From: Riemerella columbina DSM 16469
Lineage (GTDB): Bacteria > Bacteroidota > Bacteroidia > Flavobacteriales > Weeksellaceae
NCBI RefSeq assembly: GCF_000374405.1
Contig: NZ_KB894262.1
Span: forward strand, 1 to 64,000
DNA: 64,000 nt
Direction of reading: 5' to 3'
Below the pieces are notes generated by a model. That model ran no database searches, had not been told where the DNA came from, and was given only the letters and a program-made list of their open reading frames with translations. Made by a program: the position numbers and the translations under genes. Within the stretch, counting starts at the first letter, position 1. Every line of letters starts with the position of its first letter. This document shows positions 1-64,000 of the stretch, piece by piece.

Positions 1-135
1 TTAGGTAATTACCACAAAATCAAAGGCAAATATCTTCAATTATACTTAAATGAATTTGTATACAAGCTAAATAGGCGATATTTTGGAGAACGATTATTCG
101 ATAGGGTGATTATAGCTGCTATAACAGGAAATTAG
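1..135 (+). mobile_element. IS1595-family transposase, C-terminal end (partial)
   Basis: Frame 1 is open from the window edge to a TAG at 133-135 and encodes 44 residues. They include a YLQLYLNEFVYKLNRR stretch and end in AAITGN. Tyr/Leu-rich segments followed by N-R-R near the C-terminus are typical of ISXO2/IS1595-type DDE transposases, which mobilise their own element. The 5' part lies outside the window, so intactness and the left inverted repeat cannot be judged. The right end of the element must lie between 136 and about 290, but no terminal repeat can be named without its partner. Confidence 0.7.
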
Positions 136-348
136 GTATAAAAACGGATATTCAATAAAGAATTTAAGGAACGCTAATCTCGAAAGAGAATTTATTTCTA
201 CTTAAACTAAACTATAATCAATCTAAACTATGCAAATTGAATCGGGACGAAATAAAAAAAAGCAAAAAAAATTTCCTTGCTATATCATTTATTATATCTT
301 TGCCGAAAAATTTCTTGAAAACAATAAAATTAAGCAGAATTAAGGATT
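136..348. other. AT-rich spacer with promoter for the next gene
   Basis: This stretch follows the transposase stop and must contain the right end of the insertion element. It has A-tracts around 250-272. A TATCTTTG motif at 295-302 matches the Bacteroidota TAnnTTTG -7 element and lies 46 bases ahead of the next start codon. No open reading frame of note was seen. Confidence 0.5.
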
Positions 349-888
349 ATGGTTTGTAAAATTAGGGTGATTTTAGACACGAAGGACAATGTTTTTAGAG
401 ACATAGAAATTAGGGGAAAGCAGACGCTTTGGAACTTACACAATGGCATTAAAAGTGCGTTCAGTTTGCAAGGGGACGAGCTATCATCGTTTTACTTTTC
501 AGATGACGATTGGTCGGAGCTCAACGCTGTGCCTCTAGAAGATATGTCGGATGATGGCGATGGCGAAACCATGTCGGATGTTTATATTACAGAGGCATTT
601 CCAGAAAAGGGAAGCAAAATGCTTTTCAAATATGGATTGATTGACCTTTGGGAATTTTATTGTGAATTATTAGAGGTGGTAAAAGAAAAACCTGCGGTGA
701 ATTATCCTATTACGATGTTCCGCTATGGCAATGTTCCACTAAAAGTACCAAGCAAAACAACATATAAACCTTCTAAGTCCATCATGTCAGAAGATTTTGA
801 AGACGATTTTAATGATTTTGAAGACGACTTCGATGCAGATGAAGATTTTAATGATGGCTTTGAGGAAGGATATTATGATGAGATTTAA
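349..888 (+). CDS. pRiA4b ORF-3 / IS1096 TnpR-like family protein
   Basis: This 179-residue protein resembles the plasmid pRiA4b ORF-3 family (also called IS1096 element passenger TnpR-like), a small alpha/beta fold of unknown function that is common as a stand-alone chromosomal gene in Bacteroidota. The first 130 residues carry the family pattern, with a strand-rich start, a central FYFSDDDW motif, and a LIDLWEFYCEL helix. The last 35 residues are extremely acidic (repeated DFEDDF/DFNDGFEE) and probably disordered. It begins at an ATG 46 bases after a TATCTTTG promoter element. It lies next to a transposase remnant, but nothing shows that the two are functionally linked. The family assignment is from recognition of the pattern, not a search. 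Confidence 0.65.
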   Translation: MVCKIRVILDTKDNVFRDIEIRGKQTLWNLHNGIKSAFSLQGDELSSFYFSDDDWSELNAVPLEDMSDDGDGETMSDVYITEAFPEKGSKMLFKYGLIDLWEFYCELLEVVKEKPAVNYPITMFRYGNVPLKVPSKTTYKPSKSIMSEDFEDDFNDFEDDFDADEDFNDGFEEGYYDEI

Positions 889-942
889 GTTCTAAATTCA
901 AAAAAATACAAAGAGATTGTGCAATGGCATTGTCTCTTTTTT

Positions 943-950
943 TATTTTTG
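943..950 (+). promoter_or_regulatory. TAnnTTTG -7 element of the DUF2071 gene
   Basis: TATTTTTG matches the Bacteroidota -7 consensus and lies 14 bases before the ATG at 965. This excludes an upstream TTG at 917 as the start codon. Confidence 0.6.
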
Positions 951-964
951 TAAAAACTAACCGC

Positions 965-1690
965 ATGACTACTAAGCAACTATTACATCAAGTGCAGCAC
1001 CGTCCTTGGGCGTTGCCTAATCGCCATTGGCAATTTTATCAGGAATGGAATGATGCGTTGTTTTTACATTTTAAAGTAGACAAGGCACAACTTAGAACCT
1101 TAGTTCCAGAGTACCTACCTTTAGACCTTTACGATGGTGAGGCTTATATTTCTTTGGTGGCGTTTAAAATGGAGCGAATTCATCCTCGTGGGTTGCCATC
1201 TTTTGCTCCAATTTCTAATTTTTATGAAATTAATATCAGAACTTATGTGGAGGTGGATGGTAAGAAAGGGGTCTATTTTATTAATATAGAAGCAGAAAAA
1301 TGGCTGTCGGCTTTAGTGGCTAAGACCCTTTCAGGATTGCCTTATGAATATTCTAAAATGTCTCGAAATACCAGAACTTATAAAAATGATAATACGGCTA
1401 AAGATTTTCAGATAGAGGTAGAAGCCAAGGTTGGAAAATTAGTTTCTAATAAGACGCTACTAGACCTATGGCTTACCGAAAGATACTGTTTGTATTTGGA
1501 TAAGAAAGATGGCTTGTACCGCTTTGATATTCACCATTTAGAATGGACATTGTACGAGGTAGAGACGCATATCAACCAATTGAATTATCACTTTAAACCA
1601 TTAAACCTATCAGAGCAAAATTTGGTCGCTCAGCATTATTCTTCTGGGGTACAAGTGGTTTCTTGGCGAGGGAAACGCTTAAATATTTGA
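965..1690 (+). CDS. DUF2071 (YqjF-like) family protein
   Basis: The 241-residue product resembles DUF2071/COG3361 proteins of the YqjF type. Supporting features are an N-terminal RPWALPNRHWQFYQEWNDALFLHF segment (quoted as two motifs: RPWALPN and NDALFLHF), then LRTLVPEYLPLDLYDGEAY and an acetoacetate-decarboxylase-like beta core. The biochemical role of the family is unknown. The in-frame TTG at 917 would add 16 residues, but the promoter at 943-950 lies after it, so the ATG at 965 is chosen. It is a single gene, followed at 1722-1729 by the promoter of the M13 peptidase. Confidence 0.7.
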   Translation: MTTKQLLHQVQHRPWALPNRHWQFYQEWNDALFLHFKVDKAQLRTLVPEYLPLDLYDGEAYISLVAFKMERIHPRGLPSFAPISNFYEINIRTYVEVDGKKGVYFINIEAEKWLSALVAKTLSGLPYEYSKMSRNTRTYKNDNTAKDFQIEVEAKVGKLVSNKTLLDLWLTERYCLYLDKKDGLYRFDIHHLEWTLYEVETHINQLNYHFKPLNLSEQNLVAQHYSSGVQVVSWRGKRLNI

Positions 1691-1721
1691 AAAACTTTAG
1701 AGGATTTTCCATAAAAATTAC

Positions 1722-1729
1722 TAACTTTG
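1722..1729 (+). promoter_or_regulatory. TAnnTTTG -7 element of the M13 peptidase gene
   Basis: TAACTTTG matches the consensus and lies 55 bases ahead of the ATG at 1785. A leader of about 50 bases follows, with no Shine-Dalgarno site. Confidence 0.5.
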
Positions 1730-1784
1730 TAGGGTATCAACCTTTTGATACTGAGAAATTAGACAATAATTAAACTATATTTGA

Positions 1785-3860
1785 ATGAAAAAAATAACCA
1801 TCAGCCTATTGTCCCTTTCTGGATTATTGGCTTTTCAATCGTGTTCTGTACAACAGAAATCAGCTCATACTACGGAGCAACACCAAAACCACGCTGGGCA
1901 TAACCACGCAGAGCATGGCATTAGCCTAGAACTAATGGATACTAATGTACGCCCACAAGATGATTTTTATAATTATGTAAACGGCGGTTGGATGAAAACA
2001 GCCGTAATTCCAGCAGACAAAGCTTCATGGGGAAGTTTTAATGAACTTCGTGAAAAGACCGATGAAGCTTCTCTATCTATCCTTAATAATATCTTAAAAG
2101 AAAACTATGGCGAAGGATCAGAGGGAAGAAAAATCCAAAAAATCTACGCGTCTTATATGGATATGGATAAGAGAAATGCAGACGGCATTAACCCAATTAA
2201 AGGCGATTTAGCAAAAATTGATGCCATCCAAAATCTTAATGATTTGCAAAACTATTTTGTAGAGCGTGTAAAGCATGGTGGCGGTAATCCATTATACGGT
2301 TGGGGTGCTGGTGCTGACCTTAAGAATTCTAAAATGAACGCTGTTTATTTAGGTGGACCTAGTTTGGGATTGGGTAAGGATTATTATCAAAAAGATAATC
2401 CAGAAAATACAAAGACTATTGCGGAATATCAAAAATATGTAGAAACACTTTTAGGTATTTTAGGCTATAATAACCCTAATGCGACGGCGAAGAATATTGT
2501 AGATTTAGAAAAATCGTTTGCTAAAAAACTATTGACGCTAGAGCAGAGCAGAGATGCTAATAATTTCTACAACCCAAAAACTATGGCGGAACTAAAAGAT
2601 TTAGTAAAAAATGTTCGCTTGGTTAATTACCTTCATGAGGTTGGGGTAGATACGGATAAGGTGATTGTAGGGGAATTGAAATATTACGAAAACTTCGACC
2701 AATTCGTTAATGAAAAGAATTTACCTTTAATTAAAGACTATTTAAAATTAAGACTCTTATCTAGTAGTGCCAGCAGTTTAGACAAAAGACTGGACGACAT
2801 TAAATTCAATTTTTATAGCAAATATCTACAAGGTCAGAAGGAGCAACGCGCTATGAACAAAAGAGCCTTGAGCTTAATTAATGGTGTAGTGGGTGAAGCC
2901 TTTGGTAAGTTGTATGTTAAAAAATATTTCCCTGCTGAAGCAAAAGCAGAAATGGAAACTCTAATTGATTACCTTAAAAAATCTTACCATAAACACATCA
3001 GTAATCTAGATTGGATGTCTGATGAAACTAAGGTAAAAGCTTTAGATAAATTGAATAAATTTACGGTAAAAGTAGCTTATCCAGACAAGTGGGAAGATTA
3101 TTCAGCTCTTAAAATTGATGGTAATTCTCTATACGAAAACTTGAAAAAAGTAGACGAGTGGGAATATCAAAAATCACTAAGAGAAGAGGTAAACAAGCCT
3201 GTAGATAAAACCAAATGGGGTATGACGCCACAAACGGTAAACGCTTATTATAGCGCATCTAACAACGAAATCGTGTTCCCAGCAGCGATATTGCAGCCGC
3301 CATTCTTTAACTTTAAAGCAGACCCAGCAGTTAATTTCGGGGGTATTGGAGCGGTAATTGGTCACGAAATTTCTCACGGATTTGATGATGGTGGTTCTCG
3401 TTTTGATGGCGATGGAAACCTTAACAACTGGTGGACAGAGCAAGACCGTAAAAACTTTGATGTAAAAGTAAAACAATTGGCAGACCAATACAGCAAATAC
3501 GAACCTGTAAAAGGAAGTTTTGTCAATGGTGTATTTACAAGTGGTGAAAATATTGCCGATCTTGGTGGAGTAGCCATTGCGTACGATGCGTTGCAAATGT
3601 ACCTTAAAGATAAAGGGAACCCAGGGGACATCAGTGGTTATAACCAAAACCAAAGATTCTTTATGAGTTGGGCTACGGTTTGGAGAACTAAATCTACGGA
3701 TAAATATATGATTAACCAAGTGAAAACCGACCCGCATTCGCCAGGATACTTCCGTAGTTTTGGTCCACTAGTTAATGTGGATGCTTGGTACGAAGCATTT
3801 GATGTAAAGCCAAAAGATAAACTTTATAAAGACTCTGATAAGAGGGTAAGAATTTGGTAA
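1785..3860 (+). CDS. M13 family zinc metallopeptidase lipoprotein (neprilysin/PepO-like)
   Basis: This 691-residue lipoprotein of the neprilysin/PepO family cleaves oligopeptides with a single zinc ion. The lipobox Cys is residue 20, after a short signal peptide, so it should be anchored in the cell envelope. The M13 N-terminal domain runs from about 50 to 430 (start motif PQDDFYNYVNGGW). The catalytic domain holds HEISH at 527-531 and the third zinc ligand in ENIADLGG at 588, plus a NNWW segment and the C-terminal PLVNVDAWYEAF motif. All catalytic residues are present and length is normal. Residues 27-45 are unusually histidine-rich (HQNHAGHNHAEH), which could bind metal ions. It has its own promoter and a terminator at 3877-3907, so it is monocistronic. 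Confidence 0.93.
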   Translation: MKKITISLLSLSGLLAFQSCSVQQKSAHTTEQHQNHAGHNHAEHGISLELMDTNVRPQDDFYNYVNGGWMKTAVIPADKASWGSFNELREKTDEASLSILNNILKENYGEGSEGRKIQKIYASYMDMDKRNADGINPIKGDLAKIDAIQNLNDLQNYFVERVKHGGGNPLYGWGAGADLKNSKMNAVYLGGPSLGLGKDYYQKDNPENTKTIAEYQKYVETLLGILGYNNPNATAKNIVDLEKSFAKKLLTLEQSRDANNFYNPKTMAELKDLVKNVRLVNYLHEVGVDTDKVIVGELKYYENFDQFVNEKNLPLIKDYLKLRLLSSSASSLDKRLDDIKFNFYSKYLQGQKEQRAMNKRALSLINGVVGEAFGKLYVKKYFPAEAKAEMETLIDYLKKSYHKHISNLDWMSDETKVKALDKLNKFTVKVAYPDKWEDYSALKIDGNSLYENLKKVDEWEYQKSLREEVNKPVDKTKWGMTPQTVNAYYSASNNEIVFPAAILQPPFFNFKADPAVNFGGIGAVIGHEISHGFDDGGSRFDGDGNLNNWWTEQDRKNFDVKVKQLADQYSKYEPVKGSFVNGVFTSGENIADLGGVAIAYDALQMYLKDKGNPGDISGYNQNQRFFMSWATVWRTKSTDKYMINQVKTDPHSPGYFRSFGPLVNVDAWYEAFDVKPKDKLYKDSDKRVRIW

Positions 3861-3876
3861 TTACAATTTAATTAAA

Positions 3877-3907
3877 AATAAGGAATATTTATTCCTTATT
3901 TTTTTTA
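3877..3907 (+). terminator. Rho-independent terminator after the M13 peptidase
   Basis: AATAAGGAAT and ATTCCTTATT form a 10-bp stem with a 4-base loop, followed by a T-tract. Confidence 0.75.
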
Positions 3908-3918
3908 TATTTACAGTT

Positions 3919-4815
3919 ATGAATATCATTGAACTCAATCATCTTTCCTTTGCGTTTTCTAAAGGAAAGTCTATACTTAAAAATATCAATCTGAATGTTC
4001 CAAAAGGCTCTATCTATGGCTTTTTAGGGGCTAATGGAGCAGGAAAATCTACCACGATGAAACTCATGATGGGGACACTTAATGGCTATGATGGAAATAT
4101 ATCATTATTCAATCAGGACATTAAGAGTTTCTATCCTCAGGGCTATACGCGTATTGGTTCACTTATTGACTATCCAGCATTTTATGAGCATCTTTCGGGA
4201 TTTGATAATTTGAAAGTGGTAGCGTTGATTAGAGAATTGTCTTTGGAAAATATCGACCGTGTTTTGGAAATGGTGGAATTATCAGACGCTAAACACATTA
4301 AACTCAAGAAATACTCTTTAGGAATGAAACAGCGGTTGGCTATTGCTTTAGCCTTAGTGAGCCAACCTGAATTGTTGGTGCTTGATGAGCCTGTAAATGG
4401 GCTAGACCCACAAGGGATGATTAAAATAAGACAATTGCTGATAAAACTCAATCAAGAATTAGGGATTACGATTTTTATTTCGAGCCATTTACTTCAAGAA
4501 ATTGATAAGATGGTGACGCATTTGGGTATTATCTCTAATGGTGAAATGAAATTTGAAGGCAGTCGCGAAGATTTGAAACAATTGTTTACACATAAAAAAG
4601 TGAGTTTTAAACTTCATCAGCCTCAGAATTTTATAGCAAAAATTCCAACGATTTATCGTCCTAGTATTACGGCTGAGCAGGAAATAATGGTAGAGGTAGA
4701 AGAGGACAAAGCCATAGCGGAACTCAATAAAATTTTAGTAAACCACGGCGCTGAGGTCTTTGAAATTAATGCCAAAGGAGGACTGGAAGAGTGGTTTGTA
4801 GACATTACAAAATAA
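3919..4815 (+). CDS. ABC transporter ATP-binding protein (BcrA-type)
   Basis: This 298-residue ATPase drives an ABC-2 type exporter. Walker A GANGAGKST is at 37-45. The signature is LGMKQR (about 135), Walker B is LLVLDEP with the D-loop NGLDP, and the switch histidine follows in ISSH. The C-terminal 80 residues are the regulatory extension seen in BcrA/NatA-like subunits. The stop is 6 bases before the start of the permease gene, so the two form an operon. The family includes peptide and antibiotic exporters, and the substrate cannot be told from sequence. A TATATTTA motif just upstream is a near match to the -7 element. Confidence 0.9.
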   Translation: MNIIELNHLSFAFSKGKSILKNINLNVPKGSIYGFLGANGAGKSTTMKLMMGTLNGYDGNISLFNQDIKSFYPQGYTRIGSLIDYPAFYEHLSGFDNLKVVALIRELSLENIDRVLEMVELSDAKHIKLKKYSLGMKQRLAIALALVSQPELLVLDEPVNGLDPQGMIKIRQLLIKLNQELGITIFISSHLLQEIDKMVTHLGIISNGEMKFEGSREDLKQLFTHKKVSFKLHQPQNFIAKIPTIYRPSITAEQEIMVEVEEDKAIAELNKILVNHGAEVFEINAKGGLEEWFVDITK

Positions 4816-4821
4816 TAAAAA

Positions 4822-7053
4822 ATGAAACATCAAATATCGGATTTGTTAAAGGCGATAAAAGCTGAACGACTAAAAATGAAAGGTTTGGGCTTGGTTTGGC
4901 TGGGCGTTATTATTGGGCTGTTTATACCATTGGCAAGTTTTATCTTTATGCTATTTAAAGAAAGTTTAAGAAACTATGATGGGCTGCCAACATCGGCTGT
5001 GGAGCGTTATATTCTCAATTCCTATCAAGGGTATGGTACTTTTTTCTTATTGCTCTACTTAATTATTGCAACGACTAGAATATGCCAAACCGACCATAAG
5101 AATAAATCTTGGATGCTACTAGAAACCCAACCGATTAGCAAATTAGCGCTTTACTTGGGCAAGTTGGTTAATCTCATGTGGTTGTCATTAGTCAGTGTTT
5201 TAACCTTTTTCATTAGTGCTATAGTGTTGGCTTATGTTTCTAATCTATTGTTTCCTAATGAATTGCTAAGTAATCATCTAGATATGGGTTGGGTAGTAAA
5301 TTCTTTTTTAAGATTGTATGTGATGACTTTTGGGGTAATAGCATTTCAACTGATGCTATCTATGATGATTTCTGGGTTTGTATGGCCTTTTATTATTGGG
5401 CTTGTTGGGATGATTTCCAATGTGTTTATGGGTGTTTTTGGTGTTCTATTTGGCAAAAGCAATGTCAATTATTTCGTCTATAATAATGTGGCAACGGCTT
5501 TGGGTATTAAAGACCCCGATACTCTCAATCATTATTTTAATTATACCGAATACTTGTCTTTATTATGGTGGGGCTTATTTACTTTGATAGGCTATTTGTG
5601 GTATCAACATAGAAGTTGGAAACAAGGTTTTATCGAAGGAACCAAAACCAAACTGAGAACGGTAGCCATAGTGTTAGTGGGTGTAGGCTTATATTGGGTG
5701 ATTACACAACCTAGGCAGCCACAGCGATTGCAAGATAAAACCATGGTTTATGGGCAACTAGAGTCTAGCACCTTAGCAAAGGACATCACGATAAGGGATA
5801 AAGAATTAGGGCGAGAAATAGCCAAAGTTTCTGTGGATAAAGTGGGGCGATTTCAGTGGGAAACCTCACAGCCAATTCCATTCGGAGCCTATGTGTTGAA
5901 CTTTGATAAAAAGAGTATTCCCATCACAATTTCTACTGGGGATAAGATTGAATTACATATTCAGTATGATGACAAAAATATAAAAGTGAATGAAAAAGGC
6001 ACTCGCAAAGCTGATAATGAAATGCTGTCTAAGGGAGCTAACGATTTTTCTTATTTCTATGATGTTTTTTATGAGGATAAAAAAACAGAAATTAAGCCTG
6101 ATGAATTTTACGAAGAAGCTCAGAAGGAGTGGACTCAGCAATGGCAGCAATTGGAAGATTATACCACCAATGAAAATATTCCTTTGTCTGATGATGCTAA
6201 GCAATACCTTAAACAACTGTATGCCGCACGAATGCTGAATACCATTCACGATTTTCAAACAATGAGAAATTTAACGGGGCTTAAATCCGAGCCACCCAAA
6301 GCATTCTATCAAGCACTTCAAAATGCTATGGTAAAACCAATGGAACGCTTGGCTACTAGTGAAATTTATCAAGACTATTTACTCAATGAAATACTTAAGC
6401 ATACACCTGTAACTAAAGACACGAATTTAGATAGCCTTAAATTAGTACAACTTTCTACGATGGCACCTAGCCTTCAAAAAGACCGACTATTGACCCGCCA
6501 GTTGATTAATAGTATGAAACTAGAGTATAAAGAAGAGATGCGTAACCAATTGTTTAGTCGTTTTAGTGGTCAATTTAAAAATGCAGATTATAGAAACTAT
6601 GTAGCGAATGAGTTGCACAATATCAATAGCCAACAAAGAGGAAAGCCTTTTCCAAAGCTGAAACTTGAAACAGTAGACGGTAAATTGGTGGATTTATCAA
6701 TCTATAAGGATAAATATGTGGTGATAGATTTTTGGGCAACTTGGTGTGCCCCTTGCAGAACGCTACGCCCAACTTACGAATACAAAGCGAAAAAGAATAG
6801 AAGGAGTGATGTGGTATTTATTTCCATTAGTGTAGATGATAACGCCAATAAATGGAAAATGGATATTAAAGGACATCCGTCCGATATACCACAATACCGA
6901 TTGCTAAATAAAGAAGCACTTTCAACCTTAGATTTTAGCTATATTCCAAGATTGATGTTGCTAAGTCCAGGTTTAAAAATTTACAATGCCAAAATGCCTA
7001 CTCCTGACGAAACCAATTTTGATGATGTTCTCTACGATTTGGAACAACGGTAG
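4822..7053 (+). CDS. ABC-2 type permease fused to a TlpA-like thioredoxin domain
   Basis: The 743-residue product joins two normally separate proteins. Residues 1 to about 270 are an ABC-2 type permease with around six membrane segments and the usual N-terminal MKHQ..AIKAERLKMKG start. A further membrane segment at about 284-300 precedes a beta-rich domain (about 305-400) like the DUF4369 region of Bacteroidota TlpA-family lipoproteins, then a helical linker. Residues about 605-743 are a thioredoxin fold with FWATWCAPC (redox cysteines 642 and 645) and cis-proline in SYIPRL. By topology the thioredoxin should face the periplasm. It is cotranscribed with the ATPase at 3919. The reading frame is continuous and there is no sign of a lost stop. 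Likely functions are export coupled to thiol-disulfide handling, but this is inference. Confidence 0.85.
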   Translation: MKHQISDLLKAIKAERLKMKGLGLVWLGVIIGLFIPLASFIFMLFKESLRNYDGLPTSAVERYILNSYQGYGTFFLLLYLIIATTRICQTDHKNKSWMLLETQPISKLALYLGKLVNLMWLSLVSVLTFFISAIVLAYVSNLLFPNELLSNHLDMGWVVNSFLRLYVMTFGVIAFQLMLSMMISGFVWPFIIGLVGMISNVFMGVFGVLFGKSNVNYFVYNNVATALGIKDPDTLNHYFNYTEYLSLLWWGLFTLIGYLWYQHRSWKQGFIEGTKTKLRTVAIVLVGVGLYWVITQPRQPQRLQDKTMVYGQLESSTLAKDITIRDKELGREIAKVSVDKVGRFQWETSQPIPFGAYVLNFDKKSIPITISTGDKIELHIQYDDKNIKVNEKGTRKADNEMLSKGANDFSYFYDVFYEDKKTEIKPDEFYEEAQKEWTQQWQQLEDYTTNENIPLSDDAKQYLKQLYAARMLNTIHDFQTMRNLTGLKSEPPKAFYQALQNAMVKPMERLATSEIYQDYLLNEILKHTPVTKDTNLDSLKLVQLSTMAPSLQKDRLLTRQLINSMKLEYKEEMRNQLFSRFSGQFKNADYRNYVANELHNINSQQRGKPFPKLKLETVDGKLVDLSIYKDKYVVIDFWATWCAPCRTLRPTYEYKAKKNRRSDVVFISISVDDNANKWKMDIKGHPSDIPQYRLLNKEALSTLDFSYIPRLMLLSPGLKIYNAKMPTPDETNFDDVLYDLEQR

Positions 7054-7104
7054 CGACTTTTAATCTCGTGTAAATATGGGTTTTTGTTTTTAGTAACAAA
7101 AGGT

Positions 7105-7112
7105 TATATTTG
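7105..7112 (+). promoter_or_regulatory. TAnnTTTG -7 element of the symporter gene
   Basis: TATATTTG lies 26 bases ahead of the ATG at 7138. A TTG about 18 bases further upstream may be the -33 element. Confidence 0.6.
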
Positions 7113-7137
7113 CATTTTAACATTTTAAATTATTCTA

Positions 7138-8388
7138 ATGAAAGGACAAAATAAACTGTTTATCGCCATCATTATAGGTCTAGTGCTAGGTATCGGAATT
7201 GGTGGTTTAGTACATTTTCAATATCCAGACTATGCCGAAGATTTTGCTAAAAATATCAAACTTTTAGGAACTATTTTCATTCGTTTGGTTCAGATGATTA
7301 TTGCGCCATTGGTGTTTACCACACTAGTAGTAGGAATTGCAAAGATGAGCGATATTAAAATGATTGGTAGAGTAGGAACGAAAGCGATGATGTGGTTTAT
7401 TACTGCTTCTTTGGTGTCATTATTTATCGGATTGGTATTTGTAAATTGGTTAGAGCCAGGGAAAGTAACGCAATTGCCCGTACAAGATGCTTCGGCAGCG
7501 GCAGAAATCGTTAATAATAGTAAAGGCTTTTCATTAGAGGATTTTGTAAAACATATTATACCCAAAAGTATATTCGAGGCTTTTTCAACCAATGAAGTAT
7601 TACAAATTGTAGTATTTTCTATTATGTTTGGGGTTGCACTCTCTCAGTTGGGTGAGTCTTATTCCAAACCTGTGATTAAAGGTTTAGATATTTGTGCTCA
7701 TGCCATTCTAAAAATGGTAGGTTATATTATGTGGATGGCGCCATTAGGTGTATTGGGAGCTATTGCCGCAGTAGTAGCGACCAACGGATTTGATATTTTT
7801 GTAGTTTATGCCTTGTATTTAAGAGATTTCTTCTTTGCTTTAGCAGTACTATGGTTGGTATTATGTATTGTAGGTTACTTTATTCTAGGCAACCGATTGT
7901 TTGATTTACTTAAAAGAATTAAAGAACCATTACTTATTGCATTCTCTACCACCAGTTCAGAAGCGGTATTCCCTAAATTAGTAGAAGAATTAGAAAAATT
8001 CGGAGCAAATAGCAGAATTGTGTCTTTTATCTTACCATTGGGCTATTCATTTAACTTAGATGGGAGTATGATGTATATGACTTTTGCCTCTATATTTATT
8101 GCACAGATTTATGGCGTGGATATGACTTTGGGGCAGCAGATTACCATGCTTCTAGTCCTGATGCTAACTTCTAAAGGTATTGCTGGAGTACCCAGAGCCA
8201 GTTTGGTAATTATTGTAGCCACTTGTTCTATGTTTGGAATTCCGCCAGAAGGTATCGCCTTAATTTTACCGATAGACCATTTCTGCGATATGGGAAGAAG
8301 TATGACGAATGTTTTAGGAAATGCCCTCGCTACTTCAGCGGTATCAAAATGGGAAGGACAGTTAACAGAACCTACGGATATTGTTTAG
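7138..8388 (+). CDS. Dicarboxylate/amino acid:cation symporter (DAACS family)
   Basis: This 416-residue inner-membrane transporter belongs to the glutamate/aspartate (GltP/GltT/DctA) family, which takes up acidic amino acids or C4-dicarboxylates with Na+ or H+. Family motifs are the re-entrant hairpin serine motif STTSSEAVFPKL, the NLDGSMMYM motif in TM7 and LTSKGIAGVP in hairpin 2. The final helix carries DMGRSMTNVLGN, which includes the substrate-binding Asp and Asn. Length and membrane-segment number (about eight) are normal. It is monocistronic with its own promoter. The exact substrate is not deducible, although the Asp/Arg region of TM8 is consistent with an acidic substrate. Confidence 0.93.
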   Translation: MKGQNKLFIAIIIGLVLGIGIGGLVHFQYPDYAEDFAKNIKLLGTIFIRLVQMIIAPLVFTTLVVGIAKMSDIKMIGRVGTKAMMWFITASLVSLFIGLVFVNWLEPGKVTQLPVQDASAAAEIVNNSKGFSLEDFVKHIIPKSIFEAFSTNEVLQIVVFSIMFGVALSQLGESYSKPVIKGLDICAHAILKMVGYIMWMAPLGVLGAIAAVVATNGFDIFVVYALYLRDFFFALAVLWLVLCIVGYFILGNRLFDLLKRIKEPLLIAFSTTSSEAVFPKLVEELEKFGANSRIVSFILPLGYSFNLDGSMMYMTFASIFIAQIYGVDMTLGQQITMLLVLMLTSKGIAGVPRASLVIIVATCSMFGIPPEGIALILPIDHFCDMGRSMTNVLGNALATSAVSKWEGQLTEPTDIV

Positions 8389-8420
8389 TGCTTAATAAAG
8401 ATTATGTATAAAAAAATATG

Positions 8421-8428
8421 TAATTTTG
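8421..8428 (+). promoter_or_regulatory. TAnnTTTG -7 element of the mrp gene
   Basis: TAATTTTG lies 27 bases ahead of the ATG at 8456. Confidence 0.55.
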
Positions 8429-8455
8429 TAGCCTAAACCAAAAGAGGTATATACC

Positions 8456-9559
8456 ATGTTAAAAAAAGATAGAGTTTTAGAATTTCTAAAAGAAGTAGAG
8501 GTAGACGATTTAGTGAACAATGTTCAAATTATGGGGAATGATGTCTATATAGATATGACGGCACATTCACCAGCGATGCACGAAAAGAAAAAACTAGAAG
8601 CCGCGATGAAGCAGGCATTTGCATCGGAATTTGGAGAAGAAGTTGTTTTAAAATTAAAAATTGTATCCCCAGAACCTTCGGAAGTTCAGCTCAATCAGAT
8701 AAAAGGAAAAGAAATCCCTGGGATTAAAAATATTATTGCCATAGCTTCAGGAAAAGGAGGTGTGGGTAAATCTACCGTAGCAGCCAATTTGGCGGTTACT
8801 TTGTCTCAAATGGGTTTTAAAGTCGGTTTGCTAGATGCCGATATCTATGGGCCATCAGTCCCGACTATGTTTGATACCGAAGGAGCAAAACCTATTTCTG
8901 TAGAGGAAAATGGAAGACATTTGATGAAACCCATAGAAAATTATGGGGTTAAAATGCTTTCTATTGGCTATTTCTCTGGTGCTAACCAAGCGGTAGTTTG
9001 GCGTGGGCCTATGGCAGCCAAAGCGTTAAACCAAATGATAAGAGATGCTGCTTGGGGAGAATTAGACTTTTTATTGGTAGACTTGCCACCAGGAACGGGA
9101 GATATCCATTTATCGATTATTCAGGAAGTGCCAGTTACGGGAGCGGTTATTGTAAGTACACCACAGCATATCGCACTGGCAGATGTTAAAAAAGGCATCG
9201 CGATGTTCCAGATGGAAAGTATTAATATTCCAGTATTAGGACTGATAGAAAATATGTCATACTTTACCCCAGAAGAATTGCCAGATCATAAATATTATAT
9301 TTTCGGTAAGCAAGGGGCACAGTATTTAGCAGACGACTTAGGAATTGCTATTTTAGGCGAAATTCCATTAATCCAAAGTATAAGAGAGGCCGGGGATGTA
9401 GGTAGACCTGCGGCACTACAAGAGGGAACGAAAATTGCAGAGATTTATACCAAAACAACACAAAATATGATAGAACGCTTGGTGGAAAGAAATAAAAATT
9501 TACCACCTACCGAAGCCGTTAGAATTACCACTATGGCAGGGTGTTCTTCCAAAAAGTAA
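8456..9559 (+). CDS. mrp: Mrp/ApbC family iron-sulfur cluster carrier ATPase
   Basis: This 367-residue P-loop ATPase assembles or carries Fe-S clusters to target proteins in the cytoplasm. Residues 1-85 form a MIP18/DUF59-like domain. The deviant Walker A SGKGGVGKST starts near residue 98, and DADIYGPSVP and DLPPGTGD follow. The usual C-terminal CxxC pair of bacterial ApbC is not evident: the region after IENMSYF lacks it, and the only late cysteine is in AGCSSKK at the very end. Cluster coordination may therefore differ. The stop is 17 bases before the start of the NifU-like gene, so the two form an operon with linked function. Confidence 0.9.
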   Translation: MLKKDRVLEFLKEVEVDDLVNNVQIMGNDVYIDMTAHSPAMHEKKKLEAAMKQAFASEFGEEVVLKLKIVSPEPSEVQLNQIKGKEIPGIKNIIAIASGKGGVGKSTVAANLAVTLSQMGFKVGLLDADIYGPSVPTMFDTEGAKPISVEENGRHLMKPIENYGVKMLSIGYFSGANQAVVWRGPMAAKALNQMIRDAAWGELDFLLVDLPPGTGDIHLSIIQEVPVTGAVIVSTPQHIALADVKKGIAMFQMESINIPVLGLIENMSYFTPEELPDHKYYIFGKQGAQYLADDLGIAILGEIPLIQSIREAGDVGRPAALQEGTKIAEIYTKTTQNMIERLVERNKNLPPTEAVRITTMAGCSSKK

Positions 9560-9576
9560 TTTATACGACAAAAGAT

Positions 9577-9825
9577 ATGGAAAATCATAACAATGAAAAT
9601 TTAAAAGAAAGAGTAGAAGGGGCTCTAGAAAGTATTAGACCTTTTCTTCTTAAAGACGGTGGAGATATAGAGCTTCTTAGGATAGAAGACTCTGTAGTCT
9701 ATGTAAAATTATTGGGTAACTGTTCAGCTTGTCCAGTAAGTTTTTCTACCATGAAACTGGGCGTTGAAACTACAATTAAAGAAAGAGTTCCAGAAATAAC
9801 ACAAGTGGAAAGTGTGGAAGAGTAA
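9577..9825 (+). CDS. NifU C-terminal domain (Nfu-type) Fe-S scaffold protein
   Basis: The 82-residue product is a single Nfu domain that holds a [4Fe-4S] cluster between two monomers. The motif GNCSACPVS supplies the CxxC pair, and LKDGGDIELLRIED is the usual strand before it. The ATG at 9577 is preferred over a GTG at 9541 because the extra residues would overlap mrp and do not resemble the family. Cotranscription with mrp fits a shared role in cluster delivery. A strong terminator follows at 9861-9898. Confidence 0.9.
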   Translation: MENHNNENLKERVEGALESIRPFLLKDGGDIELLRIEDSVVYVKLLGNCSACPVSFSTMKLGVETTIKERVPEITQVESVEE

Positions 9826-9860
9826 AATCTCGACATCAGCCCACTACGGACTTACAAACT

Positions 9861-9898
9861 ATTCCCGTCTATTGCTGATAATATAGACGGGAATTTTT
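9861..9898 (+). terminator. Rho-independent terminator after the mrp-nfu operon
   Basis: ATTCCCGTCTAT and ATAGACGGGAAT form a 12-bp stem around a short loop, followed by five Ts. Confidence 0.85.
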
Positions 9899-9927
9899 AA
9901 TTTTGAGGAGTTTCTAGAGTAGAGTTT

Positions 9928-10136
9928 TATCGTCGAACGCCTCCAAAGTAATCTATTTTTTGGCAGATTAAGTAATATTTTTTTTATAATTAACTCAAAA
10001 TAAGTTAGTTACTATGTCGTCGATTCTAGGGAGTAATTCTATTATTGATGGTCGACGATAATTTTAACAAAAAATGTGTATATTTGTATAGTCGTTATAA
10101 TTGAAAATCAAAGGATTGAATTTTTTATTTTAACGG
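9928..10136 (+). promoter_or_regulatory. Probable CRISPR leader with promoter and repeated TCGTCGA motifs
   Basis: This AT-rich non-coding stretch lies on the intact-repeat side of the CRISPR array and so is the expected leader. A TATATTTG at 10079-10086 fits the -7 consensus and would start a transcript about 45 bases before repeat 1. The heptamer TCGTCGA occurs at 9930-9936 and 10017-10023, and its reverse complement at 10052-10058. The first two are each followed by AGTAAT and TCTATT at similar spacing. These could be binding sites for an integration or regulatory protein, but that is inference. Confidence 0.5.
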
Positions 10137-10486
10137 GTTGTAATTGAACCAATTGTGTAATTGAAACATTTTTTGGGCTAATTCTAAAGTCTTAACGGCG
10201 TTTGTTGTAATTGAACCAATTGTGTAATTGAAACAAATTTTAGACAAGCAAAAAATTTAAAAAAATTTAAGTTGTAATTGAACCAATTGTGTAATTGAAA
10301 CATGGATTGTATTTTGAGGGAGGTGCGTTAAGTGCCTGTTGTAATTGAACCAATTGTGTAATTGAAACTTAGATAAGGGGTAATTTTCCTCAAAAAAATC
10401 CCACTGTTGTAATTGAACCAATTGTGGAATTGAACTATCATTCAATGTTCTGTTTATCGAAACACTTCCTTATTGTAATTGAACCA
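10137..10486 (+). CRISPR. Orphan CRISPR array: four perfect and two decayed 31-bp repeats
   Basis: A 31-bp repeat beginning GTTGTAATTGAACCAATTG and ending GTAATTGAAAC is identical at 10137-10167, 10204-10234, 10271-10301 and 10338-10368. A fifth copy at 10406-10436 has a changed 3' end, and a sixth at 10472-10486 is only a 5' half. Spacers are 36, 36, 36, 37 and 35 bp and unrelated to each other. The 3' end ATTGAAAC matches the 5' handle common to type I-B and type III crRNAs, so the array is probably transcribed on the + strand, with the decayed repeats at the old, leader-distal end. An AATTG/CAATT stem lies in each repeat. No cas gene occurs in the window. No spacer was recognised elsewhere in the window. 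Confidence 0.93.
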
Positions 10487-10637
10487 GATGGAATAAAAAA
10501 TCCTCAATATTTAGTGTTATTGAAAATTTTAGCCTTCATTCTAAAGTGTTGATTTATTCAGAATTTAAACTAACCCGCAGATTTTTAAACTGATAAAAAT
10601 CATTATATTTATTTGGAATTATTTTATATAACTAAGT

Positions 10638-10645
10638 TATCTTTG
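10638..10645 (+). promoter_or_regulatory. TAnnTTTG -7 element of the SusC/SusD operon
   Basis: TATCTTTG lies 17 bases before the TTG start at 10663 and fits the promoter of the long SusCD operon. Confidence 0.6.
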
Positions 10646-10662
10646 CAGAAAACCAAATTATA

Positions 10663-13600
10663 TTGAAAGCAAAGTTGACTCATTACGGAAAGGTACTTCC
10701 AATATCTGTACTATTATTTTTAAGTCAAAATGTTGAGGCTCAAAAGGATAGTGTTAAAAGTAAAGAGATAGAGGAAGTTGTGCTTACAGGTTATACTAAA
10801 GTAAAAAATAGAGTGTTTACTGGAGCAGCAACTCAAGTAAAACTTAAAGATATCCAGTTAGATGGTGTGCCAGATGTTTCTAGGATGCTAGAAGGGCGTG
10901 TGGCAGGGCTTAATATCCAAAATGTAACGGGAACTTTTGGGGCTGCACCAAGAATTAATATCCGTGGCGGGGCTTCCATTACAGGTAATGTACAACCATT
11001 GTGGGTAGTAGATGGTGCGGTATACGAAGATATTGTAAGCCTAACACTAGACCAGTTGGTATCTGGAGATGCAGTAACCTTAATCAGTTCGGCAATTGCG
11101 GGAATTAACCCATCGGATATTCAAGATATTCAAGTGCTTAAAGATGCTTCCGCCACATCTATGTATGGGGCAAGAGCTTTAAATGGTGTGATTGTCATCA
11201 GTACAAAATCTGGTCGACGCAATGCGCCTAATAAAGTGTCTTACACCTACGAACAAACTTATAGAGGCATCCCATCTTATAGCGATTACGATTTGCTGAA
11301 CTCTCAGGAAACCATGTCGATTTATAGAGAAATGGAGAAAAAAGGTTATTTCTCTATGGCGAATGCCTATCATGGTAGAAGGGCAGGGGTATATTATAAA
11401 ATGTACGATGCCATCAATACTTATAATCCAAATACGGGCAAATATGCTTTAGAAAATACAGAAGACGCTCGATTAAACTATTTAAGACAATACGAATACG
11501 CCAATACCGATTGGTTTAAACATTTATTCAGTATTACCCCAACACAAAACCACACGGTAAGTTTCTCTGGTGGTGGGAAGAATACAGCAAATTATGCTTC
11601 GTTAGGCTTTTTTAATGATGCGGGATGGTCGGTTACGGATCAAGTGAGACGATTTACAGCCAATCTTAAAAACACCTTTTATTTAAATGATAAATTCAAA
11701 GTAGAGCTATCGGCACAAGGAAATATAAGAAAGCAAAAAGCGCCAGGAACTTTTTCGCAAAGACAAAATACGGTGATTGGAACTTTTGAAAGAGATTTTG
11801 ATATCAATCCATTTTCTTATGCTTTAAATACCAGTAGAACTTTAAGAGCTAAAGACAGCCAAGGGAATTTAGAGTTTTATAGAAATAATTGGGCGCCATT
11901 TAATATTTTAAATGAATACCAAAACAATTATATGGATGTAGATGTTTTGGATTTAAAAGTACAAGCTGATTTAGAATATAAATTAACACCAAGCCTTACA
12001 GGAAATGTTTTAGCGGTTGCTAGAAAGGCACAGACGCAGTCTAAACATTATGTAAAAGAAAATTCTAATACGATACTCGCGTTTAGATCAAATGACAATG
12101 CGATGGTTGCTGCGGAAAATATTTACCTTTTTAAAGATCCAGACCATCCTTTGGCCTACCCTCAATCAGTGTTGCCCAATGGTGGGATTTTTAATCAAAC
12201 AGATACAGGATTAGAAAGTTATTTGGTTAGAGCGTCATTGGATTACAACAAGCGTTGGGGAGATCACGATTTAAAATGGTTTGGCTTTGGTGAGTTGAGG
12301 TATGCCGATAGAACGGTAACGCCATTTCAAGGTTATGGAATACAGTACGATAGAGGAAACCAGATTTATACTTCGCCACTTATTTTTCAGAAGTTAATCA
12401 ACGATAATTTGGATTATTTTGGATTAATGATGAGAAAAGACCGCGGAGTGGCTTTCTCTACTAATGTTACTTATGCTTACAAAAATAAATATGTACTGAA
12501 TGCTGTGGGAAGTTACGAAGGCTCTAATATTGCAGGGCGTGGGGCTAAAACCAGATGGCTGCCAACTTGGAATGTCGGAGCAAAATGGAATATCCATAAA
12601 GAAAATTTTCTGAGTAATTCGTTATGGTTAAGCACTCTAGCATTGCGTTCGAGTTATGGACTTACGGCAAAGATGAATGAAAATGCCATCAATTCATTAG
12701 CGGTATTCAAAAGTGCTATTACCGACCGCTACCATATTAAAGATAGAGAGAATGCATTAAATATACTTCACCTCGAAAATAGAGATTTAACTTGGGAAAA
12801 GATGTACGAGTTGAATATTGGTTTAGATTTAGGATTGTTCCGAAATAGGGTCAATACCACAGTAGATGTCTATTCCAGAAAATCTTTTGATTTAATAGAT
12901 TTGGTAAGGACTTCGGGGATTGGCGGGCAGTATTATAAATATGCCAACTTTGGCGATATGGAAACGAAAGGGATTGAATGGACGCTTAATACCACTAATG
13001 TTAATACCGATAATTTTAAATGGAAAACCAATCTAAGTCTAAGTTATTACCAACAAAAAATTACCCGATTGCTTAACAATCCTAATACCTTTGATTTGGT
13101 AGCAGGAAAAGGGCGAGGCAATGTGGTAGGCTATGCGAGAGGTTCGATTTTTTCATTTGACTTTACAGGGTTAGATGGTCAAGGCTTACCTACTTTTAAT
13201 TTTGGAGATTATCCATTCCAAGGGACTAATGCGTACAGCAATATTGCTGGGGCAGACTTTGCAGATACCAATTATTCATTGTCTTATCTAAAGTATAATG
13301 GGGCTGTGGAGCCTAACTTTACGGGTGGTTTTTCCAATAGTCTCCAATATAAAAATTTTGATTTCTCTTTCTTTATAACTTTTCAAGCAGGAAACAAAAT
13401 CAGGCTACAGCCGACTTATGACCCGTCTTATGGTGATTTGAATGTCTTTTCAAAATATTATTTTGATAGATGGATTAACCCAGGTGACGAACTTAAAACT
13501 AATGTTCCAGTGATCCCGTCTAAAGATTTAATCAATTTAGTAGGAAAAGAAAATATAGAACGCGCTTATAATACTTACAATTACTCTCAACTAAGAATTG

Positions 13601-13833
13601 CCGATGGTAGTTTTGTAAGGATGAAAAATATTTCTGTGGGCTATAAAGTTCCAGAGCAATATAGCAAAAGATGGGGTATGTCTACATTATCATTCAGAGC
13701 TCAGGTGACTAATCCATTTTTAATTTATTCGGATAAAAATTTGAGAGGTCAAGACCCAGAATTTTATCGTGCTGGAGGGGTAGCAACGCCTATTACAAAA
13801 CAATATTCATTAAGTCTAAATGTAGGCTTCTAA
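10663..13833 (+). CDS. SusC/RagA-like TonB-linked outer membrane transporter
   Basis: This 1056-residue outer-membrane barrel imports a bound ligand with energy from TonB. A signal peptide ends near residue 27 (VEAQ). The TonB box-like IEEVVLTGY follows at about 36-44, then the plug with RVAGLNIQNVTG, RGGASITGN and DASATSMYGARALNGVI. The rest is a beta-barrel ending in an aromatic-type C-terminal strand (SLSLNVGF). The carboxypeptidase-like N-terminal domain found in many SusC proteins is absent. The start is a TTG, supported by the promoter 17 bases upstream and by the good signal peptide that follows. SusD begins 16 bases downstream. The ligand is unknown; the accessory genes suggest something other than a simple polysaccharide. 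Confidence 0.93.
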   Translation: MKAKLTHYGKVLPISVLLFLSQNVEAQKDSVKSKEIEEVVLTGYTKVKNRVFTGAATQVKLKDIQLDGVPDVSRMLEGRVAGLNIQNVTGTFGAAPRINIRGGASITGNVQPLWVVDGAVYEDIVSLTLDQLVSGDAVTLISSAIAGINPSDIQDIQVLKDASATSMYGARALNGVIVISTKSGRRNAPNKVSYTYEQTYRGIPSYSDYDLLNSQETMSIYREMEKKGYFSMANAYHGRRAGVYYKMYDAINTYNPNTGKYALENTEDARLNYLRQYEYANTDWFKHLFSITPTQNHTVSFSGGGKNTANYASLGFFNDAGWSVTDQVRRFTANLKNTFYLNDKFKVELSAQGNIRKQKAPGTFSQRQNTVIGTFERDFDINPFSYALNTSRTLRAKDSQGNLEFYRNNWAPFNILNEYQNNYMDVDVLDLKVQADLEYKLTPSLTGNVLAVARKAQTQSKHYVKENSNTILAFRSNDNAMVAAENIYLFKDPDHPLAYPQSVLPNGGIFNQTDTGLESYLVRASLDYNKRWGDHDLKWFGFGELRYADRTVTPFQGYGIQYDRGNQIYTSPLIFQKLINDNLDYFGLMMRKDRGVAFSTNVTYAYKNKYVLNAVGSYEGSNIAGRGAKTRWLPTWNVGAKWNIHKENFLSNSLWLSTLALRSSYGLTAKMNENAINSLAVFKSAITDRYHIKDRENALNILHLENRDLTWEKMYELNIGLDLGLFRNRVNTTVDVYSRKSFDLIDLVRTSGIGGQYYKYANFGDMETKGIEWTLNTTNVNTDNFKWKTNLSLSYYQQKITRLLNNPNTFDLVAGKGRGNVVGYARGSIFSFDFTGLDGQGLPTFNFGDYPFQGTNAYSNIAGADFADTNYSLSYLKYNGAVEPNFTGGFSNSLQYKNFDFSFFITFQAGNKIRLQPTYDPSYGDLNVFSKYYFDRWINPGDELKTNVPVIPSKDLINLVGKENIERAYNTYNYSQLRIADGSFVRMKNISVGYKVPEQYSKRWGMSTLSFRAQVTNPFLIYSDKNLRGQDPEFYRAGGVATPITKQYSLSLNVGF

Positions 13834-13849
13834 TTAAAGCGAATCTAAT

Positions 13850-15328
13850 ATGAAACAATTAATATATTTATTTTTAGGATTAAGTCTTTTATCGTGTAAC
13901 CGATATTTGGACGAGACGCCGGACTCTAAGTTGGATATTGAAATAGATTCGGAAGATAAAATTGCAGAATTGCTTACAGCGGCTTATCCTAGAGCGAGTT
14001 ATTTCCCGTTTTTGGAAGCGATGTCTGATAATACGGAGCGTGTAGACAATGGTATCCATACCCGTTTGAACGATGCTATGTACCATTGGCAAGATTTTGA
14101 ACAAGAGGATTTAGATACACCACTTAACTATTGGAATGATGCTTACAGAGGTATCGCACAAGCCAATCACGCATTGGAATACCTTAAAAAATTTCCTAAT
14201 AAAACCAAAAGAGTTAAAGCCCTGTATGGCGAGGCACTTTTGCTAAGAGCCTACTTGCACTTTATGCTGGTTAATATTTGGGCAGAAGCGTATAGTCCCA
14301 ATTCTGATGCTAAAGGCATTCCTTATGTAACCAAACCCGAGAGAAATGCAATTCCAGAATATAAACGACTAAGCGTTCAGGAGGTTTATGACCATATTGA
14401 AGAAGATTTGTTGCTTGGTATAGCAGCTTTGGACGACCAATATTATAAGGTGCCGAAATACCATTTTACCAAAAAATCTGCCTATGCTTTTGCAGCGAGA
14501 TTCTACCTCTATAAAGGCGACTGGGAAAAAGTTTTGGTATATTCTAATTATGTTTTAGAAGACAATCCGAGGGTGCTCATCAGAGATTGGGCGAATAAAT
14601 ATGAGAAGCTCAATACCACGCCAGATTTAATTCCGCAAGTCTATTCTTCCGTAGATGAGCCTGCCAATTTGCTTATTACCACCACACAATCTCGGTGGAA
14701 ACGAGATTTAGCCCGACTAAAATATGCCATGGGCGAAGGGCTTAAAAAAGACCTTTTTGCCAGCTTTGCACCTAAATATTCTGCCTCGTTTTGGTATTGG
14801 AATCTAACCCAAGGCAGCACTACAGGCAACCGCTTTATCAATAAATTTACGGAACTCCAAAACTTCCAAGAAACGGGCAGCAACCCTCGGGAGGTTTATG
14901 TTCCTAATATTTTATTCACAACAGATGAAGTATTGCTTAACCGTGCTGAAGCCTACACGATGCTCAAAAGATATGATAAAGCCGCGAATGATATTCTGAT
15001 TTTTATGAGTCTTAAATCGCAGAAAACATTCATCAAAGATGAGTTACTGGTGGCCTTTCAAAATGGGCATGAGAACTATACACCGTTCTATCCGCTGACC
15101 TTTTACCAAGGTTCGTTGGTCAATACCATTGCTGAACTCAGAAGGCGAGAGTTTGTCCACGAAGGGCTCCGCTGGTTTGACATCAAACGCTTCTATCTCA
15201 CCGTGAATAGAAATCAAGCTGGAGATGCCTATGACCTCAACAAAATCCTGAGAAAAGAAGATGAAAGAAAACTTTTACAAATTCCTCTACAAGCTCAAAA
15301 ACTGGGCATAGAGCCTAACCCAAGATAA
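13850..15328 (+). CDS. SusD/RagB family substrate-binding lipoprotein
   Basis: This 492-residue surface lipoprotein forms the lid of the SusC transporter. The lipobox Cys is residue 16 (SLLSC), followed by NRYLDETPDSKL, a common SusD start. TPR-like helices hold the ligand site. RAYLHFMLVNIWAEAY (about 137-152), the NEVLLNRAEAY-type motif EVLLNRAEAYTML, and the late ELRRREFVHEGLRWFDIKR match RagB/SusD. It is cotranscribed with SusC (16-base gap) and with the putative metallohydrolase 9 bases downstream. No sugar-degrading genes lie nearby, so the ligand may be a peptide, metal complex or other nutrient. Confidence 0.93.
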   Translation: MKQLIYLFLGLSLLSCNRYLDETPDSKLDIEIDSEDKIAELLTAAYPRASYFPFLEAMSDNTERVDNGIHTRLNDAMYHWQDFEQEDLDTPLNYWNDAYRGIAQANHALEYLKKFPNKTKRVKALYGEALLLRAYLHFMLVNIWAEAYSPNSDAKGIPYVTKPERNAIPEYKRLSVQEVYDHIEEDLLLGIAALDDQYYKVPKYHFTKKSAYAFAARFYLYKGDWEKVLVYSNYVLEDNPRVLIRDWANKYEKLNTTPDLIPQVYSSVDEPANLLITTTQSRWKRDLARLKYAMGEGLKKDLFASFAPKYSASFWYWNLTQGSTTGNRFINKFTELQNFQETGSNPREVYVPNILFTTDEVLLNRAEAYTMLKRYDKAANDILIFMSLKSQKTFIKDELLVAFQNGHENYTPFYPLTFYQGSLVNTIAELRRREFVHEGLRWFDIKRFYLTVNRNQAGDAYDLNKILRKEDERKLLQIPLQAQKLGIEPNPR

Positions 15329-15337
15329 AACCTCATT

Positions 15338-16249
15338 ATGAAATATACCCTATTATCCATTTTTGTTTTTTCATTATTGTTGTGTGCGTGTAACTCTCGC
15401 GAGGAACTTAGCACAGAGTCCGTCCTCATCAGTGAGATTAAGCATACCGATAGCTTAGACCAATGGCTCTACCAGACATATACTAAGCCTTATAATATTG
15501 AGGTAAAATACCGCTGGGATGCCAATGCCACAGGGCTCACACAGACCACCACGCCACCTACACGCGAGCAAGTGAAACCTGTTATGCAAGCCGTTAACCA
15601 ACTTTGGATTGAGGTTTATGAAAAGTTAGTAGGAAAGGATTTTTTAAAACGCTATGCTCCAAAGGAAATCTATCTTTATGGTGGGAAAAACTTAGATACA
15701 GAAGGTTATGAGCAAATTAAAAGCACCCACGCACCCTTGCAAATGCCTTTATTTAAAATCAATGATTTCAAAGAATCAGATTCGGCTTCTGTAGCCCAAG
15801 TGATGAGAATGGTACACCATCACTTTGCCAAAGCGCTTATTCAACAAAAGCCTTTCGATAAGGAGGCATTTTCTCAACTCAATTTCTACGCTTATAAAGA
15901 TAATTGGGGTAAACTTTCGCCTAACGATCTCTACCATCTTACCACCCGCGCTTCGGATTTTGGATACTATAGCCTCTTGGCAGCCAGAGGCGGTGTGGAA
16001 GAAGATTTTGCAGAAACTGTAAGCACGATGCTTTGCAATACCAAGCAAGATGTAGACTATATGATTTACGACTACGCAGGCTATATAGATCCTTATAACC
16101 CTGATGACAAAGAGCGTGCCCAAAAAGCAGTAAAAACCTTAACGAGCAAAAGGGAATTTGTCATTAAATATTTTAAAGATAATTTTGATATCAACTTTAA
16201 TCGTTTACAATTTGAAAGTAATGCCCAAATCAAAACTTATCTAAAATAG
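15338..16249 (+). CDS. SusCD-associated metallohydrolase-like lipoprotein with degenerate HExxH
   Basis: The 303-residue lipoprotein (lipobox Cys 18) resembles the substrate-import-associated zinc metallohydrolase lipoproteins (TIGR04549-like, gluzincin Peptidase_Mx1 clan) that sit beside SusC/SusD in Bacteroidota. In typical members the active-site helix reads like HHEFAHILHQ. Here residues 160-169 read HHHFAKALIQ, so the catalytic Glu and the downstream zinc His residues appear replaced (His162, Lys165, Ile168). The later EEDFAE motif at 221-226 is kept. The fold is probably retained but zinc hydrolysis is doubtful, so it may act as a binding protein. It lies in the operon between SusD (9-base gap) and DUF4302 (30-base gap). 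Confidence 0.75.
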   Translation: MKYTLLSIFVFSLLLCACNSREELSTESVLISEIKHTDSLDQWLYQTYTKPYNIEVKYRWDANATGLTQTTTPPTREQVKPVMQAVNQLWIEVYEKLVGKDFLKRYAPKEIYLYGGKNLDTEGYEQIKSTHAPLQMPLFKINDFKESDSASVAQVMRMVHHHFAKALIQQKPFDKEAFSQLNFYAYKDNWGKLSPNDLYHLTTRASDFGYYSLLAARGGVEEDFAETVSTMLCNTKQDVDYMIYDYAGYIDPYNPDDKERAQKAVKTLTSKREFVIKYFKDNFDINFNRLQFESNAQIKTYLK

Positions 16250-16279
16250 CGACTATAGCTTTATTAAAACTTTGGAACA

Positions 16280-17191
16280 ATGAAAATTTATATTTATTAT
16301 ATTATCGGTGCTTTTTTATTACTACAATCTTGTAGGGATAAAGAAAAAAATATCTACACAGAAACGCCTTTTCGAAGGGCTCAAAATAGAATTCTAGAAT
16401 TAAGAAACGAGTTGGTAAATGCTGAAGACGGCTGGCTGATGACTTACTTTCCAGATGTAGATACACTAAAGTTTTCTGACCCGACTAAAAATATCAAAAC
16501 TTGGGATAATGCAATTTATTTTCTAAGTCGTGAATTTGGAAAAGGGGGGTATCAATTTTATATGAAGTTTAATGATAAAGGGAAGGTAGAAATGCTTTCC
16601 GATTCGGATTATAATAATTCTAATGTCATTAAAACAAGTGATTTTGAAGTAAAACAAAGCACTTATACCCAATTGAGTTTTACCACGCAAAACTATATTC
16701 ATCAACTATTAAAAAGTGATTTTCTGTTTTGGAAAAAAGATGAAGACGGAAGATTGATTTTTAGAACCAATAATTATGTAGAGGAGGGGAGAGAGTATAT
16801 TGTATTAACAAAAGTACATTTGGAAAATCATAAGCCAGAAGAATTGATGTACGAAACTTATCGCCAAAAATTTACTTTTGAAAGACTATATAATCCGCAA
16901 TTAACCATCAAAGATAGCGAAGACGGCATACAATTTAAAAGTAATTTGCAAACTAGAAAACTAAGTACAGAAGAGCGATATACTGTATTTGTTAAAAACT
17001 GGCAACCCAACTTATACAATAGTTCTTACTATTCGGGCTTAGGTTCGGGCTATATGCCTACGGAAAAGGGATTGCTTTTTTACCCAGGAATTAAGCTAAA
17101 AGATGGAGTTGTCTTTAGAGAATTTATAAAAGTAGGAAATGTGTACAAAGCCAGTGCAGGAGGTTATGCCGCAGAAATTACACCCAATTAA
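16280..17191 (+). CDS. DUF4302 family lipoprotein
   Basis: This 303-residue lipoprotein has its lipobox Cys at residue 18 (LLLQSC). It matches the DUF4302 pattern, including RAQNRILELRNELVNAEDGW near the N-terminus (in parts RILELRNEL and NAEDGWLMTYFP), the FLSREFGKGGYQFYMKFNDKG strand region and a DFLFWKKDEDGRLIF segment. The family has no known activity and is typically encoded beside SusC/SusD and putative metallohydrolases. It is beta-rich and presumably surface- or periplasm-facing. It belongs to the SusCD operon, with 11 bases to the next gene. Confidence 0.8.
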   Translation: MKIYIYYIIGAFLLLQSCRDKEKNIYTETPFRRAQNRILELRNELVNAEDGWLMTYFPDVDTLKFSDPTKNIKTWDNAIYFLSREFGKGGYQFYMKFNDKGKVEMLSDSDYNNSNVIKTSDFEVKQSTYTQLSFTTQNYIHQLLKSDFLFWKKDEDGRLIFRTNNYVEEGREYIVLTKVHLENHKPEELMYETYRQKFTFERLYNPQLTIKDSEDGIQFKSNLQTRKLSTEERYTVFVKNWQPNLYNSSYYSGLGSGYMPTEKGLLFYPGIKLKDGVVFREFIKVGNVYKASAGGYAAEITPN

Positions 17192-17202
17192 AAAATAAAA
17201 AT

Positions 17203-17811
17203 ATGAAAAATATATGGATATTATCCTTATTTGTAGGATTAATGTTTGCAGGATGCAATGAGAGAAGTGAAGATTTGCCAGATGAGGATTACAACGCTTT
17301 ATTTCCTAATAAAGGAAAGATTGATAAACCAGATATTGATTATACCAATATGACGCCTATGGTTTGTGACCCTAAGGAAAATGAAATGAATTTCCAGTAT
17401 CCAGGGGTTGATGTTAAAAAAAATGTAAGAAACTATACCGTAACGCTGAAGTATCAATTTACAGAAACTAAGGCTAATAATATGGGAGGCGATAGTCGTT
17501 CGCAGTTTGATTTGAAATATGTAACTAAAGATAAAACCTTAGTAGTGTTAAGAAGTTATAGTGAAGATGGAAAACCTGCGGATATTGAAAACGGAAAAGA
17601 ATACGAGATGAAGTTTAAAGTAAAATCGGGGTATCCACTTTATCTATCTGTATATGGAGCAGGCTACGACTTATTTAAAATGAAGGCGACCATCCAAGCA
17701 AAATCTGATGATGGCATTGTGGTATCACCAGTGATTAAATATGAAACTTCTTTCTATGCTGATGGATTTACAGAAATGACGCCTTATTGCGAAAAAATAA
17801 TATTACCTTAA
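17203..17811 (+). CDS. Lipoprotein of unknown family in the SusCD operon
   Basis: I do not recognise a family for this 202-residue protein. It has a clear lipoprotein signal with Cys 18 (LMFAGC), an acidic linker (SEDLPDEDYNALFPN), then a predicted beta-sandwich of alternating strands. Two cysteines remain in the mature part (MVCDPKE and PYCEKI), near its two ends, and could form a disulfide. Its place between DUF4302 and DUF4856 implies that it works with the transporter, perhaps as a ligand-binding surface protein. Homology to HmuY-type haem-binding proteins was considered but no clear similarity was seen. Confidence 0.7.
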   Translation: MKNIWILSLFVGLMFAGCNERSEDLPDEDYNALFPNKGKIDKPDIDYTNMTPMVCDPKENEMNFQYPGVDVKKNVRNYTVTLKYQFTETKANNMGGDSRSQFDLKYVTKDKTLVVLRSYSEDGKPADIENGKEYEMKFKVKSGYPLYLSVYGAGYDLFKMKATIQAKSDDGIVVSPVIKYETSFYADGFTEMTPYCEKIILP

Positions 17812-17833
17812 AAAAATAATTAAATAAAATAGT

Positions 17834-18997
17834 ATGAAAAAAAGATTAATTCTTACCTTAATGCTCTCTACGCTAGCCCTTACCTCTTGTTCTAGAGATG
17901 GAGGCGGTGGAGACAATGGTGGTGGTACCAATCCACCCGTAGTTAATGAATCTTACGATTATAAATTTTCTAGAGATGGATTTTCAACCGTAGATTTTAA
18001 AGAAGGTGAAGCCTTAATCAACTTATTTTATAAGTTGGATAATGGATTGAAGAGTGCCAGTAGATTCTCAAAAAACTATTATCAGGAGAAAGGCGTTTAT
18101 GGAAAAAGTCTAGATGATATTACTGCAACATCTATTGGATATTACCTTAAGAATACGACATTGAAAACCGAAGTAAAACAAGATATAGACCATTATTTTG
18201 AGGACTTAGTACTTATCGCAAATGCGAATCAAGAGGCTAAGAAAGGAATCGCAGGTTGGATTGGCTATGATGAAGAAAGACGCTATGTGAATGGCTATGG
18301 AGAGGAGACTGGTCAAGTGCTACAAAAAGCTCTAATGGGTGTGGCATTGCTAGATAGAATCAATAATCATCACCTGAGTTCAGAAATTTTAAATGATGCA
18401 AAACTTCAAAAAGATAATTCTAATATAGTATTAGTTTCTGGTAAAAAATATACTGAATTAGAGCACCATTGGGATATGGCATTTGCCTATTTAGGAAAAG
18501 AAAATTCGTTATATAAACCATTATTTATTGCGAACTATTTAGAAAAAGAAACTAAAGACATGCTTTTTTTAAGAGGAGTGGATGAGCGCGTATATAAGGC
18601 TTACTACAAAGGAAGAAAGGCTGTAGTGAGTCAAAACTATGATGAAATGAAAAACCAAGCCGAAATCATCAATAAAGAACTAGGAACTCTATTTGCAGCA
18701 AGAGCAATTTATTATCTTAAAAAAGCTCTGCCAGACATGAAAGAAGATGCTAGAAATGCATTCCATGGCTTGTCAGAAGCTCAAGGTTTTATTTATGCAC
18801 TTAATTCAATTAGAAAGGCAGATGGTACGCCTTATCTAAGCCACGCTGAAGTTCAGCAGTTGCTTACTGATCTTAGAGGGGCTGGTGGCTTTTGGGATGT
18901 AGACCGATTAGCAGCAAGTAAAAATACCAAAGGATCTTTACTGAATATTTCAGAAAGAATTGCTAATAAATTTGGCTTTAAATCAGAAGATATTTAA
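17834..18997 (+). CDS. DUF4856 family lipoprotein (copy 1, SusCD operon)
   Basis: This 387-residue lipoprotein (Cys 19, LTSC) is all-helical after a Gly/Asn-rich linker. It shares conserved blocks with a second copy at 36613-37779: Y-x-F-x-R-x-G-x-S-x-V-D near residue 45, VNGYGEETGQVLQKALMGVALLD (the VQKxLMG and LLD parts match), ELEHHWDMAF and NAFHGLSEAQGF, then GGFWDVDRLAAS. DUF4856 proteins have no established function. The second copy sits next to imelysin, an iron-associated helical family, which suggests a metal or metal-complex binding role for both. It is cotranscribed with the upstream lipoproteins. Confidence 0.85.
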   Translation: MKKRLILTLMLSTLALTSCSRDGGGGDNGGGTNPPVVNESYDYKFSRDGFSTVDFKEGEALINLFYKLDNGLKSASRFSKNYYQEKGVYGKSLDDITATSIGYYLKNTTLKTEVKQDIDHYFEDLVLIANANQEAKKGIAGWIGYDEERRYVNGYGEETGQVLQKALMGVALLDRINNHHLSSEILNDAKLQKDNSNIVLVSGKKYTELEHHWDMAFAYLGKENSLYKPLFIANYLEKETKDMLFLRGVDERVYKAYYKGRKAVVSQNYDEMKNQAEIINKELGTLFAARAIYYLKKALPDMKEDARNAFHGLSEAQGFIYALNSIRKADGTPYLSHAEVQQLLTDLRGAGGFWDVDRLAASKNTKGSLLNISERIANKFGFKSEDI

Positions 18998-19019
18998 TAA
19001 AATTATAAAATAAAATATT

Positions 19020-19784
19020 ATGAAAAAATTATTACTAATCCCAAGTTTTTTGATGGCATTGCCACTATTTTCACAAAATATCATCACTAATCCAAGTTTA
19101 GAAGAATGGACTGAAGAGTATTACTTTGGAAAATGGGAATACTATCCCACCACATGGATGAAGACCGATGCTATACAATCATCCGACAATCCAAAAGATG
19201 GAAATTACTGTGCCGAGCTCAAAACAGGAAAATATATTAGATTTAGAAATTTATCGGGTATTGAAGCCAATGCAACATATGTCCTCACTTTCTATATTCA
19301 TGATACCAACCCCAATAGAAATATTAGAAGTAGATTGACTTGGTTAAATAACAGTGGAATATCACTAAATTCTGAAGATAATGTTCACGAACAAAACCAA
19401 GCAGGTTGGATCAAAATTGAAAAAGAAATTACCGCACCTAATGATGCAGTAGGTTTTAACCTAAACATCAACACTGATGGTGATATTAATGCTGATGTTA
19501 GTAACTCTATGAAAGTAGATCTATTTAGTTTTGAGAAAAAGGAAAATATGGGTACTCACGAAATTTCTGCTAAAGAGGCTAAAATTTTTGTACAACATAA
19601 AGTATTACACATCACTACAACTCAAAAATCAACGCTGAAAATCATCAATCTTAATGGGCAGACTTTAAAAACTGAAACCGTTAATGGTAATACTGAGGTA
19701 AATGTTGGCGCTTTGCCAAAAGGGGTTTATGTAGTGGTTTTAGAAAGTGCAAAAGGGATATTTTCTAAAAAAGTGATGTTTTAA
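19020..19784 (+). CDS. T9SS-exported protein with carbohydrate-binding-like domain
   Basis: The 254-residue product has a signal peptide (cleavage near SQN at 19-21), then a jelly-roll-like domain (about 22-170) that starts NIITNPSLEEW, a pattern common in extracellular carbohydrate- or ligand-binding modules. The last 75 residues are a type IX secretion C-terminal domain, with LKIINLNGQTLKTETV and LPKGVYVVVL followed by a lysine-rich end. It should therefore be exported and may be attached to the cell surface. It is the last gene of the SusCD operon, 22 bases after DUF4856, and is followed by a terminator at 19816-19850. A role as surface binder for the transported ligand is inference. Confidence 0.8.
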   Translation: MKKLLLIPSFLMALPLFSQNIITNPSLEEWTEEYYFGKWEYYPTTWMKTDAIQSSDNPKDGNYCAELKTGKYIRFRNLSGIEANATYVLTFYIHDTNPNRNIRSRLTWLNNSGISLNSEDNVHEQNQAGWIKIEKEITAPNDAVGFNLNINTDGDINADVSNSMKVDLFSFEKKENMGTHEISAKEAKIFVQHKVLHITTTQKSTLKIINLNGQTLKTETVNGNTEVNVGALPKGVYVVVLESAKGIFSKKVMF

Positions 19785-19815
19785 TTAAGAAAATAAACCA
19801 TATTACTTACACCAC

Positions 19816-19850
19816 AACTGCTTTATCTTTGTTGGTAAAGCAGTTTTTAT
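19816..19850 (+). terminator. Rho-independent terminator of the SusCD operon
   Basis: AACTGCTTTA and TAAAGCAGTT form a 10-bp stem with a 10-base loop, followed by Ts. Confidence 0.8.
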
Positions 19851-19966
19851 TTTGTAAGGTTTAACTATATGAAATCGTGATTTTTATCATGAATCAAGAG
19901 TTTTTCTTGGTCATGAAATAAGATAGTGATATTTTTACAAGGTCTAAATAAAATAAATAATAAATT

Positions 19967-21082
19967 ATGAAGAAAATATTATTTTCTGGGCTTATCTTAG
20001 CCTACACTATGGCAACTGCACAAACAGTTAATATTCCAGATCCTGTTTTTAAGGAGATCTTAGTAAAACATAAATATCCGAAAATTGATACCAATGATGA
20101 CGGAGAAATTAGCGTTGCAGAAGCAGAAGCGGTGACTACAAAGCTTGATATTTCCGACAAAAGTATAAATGATGTTACAGGTCTTGAAGCTTTTAAAAAT
20201 GTAGAAGAAATTCAAATGTATTATAATGGCGGAACATTATCTTTACTAGATTTAAGTGGAAATACTGCGCTTAAGAAATTAACTGTGGAAGGCTCCAATC
20301 TTACTTCATTAAACCTAAGCCAAAATACAGCTTTAGAAAACTTAAATTGTAATGTCAATAGTTTATCTTCACTAGATTTAAGCCATAATCCTAATCTTAA
20401 AATTTTAGAGTGTGGAGAGAATCAGTTAACCAATTTAGATGTATCTAATAATACTACTTTAGAAAATATCACTTGTTATGATAATCAATTAGAAAATTTA
20501 AATTTAACAAATAACACTCAATTAACTTATCTTTCTGCTTACAATAATGAACTCAAAGATTTAGATATCAGTGCTAATACAGCATTAACTCAAATTGATT
20601 TAGAAAACAACAAGTTAGAATCTTTTAATGCAAGCCAAAATCCTAATCTTATCAAGCTAATCTTAAAGAATAATAAATTGAGTAATCTTGATATTTCATT
20701 TGGAGACTATATGAATTTCAGTGATTTGGATATCCGTGATAATACTGCATTGACATGTGTTAGGATCACTACTGGACAGTCACCAAGTAGCACATGGCAG
20801 CAAGATGCTGGCGTAACCTATAGTGATGCTTGTGGTACCATGGCAGTACAAGAGGTAAAAGCAGATCAGTTTGTAGTTTATCCAAACCCAACAAATGATG
20901 TTGTGTATGTAAAATCTTTTAAAACACCATCTGAAATTGTGGTATATGATTTAGCAGGACATGCGGTATTGAAGAAATCTAGCCAAAATAGTGTTAACTT
21001 AAAATCTTTAAATAAAGGAGTTTATTTATTACATATTGTGGTAGATGGTCAGGAAGTAGTTAAAAAAGTAGTTAAAAACTAA
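19967..21082 (+). CDS. Leucine-rich repeat surface protein with EF-hand and T9SS sorting domain
   Basis: This 371-residue exported protein has a signal peptide ending in ATAQ (19). A canonical 12-residue EF-hand loop occupies residues 41-52 (DTNDDGEISVAE), suggesting calcium binding. Seven or so 21-residue leucine-rich repeats follow (LDLSGNTALKKL type, with alternating LNLSQNTALENL and LDVSNNTTLENI units). The last 75 residues are a T9SS C-terminal domain (YPNPTNDVVYV ... LNKGVYLLHI). Such proteins are surface-exposed and often adhesive. It is transcribed alone, between the terminator at 19816 and the shared terminator at 21109-21148. No clear -7 element was found upstream. Confidence 0.9.
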   Translation: MKKILFSGLILAYTMATAQTVNIPDPVFKEILVKHKYPKIDTNDDGEISVAEAEAVTTKLDISDKSINDVTGLEAFKNVEEIQMYYNGGTLSLLDLSGNTALKKLTVEGSNLTSLNLSQNTALENLNCNVNSLSSLDLSHNPNLKILECGENQLTNLDVSNNTTLENITCYDNQLENLNLTNNTQLTYLSAYNNELKDLDISANTALTQIDLENNKLESFNASQNPNLIKLILKNNKLSNLDISFGDYMNFSDLDIRDNTALTCVRITTGQSPSSTWQQDAGVTYSDACGTMAVQEVKADQFVVYPNPTNDVVYVKSFKTPSEIVVYDLAGHAVLKKSSQNSVNLKSLNKGVYLLHIVVDGQEVVKKVVKN

Positions 21083-21108
21083 TACTATTTTCTAAAATTA
21101 CTAAACCA

Positions 21109-21148
21109 AAAACTCCCGTTTATTGAAAAGATAAGCGGGAGTTTTTTT
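21109..21148. terminator. Bidirectional terminator between the LRR gene and purH
   Basis: AAACTCCCGTTTAT and ATAAGCGGGAGTTT form a strong stem with T-tracts on both strands. It serves the + strand LRR gene and the - strand purMNH genes. Confidence 0.85.
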
Positions 21149-21165
21149 AATTGATTAATATCGTT

Positions 21166-22677
21166 TTAATGTAAAAAATGTCTCATTCCCGTAAAGAGCA
21201 TGGGAATTTGATGTTCGTCGGCGGCTTCTATGCTTTCGTTATCGCGCATACTGCCACCAGGTTGGATGATCGCTGTGATACCCTCTTTAGCACAAGTGTC
21301 TACCACATCTCGAAATGGGAAAAAGGCATCAGAAGCTAAAACCAAATCGCCTTCGAATTTTTCTTTGGCTCTTTCAATCGCTTGTTGGGTTGCCCAAATA
21401 CGGTTCACTTGTCCACCACCTACGCCTAAAGCTTGTTTGCCATTGGTTACTACTATCGCATTAGATTTTACATATTTTACCACGCGCTGAGAGAATAGTA
21501 GTGCTTTGTGTTGTGCTTCTGTTGGTTGGGTTTTGGTTACCACTTGGATGTCTTCCGAAAATTGATCATCAGCATTTTGCACCAACATTCCACCATCTAT
21601 TTTAACCCAAACTTGAGGGTCAGATACGGGATGCTTAATTTTAATTATTCTTAAATTTTTCTTTTTTCTAAGGATTTCTAAAGCCGCTTTATCAAAATCG
21701 GTCGCCATTACAATTTCTAGAAAAGTTTTGTTGAGTTCTTCGGCAGTCGCTTGGTCTACTTTATAATTCATCGCGACAATACCACCGAAAATAGAAATAG
21801 GATCGCACTCAAAAGCCTTTTGATAAGTTTCTAGCGCCGAATCGCCAATAGCTACGCCACAAGGTGTAGAGTGTTTTACAGCACAGCACGCCATATCGTC
21901 TTTAAATTCATTTACCACTTTCCAGCACAAATCCATATCTCTTAGATTATTGAAAGACAATTCTTTACCGCCCAATTGTTCAAAATCTTTCATAGCACCT
22001 TGTTGTACAGTAGAAACATAATATGCTGCCGATTGGTGCGGGTTTTCACCATATCTAAGGTCGGCTACTTTTTTATATGAAGCATTGAGGTATTGTGGAT
22101 ATTCTTCATCTAATAGCATCTGAGCAATAGCAGCATCATAGGCAGAAGTAAGGTTAAAGACTTTCCCCGCCAAAGTTTTACGCGTTTCTAATTGTGTGTC
22201 GCCAAATTCAGAAATTTCTGCTTTTACTTTATCGTAGTCTTCTACATTGGTAATGACGGTAACGGCATTAAAGTTTTTTGCTGCTGAACGCAACATAGAA
22301 GGTCCACCGATATCAATAAATTCTACCTTTTCATCTAATGAAATGTCTTTATTGGCATTTTCAAAAAAAGGATAAAGGTTCACGACTACCATATCAATTA
22401 GTCCAATCTGATGTTCTGCTATGGTTTTCATATGTTCTTCATTGGAACGAACGGCGAGCAATCCACCATGAACTTTAGGATGAAGGGTTTTTACTCTACC
22501 GTCTAGCATTTCTGGAAATTCGGTCACTTCATCGATTTGGATGGGCGATAGCCCCGCGTCTTTTAAGTGTTTAAAAGTACCACCTGTAGAGATGAGTTGG
22601 TAATTTTGTTGTTCTAAAAATGTTGCAAATTCTGTAAGTCCCGTTTTGTCGGATACGGAAATAAGTGCTCTTTTCAT
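21166..22677 (-). CDS. purH: Bifunctional AICAR formyltransferase / IMP cyclohydrolase
   Basis: PurH carries out the last two steps of IMP synthesis in the cytoplasm: formylation of AICAR, then ring closure to IMP. The N-terminal MGS-like cyclohydrolase domain (1 to about 140) starts [12 protein letters not shown] and has STGGT and GRVKTLHPK. The AICARFT domain follows, with the LRYGENPHQ motif (about 208-216), [11 protein letters not shown] and [18 protein letters not shown]. The length of 503 residues is slightly below the common 510-530. It is the third gene of purM-purN-purH, three bases after purN, and ends before a shared terminator. Confidence 0.97.
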
Positions 22678-22680
22678 TAT

Positions 22681-23259
22681 TTATTTTTTATTTTCTTTTG
22701 GATTTAAAACTTTTTGAATGGCTTTCGGGAATATCTCGTATTCCACTTGATGAATTTTTTGGGCTAAAGTTTCGGCGGTGTCGCTAGGTTCTACTTTTAC
22801 TTTTCCTTGTAGGATAATCTCGCCCTCGTCTATACCTGCGGTCACAAAATGTACAGTGGCACCGCTTTCGGTTTCTTTAGCATTGATGACGGCTTGGTGC
22901 ACATGGTTGCCCCACATCCCTTTACCTCCATATTTTGGCAGTAGGGAAGGGTGTAGGTTGATGATTTTACCCGCGTATTTTTCTGTAAATTCAGCATTTA
23001 AAATAGATAAAAAACCTGCGAGTACAATCAAATCAATATCAGGGGGAAGTAATTGGTCTAGGTGCTGAGAAAAATCTTTTCCTCTAGGAATCAATTGATG
23101 AGGAATATTATGGCGCTGAGCGCGTTCTAAACCATAGCAAGGTCGGTCAGCCACCACGAGTGGAATGGTAGTATTTTCAATTTCCTCTTGATTGATAGAA
23201 TCTATAATTCTTTCTAAATTAGTTCCAGAACCCGAAACGAGTATTGCAATTTTTTTCAT
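22681..23259 (-). CDS. purN: Phosphoribosylglycinamide formyltransferase
   Basis: This 192-residue enzyme transfers a formyl group from 10-formyl-THF to GAR, the third step of purine synthesis. The Rossmann start IAILVSGSGTNLERI and the catalytic block NLHPSLLPKYGG, with the Asn-His pair, are clear. The catalytic Asp lies in the later VTAGIDEG segment. It lies between purM and purH. The gap to purM (56 bases) is filled by an 8-bp degenerate tandem repeat at 23274-23320. Confidence 0.96.
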   Translation of the reverse strand: MKKIAILVSGSGTNLERIIDSINQEEIENTTIPLVVADRPCYGLERAQRHNIPHQLIPRGKDFSQHLDQLLPPDIDLIVLAGFLSILNAEFTEKYAGKIINLHPSLLPKYGGKGMWGNHVHQAVINAKETESGATVHFVTAGIDEGEIILQGKVKVEPSDTAETLAQKIHQVEYEIFPKAIQKVLNPKENKK

Positions 23260-23273
23260 AATAAAATCTTAAT

Positions 23274-23320
23274 ACATTGTACACTAATACATTATTACAT
23301 CAGTACATTTCTACATCAAT
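23274..23320 (-). repeat. Degenerate 8-bp tandem repeat (RTGTANNN) between purM and purN
   Basis: On the minus strand the unit RTGTANNN repeats about six times at near-exact 8-bp spacing (ATGTAGAA, ATGTACTG, ATGTAATA, ATGTATTA, GTGTACAA, TGTATTAA). On the + strand the units read ACATTGT, ACACTAAT, ACATTATT, ACATCAGT, ACATTTCT and ACATCAAT. The array overlaps the purM stop codon (23316-23318). The same unit recurs at 26543-26592. Confidence 0.8.
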
Positions 23321-24308
23321 ATAATAACTCAATTTTCTCTTCCCCTTGTACTATGGTTCCAATCTCGTAAGCGTCTGGCAATAGGGCTAAGGTCTGCTGT
23401 GCTAAAGCGGCATCTACAATCACGACCATACCCACACCCATATTAAAGGTGCCAAACATCTCTTCGCGTTGGATATTCCCGCGTGTTTCACATTCAAGCA
23501 TGATATTTGGAATTTTAATGGCAGTTGTATCAATTTTAGCACATAAACCATCTGGGATTATTCTTGGCACATTTTCTATTAATCCACCGCCTGTAATATG
23601 AGCAATTCCAGAAATGTCGACTTCATATTTAAGTTTAAAAATATCTTGATAATACAGTCGAGTTGGGACGAGTAAAGTTTTATATAATGGCTGACCTTCA
23701 AATTCCTCTTCAAAATCTGGAAATACTTTTCTCACTAAAGAAAACCCATTAGAATGAAATCCAGAACTTGGCAACGCGATGATTTTATCACCTGCTTTTA
23801 TTTTAGACCCGTCAATAATTTCATCTTTTTCTACTATGCCAACACAAAACCCTGCTACATCATAATCCCCAGGTTGGTACATACCTGGCATCTCTGCCGT
23901 TTCACCACCGATTAAGGCACATTCGTTATCCTTACACGCTTCAGTAATCCCGAGTACAATTTCGGCAGCCACATCAGAATTGAGTTTGCCACACGCCAAA
24001 TAATCTAAAAAGAATAAGGGTTTAGCCCCATGGCAAAGGATATCATTAGCACACATGGCAAAGCAGTCGATACCAATCGTGTCAAAAGTTTTGGTATCAA
24101 TTGCGATTTTTAGTTTCGTTCCCACGCCATCTGTCCCAGAAACCAATACGGGATTTTTATAGCCAGAGATTTGGTAAAATGCCCCGAAACTGCCAATGCC
24201 ATTCAGGACATTAGCATTATGAGTTTCGCTGACGGCTTTTTTTATTTTGTCTACGGTTTTGTAGCCTTCTTCTTTATCCACACCTGCGGATTTATAGGTA
24301 GAGTTCAT
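23316..24308 (-). CDS. purM: Phosphoribosylformylglycinamidine cyclo-ligase (AIR synthetase)
   Basis: This 330-residue enzyme closes the imidazole ring of AIR using ATP. The signatures are GSFGAFYQ, VSGTDGVGTKLKIA, CAMCANDILCHGAKPLFFLDY and GGETAEMPGMY. It is the first gene of purM-purN-purH, but no convincing TAnnTTTG element was seen in the short gap back to the terminator at 24346-24378. The stop codon lies inside a degenerate tandem repeat. Confidence 0.97.
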   Translation of the reverse strand: MNSTYKSAGVDKEEGYKTVDKIKKAVSETHNANVLNGIGSFGAFYQISGYKNPVLVSGTDGVGTKLKIAIDTKTFDTIGIDCFAMCANDILCHGAKPLFFLDYLACGKLNSDVAAEIVLGITEACKDNECALIGGETAEMPGMYQPGDYDVAGFCVGIVEKDEIIDGSKIKAGDKIIALPSSGFHSNGFSLVRKVFPDFEEEFEGQPLYKTLLVPTRLYYQDIFKLKYEVDISGIAHITGGGLIENVPRIIPDGLCAKIDTTAIKIPNIMLECETRGNIQREEMFGTFNMGVGMVVIVDAALAQQTLALLPDAYEIGTIVQGEEKIELLY

Positions 24309-24345
24309 AGTTTAATATAGATTGGAGTAAGTTTTTAAATAGAGT

Positions 24346-24378
24346 ATAAAAAAACAGAGACTCGCTGACGAGCCTCTG
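24346..24378 (-). terminator. Rho-independent terminator after the C1 peptidase gene
   Basis: CAGAGGCTCG and CGAGTCTCTG (minus-strand reading) form a 10-bp stem with one G-U pair and a 4-base loop, followed by a T-tract. The wobble pairs only in the minus-strand RNA, which supports this orientation. Confidence 0.8.
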
Positions 24379-24385
24379 CTTGATG

Positions 24386-25582
24386 TTATAAGCCAATATT
24401 AGTATTCACTTTTAGTTTTCTAAGGATATTTTTTGGGATACCATCTTTGTGAAGTAAGATTCCCGTAGTTTTATATTGTACATACGGCTTGGTTACATAG
24501 ATATATCCTGCAAAATCGTTGGTTGCTCCCCAAGAATTTTTTACCATATAGTATTCTTTACCATTTTGGTCTTTAGCCAAACCTACAATCTGCATTCCGT
24601 GGTCGTCGGTTGTTGTTAAGTTGTTGATAGCCTCTTGACGCATATCTTCGGTAATGGTTTTGTCGGCTTTAGGACCATTGAATAATTCTTTGCGTGTAGC
24701 ACTATTCATATTATCCAAATCTAAATTCGGAACATAAGCCACTCCATTAGCATAAGAAAAATAAGGTTCTGAAACATCTGTTGCCCAACCTACGGTATAG
24801 CCGTTTTTAATGGCATTATCAATAATCGTTGTCAGGTCTTCCATCGGTACATTCCAAATCGCCTCATGGCTCCAGTTGTCTGGAATAGGCACTACAAATT
24901 TTTGGTAATAGGGATAGTCTTTATAAGATGTTAATTCTACATAATCTTCTGGGACGATGCCCACTACTTCCTTAGCAAAAGTCTTTGGAGTGTATTGCTT
25001 TCCTTTATAAGTGAATGAGCTTGGGTATTTCCCTAGATAGCTATCTAAAATTGCATCTACATTGCTTAGCCAGTTGGCAGAAAGTTTTTTACCTGGGTTT
25101 TTTACATAGGCATCTAGCATGGACTTGATAACCGCTTGCATTTCTGCAAAATTATTTCTCGTTTGTCCATCTTGTAGCCCTGTATACGCTTCTTGTGGTA
25201 CTGCTCCGTATTTGCGATACATATTAATCACATCATGAAGTTCGCCACCATCGCCCCAAGAAATAGCGCCACCATTAAGGACATACAATTTGGCTTTGTC
25301 ATGATAAGAATTTCTAGCGGTAAAGATTTCTGCTAAATCTACGGGCTGTTTTCCCATTCTAATCATTTCCGATTCTAGGAAAGAGTTTCCAGAATAACTC
25401 CAGCAAGTTCCTGATGAGCCTTGGTCTTTTACCGAAGTTACCCCATTTTCTTTAATAGTGGTAAATTGGAAATCAGGATTTTCGGATTTGTTATTTTTTA
25501 AACTATTCACTAAGCCATCTTGTGCAAAACAAAGGCTTCCTATAGATAAACAAAGGGTTGCTAAAAATTTAGTTTGTGTCAT
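24386..25582 (-). CDS. Secreted C1 family cysteine peptidase (bleomycin hydrolase-like)
   Basis: This 398-residue papain-clan peptidase has a signal peptide (about 1-20, ending CFAQ), unlike the cytoplasmic PepC/bleomycin hydrolase enzymes it resembles. The active-site block is QGSSGTCWSYSG, with catalytic Cys 60. The His is in DDHGMQIVG and the Asn in VKNSWG, so the triad is complete. The long insert between Cys and His matches the bleomycin hydrolase pattern. It probably acts in the periplasm or outside the cell as an aminopeptidase. It lies downstream of the lipid kinase (30-base gap) and ends in its own terminator, so it is separate from the purMNH genes that follow. Confidence 0.9.
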   Translation of the reverse strand: MTQTKFLATLCLSIGSLCFAQDGLVNSLKNNKSENPDFQFTTIKENGVTSVKDQGSSGTCWSYSGNSFLESEMIRMGKQPVDLAEIFTARNSYHDKAKLYVLNGGAISWGDGGELHDVINMYRKYGAVPQEAYTGLQDGQTRNNFAEMQAVIKSMLDAYVKNPGKKLSANWLSNVDAILDSYLGKYPSSFTYKGKQYTPKTFAKEVVGIVPEDYVELTSYKDYPYYQKFVVPIPDNWSHEAIWNVPMEDLTTIIDNAIKNGYTVGWATDVSEPYFSYANGVAYVPNLDLDNMNSATRKELFNGPKADKTITEDMRQEAINNLTTTDDHGMQIVGLAKDQNGKEYYMVKNSWGATNDFAGYIYVTKPYVQYKTTGILLHKDGIPKNILRKLKVNTNIGL

Positions 25583-25612
25583 AATTAATTAAGTTATAAA
25601 CTATTATTTGAT

Positions 25613-26464
25613 TTATATTAAAATATTCAAACTTTTGGGAAGGACTTCAATCTGGATGGGCGAAGGAATTACAGTATGTTCACCATCCAAATGCCAGTCG
25701 TTGCCTTCGGTTTCAAATGTAAGGTTTGCGGTAGAGAGGTAAGTTACAAATTGATCGGCTTTCATGGTTTTAGAGAACAATCTGGCGACAAAAATTGGTG
25801 CGTACCAAACTGGAAACTTATTTACCAGAACCATTTCTAGCTTACCATCGTCCTGCAAAGCTTGAGGTGCAATATACGCATTATTTCCAAATTGGCGGGT
25901 ATTCGCACAATTGAACATGAGGTATTTTCCACTAAACGACTGATAATCTTGGTCTAAAAATTTAATAGTAATCGGTTGGTAACTAAAAAAAGTCTTGATA
26001 CAGACCTTAATATAGTTTAAAAATCCTCTACTGGTTTGCTCAAAATTCTTAGCGACAAGCCCATCAAAACCGACGCCTGAAACATTAATAGAAAAGTGGT
26101 CATTCACTTTAAAGGTGTCGATGCTTTTATATTGCTGTTGTTTTATTTTATTGATGAGTTGGTGTAGGTCTTTATTAAAGTGGGTTTCTTTAGCAAATCC
26201 ATTACCCGACCCTGCGGGATAGATACCCAAGATTTTATCGGTGTGGATTAGGGCTTGAGCAACGCTAGAAATGGTGCCATCGCCACCCACCGCTACAAAG
26301 ATTTTAACCGTCTCAAAATGGTCTTGGATAAATTGCTGCGTATCCTCCAAAGATTTTGAGATATGATAAATGGCCTTTGGCATTAAGGCTTGGCACTGAC
26401 TTAGAAAACTATGATAGTTCCCTTTTGCCGAATTTGGATTAATAATAAATGCGACTGCTTGCAT
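25613..26464 (-). CDS. Diacylglycerol/lipid kinase family protein (YegS/DgkB-like)
   Basis: The 283-residue product belongs to the soluble lipid-kinase family that phosphorylates diacylglycerol or related lipids with ATP. INPNSAKGN opens the N-terminal nucleotide-binding domain. VAVGGDGTISS is the key catalytic loop, and YPAGSGNGFAKE follows. The C-terminal half is the beta-sandwich domain with the lipid site. A GTG at 26470 is in frame, but it overlaps the last base of the -7 element TATTTTTG (26470-26477, minus). The ATG at 26464 is therefore chosen. The transcript would then have almost no leader. Confidence 0.88.
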   Translation of the reverse strand: MQAVAFIINPNSAKGNYHSFLSQCQALMPKAIYHISKSLEDTQQFIQDHFETVKIFVAVGGDGTISSVAQALIHTDKILGIYPAGSGNGFAKETHFNKDLHQLINKIKQQQYKSIDTFKVNDHFSINVSGVGFDGLVAKNFEQTSRGFLNYIKVCIKTFFSYQPITIKFLDQDYQSFSGKYLMFNCANTRQFGNNAYIAPQALQDDGKLEMVLVNKFPVWYAPIFVARLFSKTMKADQFVTYLSTANLTFETEGNDWHLDGEHTVIPSPIQIEVLPKSLNILI

Positions 26465-26469
26465 AGCCA

Positions 26470-26477
26470 CAAAAATA
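26470..26477 (-). promoter_or_regulatory. TAnnTTTG -7 element immediately ahead of the lipid kinase start
   Basis: On the minus strand TATTTTTG ends five bases before the ATG, which points to a leaderless or nearly leaderless transcript. Confidence 0.55.
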
Positions 26478-26495
26478 CTAAAAATTGTTTTGATA

Positions 26496-26800
26496 TTAGA
26501 TTTTAGAGCTTAGAACTTAGAGTTTAGATGGATCAAGTATTAATGTAAAGGTGTAAAGATGTACTGATGTAAAAAGTATAAATGTACCAGTGATTTAGAC
26601 CTTAGAGCTTAGAAATTAGAATTTAGACATTGAGCCATAGGCAATAAGCAGTAGGCAGAAAGCCACTCCTCCCTCATTACTCAAAATTTGCTTTAGGCGG
26701 CAAGCAGTAGGCTACAAGCAATAATCCCCTCATCACTTTTAACTCAACACTCAGCTCTTAATTTATAATCTATAATTTTTCATTTATAATTAACTTAAAA
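26496..26800. repeat. Intergenic mosaic of degenerate 7-bp and 8-bp tandem repeats
   Basis: Five blocks of different units follow each other. TTAGANN occurs five times at 26496-26530. RTGTANNN occurs about six times at 26543-26592. TTAGANN occurs five more times at 26595-26629. NNARGCA (AGGCA alternating with AAGCA) occurs four times at 26637-26664 and again four or more times at 26693-26720. An ATTTATAAT-containing stretch follows from about 26760. Spacing within each block is exactly 7 or about 8 bp, although only four or five positions per unit are fixed. No ORF or promoter is seen in it. The function is unknown. Confidence 0.8.
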
Positions 26801-26835
26801 CTTTTACCTCCATTTATAATTACTCAAAAATTCCC

Positions 26836-26843
26836 TACATTTG
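26836..26843 (+). promoter_or_regulatory. TAnnTTTG -7 element of the aminotransferase gene
   Basis: TACATTTG lies 19 bases before the ATG at 26863. Confidence 0.6.
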
Positions 26844-26862
26844 TCTTTAGAAAATATTGATT

Positions 26863-28059
26863 ATGAACCGACTTTCTAAACGCGTACAGCGCCTGAGTTA
26901 TTCTCAAACTTTTGTAATGTCCAACACAGCCAGAGCCATGAAGGCAGAAGGGATAGATGTGATTAGTTTAACTTTAGGAGAACCCGATTTTGATGTGCCT
27001 GAAAAAATAAAACAAGCCGCCAAACAAGCCATTGATGAAAACTATAGCCACTATTCGCCAGTAGCAGGATTTCTAGAACTGAGACAGGCGGTATGCCATA
27101 AACTAAAACGCGACAATCAGTTGCATTACGAACCTACACAAATTTGCGTATCTACGGGGGCTAAGCAATCTATTTCTAATGTTTTAGCCGCCCTTATAGA
27201 CGAAGGCGATGAGGTGATTTTACCAACGCCCTACTGGGTAAGTTATGATGAAATGGTAAAAATGATGGGTGGGACTTCGGTATTTGTAGAAACCAATATC
27301 AATACCGATTTTAAACTTACCCCAGAGCAAATAGAACAAGCCATAACTCCTAATACAAGAGCAATTTTATTTAGTTCACCATGTAATCCATCAGGGAGTT
27401 TTTATTCTTATGAAGAGCTGGAAGCCTTAGCCAATGTATTGGCAAAATACCCAGAAGTCATCATTATTTCTGATGAGATTTATGAGTTTTTAAATTATGA
27501 AGGTCAGCACACTTCTATCGCTCAATTTCCTCAAGTGTTTGCTCAGACGGTAGTTGTTAATGGTGTTTCAAAAGCTTATGCAATGACGGGCTGGCGTATT
27601 GGCTATTGCGCAGCACCACAATGGTTGGCTTCGGCGTGTGATAAAATACAAGGACAAGTAACTTCTGGGGCAAATACCATAGCCCAACGCGCTTCTATAA
27701 CAGCCTTAGAAATGGATCCTAAGGAACTTCAACCCATGATTGATAAATTTAAGCAAAGAAGAGATTTAGCCTATCAATTGGTATCGGAAATTCCAGGCTT
27801 TAAATGTAATCTACCGAAAGGGGCGTTCTATCTATTTCCAGATATATCTTATTATATTGGAAAAACCTTGGGCGATACTGAAATTAAAAACTCAGATGAC
27901 TTTGCGATGTTTTTATTAGAACATGCTCATGTGGCTACTGTGGGAGGGGTGTCTTTTGGAGATGACCGCTGTATTCGATTCTCTTATGCCACTTCCGATG
28001 AGGTGATAAAAGAAGCGATGAAACGCATCAAAGATTGCTTAGCACCATATGCAGTTTAA
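26863..28059 (+). CDS. Class I/II PLP-dependent aminotransferase (aspartate aminotransferase-like)
   Basis: This 398-residue enzyme transfers amino groups between amino acids and 2-oxo acids. The N-terminal motif is LSLGEPDF-type (SLTLGEPDFDVP). The PLP-binding regions are STGAKQSI, PTPYWVSY and SSPCNPSGS. DEIYEFLNY supplies the PLP-pyridine Asp and Tyr, and the Schiff-base Lys is in NGVSKAYAMTGWRIGY. RFSYATS holds the carboxylate-binding Arg near the C-terminus. The pattern matches subgroup I-gamma aspartate aminotransferases. The ATG at 26863 is preferred to a TTG six bases upstream. It is monocistronic. Confidence 0.92.
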   Translation: MNRLSKRVQRLSYSQTFVMSNTARAMKAEGIDVISLTLGEPDFDVPEKIKQAAKQAIDENYSHYSPVAGFLELRQAVCHKLKRDNQLHYEPTQICVSTGAKQSISNVLAALIDEGDEVILPTPYWVSYDEMVKMMGGTSVFVETNINTDFKLTPEQIEQAITPNTRAILFSSPCNPSGSFYSYEELEALANVLAKYPEVIIISDEIYEFLNYEGQHTSIAQFPQVFAQTVVVNGVSKAYAMTGWRIGYCAAPQWLASACDKIQGQVTSGANTIAQRASITALEMDPKELQPMIDKFKQRRDLAYQLVSEIPGFKCNLPKGAFYLFPDISYYIGKTLGDTEIKNSDDFAMFLLEHAHVATVGGVSFGDDRCIRFSYATSDEVIKEAMKRIKDCLAPYAV

Positions 28060-28130
28060 CATTAAATGATATCATTAAACCTAATAGTTTTTATCTATTA
28101 ATAATAATTGGTTTCGCTGAGATTTGGTAG

Positions 28131-28138
28131 TATCTTTG
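28131..28138 (+). promoter_or_regulatory. TAnnTTTG -7 element of the peroxiredoxin operon
   Basis: TATCTTTG at this position has a TTG 20 bases upstream (28108-28110), so both promoter elements are present. A leader of about 30 bases precedes the ATG at 28171. Confidence 0.7.
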
Positions 28139-28170
28139 CAACAGAAATTAATCAAAAAATATATATCATT

Positions 28171-28803
28171 ATGACTTTAGTAGGAAGACAGTTCCCGAAC
28201 ATTACAGTAGACGCAATGTCTGAAATGGGAGACGATCTAAGAATCAATGTGCTTGAAGAAGCAACAAAAAACAACAAAAAAGTATTATTATTTTGGTATC
28301 CAAAAGACTTTACTTTTGTATGTCCAACGGAACTCCACGCGTTTCAAGAAGCGTTAGGTGAGTTTGAAAAAAGAAATACCATGGTAATCGGTGCATCTTG
28401 TGATACTAACGAAGTACACTTTGCATGGTTAAACACACCAAAAGATAACGGCGGTATAGAAGGGGTAACTTACCCAATATTGGCTGATACCCACAGACAA
28501 CTAGCCAATGCTCTAGGTATTGTAGACCAAGATTTTGATTATGATGAAGAAGGAAATGAACTTCTTTCTGGTTCTAATGTTACCTACAGAGCAACTTATC
28601 TTATTGATGAGACAGGAAAGATTTTCCATGAATCTGTGAATGATATGCCATTAGGTAGAAATGTAAAAGAATTTTTAAGATTAATTGATGCTTATACGCA
28701 TGTTCAGAAGCACGGCGAAGTTTGTCCTGCAAACTGGGAAGAAGGTAAAGAAGCGATGAACGCTGATAGAAATTCTACCGCTGAATATCTTGCTAAGCAC
28801 TAA
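28171..28803 (+). CDS. 2-Cys peroxiredoxin (AhpC/TSA family)
   Basis: This 210-residue thiol peroxidase reduces hydrogen and organic peroxides in the cytoplasm. The peroxidatic Cys 51 is in FTFVCPTELHAF and the resolving Cys 185 in GEVCPANW, so the typical two-cysteine cycle is possible. The start is the ATG at 28171. An earlier in-frame start would precede the promoter motif at 28131-28138. It heads an operon with a thioredoxin and a DUF6952 protein, and a likely partial terminator lies between it and the thioredoxin (28831-28858). The thioredoxin downstream is a plausible reductant. Confidence 0.93.
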   Translation: MTLVGRQFPNITVDAMSEMGDDLRINVLEEATKNNKKVLLFWYPKDFTFVCPTELHAFQEALGEFEKRNTMVIGASCDTNEVHFAWLNTPKDNGGIEGVTYPILADTHRQLANALGIVDQDFDYDEEGNELLSGSNVTYRATYLIDETGKIFHESVNDMPLGRNVKEFLRLIDAYTHVQKHGEVCPANWEEGKEAMNADRNSTAEYLAKH

Positions 28804-28830
28804 TCATTATTTCAAAATGATCTAAATCTA

Positions 28831-28858
28831 AGAGGTTTGAGTTTCAGACCTCTTTTTT
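28831..28858 (+). terminator. Terminator or attenuator between peroxiredoxin and thioredoxin
   Basis: AGAGGTTTGA and TCAGACCTCT form a near-perfect stem with a 3-base loop, followed by six Ts. Partial read-through would give higher peroxiredoxin than thioredoxin levels. Confidence 0.65.
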
Positions 28859-28879
28859 AACCCTTAAAAATTTTAAAAC

Positions 28880-29188
28880 ATGTATCAAGAATTAACAGAA
28901 GATAAGCTGCAGGAGATTGTAAATAGCAACGAAAAAGTAATGGTTCAGTACGGCGCTTCATGGTGTGGTAACTGTAGAATTATGAAACCTAAATTTAAAA
29001 AATTAGCTTCTGAAAATGATGCTATTCCTTTCTACTATGTAGATGCAGAAAAACTACCAGAAAGCCGTAAATTGGCTAAAGTAGATAACTTACCAACTTT
29101 CGCTGCTTTTAAAGGGGGCGCATTGGTGAACCAAGTGCAAACCAACAAGGTGGATGGTCTAAACGATTTATTCAACGAAATTAAATAA
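28880..29188 (+). CDS. Thioredoxin family protein
   Basis: This 102-residue single-domain thioredoxin has the active site WCGNC (Cys 29 and Cys 32) in ASWCGNCRIMKP and a cis-proline in DNLPTFAAF. The active-site dipeptide GN differs from the GP of classical thioredoxin, which should raise or shift the redox potential. It has no signal peptide and so acts in the cytoplasm. It lies between the peroxiredoxin and a DUF6952 gene. Recycling of the peroxiredoxin is the likely role, inferred from context. Confidence 0.9.
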   Translation: MYQELTEDKLQEIVNSNEKVMVQYGASWCGNCRIMKPKFKKLASENDAIPFYYVDAEKLPESRKLAKVDNLPTFAAFKGGALVNQVQTNKVDGLNDLFNEIK

Positions 29189-29206
29189 TCTCAAAATTAG
29201 ACTACA

Positions 29207-29455
29207 ATGAAATTACCAGTAATTAGACAGTTCTATCAAAATAATACGCCAGAAAACCTAGCTGCTACTTTAGAAGTGTTAGAAGCCTTTACCGAATTTA
29301 GAGGGGTTTCTGATGAAGAAATGAATGTGGTAGGAGAAATGATTACCAATATTTGTGGCGCTATGGAAGTTCACCATAGTGTGGAAGAAGGTATGGCAGA
29401 AAAAGATGCACTTAATGCCTTTGCCCAGAAAGTCATGGGCTCTATTGATAGATAG
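29207..29455 (+). CDS. DUF6952 family small protein
   Basis: This 82-residue acidic, helical protein starts MKLPVIRQFYQNNTPENL. It appears to match a small flavobacterial family (DUF6952) found next to peroxiredoxin-thioredoxin pairs. A single cysteine lies in NICGAMEVHHS. It has no signal peptide or membrane segment. The gap to the thioredoxin gene is 18 bases, and the operon ends at a strong terminator. A role in peroxide defence is inferred only from position. Confidence 0.75.
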   Translation: MKLPVIRQFYQNNTPENLAATLEVLEAFTEFRGVSDEEMNVVGEMITNICGAMEVHHSVEEGMAEKDALNAFAQKVMGSIDR

Positions 29456-29482
29456 AAAACACATCAAAATAAATTTTTCATT

Positions 29483-29512
29483 ACTGCACTTTCATCCAAA
29501 GTGCAGTTTTTT
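29483..29512 (+). terminator. Rho-independent terminator of the peroxiredoxin operon
   Basis: ACTGCACTTT and AAAGTGCAGT form a 10-bp stem around a 5-base loop, followed by Ts. Confidence 0.85.
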
Positions 29513-29601
29513 GTTATCGATAGGCTGAAGCGTATTTTAAATTTTCTATTCTATATATTATAATGAAGAATTTTTTGTAAATTCGCACTAAATTTTATTC
29601 C

Positions 29602-30987
29602 ATGAAATACGATATTATTGTTATAGGGAGTGGTCCTGGGGGCTATGTTACGGCGATTAGAGCGTCGCAATTAGGTTTCAAGACTGCCATTATAGAAAAA
29701 GAAAACTTAGGCGGTATCTGCCTGAACTGGGGGTGTATCCCTACCAAAGCCTTACTAAAATCAGCACAAGTGTTTAAATATATTAACCATGCTGAAGATT
29801 TTGGTTTAAATAAAGTAGAGGGAAGTTTTGATTTTCCTAATGTGATCCAAAGAAGCCGTGGCGTAGCCAATAAAATGAGCAAAGGGATTGAGTTTCTAAT
29901 GAAGAAAAACAAAATCGATGTGATTTTTGGAACGGCTAAAGTTAAAAAAGGTAAAAGTGTAGTGGTAGAGAAAGACGGTACTACTAAAGACTATACGGCA
30001 GACCATATCATTCTGGCAACTGGGGCGCGTTCTAGAGAGTTACCTAATTTGCCTCAAGATGGTAAAAAAGTGATTGGCTATAGACAAGCGTTATCCTTAC
30101 CAGAGCAACCCAAATCTATGATTGTTGTAGGTTCTGGAGCTATTGGTGTTGAGTTTGCGTATTTTTATGCAACGATGGGAACTAAAGTTACCATTGTGGA
30201 ATTTATGCCAAACATTGTTCCAGTAGAGGACGAAGAAGTCTCTAAGCACCTTGAAAAATCATTGAAAAAATCAGGTATAGAGGTCATGACTAATGCGTCT
30301 GTAGAGTCCGTGGATACTTCTGGTAGTGGCGTTAAGGCTCAAGTGAAAACTGCAAAAGGTAATGTTACGCTAGAAGCGGATATCGTACTTTCAGCAGTGG
30401 GGATTACCTCTAATATTGAAAACATAGGATTGGAAGAAGTGGGTATTAAAACTGAAAAAGGAAAAGTTTTAGTGAATGAATGGTACCAAACTTCTGTACC
30501 GGGTTACTACGCGATTGGAGATATTATCCCGACCCAAGCCTTAGCCCATGTGGCATCTGCAGAAGGAATTACTTGTGTAGAAAAAATTAAAGGACTTCAT
30601 ACTGAAACTATTGACTATGGCAATATTCCAGGTTGTACTTATTGTGCACCAGAGATTGCCTCTGTAGGTTTGACAGAAAAGCAAGCCAAAGAAAAAGGTT
30701 ATGAAGTAAAAGTAGGCAAATTTCCATTCTCAGCAAGTGGTAAAGCAACTGCTAACGGTGACACCGATGGTTTTGTAAAAGTAGTATTCGATGCGAAATA
30801 TGGTGAATGGCTAGGCTGCCACATGATAGGAAATGGGGTAACGGAAATGATTGCTGAGGCTGTAGTGGCTAGAAAATTAGAAACTACGGGGCATGAGATT
30901 TTAAAATCAGTACACCCACACCCAACGCTTTCGGAAGCCGTAATGGAAGCGGTAGCTGCAGCTTATGGCGAAGTTATTCATATCTAA
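29602..30987 (+). CDS. lpdA: Dihydrolipoyl dehydrogenase
   Basis: This 461-residue flavoprotein (E3) reoxidises lipoyl groups of the pyruvate and 2-oxoglutarate dehydrogenase complexes or of the glycine cleavage system, giving NADH. The FAD site is IGSGPGGYV (8-16). The redox pair is in GGICLNWGCIPTK (Cys 40 and Cys 45). The NAD site is VVGSGAIGVEFAY. The interface block has HPHPTLSEAVMEA with the catalytic His-Glu. It stands alone; no E1 or E2 gene is in the window. A TAAATTCG at 29578-29585 is a near match to the -7 element, and a terminator follows at 31019-31059. Confidence 0.96.
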   Translation: MKYDIIVIGSGPGGYVTAIRASQLGFKTAIIEKENLGGICLNWGCIPTKALLKSAQVFKYINHAEDFGLNKVEGSFDFPNVIQRSRGVANKMSKGIEFLMKKNKIDVIFGTAKVKKGKSVVVEKDGTTKDYTADHIILATGARSRELPNLPQDGKKVIGYRQALSLPEQPKSMIVVGSGAIGVEFAYFYATMGTKVTIVEFMPNIVPVEDEEVSKHLEKSLKKSGIEVMTNASVESVDTSGSGVKAQVKTAKGNVTLEADIVLSAVGITSNIENIGLEEVGIKTEKGKVLVNEWYQTSVPGYYAIGDIIPTQALAHVASAEGITCVEKIKGLHTETIDYGNIPGCTYCAPEIASVGLTEKQAKEKGYEVKVGKFPFSASGKATANGDTDGFVKVVFDAKYGEWLGCHMIGNGVTEMIAEAVVARKLETTGHEILKSVHPHPTLSEAVMEAVAAAYGEVIHI

Positions 30988-31018
30988 TCTCTATTCAATA
31001 TTTTTAAATAATAGGCTT

Positions 31019-31059
31019 AGGTCAAAACTTATAATTTTACGGTTTTGACCTCTTTTTTA
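31019..31059 (+). terminator. Rho-independent terminator after lpdA
   Basis: AGGTCAAAAC and GTTTTGACCT form a 10-bp stem with a 13-base loop, followed by a T-tract. Confidence 0.75.
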
Positions 31060-31088
31060 CACAATCAAAATTCATAGACTCTAAGCTT

Positions 31089-31781
31089 ATGATTATAACT
31101 TTATTAATTTTAAGTGTACTGATAGGAGTGATTTTAGGAAAGTTTCTAGGAGCAAGAGAGTATTTGGCAAAAAATCTATTAATCGTAAGTGCGGGTTTTT
31201 TAATTACGATATGTATTAATGAAGTATTTCCAGAGGTCTATGCAAGTAAGCAGTACAATATAGAATTATTTGTTATTGCTGGGGTTTTGCTTCAAATGAT
31301 TTTAGAAGGTTTAACCAAAGGTTTTGAGCATGGGCATATCCATCACCACAATGAGACTAAACACATTCTACCAATGGCACTGATGGTGGGTATGTTCCTA
31401 CATGCTTTTATAGAAGGGATTCCTTTAGCCCACGAAACTCATTGGAATTCCCCATATTTAATGGGAATTTTGGTGCATAATCTTCCAATTTCTTTTGTGT
31501 TGGGGGCTTATTTGCTTAGTGGCAAATCCTCTAAACGCTATGCATGGACGATTATTGGGTGCTTTGCATTGGCATCACCGCTGGGTTTGGTTTTAGGTCG
31601 ATATTTTGAAATGCAATGGCAACCTTACTTTTTAGCCTTAGTAGGTGGTATTTTCTTACATATTGCTTCGGTTATGATTTTTGAAAGCAATAAAAACCAT
31701 CAGATGGATTGGAAAAAGTTGTCCTTAGTGGCATTAGGAATTTTATTGGCGTTATTAGGGCATTTATTTCATCATCATTAA
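31089..31781 (+). CDS. ZIP family metal transporter
   Basis: This 230-residue inner-membrane protein has about eight membrane segments and belongs to the ZIP family, which moves Zn2+, Fe2+ or Mn2+ into the cytoplasm. The metal-binding helices carry HAFIEGIP and HNLPISF, the expected H-x3-EG and HN motifs. A histidine-rich loop (HGHIHHHNETKH, about residues 79-90) and a C-terminal HHH are likely metal sensors or buffers. It ends at a terminator shared with the convergent TonB receptor gene. Position beside a likely metal-uptake operon is suggestive, though the two are on opposite strands. Confidence 0.9.
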   Translation: MIITLLILSVLIGVILGKFLGAREYLAKNLLIVSAGFLITICINEVFPEVYASKQYNIELFVIAGVLLQMILEGLTKGFEHGHIHHHNETKHILPMALMVGMFLHAFIEGIPLAHETHWNSPYLMGILVHNLPISFVLGAYLLSGKSSKRYAWTIIGCFALASPLGLVLGRYFEMQWQPYFLALVGGIFLHIASVMIFESNKNHQMDWKKLSLVALGILLALLGHLFHHH

Positions 31782-31785
31782 CACT

Positions 31786-31822
31786 AAAAAATCCCATTCT
31801 TTATACGAACGGGATTTTTTTC
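31786..31822. terminator. Bidirectional terminator between ZIP and TonB receptor genes
   Basis: AAAAAATCCC and GGGATTTTTT pair across a 15-base centre and give T-tracts on both strands. Confidence 0.7.
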
Positions 31823-31824
31823 AT

Positions 31825-34080
31825 TTAAAACTTCATTTCTAAAGTCATATAATATTGTCGCGGTGCCGATGGGATAATCCCTGGACCAGGATAACCGGTG
31901 GCTCTTCGGGTAAAGTAGACTTCATTTAATAAATTATTCACTCCAGACTCTACTTTAAAATGTTGATTGATGCGGTAGGATAGGGATGCGTCTAGAATTT
32001 TGTAAGTCGGTATACTTCCGCGAATTCCCCAAACATGATCCGTTTTATCTGTAGGCTCGTTGGTGGCACTGGTAAATTGTTCGGACATATAACTGTATAG
32101 CACGCTACCTAAAAAGTTTTTGTATCCAAAGTTAATCCCTGATTTTAAATTCACCTTTGGTACATATTCCACTTTATTACCTTTAATCCCTGGAATTTCG
32201 GATTTTACATATTCCGAGTGGGTTAGAGCAGTATTAAAAAATATATTCCATTTCCAATCTTCGCTATTGCCGAGAAGCATTTTATTGAGATTAAAATCAA
32301 TTAAAGACTCTACACCAGCAATAAATGCCGCACCGACATTGGTTCGTACTTTGGCAACATCAGAAAATAAGCCTTCTCGCTTACGAAATACATTGTCGAT
32401 ACGGTTGTTGTACCATAGTCCAAAAATATTGATGTCGTAAGAAATATTGTTTTTCCAATTGCCTCTAATGCCTAAATCCCCAGTATAGCCTGTTTCATCT
32501 TTTATATTAGGGTCTATCACTTGGGAATTATTCTCTACACGAATATCACTAAAGGTAACCGAACGGTAGTTTTGGGAAAAGTTGGCATAGCATTCAAACG
32601 CTTTCAATGGTTTGTACGAAATACCTAAGCCTAATAAAAAGAAATTTCTTTGGCGTTGTTCGGCTTCTTGGAAGGTTTTATTTAAAATCACATTACCTGC
32701 ATTATCTTGGATGATACGCTGATATTGACCATCTGTTCCCGTATTAATCCATTCCCATCTTATGCCAGGTACAATAGACCAACTATCGCCTAGCTTAATG
32801 ATATTTTCTGAAAATAACGCTATATTCTTATTAGGGTAGCGATAATCTGACTGGAAAAAATAGTTTTTATTCTGAGAGTCATAGTTGAAATCTGGACCTT
32901 TACCAGTACTACCCGGACCTTGTGTTCCCGTATTGTTGGCTTGGTAATATTTACCACCAATGAGGAAGGTGTGATTGTTTTTGCCGTAATGTTGCAGGTA
33001 TTTGGCTTCGATACCCCAGTTTTTAAAATCCCCCGTAATTAAATCTCTTACCGCACCATCATAGTCACTATCCGCAACTTTGGAAGGACGATAGCCTAGA
33101 GAATATCTGGAAGCATTAAGCCCAAAAGCATTAAGGTTAATTTTAGCACGCTTTGAAAATTCGTGGTCTAATTTTACATTCCATAAATTCCAATCGACAT
33201 GAAACCAGTTTCTAGCTCTTAAACTTTGGTGTGAATCTTGGTAAAACTGAGCATCGGTCAAACCACCCGGCTGGTGAGCCAAGTAATTAAACTTGGTAAG
33301 TTCTGTAGTGATTTTGGTATTATCCGTAATGTCGTAGCCGATATGAGCATAGAAATTTCTAGCGTTATATTCAGAATTTTCTTGGAATCCATCCCCTTGT
33401 TTATAATTGAAATAGGTGTAGTAAGAAACCTTACCTACGGTACCACTTAAAGCATTAAAAGTGGTATGCGTATTAAAACTGGCGTAAGTGTTTCGGCTGG
33501 TTAGTTCAATCGGCTTATTTTTTACGGGTGATTTTAGTTTAAAATTCATCAGTCCGCCAAACTGTGTTCCATATTGTAATGATGCCGCTCCTCTTACAAT
33601 TTGTATTTCGTCTATCGCTTCGGCAGGTGGCGTATAGTAGCTTTCTGGATAGCCCAAAACATCGGCGCTGATATCGTAAGTGTTTTGTCTGGTGTTAAAG
33701 TTGGCCGATCGGTTAGGGTTCAGTCCACGACCACCAATGTTGAGCTGAAGTCCGCCATCGTTACTATCAAACACATTCACGCCAGACACTTGAGAGAAAA
33801 CTTGTCTAGGGTTATTTAAGGCTTTATTAACGATTTTGACATCCATTAAAATTACCTCAGTTTTTTTTGCGGCGAAAATGCTGGTGCCTTCTACCTCTCG
33901 AAGTTTTCGGGATTCAAAAGCGTCTAGTTTTTTCTTAATAAGATGGACTTCTTTTATCTCTTGTACCTTTTCTTGAGCCTGTAAGAAAAATGGAGCGATG
34001 TATAAACTTAGGCTAAAAGCCTTTAATGCTGTCGTGGAACGGCAAAATCCATGTCTTGTGTTGGAATGATTCTTTTTCAT
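31825..34080 (-). CDS. TonB-dependent outer membrane receptor (FecA-like)
   Basis: This 751-residue TonB receptor has a signal peptide ending near QAQ (36), an unusually long positively charged n-region, and a plug with VSGVNVFD, GGRGLNPNRS and EIQIVRGAASLQYGTQFGG. The barrel ends MTLEMKF. It resembles ferric-citrate/siderophore receptors. It is the last gene of a four-gene operon (DUF4856, imelysin, HTTM, this gene). Its start overlaps the end of the HTTM gene by 68 bases. No later in-frame ATG allows a good signal peptide, so the overlap seems real. The ligand is probably an iron or other metal complex, from the neighbours. Confidence 0.9.
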   Translation of the reverse strand: MKKNHSNTRHGFCRSTTALKAFSLSLYIAPFFLQAQEKVQEIKEVHLIKKKLDAFESRKLREVEGTSIFAAKKTEVILMDVKIVNKALNNPRQVFSQVSGVNVFDSNDGGLQLNIGGRGLNPNRSANFNTRQNTYDISADVLGYPESYYTPPAEAIDEIQIVRGAASLQYGTQFGGLMNFKLKSPVKNKPIELTSRNTYASFNTHTTFNALSGTVGKVSYYTYFNYKQGDGFQENSEYNARNFYAHIGYDITDNTKITTELTKFNYLAHQPGGLTDAQFYQDSHQSLRARNWFHVDWNLWNVKLDHEFSKRAKINLNAFGLNASRYSLGYRPSKVADSDYDGAVRDLITGDFKNWGIEAKYLQHYGKNNHTFLIGGKYYQANNTGTQGPGSTGKGPDFNYDSQNKNYFFQSDYRYPNKNIALFSENIIKLGDSWSIVPGIRWEWINTGTDGQYQRIIQDNAGNVILNKTFQEAEQRQRNFFLLGLGISYKPLKAFECYANFSQNYRSVTFSDIRVENNSQVIDPNIKDETGYTGDLGIRGNWKNNISYDINIFGLWYNNRIDNVFRKREGLFSDVAKVRTNVGAAFIAGVESLIDFNLNKMLLGNSEDWKWNIFFNTALTHSEYVKSEIPGIKGNKVEYVPKVNLKSGINFGYKNFLGSVLYSYMSEQFTSATNEPTDKTDHVWGIRGSIPTYKILDASLSYRINQHFKVESGVNNLLNEVYFTRRATGYPGPGIIPSAPRQYYMTLEMKF

Positions 34081-35398
34081 GGGTTAAATCTACATTGGGG
34101 TTGATAAAGGGTTGACTTCTGCGTCCGTTGAGGGCAACATAAACTTCTGCATAAACTTTTGCATTTTTAACACCTCTATTTTTTTCATAATAATCTTTTA
34201 AGTAGTGGGCAAATTGAAGAATGAAATCGGGCTGGAAAGACATCTGCTTTTCCTGTATTGGGGTAAGAAAATCCGAATTTTCTACAATATAATACTCATC
34301 GGTTTCAGGATTATAAATTTTAAACTGGGCATAGCCTGCTTTTTCCATCAGCATCACCCGCCAAGAAAACCGAAATCCTTCCTCCGTCCAAAATAATTCA
34401 CCAGGGTAAAGTAAATATCGCCAAGGAAATAGAATTTGGATGGTAAAGAACACTACTAATACTGCAAATATAGGCTTTTTAAGATGCTTGGGCAATTGAT
34501 AAATCTCATGGTTTTGATACTTTTTAGGATTTAGTTTTAAATATCGGTATAGTGAGTTCCACAATTTTTGATGCCAAGATGGGGAAAAATAAATGGTAGC
34601 ACCAAACATCATCACAAATGGAAAAATACCAATAGGAAATAATACCCAAGTTAAAGTATGGAAAACTACCACACTAATGAAAGCAAGTAAGCGGGTACGC
34701 TGGTTCCATAGCAAAAAAGGAATGCTTAAATCGTACAATGCCCCAGCCCAAGAAAATACATAGGCAGTAGGCGTTTTGTCTAGCCATTCGCCAATAATAG
34801 GCAAATAAAATTTGGAAGGTAGCCATAATTTAAGCGGCATCGCATCAACTAACCAATCTGAGTTAAGTTTACAAATCCCTGCATAAAAATAAATAATGGC
34901 CACTAAAAGTTTGATAACATTAACACACCAAGCAGGAACTAATTCTTTTCTTAGTGATGGATTTTTTTCTGCATCTACGGAATAAGCCACATTCATTGGT
35001 AGAAAAATCATCAAAAAACTTAGAATACTGATAAAGTAATAGTGGTTGAGGTAGTTGGTTTTGTCCATCAATTCAATATAAGTGAAGGTGAGGAAAAAGC
35101 CTACAATAGCAAAACGATAATATCGCCCAATCATAATTAAAAAAGCGAAAATACCCGCTAATGCAAAAAATCCGTAAGTGTATTGCCCTAAAGGTTTTAC
35201 CCACTCAAAACCGTAATAACTAAAGAAAAATTGAGGTTGTATATAAAGGCTATCAATCCAGCCATAAACAAAAAATCGACTGATACTGATGAGCATCAAT
35301 ATACCAAAAAACAGCCTATAAGTGCTCAGAACGGAGGCACTTATAGGTTGCTTTAACAATTGATATTTAAATGATTTAGTCACCATCGGTATCTGCAT
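34013..35398 (-). CDS. HTTM protein, full-length vitamin K-dependent gamma-carboxylase homologue
   Basis: This 461-residue membrane protein aligns by eye with vitamin K-dependent gamma-glutamyl carboxylase along its whole length. The HTTM part has several membrane segments. Residues 110-119 read LMDKTNYLNH, matching the region of the catalytic-base Lys (Lys218 in the human enzyme, here Lys113). FYAGICKLNSDW (171-182) and FHTLTWVLFPIG (246-257) match conserved helix segments, and SWRVML (345-350) lies in the vicinity of GYSWDMMV. VYVALNGRRSQPFINPNVDL (419-438) matches the C-terminal LNGR...DPxVD block. It overlaps the imelysin gene by 23 bases. An ATG four codons further in (35386) would shorten that. 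Substrate and activity are unknown. Confidence 0.85.
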   Translation of the reverse strand: MQIPMVTKSFKYQLLKQPISASVLSTYRLFFGILMLISISRFFVYGWIDSLYIQPQFFFSYYGFEWVKPLGQYTYGFFALAGIFAFLIMIGRYYRFAIVGFFLTFTYIELMDKTNYLNHYYFISILSFLMIFLPMNVAYSVDAEKNPSLRKELVPAWCVNVIKLLVAIIYFYAGICKLNSDWLVDAMPLKLWLPSKFYLPIIGEWLDKTPTAYVFSWAGALYDLSIPFLLWNQRTRLLAFISVVVFHTLTWVLFPIGIFPFVMMFGATIYFSPSWHQKLWNSLYRYLKLNPKKYQNHEIYQLPKHLKKPIFAVLVVFFTIQILFPWRYLLYPGELFWTEEGFRFSWRVMLMEKAGYAQFKIYNPETDEYYIVENSDFLTPIQEKQMSFQPDFILQFAHYLKDYYEKNRGVKNAKVYAEVYVALNGRRSQPFINPNVDLTHEKESFQHKTWILPFHDSIKGF

Positions 35399-36539
35399 AA
35401 GATATGGTAATATTAAGCGATTGTGCCATATCCACTTTTAAATGTGGTACATTTTTTTGCAAGTTATAATACGCATTTTTTAGTTTATTCAAGTCTTGTG
35501 TAATTTGAACTTGGAAATTTGGATTTAAGGCTTGGATTGCCGTTTCCGCTTGCGTAAATTGGTTATTGATATCTTGGGCTAATGTTTTATGGTTACTATT
35601 TTTAGTCGCCATATACTCTATGTATTGCTGGAATGATTTTCCCGTTTTACCATCCGCTCCGATACCTTGGAAAAATTCATGCATTGCTTTAGTGCCTAAT
35701 AAGGCATATTCTCTATTGTGCTGAGGGGAAAATTGAGACTCTACCAAATGAGGTTTTGGTTGGTCGTTATCCTCTAAGAACATTGGGGTTAAAATCCCTG
35801 CGGGATAACCAATTTTACCTGCTCTTAAATATTTTTCATAATATTGAACATAGGCATTAGCAACTAAACTGACACTTCCAGAAGCGTTATTCCCTGTGTT
35901 ATTAATAAATGATTGGCGGTTGGCTTTTAGGTCTGCTAACATTTCTTTTGATGAAACCACCATTTCTTTGGTAACTTCATAAAGGTAATCTTTATAATGT
36001 TGTGCATTAGTATTGGTGGTATATTTTTCAAGAATAGCTTGGTCGTTATCTCCGAAACCATTTAGTAAATAATCTACCGCTGGTAAGCCTTGTGCAATAC
36101 TACCCTGATTAATTTGTGATAATAATCTAAATTGATAGTTCTTTTCTACGGCATTAGATTTTATTTTATCGGTATTGGTTGGATAAGTATTTAATCGGTA
36201 TTGATAGTTCATATCACTAGCATCTGCTTTTCCAAAACGATAGAATCCTATGTATTGGTAGGCTTTATAAGCCTCATGTAGTGCCGTTCTAGCTGCATTA
36301 AGGTTAGCCTCGTTTGGATTGGCATTAAAGGCTTTAGTTTTTTCTTCTAGTGCAGTAGCTGCATCAGAAAATTTTTGGTTGTAAGGAATGACAAAATCGT
36401 CTACCCAGTGGGTTAGCATGGCAGTTCTATCAAAGCCATCTCCTTTGTTTTCTGGTTCCGAAGATACAGTACTATCGCCACCACAAGAGGTTACAAAAAG
36501 TAATAATCCTAATAGTAAGCTTAAAGAGTAATATTTCAT
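35376..36539 (-). CDS. Imelysin family lipoprotein
   Basis: This 387-residue lipoprotein (Cys 19, LLFVTSC) is an imelysin-like helical bundle of the M75/COG3489 periplasmic type, a family linked to iron uptake. The family motif GxHxxE reads GLPAVD at residues 151-156, so the His is replaced by Pro and the Glu by Asp; a GLPAxE/D form is common in the COG3489 branch. The C-terminal half contains LLGTKAMHEFFQGIG. The start was moved from 36578 to the ATG at 36539 because the lipoprotein signal begins there. It lies 73 bases after DUF4856 and overlaps the HTTM gene. Confidence 0.85.
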   Translation of the reverse strand: MKYYSLSLLLGLLLFVTSCGGDSTVSSEPENKGDGFDRTAMLTHWVDDFVIPYNQKFSDAATALEEKTKAFNANPNEANLNAARTALHEAYKAYQYIGFYRFGKADASDMNYQYRLNTYPTNTDKIKSNAVEKNYQFRLLSQINQGSIAQGLPAVDYLLNGFGDNDQAILEKYTTNTNAQHYKDYLYEVTKEMVVSSKEMLADLKANRQSFINNTGNNASGSVSLVANAYVQYYEKYLRAGKIGYPAGILTPMFLEDNDQPKPHLVESQFSPQHNREYALLGTKAMHEFFQGIGADGKTGKSFQQYIEYMATKNSNHKTLAQDINNQFTQAETAIQALNPNFQVQITQDLNKLKNAYYNLQKNVPHLKVDMAQSLNITISYADTDGD

Positions 36540-36612
36540 GATATTTTGTATTAGCACAATACAGTCTTGAAAACTCAAGACTGTATTGTAAAGTTATTGA
36601 TTTGAATGTTGA

Positions 36613-37779
36613 TTACGGCTTAGTATAGTCAAATCCATACTTATCACCAATCATCTTCGCATAATATTTTAATGAACCTGCTTTAGATACATCACCAGAC
36701 AATCTGTCTACATCCCAAAGTCCTTTTTTACCTTTTACACCATTGAATACAGCTTTAGCTTCTGCAGGAGTTAAATATCTGCTTCCGTCTTTCTTTCTAG
36801 TAAATTGTAGTCCATAAACAAAACCTAAACCTTCAGATAATCCGTGGAAAGAGTTGGTTGGATTATTAGGATCGATTTTAGTATTCAAGTAGTGTACTGC
36901 TCTAATCCCAGCCACTAAAGACAATTTTTCGCGGATGATTCCTGCTTGCTCATTCATTACTTTGTAATCTTTAGCAGAAGCCGCTGCACGACCTGTTCTA
37001 AAGGCTAGCATAATCGCTTCTTTAATACCTTTAGTTTCTGGCATATCTGTTAATTCTTTTGAAAGGTATCCAGCCCAGAAAGATTCTACTCCTTCAGGTT
37101 TTGTAAGACCTAGTAATCCATAAGCTGTGTCCCAGTGTAGTTCTAGTTCTGTTTCATTAGTTCCAGAAACTAAAGTTTTTTTGTTATTAGCTTCTAGTAT
37201 AGCACTGTTTTTTAGCACTGCATCACCAAGGTGTTGGTTGAAGATTTGGTCTAATAGTACAGCACCCATCAAACCTTTCTGTACGATTTGAGAATATTCT
37301 ATTCCGTAACCGTCAACCATTCTTTTGCCACCTAGAGTACCTGCTGTGCCCTCTTTCGCTTTGTCGTTTTTATGAGCGGCAGCATCATCTGCTAGGCTTA
37401 CTAGATAGTCATTAAAGAATTTTTTTGCTGCTACAGTTTCCTCATTTCCACTATTGAAGTAGTCTTGAGATGCGGCAGTTAATTCTTTTAAACTTTTTGC
37501 GTCATTACCTTTATCATTATATAAAGCTAATAAGTCTGCTTTTACAATATTTTTAAAATCTCTTGCGCTATTGTCTAGAGCTTTTAATTTAAGATAAGGC
37601 TGATGTCCTAAAGTTAGATCAACAGAAGATTTTCCATTTCTTTCAAAAGTATAATCCGAAGGTACAGTGTACGGATCTGGATTTACTGGTGTGTTAATGT
37701 CATCATTATTGTTACTGTTACAAGAAACAAAAAGTGCGGCAGAAGCCATCACAGGCAAAATTGCTTTAGTAATTTTCAT
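36613..37779 (-). CDS. DUF4856 family lipoprotein (copy 2, imelysin operon)
   Basis: This 388-residue lipoprotein (Cys 20, LFVSC) is the paralogue of the protein at 17834-18997. Shared blocks are YTFERNGKSSVDL, GYGIEYSQIVQKGLMGAVLLDQ (in parts), ELELHWDTAYGLLG, NSFHGLSEGLGFVYGL and KGLWDVDRLSG. It is helical throughout and probably periplasmic. It heads the operon that continues with imelysin, HTTM and a TonB receptor, which is the best clue to function (uptake of a metal or its complex). A TATATTTG on the minus strand at 37813-37820 drives the operon. Confidence 0.87.
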   Translation of the reverse strand: MKITKAILPVMASAALFVSCNSNNNDDINTPVNPDPYTVPSDYTFERNGKSSVDLTLGHQPYLKLKALDNSARDFKNIVKADLLALYNDKGNDAKSLKELTAASQDYFNSGNEETVAAKKFFNDYLVSLADDAAAHKNDKAKEGTAGTLGGKRMVDGYGIEYSQIVQKGLMGAVLLDQIFNQHLGDAVLKNSAILEANNKKTLVSGTNETELELHWDTAYGLLGLTKPEGVESFWAGYLSKELTDMPETKGIKEAIMLAFRTGRAAASAKDYKVMNEQAGIIREKLSLVAGIRAVHYLNTKIDPNNPTNSFHGLSEGLGFVYGLQFTRKKDGSRYLTPAEAKAVFNGVKGKKGLWDVDRLSGDVSKAGSLKYYAKMIGDKYGFDYTKP

Positions 37780-37812
37780 ATTTTAATTTTTATTAAGTTT
37801 GAATTATGCTGG

Positions 37813-37820
37813 CAAATATA
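37813..37820 (-). promoter_or_regulatory. TAnnTTTG -7 element of the DUF4856-imelysin-HTTM-TonB operon
   Basis: On the minus strand TATATTTG lies 33 bases ahead of the ATG at 37779, and a TTTGG about 18 bases further upstream fits the -33 element. No Fur-like palindrome was recognised. Confidence 0.65.
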
Positions 37821-37986
37821 TATTTATTTTGATTTATTCCAAATAGCAAAGCGAATTTTTTAGTTAAAACTGATGAATATCAGTAAAGGATTTAGAGGAA
37901 GTGAGAAGGAAATTTTTTGTAATCTGTTATTAATGAGAGTTTTTTGTTGTGTTGGTTGTGAGGTTTTACATTCTTATAAAAAATAC

Positions 37987-37994
37987 TATTTTTG
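37987..37994 (+). promoter_or_regulatory. TAnnTTTG -7 element of the small lipoprotein/cytochrome pair
   Basis: TATTTTTG lies 17 bases before the ATG at 38012. Confidence 0.6.
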
Positions 37995-38011
37995 CATTAA
38001 AATTAAATGTT

Positions 38012-38227
38012 ATGAAAAAAGTATTTTTATTAGCCCTATTTGCAGGATTAACGACTATAGCATGTTCTAAAAAAGAAAATGCTAACACCGAAAGCAATGT
38101 GATGTTGCAAGAACCAGAAGTTACTGAGGTAGCAGTAGATTCTGCAGCAGTGGAACAACCAGCAGTATCTACCACAACGGCTGAGGCGGAACAACCAGCG
38201 GTGGCGGATTCTACGGTTACAAAATAA
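38012..38227 (+). CDS. Small lipoprotein, unrecognised
   Basis: This 71-residue lipoprotein has its lipobox Cys at residue 18 (TTIAC). The mature part is low-complexity, rich in Ala, Glu, Val and Thr, and contains EQPAV twice. It is likely a small disordered envelope lipoprotein. The start at 38012 is supported by the TATTTTTG at 37987-37994, so a longer reading from 37949 is unlikely. The cytochrome c gene starts 15 bases downstream, suggesting joint expression. No function is proposed. Confidence 0.75.
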   Translation: MKKVFLLALFAGLTTIACSKKENANTESNVMLQEPEVTEVAVDSAAVEQPAVSTTTAEAEQPAVADSTVTK

Positions 38228-38242
38228 GAAGGTTATAAAAAA

Positions 38243-38659
38243 ATGAAAAAACTATTGTGCGCCATAATGATTGGTGGTGCGTTGTATTCTTGTTCTAATG
38301 AAAACAAAGGCAGTCAGCCAGTTTATTCCATAACCCCAACAGAAGAGGATTTAGCCGCAAATAATGCTTCTGCTACTTTGGAAGCTGATGGTACTGATGT
38401 AAATTTGAATTACAAAGGTTATGAGCTCATCAAATCTTCGGACTGTATGAGTTGCCACACCATAGAAAATAAATTGGTAGGGCCTTCTTTCAAAGCGGTT
38501 GCTGAAAAATACTCAGAAAAAGATAGTGAGATGTTGTCTGAAAAAATCATCAATGGTGGTCAGGGAAATTGGGGAGAAGTGCCTATGTTAGCCCATCCGC
38601 AAGTATCCAAAGAAGATGCTCGTACGATGGTAGAATTTGTTTTATCCTTAAAAAAATAA
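38243..38659 (+). CDS. Monohaem c-type cytochrome lipoprotein
   Basis: The 138-residue lipoprotein (Cys 17, LYSC) holds one class I cytochrome c domain. The haem is bound by CMSCH at 68-72, and the likely Met axial ligand is in VPMLAHP. It should carry electrons in the envelope, perhaps to a terminal oxidase or periplasmic peroxidase. It is cotranscribed with the small lipoprotein upstream and ends at a terminator (38682-38712). Confidence 0.92.
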
Positions 38660-38681
38660 ACCGACTAAAAGATACAATTTC

Positions 38682-38712
38682 AGCGAGATACTTCTGGTGT
38701 CTCGCTTTTTTA
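38682..38712 (+). terminator. Rho-independent terminator after the cytochrome gene
   Basis: AGCGAGA and TCTCGCT form a 7-bp stem, followed by six Ts. Confidence 0.7.
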
Positions 38713-38751
38713 TCTTTATCATAGAGGCTTTGTGGTCTTCATTATTATTAG

Positions 38752-38759
38752 TAAATTTG
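38752..38759 (+). promoter_or_regulatory. TAnnTTTG -7 element of lysS
   Basis: TAAATTTG lies just upstream of two possible ATGs (38769 and 38781). Its position rules out the longer reading from 38697. Confidence 0.6.
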
Positions 38760-38780
38760 CATCCGAAAATGACGAAAATT

Positions 38781-40478
38781 ATGCAATTATCCGAACAAGA
38801 AATTATCCGTAGAGAAAAATTACAAAAACTGTCTGATATGGGCATCAATGCCTATCCCGCAGAAGAATATACCATCTCTGATACCACTGCCGATATCAAA
38901 AACAATTTTGAAGAAGGCAAGCAAGTTAAAGTCGCAGGGCGATTAATGTCTAGAAGAATACAAGGTAAAGCCTCTTTCGCCGAATTACAAGATTCCAAAG
39001 GGCGTATCCAAATTTATTTTAATAGAGACGAAATTTGTCCAGGCGAGGATAAATCTTGGTATAATGAAGTTTATAAACATTTATTGGACATAGGAGATAT
39101 CATTGGGGTAGAGGGTGAGTTATTTAAAACTCAAGTGGGAGAAATGACAATCATGGTTAAGCAATTTACCTTATTGACCAAAACCCTACGCCCTTTACCA
39201 CAAGCTAAAACCGATGAAAATGGTGTGGTACACGATGCCTTTAACGACCCAGAACTGCGTTATCGTCAGCGTTATGTAGATTTAACGGTGAATCCTCATG
39301 TAAAGGAAATTTTCGTAAAGCGTACCAAATTATTTAATGCCATGCGTCAGTTTTTTAATGATGCAGGCTATTTCGAGGTGGAAACGCCAATTCTACAAGC
39401 CATTCCAGGAGGGGCTGCGGCAAGACCATTTATTACACATCACAATGCTTTGGATATCCCATTATATATGAGGATTGCCAATGAGCTATATCTTAAAAGA
39501 TTAATCGTTGGGGGATTTGATGGGGTGTATGAATTTTCTAAAAACTTTAGAAATGAAGGGATGGATAGAACGCACAATCCCGAGTTTACCGCTATGGAAA
39601 TTTATGTAGCATACAAAGACTATAATTGGATGATGGACTTTACCGAAAAACTTTTGGAACATTGTGCTATTGCGGTAAATGGCACTACGGAGTCTCAGTT
39701 CGGGGAGCATAAGATTAACTGGAAAGCACCTTATCCAAGAATTTCTATGACGGAAGCCATTAAGAAGTATACGGGTTTTGATATCACAGGAAAATCGGAG
39801 GAAGAGCTAAGAACTTTTGCTAAATCTGTTGGTATTGAAGTAGATGAAACGATGGGGAAAGGGAAGCTAATTGATGAGATTTTTGGCGAAAAATGTGAAG
39901 GCAATTTTGTACAGCCAACATTCATTACGGATTATCCCATTGAGATGTCGCCATTAACTAAAAAACACCGCAGTCAAGAAGGCTTAACAGAACGATTTGA
40001 ACTGATGGTTTGTGGTAAGGAAATTGCCAATGCCTACTCGGAGCTGAACGACCCTATCGACCAAAGAGAGCGTTTTGAAGAACAACTGAAACTCTCTGAA
40101 AAAGGAGATGATGAGGCGATGTTTATCGACCAAGACTTTGTAAGAGCCTTGGAATATGGAATGCCACCTACCGCAGGTCTAGGAATTGGAATGGATCGTT
40201 TGGTTATGTTTTTAACGAATAATGCCTCTATCCAAGAAGTGCTGTTTTTCCCTCAAATGAAACCAGAAAAAGCACAACCAAAGATTGAACTGAGTGAAGA
40301 TGAGCAGAAAATCCTTACGCTTTTAAGCGAAAATAACGATGAAGCCCCGCTATCTGAAATTAAAGAAAAATCTGGTCTTTCAGGTAAAAAATGGGATAAG
40401 TCAACTAAGAATCTATCTAAAAATCAATTGATTAAAGTTGGAAAAATAGAAGATGAGTTGATAATAAAGAAACTTTAA
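38781..40478 (+). CDS. lysS: Lysyl-tRNA synthetase (class II) with C-terminal extension
   Basis: This 565-residue enzyme charges tRNA-Lys. The N-terminal OB fold binds the anticodon ([19 protein letters not shown], in parts), motif 2 is [17 protein letters not shown] and motif 3 is [13 protein letters not shown]. The start [14 protein letters not shown] fits the usual N-terminus. Most bacterial class II enzymes stop near 500 residues, just after FFPQMKPE. Here about 70 more residues follow (about 493-565), helical and with a winged-helix-like pattern ([15 protein letters not shown]). This may be a tRNA- or protein-binding add-on. It has its own promoter. Confidence 0.95.
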
Positions 40479-40533
40479 ATTGTAATTTTAAGACAATTTA
40501 TAAAAGAAGTGGTATTAGTACTGCTTCTTTTTT

Positions 40534-40541
40534 TATTTTTG
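40534..40541 (+). promoter_or_regulatory. TAnnTTTG -7 element of the gluzincin/Crp pair
   Basis: TATTTTTG lies 13 bases before the ATG at 40555. Confidence 0.55.
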
Positions 40542-40554
40542 TACCATTAACCAA

Positions 40555-41694
40555 ATGAATACAATGATGAATCGGTGGTTTATAAGAATTTTAAGTCTAT
40601 TAATGTTAATTACAGTTAATGGCTTTTCCCAAGAGGCTAAAATAAAGCTCTCAATATCCCCAGCAATAGATACTTCTACTAAAGTAAATCAGGATATTAT
40701 TGAAACATTGGCTCAGTTTTTACAAACCAAAAATCAATCCTATTCCGAAAATCAATTTTGGAGCTCAGCAGATTTTAAAAAATATCAATATCCTTATCTG
40801 GATATTTATCAATTGGAGCAAAGTCTGTTAGGTGCAAATTTTTATCAGCCTTCATTAATGGAAATTTTACCAACGGATAACCCTCAGCGTAAAATCCTCA
40901 AAATAGCCTTTGTCGGTCATAATCCTGAAACTAAAGACACTCAACTAAAAGCCATTTATAATCTTATTGCCAATGTAGCGCACAACTCAATCACGCTAAG
41001 CCGATATTTAGATGAAATTACAACCCATTGGAATACTCAGACGAATCAAAGTATCACTTATAAATTCTCACCTAATAGACAACCTAATGCAAAAGAAATA
41101 CGCCAACAAGAGAATGAAATTCAAACATTGGTTAAATTTTTAGGTTGTAAGCCCGTTCCCATTACTTATTATTCTTGTAAAAATCCTAAAGAAGTTTTTG
41201 AAATCAAGGGTTTTGACTATCATCCTATGATGTATGTAGACACCCAAGGTGGTTTAGCAGATTATGGCAACCTTATTTTCTCAGGTATGGATTCTGAGGT
41301 CTATACGCATGAAATTACGCATATTTATTTGATGAAACTATTCCCAGAAATTCATGATTTTTTTAACGAAGGGTTTGCCACTTATTGGGCTGGTAGTGGT
41401 AAGTATGATTATCAATGGCATAAGCAAAAAGTTAAACTGTTTTTAAAAGAGCATCCAGACTACGACTTTTCTAAAAATATGAATGTTTTCAGCCGAATCT
41501 ATTATCAAAAGGAAACTTCTATTCCTTATCTTACTGCGGCTCTTGTGGTAGAGCGAACTCTTCGCCTTTATGGAAAAGCTCTATTATTTGATTTATTCAA
41601 ATTACGGGATGAAGATTTATGGAATAATTTGAGTAAAGTAGGATTAACTCCTCAGAACATCAATCGTGAATTAAGAAAAGAATTAGAACATTGA
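40555..41694 (+). CDS. Secreted gluzincin-type metallopeptidase
   Basis: The 379-residue exported protein has a signal peptide ending near GFSQ (about 25). The zinc motif HEITH is at 252-256 and the third ligand Glu is at 272 in NEGFATYWAG, a gluzincin (M1-like) pattern. The rest is not recognised beyond that, so it is named by clan. It should be an active zinc peptidase of the periplasm or cell surface. Its stop overlaps the TTG start of the Crp-like gene (TTGA), so the two are translationally coupled. Further starts at 40564 and 40567 are possible. Confidence 0.8.
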   Translation: MNTMMNRWFIRILSLLMLITVNGFSQEAKIKLSISPAIDTSTKVNQDIIETLAQFLQTKNQSYSENQFWSSADFKKYQYPYLDIYQLEQSLLGANFYQPSLMEILPTDNPQRKILKIAFVGHNPETKDTQLKAIYNLIANVAHNSITLSRYLDEITTHWNTQTNQSITYKFSPNRQPNAKEIRQQENEIQTLVKFLGCKPVPITYYSCKNPKEVFEIKGFDYHPMMYVDTQGGLADYGNLIFSGMDSEVYTHEITHIYLMKLFPEIHDFFNEGFATYWAGSGKYDYQWHKQKVKLFLKEHPDYDFSKNMNVFSRIYYQKETSIPYLTAALVVERTLRLYGKALLFDLFKLRDEDLWNNLSKVGLTPQNINRELRKELEH

Positions 41695-42257
41695 ATCCAT
41701 TAATCCAAAGTTTAAAATCTGAAATTAAAACACTTCCTGAAGAAGAACTTTTGGCTTTTGCTCATCTTTGGACCATTGAAAAAGAGGTGGCAAGGGGCGA
41801 ATGGCTATATCCCAAGGGAACGGTGGAAACCAACATTTACTTTATAATACAAGGTGCATTTAAAATTTGTTATGAAATTGATGCTCAGGAAGTGATTGTG
41901 GGGTTTGGTTATAAAGGTGGTTTCGTTTTTGATTTGCCTTCTTTTTTCTCTGAACAGCCTTCTCATTTCTATATCGAAGCGCTTAAGAAAAGCCGTCTGA
42001 TTGGATTGCCTAAAAAAGATTTTTATCACTTATTGAATCGTAATCTTACGCTTTCAAACTACTGGCGTGGAAAGACAGAAGAAATATTATTAGATTTAGT
42101 GGCTCGGGAGGTTGATATCTTAACGGCATCGCCTCAGGTTCGTTTTGAGCGATTGATGCGCCACCAGCCCGAACTGTTTCAGCATATTCCCCATAAATAT
42201 ATTGCGGTTTATCTCAGAATGAGTCCAGAAACACTGAGCCGACTTCAAAAATCTTGA
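41691..42257 (+). CDS. Crp/Fnr family transcriptional regulator
   Basis: The 188-residue protein has an N-terminal cyclic-nucleotide-binding-like fold, with GEWLYPKGTVETNIYFI and the GAFKICYEID strand, and a C-terminal helix-turn-helix ending RMSPETLSRL. The DNA-binding part is short and stops soon after the recognition helix. The usual phosphate-binding motif of CRP is not clear, so ligand binding is doubtful. The TTG start overlaps the previous stop by four bases (TTGA). The DUF4345 gene follows with its own promoter element at 42290-42297 and is a plausible target, from context only. Confidence 0.82.
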   Translation: MNPLIQSLKSEIKTLPEEELLAFAHLWTIEKEVARGEWLYPKGTVETNIYFIIQGAFKICYEIDAQEVIVGFGYKGGFVFDLPSFFSEQPSHFYIEALKKSRLIGLPKKDFYHLLNRNLTLSNYWRGKTEEILLDLVAREVDILTASPQVRFERLMRHQPELFQHIPHKYIAVYLRMSPETLSRLQKS

Positions 42258-42289
42258 TTTCAATCAATGGTTTGGTGGTGTATCTGTTC

Positions 42290-42297
42290 TATTTTTG
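42290..42297 (+). promoter_or_regulatory. TAnnTTTG -7 element of the DUF4345 gene
   Basis: TATTTTTG lies 27 bases before the ATG at 42325, in the gap after the Crp-like gene. It is a likely site for Crp-like control, by inference. Confidence 0.55.
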
Positions 42298-42324
42298 TGT
42301 CGTTAATATTAAAATTTAGATGCT

Positions 42325-42699
42325 ATGAAATGGAAAGGAATTACTAAAGTTTTTCTAATGATAATAGGAGTTGCATTTTTAAGCGTTGCTATTCAAGCGT
42401 TTGTAAACCCGCAGTCGGTGATGGATTTTGTTGATGTTTCTCTAGATAATATCAGTGCAAAAAATTCTATAAGGGCGTACTATGGTGGGGTTAATTTAGC
42501 ATTGGCTCTATTTATGATGTATGGGGCGTTCAAAATGCGTAGAGAAGCCTTATTGTTTTTAATACTTTATGGGAGTGGGTTTGTGGTTGGCAGAATTTAT
42601 GGAATTTTAGTAGATGGTATGCCGAGTCATTTTATATTAACTTGGTTGATGATAGAATCTGTGGCAACTATTGTGGCGATAGGTTTGCTAAGGATATAA
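42325..42699 (+). CDS. DUF4345 family membrane protein
   Basis: This 124-residue protein has four predicted membrane segments, with a conserved central SIRAYYGGVNLALALFM block and a GRIYGILVDG loop, as in DUF4345. The family has no known biochemical role. It lies just after a Crp/Fnr-type regulator, an arrangement in which the regulator often controls the neighbour. It is convergent with the 42718-43107 gene. Confidence 0.75.
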   Translation: MKWKGITKVFLMIIGVAFLSVAIQAFVNPQSVMDFVDVSLDNISAKNSIRAYYGGVNLALALFMMYGAFKMRREALLFLILYGSGFVVGRIYGILVDGMPSHFILTWLMIESVATIVAIGLLRI

Positions 42700-42717
42700 A
42701 TTTCATCCAATTAAGTA

Positions 42718-43107
42718 TTATTCTAAGTCCTTTAATAAACACTCAATTTCTTTATCAATCTTGTCTTTTACTAATTTTGTGCTGGCGTAATTATGGTGTT
42801 GAATGGTTTTTGCTAATTCTAAATATTGCTGAGATAAGTTGAGGGCTTTTTCAGAATACAGTTTCGCGATTCTTAGAAAAAATAATACCATATAATTTCT
42901 ATGAACTTCATCAAACAATATATGCTGGTGTTGCTCAATATCTAGTTGGCTGATATCTTGGATTGTAATATCAAAATGTTGTTTTAAAAACGCATCATAA
43001 TCGTGTTCTAGGTCTTCAAATTTAGCTGTTTCATCCTTCCCTACCAATTTTTTTAATAGGCTGAAGAATAATTCTACATATTTTAGAAGGAAATCTTTTC
43101 TCAGCAT
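42718..43107 (-). CDS. Hypothetical helical protein, end of the glycosyl/acyl transferase operon
   Basis: The 129-residue product is all-helical and charged, with no signal peptide or membrane segment. Repeated hydrophobic heptads (ELFFSLLKKLVG, YMVLFFLRIAKLYSEK) suggest a helical bundle or TPR-like fold. No family was recognised. An in-frame start at 43236 would overlap the glycosyltransferase gene by over 100 bases, so the ATG at 43107, 10 bases after that gene ends, is chosen. It is probably transcribed with the acyltransferase and glycosyltransferase genes upstream. Confidence 0.65.
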   Translation of the reverse strand: MLRKDFLLKYVELFFSLLKKLVGKDETAKFEDLEHDYDAFLKQHFDITIQDISQLDIEQHQHILFDEVHRNYMVLFFLRIAKLYSEKALNLSQQYLELAKTIQHHNYASTKLVKDKIDKEIECLLKDLE

Positions 43108-43117
43108 GGTAGAGTTT

Positions 43118-44092
43118 TTACTTAAATCTATCGGTAATAAAATATTTAACAACAATCCATTGGTCTTGATGATAATTTTGGGTTTGGTGTTTATCTCGCC
43201 GTTTCCAAGTTTCAGGGGCTTGAGCGTAGAATGCAAAATGGGCTCTTACCACCGCCCAGAGATGAGGAAATCCGTTTTTAATTCCAAAATAAATCCCTGC
43301 CAACCCGTCTAAGCAAAGGCGTGGAAAGATGAGCCATAGTTTGCTTTTGGGTAAGTTTTTTAGGAGCATAGAAAGGTTATTGCGAATGTTGAGGTAGGTT
43401 TTTTGTGGGTGTTGTTTGTTTAGTGTACCACCCCCTACATGATACACGCGCGAATATCCCGTATAGAATACTAGGCGTCCTTTGTTTTTCAATCGCCAAC
43501 ACAGGTCTATTTCTTCCTGATGGGCAAAAAAACGCTCGTCAAATCTACCGATATTGAAAAAATCTTCTCTTCTGATGAATAAACAACAGCCCGATGCCCA
43601 AAAGATTTCCTTCACATCATCGTATTGTCCTTGGTCTTTTTCTAAATCATCAAACCGTCTGCCTCGGCAATACGGGTAGCCTAAATTATCCATCATACCA
43701 CCGCCAGCTCCTGCAAATTCAAAGTATTGTTCATTATTAAAATCTAAAATTTTAGGTTGAATGGCAGCGATATTCTGATTTTTTTGGAATAAATCCATCA
43801 CGGGAACCAACCAATTTTCGGTAACTTCTACATCGGAATTAAGTAAGCAAAAAATATCTTCTTTTATATGCTGAAGTCCCTCATTATATCCACCTGCGAA
43901 TCCTGTATTTTTTTTATTTTTGACAATGCTAATTTCAGGGAATTTTTCTTCTAATAAAGCTATGGAGTTATCCGTAGAAGCGTTATCAATAACATAAATT
44001 TTTGCTTCTTTAGAATAGCGGATAATATTAGGTAAAAACCGTTTAAGCCAATGTTTTCCGTTATAGTTGAGTATGGCAATAGCAATGGTCAT
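43118..44092 (-). CDS. Family 2 glycosyltransferase
   Basis: This 324-residue GT-A enzyme transfers a sugar from a nucleotide donor. VIDNASTDNS, LLNSDVEVTENWL (a DxD-like motif) and WASGCCLFIRRE are typical of rhamnosyl/galactofuranosyl-type GT2 proteins, as is the HQEEIDLCWRLK motif. A hydrophobic stretch in the last third may attach it to the membrane. It sits 6 bases downstream of a lipid A-type acyltransferase gene, so envelope glycolipid or LPS synthesis is the likely setting. The acceptor is unknown. Confidence 0.9.
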   Translation of the reverse strand: MTIAIAILNYNGKHWLKRFLPNIIRYSKEAKIYVIDNASTDNSIALLEEKFPEISIVKNKKNTGFAGGYNEGLQHIKEDIFCLLNSDVEVTENWLVPVMDLFQKNQNIAAIQPKILDFNNEQYFEFAGAGGGMMDNLGYPYCRGRRFDDLEKDQGQYDDVKEIFWASGCCLFIRREDFFNIGRFDERFFAHQEEIDLCWRLKNKGRLVFYTGYSRVYHVGGGTLNKQHPQKTYLNIRNNLSMLLKNLPKSKLWLIFPRLCLDGLAGIYFGIKNGFPHLWAVVRAHFAFYAQAPETWKRRDKHQTQNYHQDQWIVVKYFITDRFK

Positions 44093-44098
44093 AGTGGT

Positions 44099-44989
44099 TT
44101 AATATTTAGTGTTGTAATCAAGTTCGGATAAGGCGTGTTGGTATTTCCATCTTCGGTGGCTCCAAAGCCAGTTGTCGGGTCTTTTGTTGATGGTGTTTTC
44201 TAATAGTTGGTGGAATTTATGAACCACTTCATAAGGTTGGAATTTTTCGCCATCAGGATAGATTCTATGGTAATTTACTTGGTAATACCCGCGTTTTACT
44301 TTTTTCATTTCGCAGTAGATAAATACTAAATCCATTTTGGTTGAAAGTTTATCATAACCGATAAAAGCAGGCGTATTTTGGTTAAGGAAATTTAAACCGT
44401 AGCGAATTTCCGAAATATGAGGCGATTGGTCTGCCACGAACATATAGGCGGAGTTACCATCGTTAGGGGTTTTTAGCATATGCCGAATGACCTGGTTGGC
44501 TTCCAAAGCGGTATTGCCAAAACGCCCACGAATGAGTTTTATTTTTTCTTCCCAAAACCGACTTTGGATTTTTCTATACACGGGGTAGCAATGCTCTTGG
44601 GGAATGACGGTGGCTAAGGCATTGAACCATTCCCAATTAAAGACATGTCCAGCCAACATTATAATATTTTTGCCCTCATCTTTGGCGTCTTGAAACAGAT
44701 GTTGGTTAAGGTGCTGCACCCGAACTCTAAGTTCGGTGTTGCTAATGGTAAAAGTTTTTAGAGTTTCTACAATATAATCTGAAAAATTATGATAAAATGC
44801 TTTGCAAATGGCTTGTTTTTCTTTATCGCTTTTCTCAGGAAATGCATGGTTGAGGTTGTTCATCACCACTTTTTTTCGATAGCCTGTAATATGGTAAAGC
44901 GACACGAAAATAAGGTCTGAGAACACATATAAAATCGACAATGGTAATCTTGAAAACAACAAAAGTATCGCAAACAGAAGTCTATTCAA
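44099..44989 (-). CDS. Lysophospholipid/lipid A acyltransferase family protein (LpxL-like)
   Basis: This 296-residue inner-membrane protein belongs to the HtrB/LpxL/WaaM family that adds a secondary acyl chain to lipid A. A membrane anchor is near the N-terminus (LLFAILLLFSRLPL). GHVFNWEW supplies the H-x4-E catalytic pair, and later blocks are YPVYRKIQS, FVADQSP and RPDNWLWSHRRW, the family signature near the C-terminus. It is the first gene of a three-gene minus-strand operon with its own promoter at 45007-45014. The specific acyl acceptor is inferred from the family. Confidence 0.88.
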   Translation of the reverse strand: MNRLLFAILLLFSRLPLSILYVFSDLIFVSLYHITGYRKKVVMNNLNHAFPEKSDKEKQAICKAFYHNFSDYIVETLKTFTISNTELRVRVQHLNQHLFQDAKDEGKNIIMLAGHVFNWEWFNALATVIPQEHCYPVYRKIQSRFWEEKIKLIRGRFGNTALEANQVIRHMLKTPNDGNSAYMFVADQSPHISEIRYGLNFLNQNTPAFIGYDKLSTKMDLVFIYCEMKKVKRGYYQVNYHRIYPDGEKFQPYEVVHKFHQLLENTINKRPDNWLWSHRRWKYQHALSELDYNTKY

Positions 44990-45006
44990 AGTATTATATT
45001 TTCCCG

Positions 45007-45014
45007 CAAATTTA
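45007..45014 (-). promoter_or_regulatory. TAnnTTTG -7 element of the acyltransferase operon
   Basis: On the minus strand TAAATTTG lies 17 bases before the ATG at 44989. Confidence 0.6.
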
Positions 45015-45050
45015 CAAATTGAAATCCATATGGTATATTGAAAATTTGAT

Positions 45051-45058
45051 TATATTTG
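45051..45058 (+). promoter_or_regulatory. TAnnTTTG -7 element of the thioredoxin lipoprotein gene
   Basis: TATATTTG is divergent from the acyltransferase promoter. It would give a leader of about 60 bases before the ATG at 45122. Confidence 0.5.
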
Positions 45059-45121
45059 TTTAAACTTAAAAAGTTATAATTTAAACTTAAAAATTACCTA
45101 TTAAACTAGAAAAATAAATTT

Positions 45122-45676
45122 ATGAAAAAATCAATCGTCATTTCTTTAGCATTAGCCCAATCTATATTATTTTCTTGCCAGAAAAGCAAAGAAGCTACAT
45201 CGCAAGCGGTTCAAGATTCTGTAGCAACTACCGAGGCTAAAAAAGAATCCGCCAAACAAGAAAAAGCATCATTAGAAAAACCTTATCATCCAGAAGAAGA
45301 TGCTGAGGCGAAGTTGGCAGAATTGATAAAACAAGCACAAAAAGAACATAAAAATATTATGATTCAGGCAGGGGGCAATTGGTGTATCTGGTGCCTTAGA
45401 TTCAACGATTATGTTCAGAAAACCCCAGAACTAAAATCTATTATTGATGAAAACTACTTGTATTATCATCTAAATTATTCTAAGGAAAACAAGAACGAGG
45501 CTTTGTTTAATCAATTTGATAATCCGGGGGCTAAATATGGCTATCCAGTCTTTATCGTCTTAGATGAAAATGGCAAAATGATTCATACCCAAGACAGTGC
45601 TGTATTGGAAGATGGGGATGGCTATAGCTTAGAAAAAGTAAAGGAGTTCTTTAACCAATGGAAGCCTAAGCGCTAA
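45122..45676 (+). CDS. Thioredoxin-fold lipoprotein (WCIWC)
   Basis: The 184-residue lipoprotein (Cys 19, ILFSC) has a charged, Lys/Glu/Ala-rich linker and a thioredoxin fold with the active site WCIWC (Cys 88 and Cys 91), like the thioredoxin_7 group. A cis-proline is in YGYPVFIV. It probably acts as a periplasmic thiol-disulfide enzyme held at the membrane. Its stop overlaps the stop of the convergent corA gene by four bases. Confidence 0.88.
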   Translation: MKKSIVISLALAQSILFSCQKSKEATSQAVQDSVATTEAKKESAKQEKASLEKPYHPEEDAEAKLAELIKQAQKEHKNIMIQAGGNWCIWCLRFNDYVQKTPELKSIIDENYLYYHLNYSKENKNEALFNQFDNPGAKYGYPVFIVLDENGKMIHTQDSAVLEDGDGYSLEKVKEFFNQWKPKR

Positions 45677-46581
45677 AACTTTTTTCTTTTGAAATAGATA
45701 AATGTCGCAATGACAATCGCTGCCATCACGGCTAAAGTAATAAAGTAACCATATTTTTGATGAAGCTCTGGCATTACATCGAAGTTCATTCCATAGAGCC
45801 CTGCAATAAAGGTAATAGGCAAGAAATACACCGAGTAAATGGCTAAGAGTTTCATCACTTGGTTGGCTTTTTGGTCAGAAAGTGCGATATACATAGAAAT
45901 TAAGTTGGTAATCTGTGAGTTGAGGTGGTCAAAGTCGGCAATTACATCTTTTTGTTTATCAATAAGGTCAGCAATTTCTATATCCTTCAAATCTAAAAGT
46001 TTGAAAGCATTAATCCAATCATTCGACATTTGAAGGACTCTTGTACTCAGCCCTGCTTTGCGTTTTATTTTATAGAGTTCCGTTATAGGGTTATAGTCTA
46101 CATGATTTTGGAGGAATATTTCGGTTTCTATTTTATCCACTTTCAAGATCAGTTTTCTACTTTCGTCGTCAAAGGATTTGATCACTTTTAGTCCGAGGTA
46201 CAGTGCTAATTTTTCTGGACTGCTACTTAGATGGTTGTTGTGTTCTTCTTGTAATTCTGCCGCTAGTTCTTCTATACTTTTATTATTCGTTCTATGAATG
46301 GTGATAAGTGTATTATTAACGATTAAAATGGCTAGCTTAGTACTGATATCATTTACTCCATTTAGATTTTTTCTATGAAGATCCAAATACTCTCGAGTAA
46401 GAAAAAACTTAATGTCGTCTACTTTCTCAAATTTTGGAAGGTGGCTCGGATCTATGGCATCTTCTAAGTGAAATTTATTGACACCATAGGTTTGATGTAA
46501 AAAGGACAAATCCTCTTTCGTGGGTTTTTGAACATCTAGCCATTCACAAAACTGATTTTTAAAAATAAGTGCTCTTGCCAT
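45673..46581 (-). CDS. corA: CorA family magnesium transporter
   Basis: This 302-residue protein has the long cytoplasmic helical domain of CorA, then two membrane segments at the C-terminus. The loop between them carries the YGMN motif (AGLYGMNFD), which forms the selectivity filter for Mg2+. The end is lysine-rich (FKRKKF). A minus-strand TACTTTTG at 46586-46593 lies only four bases before the ATG, so the transcript would be leaderless or nearly so. It is monocistronic. Confidence 0.92.
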   Translation of the reverse strand: MARALIFKNQFCEWLDVQKPTKEDLSFLHQTYGVNKFHLEDAIDPSHLPKFEKVDDIKFFLTREYLDLHRKNLNGVNDISTKLAILIVNNTLITIHRTNNKSIEELAAELQEEHNNHLSSSPEKLALYLGLKVIKSFDDESRKLILKVDKIETEIFLQNHVDYNPITELYKIKRKAGLSTRVLQMSNDWINAFKLLDLKDIEIADLIDKQKDVIADFDHLNSQITNLISMYIALSDQKANQVMKLLAIYSVYFLPITFIAGLYGMNFDVMPELHQKYGYFITLAVMAAIVIATFIYFKRKKF

Positions 46582-46585
46582 AGTG

Positions 46586-46593
46586 CAAAAGTA
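46586..46593 (-). promoter_or_regulatory. TAnnTTTG -7 element directly ahead of corA
   Basis: TACTTTTG on the minus strand ends four bases before the start codon, which implies a leaderless transcript. Confidence 0.5.
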
Positions 46594-46695
46594 ATTAATT
46601 TTGCTTAAAAATTGAGTCTTCTTGAGAGGTGGTTCAAAAAAATTTGCTTTTAAATGCTAATATTCGTATATTTCGGGCTTAAAACATTTTGAATT

Positions 46696-46923
46696 ATGGA
46701 CGCAACTACAAAAGTTTCGGTGTTTGAAGCCGATAACATCTCAGAAGTACAATTGATAAAATCTAAATTGGAAGATGCAGGTATTGCTGCGGAAGTGGAC
46801 AATAATTATTTATCTTTTCTTTCTACACCTACGGCAACGGGAATGTGTGTAAAGGTAAGTTTGCAGGACGAGAAAAAAGCCCTTGATTTAATTGATGCTT
46901 ATCTAAAAGAGAATAATGACTAG
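46696..46923 (+). CDS. DUF2007 family small protein
   Basis: The 75-residue protein has the DUF2007 (putative signal-transducing) ferredoxin-like alpha/beta pattern: VFEADNISEVQLIKSKLEDAGI, then VDNN and a final VSLQDEKKALDLIDAYL. It has no signal peptide or membrane segment and its role is unknown. It stands alone ahead of the tRNA gene. Confidence 0.82.
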   Translation: MDATTKVSVFEADNISEVQLIKSKLEDAGIAAEVDNNYLSFLSTPTATGMCVKVSLQDEKKALDLIDAYLKENND

Positions 46924-46991
46924 CATATAAAATTTTGCAATAGAAAGTACGATTATTTGAAAGAATTGTTGTATTATTGCGAAACTTTTTT

Positions 46992-47065
46992 GGGGAATTG
47001 GCGCAGTTGGCTAGCGCGTTTGACTGGCAGTCAAAAGGTCACGGGTTCGAATCCCGTATTCTCCA
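46992..47065 (+). tRNA. tRNA-Ala (anticodon GGC)
   Basis: The 74-base cloverleaf is complete. The acceptor arm pairs GGGGAAT with ATTCTCC and includes the G3-U70 wobble that marks alanine tRNAs. The D stem is GCGC/GCGC, the anticodon stem TTTGA/TCAAA with loop CTGGCAG (anticodon GGC), and the T arm ACGGG-TTCGAAT-CCCGT. CCA is not encoded. A terminator follows at 47091-47119. Confidence 0.95.
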
Positions 47066-47090
47066 CAGTTTAAACTTTTATCAAACATTA

Positions 47091-47119
47091 AAAATCCTTT
47101 AGTCTAAAGGATTTTTTTT
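47091..47119 (+). terminator. Rho-independent terminator after the tRNA gene
   Basis: AAAATCCTTT and AAAGGATTTT form a 10-bp stem with a 5-base loop and run into a T-tract. Confidence 0.8.
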
Positions 47120-47150
47120 ATAAAATAAAGTGATTAAAATTTAAAAGTTG

Positions 47151-47158
47151 TATTTTTG
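47151..47158 (+). promoter_or_regulatory. TAnnTTTG -7 element of the NlpC/P60 gene
   Basis: TATTTTTG lies 37 bases ahead of the ATG at 47196. Confidence 0.55.
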
Positions 47159-47195
47159 AGGATTAATACCATTTTACATCAACTCAAAACTTTTA

Positions 47196-47738
47196 ATGAT
47201 GAAGAAATTTATAGGCTTATTTTTAATAATGATGACCCTTTATAGTTGTGGAACTTCCCATAGCAGTACTTCCAGAAGTAGGGCAAAGTCTTCATCCTAC
47301 CAACCTAAAACCTCAAAAACTTTGAGTTCAAGGGCTTATAACGCCTCACTATCTCGACAAGTCGTTAGAATTTTAAAAGATGCCGAGAAATATATTGGAA
47401 CGCCTTATAAATACGCGGGCAACACCTCATCAGGATTCGACTGTTCGGGGCTGGTATGCAAAGTGTTTTTAGAAAATGATAAATCCTTACCACGCCGCTC
47501 TGCTGACCAAGCTTTGGAAGGGGTACAGGTTGCCGTTAGTCAAATCCGACCAGGTGATTTAGTGTTTTTTGCAACCTCTGGTGGGAGTAAGGTTTCTCAT
47601 GTGGGCATTGTATACGATATCTTACCCGATGGTGAAATTACCTTTATCCATGCGTCCTCATCCAAAGGCGTTATGGTTTCATCACTTAATCAAAACTATT
47701 GGAATAAAGCCTTTCTATTTGCAAGGCGCGTACTTTAA
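47196..47738 (+). CDS. C40 family (NlpC/P60) peptidoglycan peptidase lipoprotein
   Basis: The 180-residue lipoprotein (Cys 18, LYSC) has a Ser-rich linker, then an NlpC/P60 domain that cuts peptide cross-links in the cell wall. The catalytic Cys 83 is in GFDCSGLV, the His is in VSHVGIVY, and the third polar residue is in FIHASSS. All are present. An ATG one codon later (47199) is equally possible. It precedes dapD, another cell-wall precursor gene, by 35 bases and the two may share a transcript. Confidence 0.93.
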   Translation: MMKKFIGLFLIMMTLYSCGTSHSSTSRSRAKSSSYQPKTSKTLSSRAYNASLSRQVVRILKDAEKYIGTPYKYAGNTSSGFDCSGLVCKVFLENDKSLPRRSADQALEGVQVAVSQIRPGDLVFFATSGGSKVSHVGIVYDILPDGEITFIHASSSKGVMVSSLNQNYWNKAFLFARRVL

Positions 47739-47773
47739 AAGAAAAAATTAACATATAAAACAAAAATAAAACT

Positions 47774-48586
47774 ATGTCATTACAACAAACTATTGAAAAT
47801 ATTTGGGATAATAGAGAACTTCTAAAAAATGAAGACAGCCAAAAAGCCATTCGCGAAGTGATTGCTAAATTAGATTTAGGGGAATTGCGCGTAGCAGAGC
47901 CTACGGAAAACGGATGGCAAGTTAATGAATGGGTAAAAAAAGCCGTTGTGATGTATTTCCCCATTCAAAAAATGGAAACGATAGAGGTAGGACCTTTTGA
48001 ATTTCACGACAAAATGCCATTAAAGAAAAACTATGCAGAAAAAGGTGTGAGGGTAGTACCTCATGCAGTGGCTAGAGAAGGAGCTTATATTGCCTCTGGC
48101 GTTATTATGATGCCGTCTTATGTTAATATTGGTGCCTATGTAGATAGCGGAACTATGGTGGACACTTGGGCTACGGTGGGAAGTTGTGCTCAGATTGGTA
48201 AAAATGTGCATTTGAGTGGTGGTGTAGGTATTGGTGGCGTATTAGAACCATTACAAGCGGCCCCTGTGATTATTGAAGATGATGTCTTTGTAGGTTCAAG
48301 ATGTATTGTAGTAGAAGGGGTTCATGTAGAAAAAGAAGCCGTACTTGGGGCTAATGTAGTATTGACGGGTTCTACCAAAATCATTGATGTAACGGGAAGC
48401 GAACCCGTAGAATATAAAGGCAGAGTACCAGCACGCTCAGTAGTAATTCCGGGAAGTTTAACGAAACAATTCCCAGCAGGCGAATACCAAGTACCATGTG
48501 CCTTAATTATTGGTAAAAGAAAAGAATCTACCGATAAAAAGACCTCTCTAAACGATGCGTTGAGAGAAAATAATGTAGCGGTTTAA
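47774..48586 (+). CDS. dapD: Tetrahydrodipicolinate N-succinyltransferase
   Basis: The 270-residue enzyme succinylates tetrahydrodipicolinate with succinyl-CoA, in the lysine and diaminopimelate pathway that feeds peptidoglycan. The N-terminal helical part is followed by a left-handed beta-helix of hexapeptide repeats (about 95-220), with MMPSYVNIGAYVDSGTMVDTWATVGSCAQIG in parts (MMPSYVNIGAYVD, TMVDTWATVG). Length and motifs are normal. It lies between the NlpC/P60 gene and a glycan gene cluster. Confidence 0.96.
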   Translation: MSLQQTIENIWDNRELLKNEDSQKAIREVIAKLDLGELRVAEPTENGWQVNEWVKKAVVMYFPIQKMETIEVGPFEFHDKMPLKKNYAEKGVRVVPHAVAREGAYIASGVIMMPSYVNIGAYVDSGTMVDTWATVGSCAQIGKNVHLSGGVGIGGVLEPLQAAPVIIEDDVFVGSRCIVVEGVHVEKEAVLGANVVLTGSTKIIDVTGSEPVEYKGRVPARSVVIPGSLTKQFPAGEYQVPCALIIGKRKESTDKKTSLNDALRENNVAV

Positions 48587-48596
48587 ATTTGATATT

Positions 48597-49760
48597 TTGA
48601 AAGCTAAATTCTTAAAATTCATTTCAAATCCCAAGTATATATTTGGGATTTATTTGCTTACTTCCATTATTACAGCACTGAGTAAAATGGGAGAGGGACA
48701 GCATAATAATTATCTGATTTTTAAGAATGTATTCTACAATACCCTGCATCGGCAGAACCTTTACGGCCTCTATCCAGAATTGTATTTTGATAGTAACCAT
48801 TATGGAATTTTCTTTAGTTGGCTCATCATGCCTTTCGCATTATTACCCGATGTTTTAGGAATGCCACTTTGGAACTTAGCCAATGCAGGCTTATTAATTT
48901 ATGCCTTCTCAAAATTACCATTGTCTACGCCAAAGAAATCTTTTGTGGCGTGGTTGTGTTTTCAAGAATATATTACGGCTGCAGTAAGTTTACAGTTTAA
49001 TGTAGGACTTACTGCACTATTGATATTATCGGCAATATATATAAATAATAAAAAAGAAGTCCATGCCGCGGTAGCCATTCTGATCGGCTTTTTTGTAAAA
49101 ATTTATGGTATTGCAGGGCTTTCAGGGTTTTTCTTTATTAAAAATAAGATGAAGTTTATCTTTTCTATAATAGGGATTTCCATTTTATTTTTTGTGATGC
49201 CTATGCTTATTTCTGATGTTCATTTTGGATGGCATTCTTATGTAGATTGGTATCAATCTTTAAGCGAAAAAAACCTTTCAAATCAAGTGCTCGGCAATCG
49301 TCAAGATTATTCATTAATGGGAATTGTTCGCAGGGTTTTAGGCGATGCAAATATTTCTAATTTAATATTTTTAATCCCAGGAATGCTCGTTTTTGCATTG
49401 CCTTATATTAGAATTTCTCAGTATCAGCATACCGCCTTTCGAATGATGATTTTAGCCTCTACCTTACTATTTATCGTGTTGTTCAGTTCAGGTTCGGAAT
49501 CGCCGACTTATATTATTGCAGTGGCAGGGGTAATGATTTGGTTCATCATGCAAAAACAGCAAACACCATTGACTTTAGGGCTAATGATTTTCGTAATGGT
49601 TTTAACCTGTTTTGGATTTTCAGATTTATTTCCAAGATGGATTAAAGAAGAATATATCATTAAATATTCATTAAAAGCGTTACCTTGTTGTTTGGTATGG
49701 TTTAGAATCATTTATGAATTGATGGTAAAGGATTTTGAAAAAGACTACGCATTAAATTAA
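48597..49760 (+). CDS. DUF2029/GT87-type membrane glycosyltransferase
   Basis: The 387-residue polytopic membrane protein (about ten segments) resembles the GT-C fold enzymes of the DUF2029/GT87 group, which use polyprenyl-phosphate sugars outside the inner membrane. The first loop contains LYFDSNHYGIFFSWL, including an acidic residue as expected, and IYGLAG-like FVKIYGIAGLSGF lies further on. The start is a TTG, 10 bases after dapD, with no better ATG nearby. It is the first of four genes with tiny gaps or overlaps. The donor could be supplied by the GT2 gene next to it. Confidence 0.75.
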   Translation: MKAKFLKFISNPKYIFGIYLLTSIITALSKMGEGQHNNYLIFKNVFYNTLHRQNLYGLYPELYFDSNHYGIFFSWLIMPFALLPDVLGMPLWNLANAGLLIYAFSKLPLSTPKKSFVAWLCFQEYITAAVSLQFNVGLTALLILSAIYINNKKEVHAAVAILIGFFVKIYGIAGLSGFFFIKNKMKFIFSIIGISILFFVMPMLISDVHFGWHSYVDWYQSLSEKNLSNQVLGNRQDYSLMGIVRRVLGDANISNLIFLIPGMLVFALPYIRISQYQHTAFRMMILASTLLFIVLFSSGSESPTYIIAVAGVMIWFIMQKQQTPLTLGLMIFVMVLTCFGFSDLFPRWIKEEYIIKYSLKALPCCLVWFRIIYELMVKDFEKDYALN

Positions 49761-49764
49761 ACCT

Positions 49765-50694
49765 ATGAAAACCATTACTATCGTCATACCCGCCTATAAT
49801 GAAGAGCATAATATTCGCCCTATTCATCAGCGAATAAAAGAAGTATTTACCACACTTCCTAACTATCAGTTTGAAATTATTTTTGTAAACGATGGAAGTA
49901 GGGATAATACACAGCAAGTGTTAGAGCAAGTTTCTCAAGAATTTAAAGAAATTAAATATATAGAATTTTCAAGGAATTTTGGTCATCAACCAGCAGTTAA
50001 AGCAGGAATGGATTGTGCCTATGGCAATGCCGTGATTTCTATGGATGCCGATTTGCAACACCCGCCAGAATTAATTCCAAAGATGATACAACAATGGGAA
50101 GCGGGCTATGATTTAGTCTACACTATTCGTACTTATCCTAAAGAAATTTCCTATTTTAAACGCTGGACATCTAAATGGTTTTACCGATTTTTATCTCAAT
50201 TATCCGATGTCAACTTAACCAAGGGTGGCGGTTCAGATTTTAGATTAATGGACGCTTCAGTCATTGAAGTGATGCGAACCATGAAAGAAGACGATTTATT
50301 CCTTAGAGGCTTAGCCAGTTGGGTAGGCTTTAAACAAACGGGAATCGAATTTACTGCATCGGAACGCTTCTCTGGTGAGAGTAGTTATAATCTCAAAAAA
50401 ATGATGAAATTTGCCTTTACGGGAATTACAGCATTTAGCGTTAAGCCATTGTATATCGCTGCTTATTTAGGATTCTTAATTTCAGCTTTAGCCGTATTGA
50501 TTTATGTGCCTTATGTGGCTTATTCATTTTGGGCAAAAACAGAAATTTCGGGTTGGGCATCGTTAATTATGACGGTAGTATTTTTCGGTGGTATGCAATT
50601 TATTTTAATGGGTATCATTGGAATTTATTTGGGCAAAATTTTCAAACAATCTAAGGAGCGTCCCAACTATATCATCCGTTCCAAAAACTTTTAA
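49765..50694 (+). CDS. Polyprenyl-phosphate glycosyltransferase (GT2, DPM1/GtrB-like)
   Basis: This 309-residue GT2 enzyme transfers a sugar to polyprenyl phosphate. The motifs are VIPAYNEEHNI, VNDGSRDNTQ, MDADLQHPPELI (with the DxD) and the conserved RGLASWVGFKQ block. Two C-terminal membrane segments follow (about 230-250 and 268-290), as in GtrB/ArnC-like proteins. It sits 4 bases after the GT87-type gene and 2 bases before a deacetylase, so they likely act in one glycan pathway. The sugar is unknown. Confidence 0.92.
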   Translation: MKTITIVIPAYNEEHNIRPIHQRIKEVFTTLPNYQFEIIFVNDGSRDNTQQVLEQVSQEFKEIKYIEFSRNFGHQPAVKAGMDCAYGNAVISMDADLQHPPELIPKMIQQWEAGYDLVYTIRTYPKEISYFKRWTSKWFYRFLSQLSDVNLTKGGGSDFRLMDASVIEVMRTMKEDDLFLRGLASWVGFKQTGIEFTASERFSGESSYNLKKMMKFAFTGITAFSVKPLYIAAYLGFLISALAVLIYVPYVAYSFWAKTEISGWASLIMTVVFFGGMQFILMGIIGIYLGKIFKQSKERPNYIIRSKNF

Positions 50695-50696
50695 TT

Positions 50697-51473
50697 ATGG
50701 TATTACTTTCATTTGACATAGAAGAATTTGATATGCCTTTGGAATATAAAGGAACAATTCCTTTCGAAGAGCAATTGGCAGTATCCCAAGGCGGTTTAAC
50801 GAAGATTTTAGACTTGTTGAAAAAACATCAAGTACAAGCCACTTTTTTTTCTACAGTGGTTTTTGCCGAAAATAGCAAACCATTGATTGAACGATTACTA
50901 TCTGAAGGTCATGAGCTAGCTTCCCATACTTGGTATCATTCACAATTTGATGAAGCAGATTTAAAAAAATCTCGTGAACAGTTGAATCAATTATTTAATG
51001 TTGAGGTAAAAGGTCTTAGAATGCCGAGAATGCAACCAGTGAGCAAAACGGCTGTTTCAGACGCAGGCTATGAATATAACTCTTCCATTAATCCCACTTT
51101 TTTACCGGGAAGATATAATAATTTAAAAGTTTCTAGAACTTATTTTAAGGAAAATGATGTTTGGCAAATTCCAGCTTCAGTATCTTGTTTTAGAGTGCCT
51201 TTATTTTGGTTAAGTTTTCATAACTTTCCTACTGCTTTTTATCGTTGGCTTTGTCGCTATGCAATGAAAAAAGATGGCTATTTAAATCTTTATTTTCATC
51301 CTTGGGAGTTTATGGACATTACAAAATCAGCCTATCAATTGCCTGACTTTACAACTAAAAATACGGGCGATGCGATGGTGCGTCGTTTTGATGAATTGAT
51401 TACTTATTTTAAAAATAAAGGTTATGATTTTGGTACTTTTTTCACTTTTATTAAGCAAAAAATAGAGTCATGA
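50697..51473 (+). CDS. Polysaccharide deacetylase (NodB-type) family protein
   Basis: The 258-residue protein has the NodB fold. The metal/catalytic Asp is near the start (LSFDIEEFDMP), the metal-binding H-x3-H is in ASHTWYHSQFD, and later blocks are RMPRMQPV and FYFHPWEF-like LYFHPWEFMDI with a His. No signal peptide is seen, so it should act in the cytoplasm, on a lipid-linked or nucleotide sugar. The next gene overlaps its stop by four bases (ATGA). It belongs to the four-gene glycan cluster. Confidence 0.88.
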   Translation: MVLLSFDIEEFDMPLEYKGTIPFEEQLAVSQGGLTKILDLLKKHQVQATFFSTVVFAENSKPLIERLLSEGHELASHTWYHSQFDEADLKKSREQLNQLFNVEVKGLRMPRMQPVSKTAVSDAGYEYNSSINPTFLPGRYNNLKVSRTYFKENDVWQIPASVSCFRVPLFWLSFHNFPTAFYRWLCRYAMKKDGYLNLYFHPWEFMDITKSAYQLPDFTTKNTGDAMVRRFDELITYFKNKGYDFGTFFTFIKQKIES

Positions 51474-52561
51474 AAATAGCCTACGACGCCAAGCGATTTT
51501 TTCATAATGCTTCTGGATTAGGAAATTATTCACGAGATTTGGTAAGGATTTTAGCCGAATATTATCCTGATAACGACTATCAATTGTGGAGCAAAAATAA
51601 ATCCGAAAGAGGAGCTGAAATTCTAGCATTGCCTAATGTTAGTTTTCATCCTATATCTAATGGATTTTTGGAGCGACAATTAAAAATGGGCGTAGAGGCT
51701 CAGAATGCGGGGGCAACTATTTTTCATGGACTTTCAGGAGAGCTACCCTTAAAATGGAATGGCAAAAAAATAAAAAAAGTCGTTACCATTCACGATTTAA
51801 TTTTTATGAGATTTTCTCAATTTTATTCTTTTTTTGATAGAAAAATTCATTATTGGAAATTTAAAAAAGCCGCTGAAAGTGCAGACCTTGTTATTGCAAT
51901 TTCTGAACAAACTAAACGAGATATTATTGAGTTTTTAGGGATTTCTGAAGATAAAATTAGAGTGGTTTATCAAGGTTGCCATGCTGCATTTAAAACTGAA
52001 ATTAGCCAAGATTTAAAACAAAAGATTACCAATAAATATGAACTTCCAGAGCGTTTTATTTTGAATGTTGGTACCATTGAACCTCGCAAAAATCTTTTAA
52101 GTGTGGTTAAAGCATTAAGAGAAACAGAGATACCTTTGGTAGTAGTTGGTAAAAAGACTTCGTATTATAAAAAAGTGGAACAAGAAATTGCTCAATACAA
52201 ACAAAAAGTTAAGTTTTTATCTGGTGTCACTATGCGGGAATTGGCTGCAATATATCAAATGACAAATCTATTTATCTATCCGAGTTTATTTGAAGGGTTT
52301 GGTATTCCTGTCATTGAAGCTTTATTTTCTAAAACACCAGTCATTACGAGCAACCTTAGCTGTTTACCAGAAGCAGGCGGTGCGGATAGTATTTATATAA
52401 ATCCTTATAGTGCAGAAGATATCCGTGCTAAAATATTACATCTTTGGGATAATGAAGAAGAACGAAATCGTCGCGCTGACAAGGGATTTGAATTCGTTCA
52501 AAAATTTAATGACGACACCATTGCCAAAAACTTAATGGCGGTTTATCAAGAACTGATATAG
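51470..52561 (+). CDS. Family 4 glycosyltransferase
   Basis: This 363-residue GT-B enzyme has the GT4 features: an N-terminal acceptor domain with HNASGLGNYSRDLVR, and the C-terminal donor domain with LNVGTIEPRKNL and the E-x7-E block FEGFGIPVIEA. It would add a sugar from a nucleotide donor. The start overlaps the deacetylase stop by four bases (ATGA). It is the last gene of the cluster and is convergent with the 52566-53180 gene, four bases away. Confidence 0.92.
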   Translation: MKIAYDAKRFFHNASGLGNYSRDLVRILAEYYPDNDYQLWSKNKSERGAEILALPNVSFHPISNGFLERQLKMGVEAQNAGATIFHGLSGELPLKWNGKKIKKVVTIHDLIFMRFSQFYSFFDRKIHYWKFKKAAESADLVIAISEQTKRDIIEFLGISEDKIRVVYQGCHAAFKTEISQDLKQKITNKYELPERFILNVGTIEPRKNLLSVVKALRETEIPLVVVGKKTSYYKKVEQEIAQYKQKVKFLSGVTMRELAAIYQMTNLFIYPSLFEGFGIPVIEALFSKTPVITSNLSCLPEAGGADSIYINPYSAEDIRAKILHLWDNEEERNRRADKGFEFVQKFNDDTIAKNLMAVYQELI

Positions 52562-52565
52562 TTTT

Positions 52566-53180
52566 CTATTTTCCTAATTGAGTTTGAATTTCAGAACGGT
52601 TTTTCGTATGGGCTTTTAAACCTTTTACATTCATCACAGCAATGATATTTTGATGGTGCTTTCCTTGATTTAAGGTTTCTGATAGCGTTATAAAATCATT
52701 TGTTGTCACATTATTGGTTTTGAGGTTGGAAGTGTGAAATTCTTGGTTTTGTTTAAAAACTTTAACATTAAAATTTTGGTCAGAGTCAGGCAACACTTCA
52801 TAGACGGCAAAATCATGAATGTTTTTTAAAGCAATACTATCATTATGAATAATTTCGTTTGAAAATATAATAATGGCTTTTGGGTTTTTAAAGTTATTTT
52901 CTGTTATCGTTTGTAATAGATTAGCAATAGAATCTTTACTGGTACTGATAGAATAAAATTGAAGGTCTTCAGGCGAACTATTTTTATAATGTTTGGCACT
53001 AAAAGTATAGCCCTCGATGGTTAATGGATTGGGATTGTAATCTGCAATTTTACACGAATTACCAGAATTTTTAGAGCCATTACAAGAGTATAAAAATACC
53101 AAAAACATAAACGCAAATTTGAATAAAATTCTGTTCACGCGTTTATGTTTTCTAATATGATGTGATGAAAATACTCCCAT
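52566..53180 (-). CDS. Hypothetical lipoprotein downstream of purF
   Basis: The 204-residue protein carries a lipoprotein signal after a long basic n-region (lipobox FLYSC, Cys 33), followed by an alpha/beta pattern. No family was recognised. The region FYSISTSKDSIANLLQTI and the KAIIIFSNEIIHNDSIALK stretch (in parts) suggest a Rossmann-like sheet. It starts 11 bases after purF, so it may be transcribed with the purine genes, but a functional link is not implied. Confidence 0.6.
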   Translation of the reverse strand: MGVFSSHHIRKHKRVNRILFKFAFMFLVFLYSCNGSKNSGNSCKIADYNPNPLTIEGYTFSAKHYKNSSPEDLQFYSISTSKDSIANLLQTITENNFKNPKAIIIFSNEIIHNDSIALKNIHDFAVYEVLPDSDQNFNVKVFKQNQEFHTSNLKTNNVTTNDFITLSETLNQGKHHQNIIAVMNVKGLKAHTKNRSEIQTQLGK

Positions 53181-53191
53181 GTTTTACTCAT

Positions 53192-54670
53192 TTAATCATC
53201 AATTCTAGGTACAGGATAAGTTTCGGTAAAGCATCCAAAACAATGGCGTTCTGAGCCTAAAATATCTTTTAAATTATCCATACTCAGAAACTCTAAAGAA
53301 TCTACCCCAAGGTAATCTCTTAATTCCTCAATGTTCATATTAGCAGAGATTAAATCGTCTTTTGTTGGCGTGTCGATGCCTAGGTAGCATGGGGCAATAA
53401 TCGGTGGCGATACACTACGGAAATGGATTTCTTTTACCCCAGCATTTTTAAGAATTTTCACCAAGCGTTTAGATGTGGTCCCTCGCACAATAGAATCATC
53501 AATAATAACGACGCGTTTGCCTTTAATTTCCGATACAATAGGATTGAGCTTTAAGTTGACGATACGCTCTCTCATTTCTTGTGTTGGAATGATAAATGAC
53601 CTTCCGATATAGCGGTTTTTAATCAACACAGGTCTAAAAGGAATCCCCGAAGCCTTAGAAAAACCAATTGCCGCAGGCACGCCAGAGTCAGGTACACCAA
53701 TCACCATATCTGCATCTACTGGGGCTTGTTCCCAAATTTTTTCGCCAGATTTCTCTCGTATTTCGTGTACATTGATGCGTTCCATTTCAGAATCTGGACG
53801 CGCGAAGTAAATGTATTCAAAAGAACAGATATGGCGCTGACAATCTTTTTTTACTAAATACGATTTTAGTTCGTCCTCATTTTCCCCAGTATAGACAATT
53901 TCTCCAGGTTGGATATCTCGCGTATAGGTAGCCCCTACGGCATCTAATGCACAACTTTCAGAAGCAACTACATAGCCACCATTTTCCATAGTCCCTAATA
54001 CCAATGGGCGAATGCCATTAAAATCTCTAAAGGCAAAAAACTTATTTCTGGTCATCCCCACCACAGAATATGCGCCTTGGATGCGCTCCATCGTGGCTTT
54101 AATTGCCCCACGCAATCCAAGGTCTAAATTCTTCTGAATCAATCTTAAAATCACCTCCGAATCCGAAGTCGCACGAAATACAACGCCTTCCTTTTCCAGT
54201 TCTGCTTTGAGTTGCTTGGCATTGGTAAGGTTTCCATTATGGGCGATAGAAAGAATGATTTGGTCGTATTCGTTTTTAGCGAAAAAGGGCTGAAAATTAT
54301 ATTTCTTCTTATCCCCAGCCGTCGTGTATCGGGTATGCCCAATCACGCTATTGCCCATAAAATTTTGCGGATTTTCTATTTCTTTATATACATCTAGAAC
54401 CAAACCCTCGTCTTTTAGATTGAGGATTTTTCCATCGTGGCTTACGGAAATCCCACAGGCTTCCTGACCTCTATGTTGTAAGGCAAAAAGACCAAATTGA
54501 GATAGTGAAAAGGTATCTAAATTTTCTGGTGCATATAGCCCAAAAATACCGCACTCTTCTTGTGGCGCATCTAGGGCTTCTTCTGCTTTGGTTCGGAATA
54601 GATTTCTACCGTAAGCTCTATGTTTAAACTGATTGAGATAGTCTTCTCTGTGTTGAGGGATTGTTTTCAT
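53192..54670 (-). CDS. purF: Amidophosphoribosyltransferase
   Basis: PurF starts purine synthesis by moving the glutamine amide to PRPP. The N-terminal nucleophile Cys is residue 40 (EECGIFGLY), so about 39 residues would be removed as a propeptide, longer than in the Bacillus enzyme. The PRTase domain has VIIDDSIVRGTTSKR, the PRPP-binding loop. Cysteines in RHICSFEY, APCYLGIDTP and CFGCF fit the [4Fe-4S] ligands of the Bacillus-type enzyme. It lies 23 bases after purC in purL-purC-purF. Confidence 0.95.
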   Translation of the reverse strand: MKTIPQHREDYLNQFKHRAYGRNLFRTKAEEALDAPQEECGIFGLYAPENLDTFSLSQFGLFALQHRGQEACGISVSHDGKILNLKDEGLVLDVYKEIENPQNFMGNSVIGHTRYTTAGDKKKYNFQPFFAKNEYDQIILSIAHNGNLTNAKQLKAELEKEGVVFRATSDSEVILRLIQKNLDLGLRGAIKATMERIQGAYSVVGMTRNKFFAFRDFNGIRPLVLGTMENGGYVVASESCALDAVGATYTRDIQPGEIVYTGENEDELKSYLVKKDCQRHICSFEYIYFARPDSEMERINVHEIREKSGEKIWEQAPVDADMVIGVPDSGVPAAIGFSKASGIPFRPVLIKNRYIGRSFIIPTQEMRERIVNLKLNPIVSEIKGKRVVIIDDSIVRGTTSKRLVKILKNAGVKEIHFRSVSPPIIAPCYLGIDTPTKDDLISANMNIEELRDYLGVDSLEFLSMDNLKDILGSERHCFGCFTETYPVPRIDD

Positions 54671-54693
54671 TGATGATATCTAACTTTTATATC

Positions 54694-55413
54694 CTAAGCG
54701 AGTGCTTGTTTTAATCTGTTGTAAATTTCTTCGTAGGCTTCGGTTACACCACCGAGGTCTCTTCTAAAGCGGTCTTTATCAAGTTTTTTCATGGTGTCTT
54801 TATCCCAAAGTCGGCAAGTGTCTGGCGAAATTTCGTCGGCTAGGATAATTTTGCCATCTGCAGTTTTACCTAATTCAATTTTAAAGTCTACCAAAATAAT
54901 ATTCATTTTATCGAATAAGTCTATCAATATCTCGTTGATTTTCCCCGTCAGGGCGTACATTTCGTCCAATTCGGCTCTGGTGGCAGCACCTAAAAATATC
55001 GCATGATAATCGTTGATGAGTGGGTCACCCAATTCATCTTTTTTATAGCAAATATCATAAATCGTGATGGGTGATTTGATGCCTTCTTCTATACCGAGGC
55101 GTTTTGCCATACTCCCTGCGGAATAGTTGCGTACCACCATTTCCAAAGGGATAATGTCCACTTTTTTTACCAATTGCTCTCTATCATCCAGTTGCTTAAT
55201 AAAGTGCGTTGGAATTCCTTTATCATTTAGATATTGGAAAATAAGTGTAGTGATGACATTATTCATTTGCCCTTTTTTATCCACTTGTCCTTTTTTTTGC
55301 GCATTAAAAGCTGTGGCATCGTCTTTAAAACGCACAATTACTTCATCGGCTTTGTCGGTTTCAAACACTTGTTTTGCTTTACCTTCGTATAGCATTGCTC
55401 CTTTCTGTATCAT
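54694..55413 (-). CDS. purC: SAICAR synthetase
   Basis: This 239-residue enzyme joins aspartate to CAIR using ATP. It starts with LYEGKAKQVFE, and other family blocks are EMVVRNYSAGSMAKR and ILADEISPDTCRLWD. The length is typical. It lies between purL and purF. The upstream gap to purL (136 bases) contains two short TTAGANN-type repeat blocks in opposite orientations. Confidence 0.96.
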   Translation of the reverse strand: MIQKGAMLYEGKAKQVFETDKADEVIVRFKDDATAFNAQKKGQVDKKGQMNNVITTLIFQYLNDKGIPTHFIKQLDDREQLVKKVDIIPLEMVVRNYSAGSMAKRLGIEEGIKSPITIYDICYKKDELGDPLINDYHAIFLGAATRAELDEMYALTGKINEILIDLFDKMNIILVDFKIELGKTADGKIILADEISPDTCRLWDKDTMKKLDKDRFRRDLGGVTEAYEEIYNRLKQALA

Positions 55414-55446
55414 ATTTTTACTTTTTATTATTAATTATAATGGAAT

Positions 55447-55474
55447 TTAGAACTTAGATATTAGAATTTAGAAT
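55447..55474 (+). repeat. TTAGANN heptamer repeat (four units) in the purL-purC gap
   Basis: Four exact 7-bp units read TTAGAAC, TTAGATA, TTAGAAT and TTAGAAT. They match the repeat unit at 26496-26530 and 26595-26629. Confidence 0.8.
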
Positions 55475-55539
55475 TGAAGTTAATTTTAATTTAAAAAGTC
55501 ATATCAAAATTTGCTTTGTATTATTAACAAGATTAATTT

Positions 55540-55560
55540 CCTCTAACCTCTAACCTCTAA
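55540..55560 (-). repeat. TTAGAGG heptamer repeat (three units) over the purL stop codon
   Basis: On the minus strand TTAGAGG occurs three times without change (55540-55560). The first unit supplies the last Arg-Gly codons and the TAG stop of purL. The unit is the same family as TTAGANN but points the opposite way to the block at 55447-55474, so a purL-purC transcript could pair the two. Confidence 0.8.
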
Positions 55561-58500
55561 AATAGTCCACTCCATTTTTAAACACATTATGATAGTTGGC
55601 AGTTGGGATATTTTTAAACAAGCCTTTGGCATAGCGTTCAGGGTGTCCCATTCTACCAAAAATTTTACCACATGGGCTTGTAACACCTTCAATTCCAAAT
55701 AACGAATTATTTGGATTAAATGGCATACCATGGGCAATACGCCCTTCTAAGTCTACATACTGCGTTGCAATTTGACCATGGTCATACAGCGTTTGTAGCA
55801 CTTCCTTAGATGCCATAAATCTACCTTCACCATGTGAAATTGGAATCGTATAAATTTGGTCTTTCATTCCTTTCAGCCAAGGGGAATCATCGTTAATGAC
55901 TTTTACATTTACCATTTGGGAAATATGTCTACCAATCGCATTATGAGATAGGGTAGGGGCATTGGCATCTAAATCCTTGATTTCACCATACGGCAACAGT
56001 CCAGACTTTACCAAGGCTTGGAAGCCATTACAAATACCGATAATCATACCATCTCTTTCCAGTAGTTTATGAACGGCATTTCGCATGGTATCATTTTTTA
56101 AAACATTTATGATGAATTTAGCTGAGCCATCGGGTTCGTCACCTGCTGAAAATCCACCTGAAAATGCTAAAATCTGAGCGTTTTCAATTTCCTTAGCCCA
56201 AGCGTCTATACTTTCTTGGAGGTATTCAGGATTGAGGTTAATCAATGGCTTCATAGCCACCTCTGCTCCTTCCTTTCTAAAGGCATTTAGGGTTTCATAT
56301 TCACAGTTCGTACCAGGGAATACTGGCGTAAATACGCGTGGCTTTGCGATATGGTGCTTTTTAATGATGATATTTCGCGGTTGAGGGGTTGGTTTTTCTA
56401 GCGCTACCACTATTTTATCTTGTTCTTTTGTTGGAAATAAACCTTCAAAAGTAGACTCATAAGCCTGAACCAAATCGTTAATATTTACCTTAACATCATT
56501 GATTTGTAATGTTTTAGAATCTTCAACCTTTCCAATTAATTTTAATAGCGGATGCTGAAGTTCTATTGGACTTTCAATTACTAATCCACCAATATTTTTA
56601 TCTAAAATCAAATGGTTGTCTATATTTACCTTAGCACCTAAACCATTCCCAAAACTCATTTTGGCTAATGCAATGGCAATACCACCGTCTTTAATGGTTT
56701 TAACAGAAACGATATTGTTATCTTTAATATGTTGATGAATAAAATCGTAAACTTCCGTTAAGGCTTTATAATTTGGCAGTCCATTCTCTTGGGTCTGATG
56801 ATGGAAGTGGTAAATATAATGTCCAGCCTGTTTAAATTCTGGGGAAATGATATGGGATTTTTCACCATTAGCACAAGCAAAAGAAATTAAAGTAGGAGGC
56901 ACATTAAGGTCTTGATAAGTCCCTGACATAGAGTCTTTGCCACCAATTGCCGCTAAGCCTAAATTCATCTGTGCATCGTACGCGCCCAATAACGAGGCAA
57001 GGGGTTTGCCCCATTTTTCAGGTTGCTGTCCCATTTTCTCAAAATATTCTTGGAAACTCAATCGGATATTTCTAAAATTACCTCCCATAGCGACAATTTT
57101 AGCCACACTTTCCACAACGGCTAAACTGGCACTGGCCATAGAGTTTTGTTCGGCAAGTTCAGCATCAAAACCCCAACTGGCTAAGGATACCGTTTCTATA
57201 TCTTTAGCACCTAAAATAGGTAAAGTCTGTACACTGCCTTCCATAGGGGTCAATTGATATTTTCCGCCTAATGGCATGGCTACGGTTGTAGCCCCCACAG
57301 TAGCATCAAACATTTCTAATAAGCCTTTTTGAGAAGTGATATTTTTATCTTTTAATAAATCTATCCATAGGTCTTTATTAAAGGTTTGTTGCTTTTGCTC
57401 AATGGGTTTTAAATGTGAAACTTCCACATTTTGAGATTTCGCGCAACCATTGGTATCGAGAAAGGCACGGCTTAAATCTACGATTTTTTCACCGTTCCAA
57501 AACATTTGTATTCTACCGCTATCGGTTACTTTTGCCACCTCTACGGCTTGAATGTTTTCTTGTTCACAATAGTCGATGAATTGTGCTTTATCTTTAGCGT
57601 CTATCACCACCGCCATACGCTCTTGAGATTCCGAAATGGCTAATTCTGTTCCATTAAGTCCTTCGTATTTTAATGGTAAGGCATCTAAATTAATATTCAA
57701 ACTATCAGCGATTTCACCAATCGCAACCGAAACTCCGCCTGCTCCAAAATCATTAGATTTTTTGATGAGTTGAGTTACCTCTGGGTTTCTAAACAATCTT
57801 TGGATTTTGCGTTCTTCTACAGCATTCCCTTTCTGAACTTCTGTGGAAAGAGTATGGATAGCCGTTTCATCTTGTTCCTTAGAACTCCCCGTAGCACCGC
57901 CTACGCCATCTCTACCCGTAGCGCCGCCAAGCACAATCACTAAATCGCCAAGTTTGGGTTGCTCTCTCTTTACCCAATCTACTGGAACGGCACCGACTAC
58001 AAATCCCACTTCCATACGCTTAGCTTTATAGCCTTCGTGGTAGATTTCGGATACTTGTGTGGTTGCCAACCCTATTTGATTTCCATAAGAGGAATAGCCA
58101 TTGGCAGCTTGTTTGGTAATGATTCTTTGGGGAAGTTTTCCTGCTAAAGTTTGCTCTACGGGTTCTAAAACATCAGCAGCACCAGACAATCGCATGGCTT
58201 GGTAGACAAATGAACGCCCAGATAATGGGTCTCTTATCGCCCCACCTAAACAAGTAGACGCGCCACCAAAAGGTTCTATTTCCGTAGGGTGGTTGTGGGT
58301 TTCATTTTTGAATAATAAATACCAAGGTTCTTTTTTACCATCAAATTCGGCTTCTATTTCTATGGTGCAAGCATTGATTTCATCGGATACCACAAGGTTG
58401 TCGAGTTGCCCAGTTTTATGGAAATATCTTGCACATACGGTGGCTAAGTCCATTAGGGAAATAGGCTTATGCTCTCGACCTAAGAATTTTCTTTTTTCTA

Positions 58501-59236
58501 AATAATCGTTGAAGATGGTTTCTAAAGTAGATTTAAACTCGCCTTTAAATTCGATATTGGTAAGTTCGGTTTCAAAAGTAGTATGGCGACAATGGTCACT
58601 CCAATAAGTGTCTAATACTTTAAGCTCCGTTTCCGTAGGGTTGCGTTGTTCAGATTTAAAGAAATTTTGGATGTACTCTAAATCGTCTAGCCCAAACGCA
58701 AAGCCTTGTGCTTCGTAGAATTTTTTTAATTCTTCACTATTCCAATTAATGAAACCTTCGTAAGTAATGACTTCATCAGGCGTTTCTTCTTTTGGAATTT
58801 CTAAAACAGAAAGGTCTTTTTCCTGAGATTCTACCTTATTGATTAATAGGTTTTTAATGCTCTGTAATTCGGAATACGAAACACCTTCTATTTCTATAAG
58901 TTTGCCACTGCGTACTTTGGCGTTGTTATTTCCAGTAAGCAAAGTGATACACTGCTGTGCCGAGTCGGCGCGTTGGTCGTATTGCCCTGGTAAAAACTCC
59001 GTAGCAAAAAAAGAATGGGTTGCAGGATTGTTTTCATGTAAAATATCTACCACAGGGTCTGCAAAAGTGGTGTGCAGCACTTTCTGAAATTCTGCCTCAC
59101 TAAGACCAAAAATATCGTAAACGGCATAGACCTTAGCATTTTTAGCATGAGGAACGATGGTTTTGATTTCATTGAACACCTTAGGGCTTTCAACATCGAA
59201 AGTAGATTTTTTCTCTATGAATATTCTTTTGTTCAT
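55550..59236 (-). CDS. purL: Phosphoribosylformylglycinamidine synthase (single-chain)
   Basis: The 1228-residue enzyme converts FGAR to FGAM with glutamine and ATP. It is the large single-chain type: an N-terminal domain, a linker with SDHCRHTTFE, the FGAM synthase core (NETHNHPTEIEPFGGASTCLGG in parts, GGKDSMSGT), and a C-terminal glutaminase. In the glutaminase domain GICNGFQAL holds the nucleophile Cys, and the HGEGRF block the His. It follows purB but after a terminator and a palindromic element, so it may have its own promoter (TATATTTA on the minus strand near 59278-59285). The stop lies in a repeat. Confidence 0.97.
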   Translation of the reverse strand: MNKRIFIEKKSTFDVESPKVFNEIKTIVPHAKNAKVYAVYDIFGLSEAEFQKVLHTTFADPVVDILHENNPATHSFFATEFLPGQYDQRADSAQQCITLLTGNNNAKVRSGKLIEIEGVSYSELQSIKNLLINKVESQEKDLSVLEIPKEETPDEVITYEGFINWNSEELKKFYEAQGFAFGLDDLEYIQNFFKSEQRNPTETELKVLDTYWSDHCRHTTFETELTNIEFKGEFKSTLETIFNDYLEKRKFLGREHKPISLMDLATVCARYFHKTGQLDNLVVSDEINACTIEIEAEFDGKKEPWYLLFKNETHNHPTEIEPFGGASTCLGGAIRDPLSGRSFVYQAMRLSGAADVLEPVEQTLAGKLPQRIITKQAANGYSSYGNQIGLATTQVSEIYHEGYKAKRMEVGFVVGAVPVDWVKREQPKLGDLVIVLGGATGRDGVGGATGSSKEQDETAIHTLSTEVQKGNAVEERKIQRLFRNPEVTQLIKKSNDFGAGGVSVAIGEIADSLNINLDALPLKYEGLNGTELAISESQERMAVVIDAKDKAQFIDYCEQENIQAVEVAKVTDSGRIQMFWNGEKIVDLSRAFLDTNGCAKSQNVEVSHLKPIEQKQQTFNKDLWIDLLKDKNITSQKGLLEMFDATVGATTVAMPLGGKYQLTPMEGSVQTLPILGAKDIETVSLASWGFDAELAEQNSMASASLAVVESVAKIVAMGGNFRNIRLSFQEYFEKMGQQPEKWGKPLASLLGAYDAQMNLGLAAIGGKDSMSGTYQDLNVPPTLISFACANGEKSHIISPEFKQAGHYIYHFHHQTQENGLPNYKALTEVYDFIHQHIKDNNIVSVKTIKDGGIAIALAKMSFGNGLGAKVNIDNHLILDKNIGGLVIESPIELQHPLLKLIGKVEDSKTLQINDVKVNINDLVQAYESTFEGLFPTKEQDKIVVALEKPTPQPRNIIIKKHHIAKPRVFTPVFPGTNCEYETLNAFRKEGAEVAMKPLINLNPEYLQESIDAWAKEIENAQILAFSGGFSAGDEPDGSAKFIINVLKNDTMRNAVHKLLERDGMIIGICNGFQALVKSGLLPYGEIKDLDANAPTLSHNAIGRHISQMVNVKVINDDSPWLKGMKDQIYTIPISHGEGRFMASKEVLQTLYDHGQIATQYVDLEGRIAHGMPFNPNNSLFGIEGVTSPCGKIFGRMGHPERYAKGLFKNIPTANYHNVFKNGVDYFRG

Positions 59237-59309
59237 TTGTTTTTTTTCTTTTCAACACCTTACTGGTATTGTTGGGTTAAATATACGCATTTTATTTCAA
59301 CGCCTTGTT

Positions 59310-59417
59310 GCGTGAGGGATAGAGGCGGCATCCTTTTTTGAGGGAGGGACGACCGAAAAAAAGATAAAGCCGAAAGCCCGACCCGAGCGGCTGCCCCAGC
59401 GTTGGCTAGGGGCACGC
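59310..59417. repeat. GC-rich palindromic (REP-like) element between purB and purL
   Basis: This 108-bp segment is about 61% GC by my count while its surroundings are in the mid-30s. Its ends are GCGTG (59310-59314) and CACGC (59413-59417), an inverted pair. Inner complementary tracts (a T-run ending ATCCTTTTTT-like, and an A-run) and GGC/GCC pairs support nested stem-loops. It codes for nothing obvious. The sequence type resembles dispersed GC-rich intergenic elements I recall from other flavobacterial genomes, but this is not checked. It is the only copy in the window. Confidence 0.7.
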
Positions 59418-59418
59418 C

Positions 59419-59449
59419 AAAAAAAATACAGCCCAAATGATGAGCTGTA
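59419..59449 (-). terminator. Rho-independent terminator after purB
   Basis: On the minus strand TACAGC and GCTGTA pair across an 11-base loop and run into eight Ts. It would stop most transcription before purL. Confidence 0.7.
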
Positions 59450-59456
59450 ATGCTGG

Positions 59457-60884
59457 CTATACCTTTAGTTCTACCTCTAAACCGATTAAATCTGCGTATT
59501 TGTCTACGATAGGTTGTGCTTCATTTTTGATAAATTCCTCCGTTTGAATAGGCGCAAAGCCGATAAAATTCTTTGGCGAAAGTACCTCCGAAATTTTAGA
59601 TTTGTCCATTTTTAAGGAATTATCATTCATTATTCTTTCGATTAAATCGTTTTCTTTGCCTTCCATTTTTACCTTTTTACTGGCTTCCATAGAGTGTTGG
59701 CGGATGGTTTCGTGGATTTCCTGACGGTCTCCACCTGCTTTTACCTCCTCCATGATGATATATTCGGTCGCCATAAATGGCAATTCTTCCATAATGTGCT
59801 TGTTGATACGGTTTTCGTATACCACGATACCGTCTAAAATATTGTTCCAAATGAGTAAAATGGCATCTACTGCTAAAAACGCTTGTGGAATAGTAAGGCG
59901 CTTGTTGGCAGAGTCGTCCAAAGTACGCTCAAACCACTGTGTAGCCGCTACCATAGCCGAACTGGAGGCTAACGACATTACATATTTTGCTAATGCACCG
60001 ATACGCTCGGAACGCATAGGGTTTCTTTTATACGCCATCGCCGAAGAGCCAATTTGGTTTTTCTCAAACGGTTCTTCTATTTCTTTAAGGTTTTGGAGTA
60101 GCCTTAAGTCGTTAGTGAATTTGTGTGCCGATTGGGCAATATTGGATAGCAATGCTACTACTTTAGCATCGATTTTTCGGTCGTAAGTCTGCCCTGAAAC
60201 GCCAAACACTTTATCAAATCCAAAACGCTTAGAAAGCTCGCGGTCTAAGGTTTTAACTTTGGAATAATCGCCATTGAATAATTCTAAAAAACTCGCCGCT
60301 GTTCCCGTAGTTCCCTTAACGCCTCTGAAACGGAGGGTGTCTAAGAAAAATTCTAATTCTTCAAAGTCCAAAATTAGAGATTGCAACCAAAGCGTTGCGC
60401 GTTTCCCAATAGTTGTAAGCTGTGCGGGTTGATAATGGGTAAAGCCTAAAGTTGGGGTATCTTTGTATTTTAAAGCAAAATCGGAAAGTCTTTTGATGAC
60501 ATTGACTAATTTTTTCTTTAAGATTAATAGTCCATCTCGAATTTGGATTAAATCGGTATTGTCTCCTACAAATGCAGAAGTAGCACCTAAGTGAATAATG
60601 CCTTTAGCAGAAGGGGCTACATCGCCATAAGTGTGGACATGTGCCATCACATCGTGGCGGAATTTTTTCTCGTATTCGGCGGCTTTGGTATAGTCGATAT
60701 TAGTTGCATGGGCTTTGAGTTCTGCAATTTGCTTGTCACTAATGTCTAAGCCTAAATCTTTTTCAATTTCTGCTAGCGCAATCCAAAGTTTTCGCCAGTT
60801 TTGAAATTTGTTGTCATGAGAAAAGTTGAATAGCATCTCTGGGCTAGAGTAGCGCTCTTCTAATGGGTTTTTGTAGGTGTTCAT
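59457..60884 (-). CDS. purB: Adenylosuccinate lyase
   Basis: This 475-residue lyase releases fumarate from SAICAR and from adenylosuccinate. The signature is GSSAMAYKRNPMRSE, with the catalytic Ser loop, preceded by HLGATSAFVGDNTDL and TLGFTHYQPAQLTT with the general-acid His. The order purB, purL, purC, purF on the minus strand forms the second purine cluster. A TATTTTTG on the minus strand at 60909-60916 is its promoter. Confidence 0.96.
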   Translation of the reverse strand: MNTYKNPLEERYSSPEMLFNFSHDNKFQNWRKLWIALAEIEKDLGLDISDKQIAELKAHATNIDYTKAAEYEKKFRHDVMAHVHTYGDVAPSAKGIIHLGATSAFVGDNTDLIQIRDGLLILKKKLVNVIKRLSDFALKYKDTPTLGFTHYQPAQLTTIGKRATLWLQSLILDFEELEFFLDTLRFRGVKGTTGTAASFLELFNGDYSKVKTLDRELSKRFGFDKVFGVSGQTYDRKIDAKVVALLSNIAQSAHKFTNDLRLLQNLKEIEEPFEKNQIGSSAMAYKRNPMRSERIGALAKYVMSLASSSAMVAATQWFERTLDDSANKRLTIPQAFLAVDAILLIWNNILDGIVVYENRINKHIMEELPFMATEYIIMEEVKAGGDRQEIHETIRQHSMEASKKVKMEGKENDLIERIMNDNSLKMDKSKISEVLSPKNFIGFAPIQTEEFIKNEAQPIVDKYADLIGLEVELKV

Positions 60885-60908
60885 TTTACTTTTTATTTTT
60901 TAGAGTCA

Positions 60909-60916
60909 CAAAAATA
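60909..60916 (-). promoter_or_regulatory. TAnnTTTG -7 element of purB
   Basis: On the minus strand TATTTTTG lies 24 bases before the ATG at 60884. No purine-responsive operator was recognised. Confidence 0.6.
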
Positions 60917-60985
60917 AGGATTCTTAAAGAAGAATAAAAGGTTAATTTTATATTTTTTTGATAAATTTCTATGTCTTATTTTAAC

Positions 60986-61017
60986 TAAAAACACCCCAGC
61001 GGTATAGTGCTGGGGCG
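60986..61017 (-). terminator. Rho-independent terminator after the S9 peptidase gene
   Basis: GCCCCAGC and GCTGGGGT (minus-strand reading) form the stem and are followed by Ts. Confidence 0.75.
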
Positions 61018-61025
61018 TCGTATTT

Positions 61026-63029
61026 TTATAGGGTTTCTTTTAGCCATTCAAAAAATTCTCTTTGCCAAACAAGCCCATTCTGAGGATTTAGCACCCAGTG
61101 GTTTTCATTTGGGAAATAAAGGAATTTAGATTTCAAACCTTTAAGTCTTGCTGCTTGGAAGGCTTCTTGACCTTGCTCATAACCTACACGGTAGTCGGTA
61201 CCGCCTTGGATAATCATAATGGGCTTATTCCATTGGTTAACAAAATTGCTCGGGTTAAACTCTGTATAAGATTTTGGTACTGGGTTGTCGTAAGGCGAAC
61301 CGCCTAAATCCCAATTGGCAAACCATAATTCTTCTGTGGTAAGATACCAAGATTTCATGTCAAATAATCCATCGTGAGCGATAAAGGTTTTGAAACGGTT
61401 ATTGTGGATACCTGCCAACATAAAGACGCTATAACCACCATAGCTCGCTCCAACTGCGGCCATTCTATCGCCGTCTACATAAGGTAATGTTTTAGCGAAA
61501 TCAGCTGCGGCTAGATAATCTCTCATCGGTTGTCCACCCCAATCTTTTGAAATGTCTTGATTCCATTTTACGCCCCAGCCTGGCATTCCTCTGCGGTTGG
61601 GTGCTACTACGATATAGCCATTGGCTGCCATTAATGCAAAGTTCCATCTTGTAGAGAAAAATTGGGTTAATCCAGACTGTGGGCCTCCTTGACAATAGAG
61701 TAGGGTAGGGTATTTTTTGTTAGGGTCAAAATTTGGTGGATAGTGAAACCAAACGCCCATTTCTTTACCGTCCGAAGTTTTTACCATTTTTAGTTCTGAT
61801 TTAGAAGGCGTGATATGCGCATAAGCGGATTGATTAACTTCCGTTATTTGCTTCATATCGCCATTTTTCGGCTGTACTAAAAATAAATCGGTATTGTGGT
61901 TGATATCGGTTCTTCCTACTAAAATTTGATTTTTGTATTGTGCGTAGATGTCGTTTACATTAAAGATACCTTGCGTTAATTTCTGAACCTTTTTAGATTG
62001 AAGGTCTACAGAAAATAATTGCTTAGTACCTCTATGAGAAGCGGTAAAATATAGCCCTTTAGATTGTTGATTCCAGTCAAAATCGCCATCTACAGTATCA
62101 TCCCAGTTTTTGGTAATATTAGTGGTGCGCTTTGTGTTCCAATCTAAAACTTTTAAATCGTTTTTGTCGGCTTCATAACCATCGGTTGCCATACTTTGCC
62201 ATGCTAAATAGCGTCCGTCTGGACTGAATTTAGGATTTACATCGTAGCCTTTATTATCTTCTGTTAAGTTGGTGATTTTACCATCGTTAAAATGATACGC
62301 AAAAATATCGGTGTTGGTAGAAATTGAGTAGTCTTTCCCACTTAGAGGCTTCATTACAAAAAGTAGGACAGAAGAATCTGGACTAAATGTAAAGTCCTCG
62401 CCACCACCAAATGGACGCTGTGGGCTATCCCACGCTTTATCTTGTTGTAAATCTTTTGGCGCTGTATTTTGCTCTAAATCGACTACAAAAATATGATTGT
62501 ATTTTCCTTCATTAAAATAATCCCAATGGCGGTGATTAAGGTCGGAATAGATATGGGCAGTCGTTTTCGGTAAATCGGGATATTGGTCTTTACCTAAAAC
62601 TTTTTCTACTAAAACTTTTTTGCTGTACGCCAGTTTTTTAGCATCAGGGGAAATTTTAATATGGTCTACATGCTCAGGAAGTTTATAAAATTCTTCCCAA
62701 TGTTTGCCTTCGTCTTTGGAACGGTAGATGGTTTGTTCTTCTACGGCGTAGATTCCATTGCTATCCCATTGGATGATGCTTTTTTTACCAAAATTTATGA
62801 GTGAAGATTTTTGATGGTCTAATTTTAAAACAAAATTCTCACTATTGGTTTTTTCGGTTTTGATGTCGACTTGCCCCACTTTGTAGATTAATTGAGATTG
62901 GTTGGGTGCTACGGCTTGAACGCTAAGTTTCTTAAGCGTCCAAAGTTTTTCTGGCGTCATCACTTCTTGTGCATTCATAAATAAAGAGGTACCTGCGAGT
63001 AGTGCAAGCAAAGTAGGTTTCAATTTCAT
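61026..63029 (-). CDS. S9 family serine peptidase (DPP/acylaminoacyl type)
   Basis: The 667-residue exported enzyme has a signal peptide (about 1-20), a beta-propeller built of WD/TolB-like blades (FSPDSSVLLFV, PKFSPDGRYLAWQS), and a C-terminal alpha/beta hydrolase. The catalytic triad is Ser 529 in GASYGGYS, Asp 612 in QGGTDYRVG and His 644 in NENHWVL. This is the prolyl-oligopeptidase/dipeptidyl peptidase class, active on short peptides in the periplasm. It has a promoter at 63047-63054 (minus) and a terminator at its end. Confidence 0.95.
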   Translation of the reverse strand: MKLKPTLLALLAGTSLFMNAQEVMTPEKLWTLKKLSVQAVAPNQSQLIYKVGQVDIKTEKTNSENFVLKLDHQKSSLINFGKKSIIQWDSNGIYAVEEQTIYRSKDEGKHWEEFYKLPEHVDHIKISPDAKKLAYSKKVLVEKVLGKDQYPDLPKTTAHIYSDLNHRHWDYFNEGKYNHIFVVDLEQNTAPKDLQQDKAWDSPQRPFGGGEDFTFSPDSSVLLFVMKPLSGKDYSISTNTDIFAYHFNDGKITNLTEDNKGYDVNPKFSPDGRYLAWQSMATDGYEADKNDLKVLDWNTKRTTNITKNWDDTVDGDFDWNQQSKGLYFTASHRGTKQLFSVDLQSKKVQKLTQGIFNVNDIYAQYKNQILVGRTDINHNTDLFLVQPKNGDMKQITEVNQSAYAHITPSKSELKMVKTSDGKEMGVWFHYPPNFDPNKKYPTLLYCQGGPQSGLTQFFSTRWNFALMAANGYIVVAPNRRGMPGWGVKWNQDISKDWGGQPMRDYLAAADFAKTLPYVDGDRMAAVGASYGGYSVFMLAGIHNNRFKTFIAHDGLFDMKSWYLTTEELWFANWDLGGSPYDNPVPKSYTEFNPSNFVNQWNKPIMIIQGGTDYRVGYEQGQEAFQAARLKGLKSKFLYFPNENHWVLNPQNGLVWQREFFEWLKETL

Positions 63030-63046
63030 AAGTTTTTTTGTTTGTC

Positions 63047-63054
63047 CAAATATA
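63047..63054 (-). promoter_or_regulatory. TAnnTTTG -7 element of the S9 peptidase gene
   Basis: On the minus strand TATATTTG lies 17 bases before the ATG at 63029 and directly after the upstream terminator. Confidence 0.6.
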
Positions 63055-63082
63055 AAAAAAATCCGCTCACAATGGAGCGGAT
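63054..63082 (-). terminator. Rho-independent terminator after the coiled-coil protein gene
   Basis: ATCCGCTC and GAGCGGAT form an 8-bp stem with a 6-base loop; the minus-strand T-tract follows at 63054-63060. Confidence 0.8.
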
Positions 63083-63096
63083 TATTCTATACATCT

Positions 63097-63876
63097 CTAG
63101 AATTTGATGATGTCTTTCATTTTTTCGTTTTCTTCGTTTACCAAATCGTCGTCCACCAAGATTTTTCCAGAGTGTTCGTCGATAATAATTTTTTTGCGTT
63201 GCGCAATTTCCACTTGGGTTTGTGGCGGAATGGTAAAGTAAGACCCTTTAGGCGCTCCTCTTTCAATCCCTACTACCGCAAGTCCATTAGAAGACCCATT
63301 ACGGATTCTATGGTAAGATTTTAATAATCTAGCATCTATTTTTTCTGCAAATTCTTTAGATTTTTCAGCCAAAAACTCTTCCTCTTTTTGCGTTTCTGCG
63401 ATAAGGTGGTCTAGCTCATTTTTCTTATGGTTTAAGTGGCTTTGAAGTTCGTCAATTTTACCATTCAGTTCATCAAGCGCTTCTTTTTTATGGTCTTTTC
63501 TAGCACCAAATTCTTTAATTTTTTTCTCTGCCAATTGAATTTCAAGTTCCTGATATTCAATTTCTTTAGATAAAGCTTCAAATTCTTTGTTGTTTCTTAC
63601 ATTATCTTGCTGTGCTTTATATTTTTCCATTAACTCCTGCGCATGGCTAATGAGTTCTTTTTTGCTTTTAATTTCTGCTTCTTGGTCTTTGATATCGTTA
63701 GCAAATTTCTCTGCTCTTTTATTTAATCCTTCGATTTCGATTTCTAAGTCCTCTACTTCTACAGGAAGTTCCCCACGTGTATTTCGGATTTCATCTAAGC
63801 GAGAATCAATGAATTGTAAATCGTATAATGCTCTCAATTTCTCTTCTACAGAAGTATCGTTTACTTTTTTAGCCAT
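63097..63876 (-). CDS. Coiled-coil protein of the zinc-ribbon (DUF164-like) family, cysteines lost
   Basis: The 259-residue protein has a long antiparallel coiled coil (about 10-190), with NNKEFEALSKEIEYQE as a family block, then a short C-terminal domain. Family members end in a four-Cys zinc ribbon. Here the equivalent region reads APKGSYFTIPPQTQVEI and IIIDEHSGKILVDDD, with no cysteine at all, so zinc cannot be bound in the normal way. The fold may persist as a metal-free ribbon. It starts three bases after a Nif3-like gene, a pairing often seen in bacteria. Confidence 0.82.
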   Translation of the reverse strand: MAKKVNDTSVEEKLRALYDLQFIDSRLDEIRNTRGELPVEVEDLEIEIEGLNKRAEKFANDIKDQEAEIKSKKELISHAQELMEKYKAQQDNVRNNKEFEALSKEIEYQELEIQLAEKKIKEFGARKDHKKEALDELNGKIDELQSHLNHKKNELDHLIAETQKEEEFLAEKSKEFAEKIDARLLKSYHRIRNGSSNGLAVVGIERGAPKGSYFTIPPQTQVEIAQRKKIIIDEHSGKILVDDDLVNEENEKMKDIIKF

Positions 63877-63879
63877 AGG

Positions 63880-63999
63880 TTATATAAAATAATTAACTGG
63901 GTTAGTATTTTGGGTCGTCTTTGAAATTGCAAATTTAGTAAAATTTTCTGATAAAATTTCAAATAATTGTTCTACAACAAATTGCTCGGATTCAAAATG
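63880..63999 (-). CDS. Nif3-like dinuclear metal protein, C-terminal end (partial)
   Basis: From the window edge an open frame of 39 codons runs on the minus strand to a TAA at 63880-63882. It encodes HFESEQFVVEQLFEIL and ends NTNPVNYFI. H-x-E-S-E-Q and the NTNPVNYF end are typical of Nif3/YbgI-family proteins, whose dinuclear metal site includes the His and Glu here. The stop is three bases before the coiled-coil protein start, so both are in one operon. The 5' part is outside the window. Confidence 0.8.
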   Translation of the reverse strand, partial: HFESEQFVVEQLFEILSENFTKFAISKTTQNTNPVNYFI

Positions 64000-64000
64000 C

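What the first reader, a model, noticed from the sequence alone, without database searches (positions are those of the whole stretch)
31825..37779. Operon with a full-length vitamin K-carboxylase homologue between imelysin and a TonB receptor
Four minus-strand genes (DUF4856, imelysin, HTTM, TonB receptor) share one promoter and overlap. The HTTM protein keeps the regions that align with human gamma-glutamyl carboxylase from the catalytic-base Lys (here Lys113 in MDKTNYLNH) to the C-terminal LNGR...NPxVDL block. Gamma-carboxyglutamate is made with reduced vitamin K in animals, and a Bacteroidota could use menaquinone. Linking it to metal-uptake lipoproteins raises the idea that Glu residues in imelysin, DUF4856 or the receptor are carboxylated to bind metal. 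I know of no defined substrate for such a bacterial operon. The substrate link is speculation; the homology is read from the sequence.
Basis: partly seen in the sequence, partly recalled or inferred. Interest (0 to 1): 0.8.

Follow-up and report, generated by a model that had tools for sequence, protein, structure and literature searches.

The report
Vitamin-K-carboxylase relative in iron-uptake operon
A bacterium carries, inside an operon that looks made for capturing iron, a close structural relative of the human vitamin-K enzyme that activates clotting factors, with the known catalytic residues intact, which makes it testable whether bacteria also carboxylate proteins and why.

Summary
The observation largely holds. 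Window 34013-35398(-) encodes a 461-residue relative of human gamma-glutamyl carboxylase (GGCX): Pfam HTTM plus VKGC lumenal domain, phmmer 2e-41, model matching GGCX at Z 29 over 439 residues, best other chain 7.2. The base K218 is window K177; K218, N159 and H160 are kept in 157 of 157 bacterial homologues. DUF4856, imelysin, VKGC and TonB receptor stand together in 75 of 80 close loci and 50 of 77 VKGC loci from a phylum sample; operon-type VKGCs form one clade. A Fur-box-like site lies on the promoter; in Riemerella anatipestifer a receptor-VKGC-imelysin set rises 2-3 fold on iron limitation (PMC5609570). Best reading: an iron-regulated uptake system in which VKGC, driven by menaquinol and O2, carboxylates a partner lipoprotein. 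Reaction and substrate are inferred: no acidic imelysin residue is specific to VKGC operons, and VKOR does not co-occur (16/68 versus 56/228). The imelysin type is found elsewhere beside a di-haem oxidoreductase; here VKGC seems to take that place.

The parts
37813..37844 (-). Promoter with Bacteroidota-type -7 TATATTTG (37820-37813) and -33 TTTGG, overlapped by a Fur-box-like palindrome at 37826-37844
   Evidence: 3 mismatches to the published Riemerella Fur box; 3 such sites in 64 kb, 0.32 expected, none of 100 shuffles with 3.: promoter-like site 37842-37815, but 24 promoter-like sites were found where 24.4 are expected, so this scan alone says nothing. Bacteroidota -33/-7 consensus recalled; PMC5609570 mentions -33 and -7 elements
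36613..37779 (-). DUF4856 lipoprotein, 388 aa (lipobox Cys20); differs from relatives at several near-invariant positions (window E209, L214, T218, L222 for Y, H, E, Y)
   Evidence: (PF16148 E 1e-85)
36555..36590 (-). 16-pair hairpin between DUF4856 and imelysin; a hairpin at this place is common in relatives
   Evidence: dG -22.2, z -6.8; z below -3 in 41 of 76 loci; 0 of 76 at the imelysin/VKGC junction, 0 of 76 inside DUF4856, 2 of 74 after the receptor
35376..36539 (-). Imelysin-type lipoprotein, 387 aa, lipobox Cys19; IPPA/PA4372 type: GxHxxE histidine replaced (GLPAVD), C-terminus DGD
   Evidence: (PF09375 1.5e-23), (Z 34.2 to 7xrx, 31.5 to 3pf0)
34013..35398 (-). VKGC homologue, 461 aa; base K177 (= human K218), Glu pocket N118/H119, quinone pocket F246/F254/F259/W182
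31825..34080 (-). TonB-dependent receptor, 751 aa, start overlaps the VKGC end by 68 bp; its cargo is not known
   Evidence: PF00593 1.1e-32; PF07715 1.8e-6; all NCBIfam matches lie below their cut-offs
31786..31820 (-). Terminator-like hairpin with U run after the receptor gene
   Evidence: dG -17.5, z -4.0; not listed by the terminator scan

Best explanation
An iron-regulated outer-membrane metal-acquisition operon: two lipoproteins (DUF4856, IPPA-type imelysin), a TonB-dependent receptor, and a membrane-bound VKGC. Shown: VKGC fold; conserved base, Glu-pocket and quinone-pocket residues; conserved operon. Inferred: VKGC takes electrons from menaquinol, uses O2 to make the strong base (and menaquinone epoxide), and with CO2 carboxylates an acidic residue of a partner protein as it passes through the periplasm, giving a malonate-type metal ligand. 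The most likely partner is the imelysin or DUF4856. VKGC would thus fill the place that a di-haem oxidoreductase (DHOR) holds beside the same imelysin type elsewhere.
For: VKGC lumenal domain and HTTM; GGCX 2e-41 over residues 13-454; model Z 29.0, rmsd 3.4, 439 aligned, the 16 top rows all GGCX. K218, N159, H160, W223, G259, F286 and F299 equivalents in 157 of 157 homologues; in human GGCX K218 is the base, and N159, H160 and Y395 hold the Glu (PMC12589487, passages read). All four genes in 75 of 80 and 50 of 77 loci. DUF4856 and VKGC co-occur: 46 of 50 DUF4856 genomes have VKGC against 68 of 296 overall, Fisher p 3e-32, not corrected for kinship. MenD present. Iron-limitation ratios 2.1-3.1 for the Riemerella genes. 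Four imelysins of the same type stand beside DHOR; the window's genome has no DHOR match. Precedent for redox modification of a metal-binding partner: CorA/MopE kynurenine, for which the authors suggest MauG-like neighbours (PMC3912023, passages read).
Against: No VKOR match in the window's genome and no association with VKGC (16 of 68 against 56 of 228, p 1.0), so the epoxide would need another reductase or would be lost. No acidic imelysin residue is found only with VKGC: DGD and, in three of four, E235 are shared with DHOR-linked copies; only K368 (138 of 138 against 1 of 4, and K also in 3pf0) and G244 (133 of 138 against 0 of 4) lean towards VKGC. K217, N158 and R436 of human GGCX are replaced (C176, L117, Q385), and Y395 is Phe in the window. 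Two Roseivirga loci have DUF4856+VKGC apart from imelysin+receptor, and that imelysin has neither VKGC nor DHOR beside it. One genome (L158) keeps an operon-type VKGC without any partner beside it. The match to GGCX ends near human residue 512-517 of 758. The Fur effect in Riemerella is small (1.36-1.93) and the paper's Fur-box table, as far as I saw it, lists no box for RAYM_09779-09794.
Confidence: 0.5

Rival explanations
1. VKGC works as a quinol oxygenase/epoxidase or membrane redox partner of the uptake system (for example for iron redox cycling or O2 handling) and does not carboxylate protein.
For: Base and most quinone-pocket residues are invariant, while some GGCX substrate-side residues are changed in operon members (L117 and T250 in 137 of 137, V348 in 136 of 136 read, Q385 in 124 of 137). 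No VKOR. The Leptospira relative has been reported to have altered activity without a carboxylation role (Rishavy 2005, recalled, not read). The DHOR partner elsewhere is also a redox enzyme.
Against: The Glu-holding N159 and H160 are invariant too (157 of 157), and the lumenal substrate-binding domain is kept, which a pure epoxidase would not need. [quoted passage not shown]
Confidence: 0.22
2. VKGC is an active carboxylase, but its substrate is another envelope protein, the receptor, or a small molecule such as a metallophore, and the operon only shares its iron regulation.
For: No VKGC-specific acidic residue in the imelysin. Non-operon VKGCs exist without the lipoproteins, so other substrates must exist for that branch.
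Against: The 16 non-operon VKGCs fall outside the clade of the 142 operon-type sequences and keep human-like N290 (16 of 16) and M401 (12 of 12 read, 4 gaps) where the operon type has T and V, so they are a separate line.
Confidence: 0.2
3. The protein has lost catalysis and is an assembly or anchoring factor for the lipoproteins.
For: GGCX contact residues K217, N158 and R436 are replaced.
Against: K218, N159 and H160 never vary in 157 loci, which is not expected of a dead enzyme.
Confidence: 0.08

Closest known systems
Human gamma-glutamyl carboxylase GGCX
   Same: Fold (Z 29), sequence (2e-41), base K218, Glu pocket N159/H160, quinone pocket F286/F294/F299
   Different: 461 residues against 758; no match beyond about residue 512-517; K217 to C, N158 to L, N290 to T, M401 to V, R436 to Q; no VKOR in the genome
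Riemerella anatipestifer RAYM_09779-09794 (iron/Fur-responsive set, PMC5609570)
   Same: TonB receptor, vitamin K-dependent gamma-carboxylase and imelysin lipoprotein in this order; a R. anatipestifer locus (L002) has VKGC 74%, receptor 80% and imelysin 60% identical
   Different: In L002 a further gene stands between DUF4856 and imelysin, and the group follows directly on a DUF4856-containing module; in the window a similar module is a separate unit at 13.9-19.8 kb
IrpA/ICMP imelysin - DHOR - IPPA/PA4372 imelysin operons (Xu 2011, PMC3143127, passages read)
   Same: Same imelysin type with GxHxxE histidine lost and C-terminal DGD; iron-related setting
   Different: VKGC and a TonB receptor instead of DHOR and the HxxE-type imelysin; DUF4856 added
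CorA/MopE with MauG-like di-haem partner (PMC3912023, passages read)
   Same: Theme only: metal-binding surface protein beside an oxidative enzyme suggested to modify it
   Different: No sequence relation claimed; copper, kynurenine, not Gla

Membership tests
VKGC/GGCX family | HTTM domain plus VKGC lumenal domain | tested here: met
   249 and 207.9 bits, cut-offs 27.7
VKGC/GGCX family | Catalytic base K218 and Glu-pocket residue H160 | tested here: met
   K177 and H119; 157 of 157 homologues
VKGC/GGCX family | Overall fold | tested here: met
   Z 29.0; but model segments 115-117 and 337-350, which hold active-site residues, have pLDDT below 50
VKGC/GGCX family | Carboxylase and epoxidase activity | not testable with these tools
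   needs enzyme assay
Vitamin K cycle of animals | VKOR recycles the epoxide | tested here: not met
   no match in the window's genome; no association in 296 genomes
Vitamin K cycle of animals | Source of naphthoquinol (menaquinone pathway) | tested here: met
   MenD 357.9 bits over cut-off 244.2; other men genes not searched
IPPA/PA4372-type imelysin | Imelysin fold | tested here: met
   Z 34.2 (7xrx), 31.5 (3pf0)
IPPA/PA4372-type imelysin | Histidine of GxHxxE lost; C-terminal DGD | tested here: met
   motif kept in 1 of 136 operon copies, DGD end in 135 of 136 (one has a further S); 3pf0 ends DGD. That DGD marks the type is my inference; Xu 2011 passages name only the lost histidine
Imelysin-DHOR iron system | DHOR enzyme present | tested here: not met
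   no PF06537 match in the window's genome
Iron-regulated (Fur) operon | Fur box at the promoter | tested here: inconclusive
   16 of 19 match on the promoter; binding not tested

The most novel reading that the evidence does not exclude
Bacteroidota make gamma-carboxyglutamate (or a like-carboxylated acidic residue) in an iron-capturing lipoprotein with a menaquinol-driven VKGC, as a quinol/O2 counterpart of the di-haem enzymes that accompany the same imelysins elsewhere; protein gamma-carboxylation would then be a working bacterial modification for metal uptake.
Probability: 0.4. Interest if true: 0.85.

Novelty: new variant of a known kind. Interest (0 to 1): 0.62.

Why it matters
As far as I recall, Gla is established in animals and no bacterial protein substrate is known. 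The operon gives an enzyme with intact catalytic residues, fixed partner genes, a likely inducing condition (iron limitation) and a quinone supply, so the question whether bacteria carboxylate proteins can be put to a direct mass-spectrometry test. It also suggests a simpler setting for the enzyme than the vitamin K cycle: no VKOR.

Tried and rejected
Rejected: C-terminal DGD and Glu235 of the imelysin as VKGC-specific marks. They looked specific (135 of 136 operon copies end in DGD, 0 of 21 HxxE-type copies), but four DHOR-linked copies and 3pf0 share DGD, and three of the four share E235. That control is small (4), and all four come from genomes that also have a VKGC.

Rejected: the two Roseivirga loci as proof that imelysin is dispensable; imelysin and receptor lie elsewhere in both genomes. 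They are, however, exceptions to 'this imelysin stands beside VKGC or DHOR'. L158 (G108) remains a VKGC without operon partners; its genome keeps a DGD imelysin beside DHOR. Some partial imelysin matches were not looked at.

Rejected: VKOR as partner. Rejected: one promoter as a general rule. Rejected: the T run after the hairpin as a mark; TTTTT is in 56 of 76 stretches, 45.8 expected, so 33 of 41 says little.

Weak lead, not claimed: DUF4856 Glu161 and Glu316 are invariant in 114 rows and each kept in 2 of 4 copies from VKGC-free genomes; those copies are distant, so this may be mere divergence.

Rows dropped or miscounted: one truncated imelysin (L063) was left out before profile building; three VKGCs (by their gaps L015, L029, L038) were cut short by a start-codon error of mine and recovered. 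The counts treat contig-edge cases (such as L063, L067, L147, L176) like the rest. Of the nine phylum loci with imelysin and receptor but no DUF4856 hit, L154, L155, L171 and L172 have an upstream lipoprotein that looks DUF4856-like to my eye, so 50 of 77 may be low; L147 and L178 have DHOR upstream instead. Alignment A1 had a clipped first row and was replaced by A3. The 80 loci were chosen by closeness to the query, and the 80 and 77 loci may overlap in species. Fisher tests ignore kinship. The DHOR tally (14 with VKGC, 8 without) uses only 22 of 50 genomes, picked by hand for high-scoring matches.

Literature: ten searches. One paper holds both the phrase 'vitamin K-dependent gamma-carboxylase' and 'imelysin' (PMC5609570). 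Most subscription papers are not held, so absence there says little.
Full report
What is there. Four genes lie head to tail on the minus strand: a DUF4856 lipoprotein, an imelysin-type lipoprotein, an HTTM/VKGC membrane protein and a TonB-dependent receptor. The imelysin start is best put at ATG 36539, which gives a lipobox ending in Cys19 (read from the sequence). The genome is 2.44 Mb, 99.99% complete by the tool's estimate.

The VKGC claim. Both Pfam domains are matched far over their cut-offs. phmmer against solved structures gives human GGCX at 2e-41 over residues 13-454 of 461. An AlphaFold2 model (mean pLDDT 83.7, pTM 0.85) aligns to GGCX with Z up to 29.0 over 439 residues; the 16 best rows are all GGCX and the next chain has Z 7.2. 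Two segments that hold active-site residues (115-117, 337-350) are low confidence in the model.

Catalytic residues. [quoted passage not shown] N159, H160 and Y395 hold the Glu; F286, F294, F299, H160, V210, M401 and W223 line the quinone ring pocket. In the window these are K177; N118, H119 and F342; F246, F254, F259, H119, I169, V348 and W182. Across 157 loci (80 from genome contigs, 77 from the phylum sample; the window itself not counted) K218, N159, H160, W223, G259, F286 and F299 never vary. Differences from human: K217 is A in 153 of 157, N158 is L in 147 of 157, R436 is Q in 124 of 137 operon loci, N290 is T in 137 of 137 and M401 is V in 136 of 136 read operon loci.

Two kinds of VKGC. 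In a sample of 296 genomes of the window's phylum (taken to be Bacteroidota) 68 have the lumenal domain, with 78 copies. I fetched 77 of them, all but the window's own. Fifty have DUF4856, imelysin and receptor in place; nine more have imelysin and receptor; one, at a contig edge, shows only the receptor; 17 have none of the three, one of them (L158) of operon type by sequence. Of the 80 genome-contig loci, chosen by closeness to the query, 75 have all; in one of these (L002) another gene lies between DUF4856 and imelysin. In a tree of 158 bacterial sequences and human GGCX, the 142 operon-type ones, window included, form one group (local support 0.85); the other 16 lie outside. Ten of these 16 have an upstream neighbour of 302-313 residues; in the four that I scanned it is riboflavin kinase/FAD synthetase, ribF. 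The 16 keep human-like N290, the ten ribF-type ones also N158. DUF4856 occurs in 50 genomes, 46 of them with VKGC. Imelysin occurs in 70, 61 of them with VKGC; the seven VKGC genomes without imelysin have only non-operon copies.

Iron link. PMC5609570 (one section and passages read) lists TonB receptor, vitamin K-dependent gamma-carboxylase, imelysin lipoprotein and a hypothetical gene of R. anatipestifer (RAYM_09779 to 09794) with ratios 2.11, 2.64, 3.07 and 2.41 on iron restriction, and 1.90, 1.39, 1.93 and 1.36 for the fur mutant over wild type with iron. The fur effect is small, and its Fur-box table, as seen, has no entry for these four. The abstract of that paper prints another box sequence than its results. 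I did not fetch that strain's sequence; identity with this operon rests on names, order and a R. anatipestifer locus with the same genes (L002). In L002 the module with SusD-like, peptidase, DUF4302 and DUF4856 genes appears to run on through one more secreted protein into the imelysin (one search shows its last part; the module itself was identified in the window). By locus-tag steps RAYM_09824, whose promoter bound Fur in EMSA, may head that module; this is inference. In the window a Fur-box-like site lies at 37826-37844 on the promoter.

How it may work. [quoted passage not shown] The operon imelysin is of the IPPA/PA4372 type: the GxHxxE histidine is lost (1 of 136 keeps a match), the chain ends in DGD (135 of 136), and it folds as imelysin. 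Copies of this type that I looked at stand beside VKGC, or in four cases beside DHOR, or in two Roseivirga genomes beside neither. L178 has DHOR, imelysin and VKGC together, and L147 a DHOR fragment at the contig edge. The window's genome has no DHOR match. I therefore read VKGC as the oxidative partner enzyme of this imelysin here. A precedent for an oxidative enzyme suggested to modify a metal-binding partner is CorA/MopE. The chemistry of GGCX then suggests carboxylation of an acidic residue to a malonate-type metal ligand. This last step is inference.

Against it. VKOR, which recycles the epoxide in animals, is missing and not associated with VKGC. No acidic imelysin residue is found only with VKGC once DHOR-linked copies are compared; K368 and G244 lean that way. 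The window's operon DUF4856 differs from relatives at near-invariant positions, among them Y209, H214, E218 and Y222; a second copy at 17834-18997 keeps three of these four. So in this genome the operon copy may be degenerating or specialised.

Regulation inside the operon. A hairpin between DUF4856 and imelysin is strong in the window and has z below -3 in 41 of 76 loci, against 0 of 76 at the imelysin/VKGC junction, 0 of 76 inside DUF4856 and 2 of 74 after the receptor. A TAnnTTTG motif follows in 46 of 76 (12.8 expected from dinucleotide shuffles; 4 and 2 of 76 at two coding control places). Many relatives thus seem to start a second transcript before the imelysin.

Verdict. Real, conserved and well placed for test; the enzyme is a variant of a known family in a setting that, among the papers held, I found only as rows of one table. 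The substrate and the reaction are open.

Noticed in passing
window 17834-18997 (+), within 13850-19784: A second DUF4856 lipoprotein in a run of genes with SusD-like, zinc metallo-peptidase (PF15890), DUF4302 and C-terminal sorting (PF18962) matches; in R. anatipestifer (L002) a DUF4856 gene and a secreted protein run directly into imelysin-VKGC-receptor, and in L227, from a genome without VKGC, a similar run stands alone.
   Followed up: partly
window 36555-36590; 41 of 76 related loci: Strong hairpin between DUF4856 and imelysin, conserved in place but not in sequence, often with a downstream -7-like motif.
   Followed up: partly
L153, L163, L179, L180: Non-operon VKGC directly after ribF, in L163 and L179 overlapping it, with K218 and H160 kept; nothing suggests its substrate.
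   Followed up: partly
L226, L231, L232, L233 and PDB 3pf0: IPPA-type imelysins end exactly in Asp-Gly-Asp, an unusually fixed free C-terminus whose role is unknown.
   Followed up: partly
L158 (G108): Operon-type VKGC left alone where L141 has the whole operon between flanking genes of the same lengths.
   Followed up: partly
window 31089-31781 (+): ZIP-type metal transporter gene right behind the operon, on the other strand.
   Followed up: no
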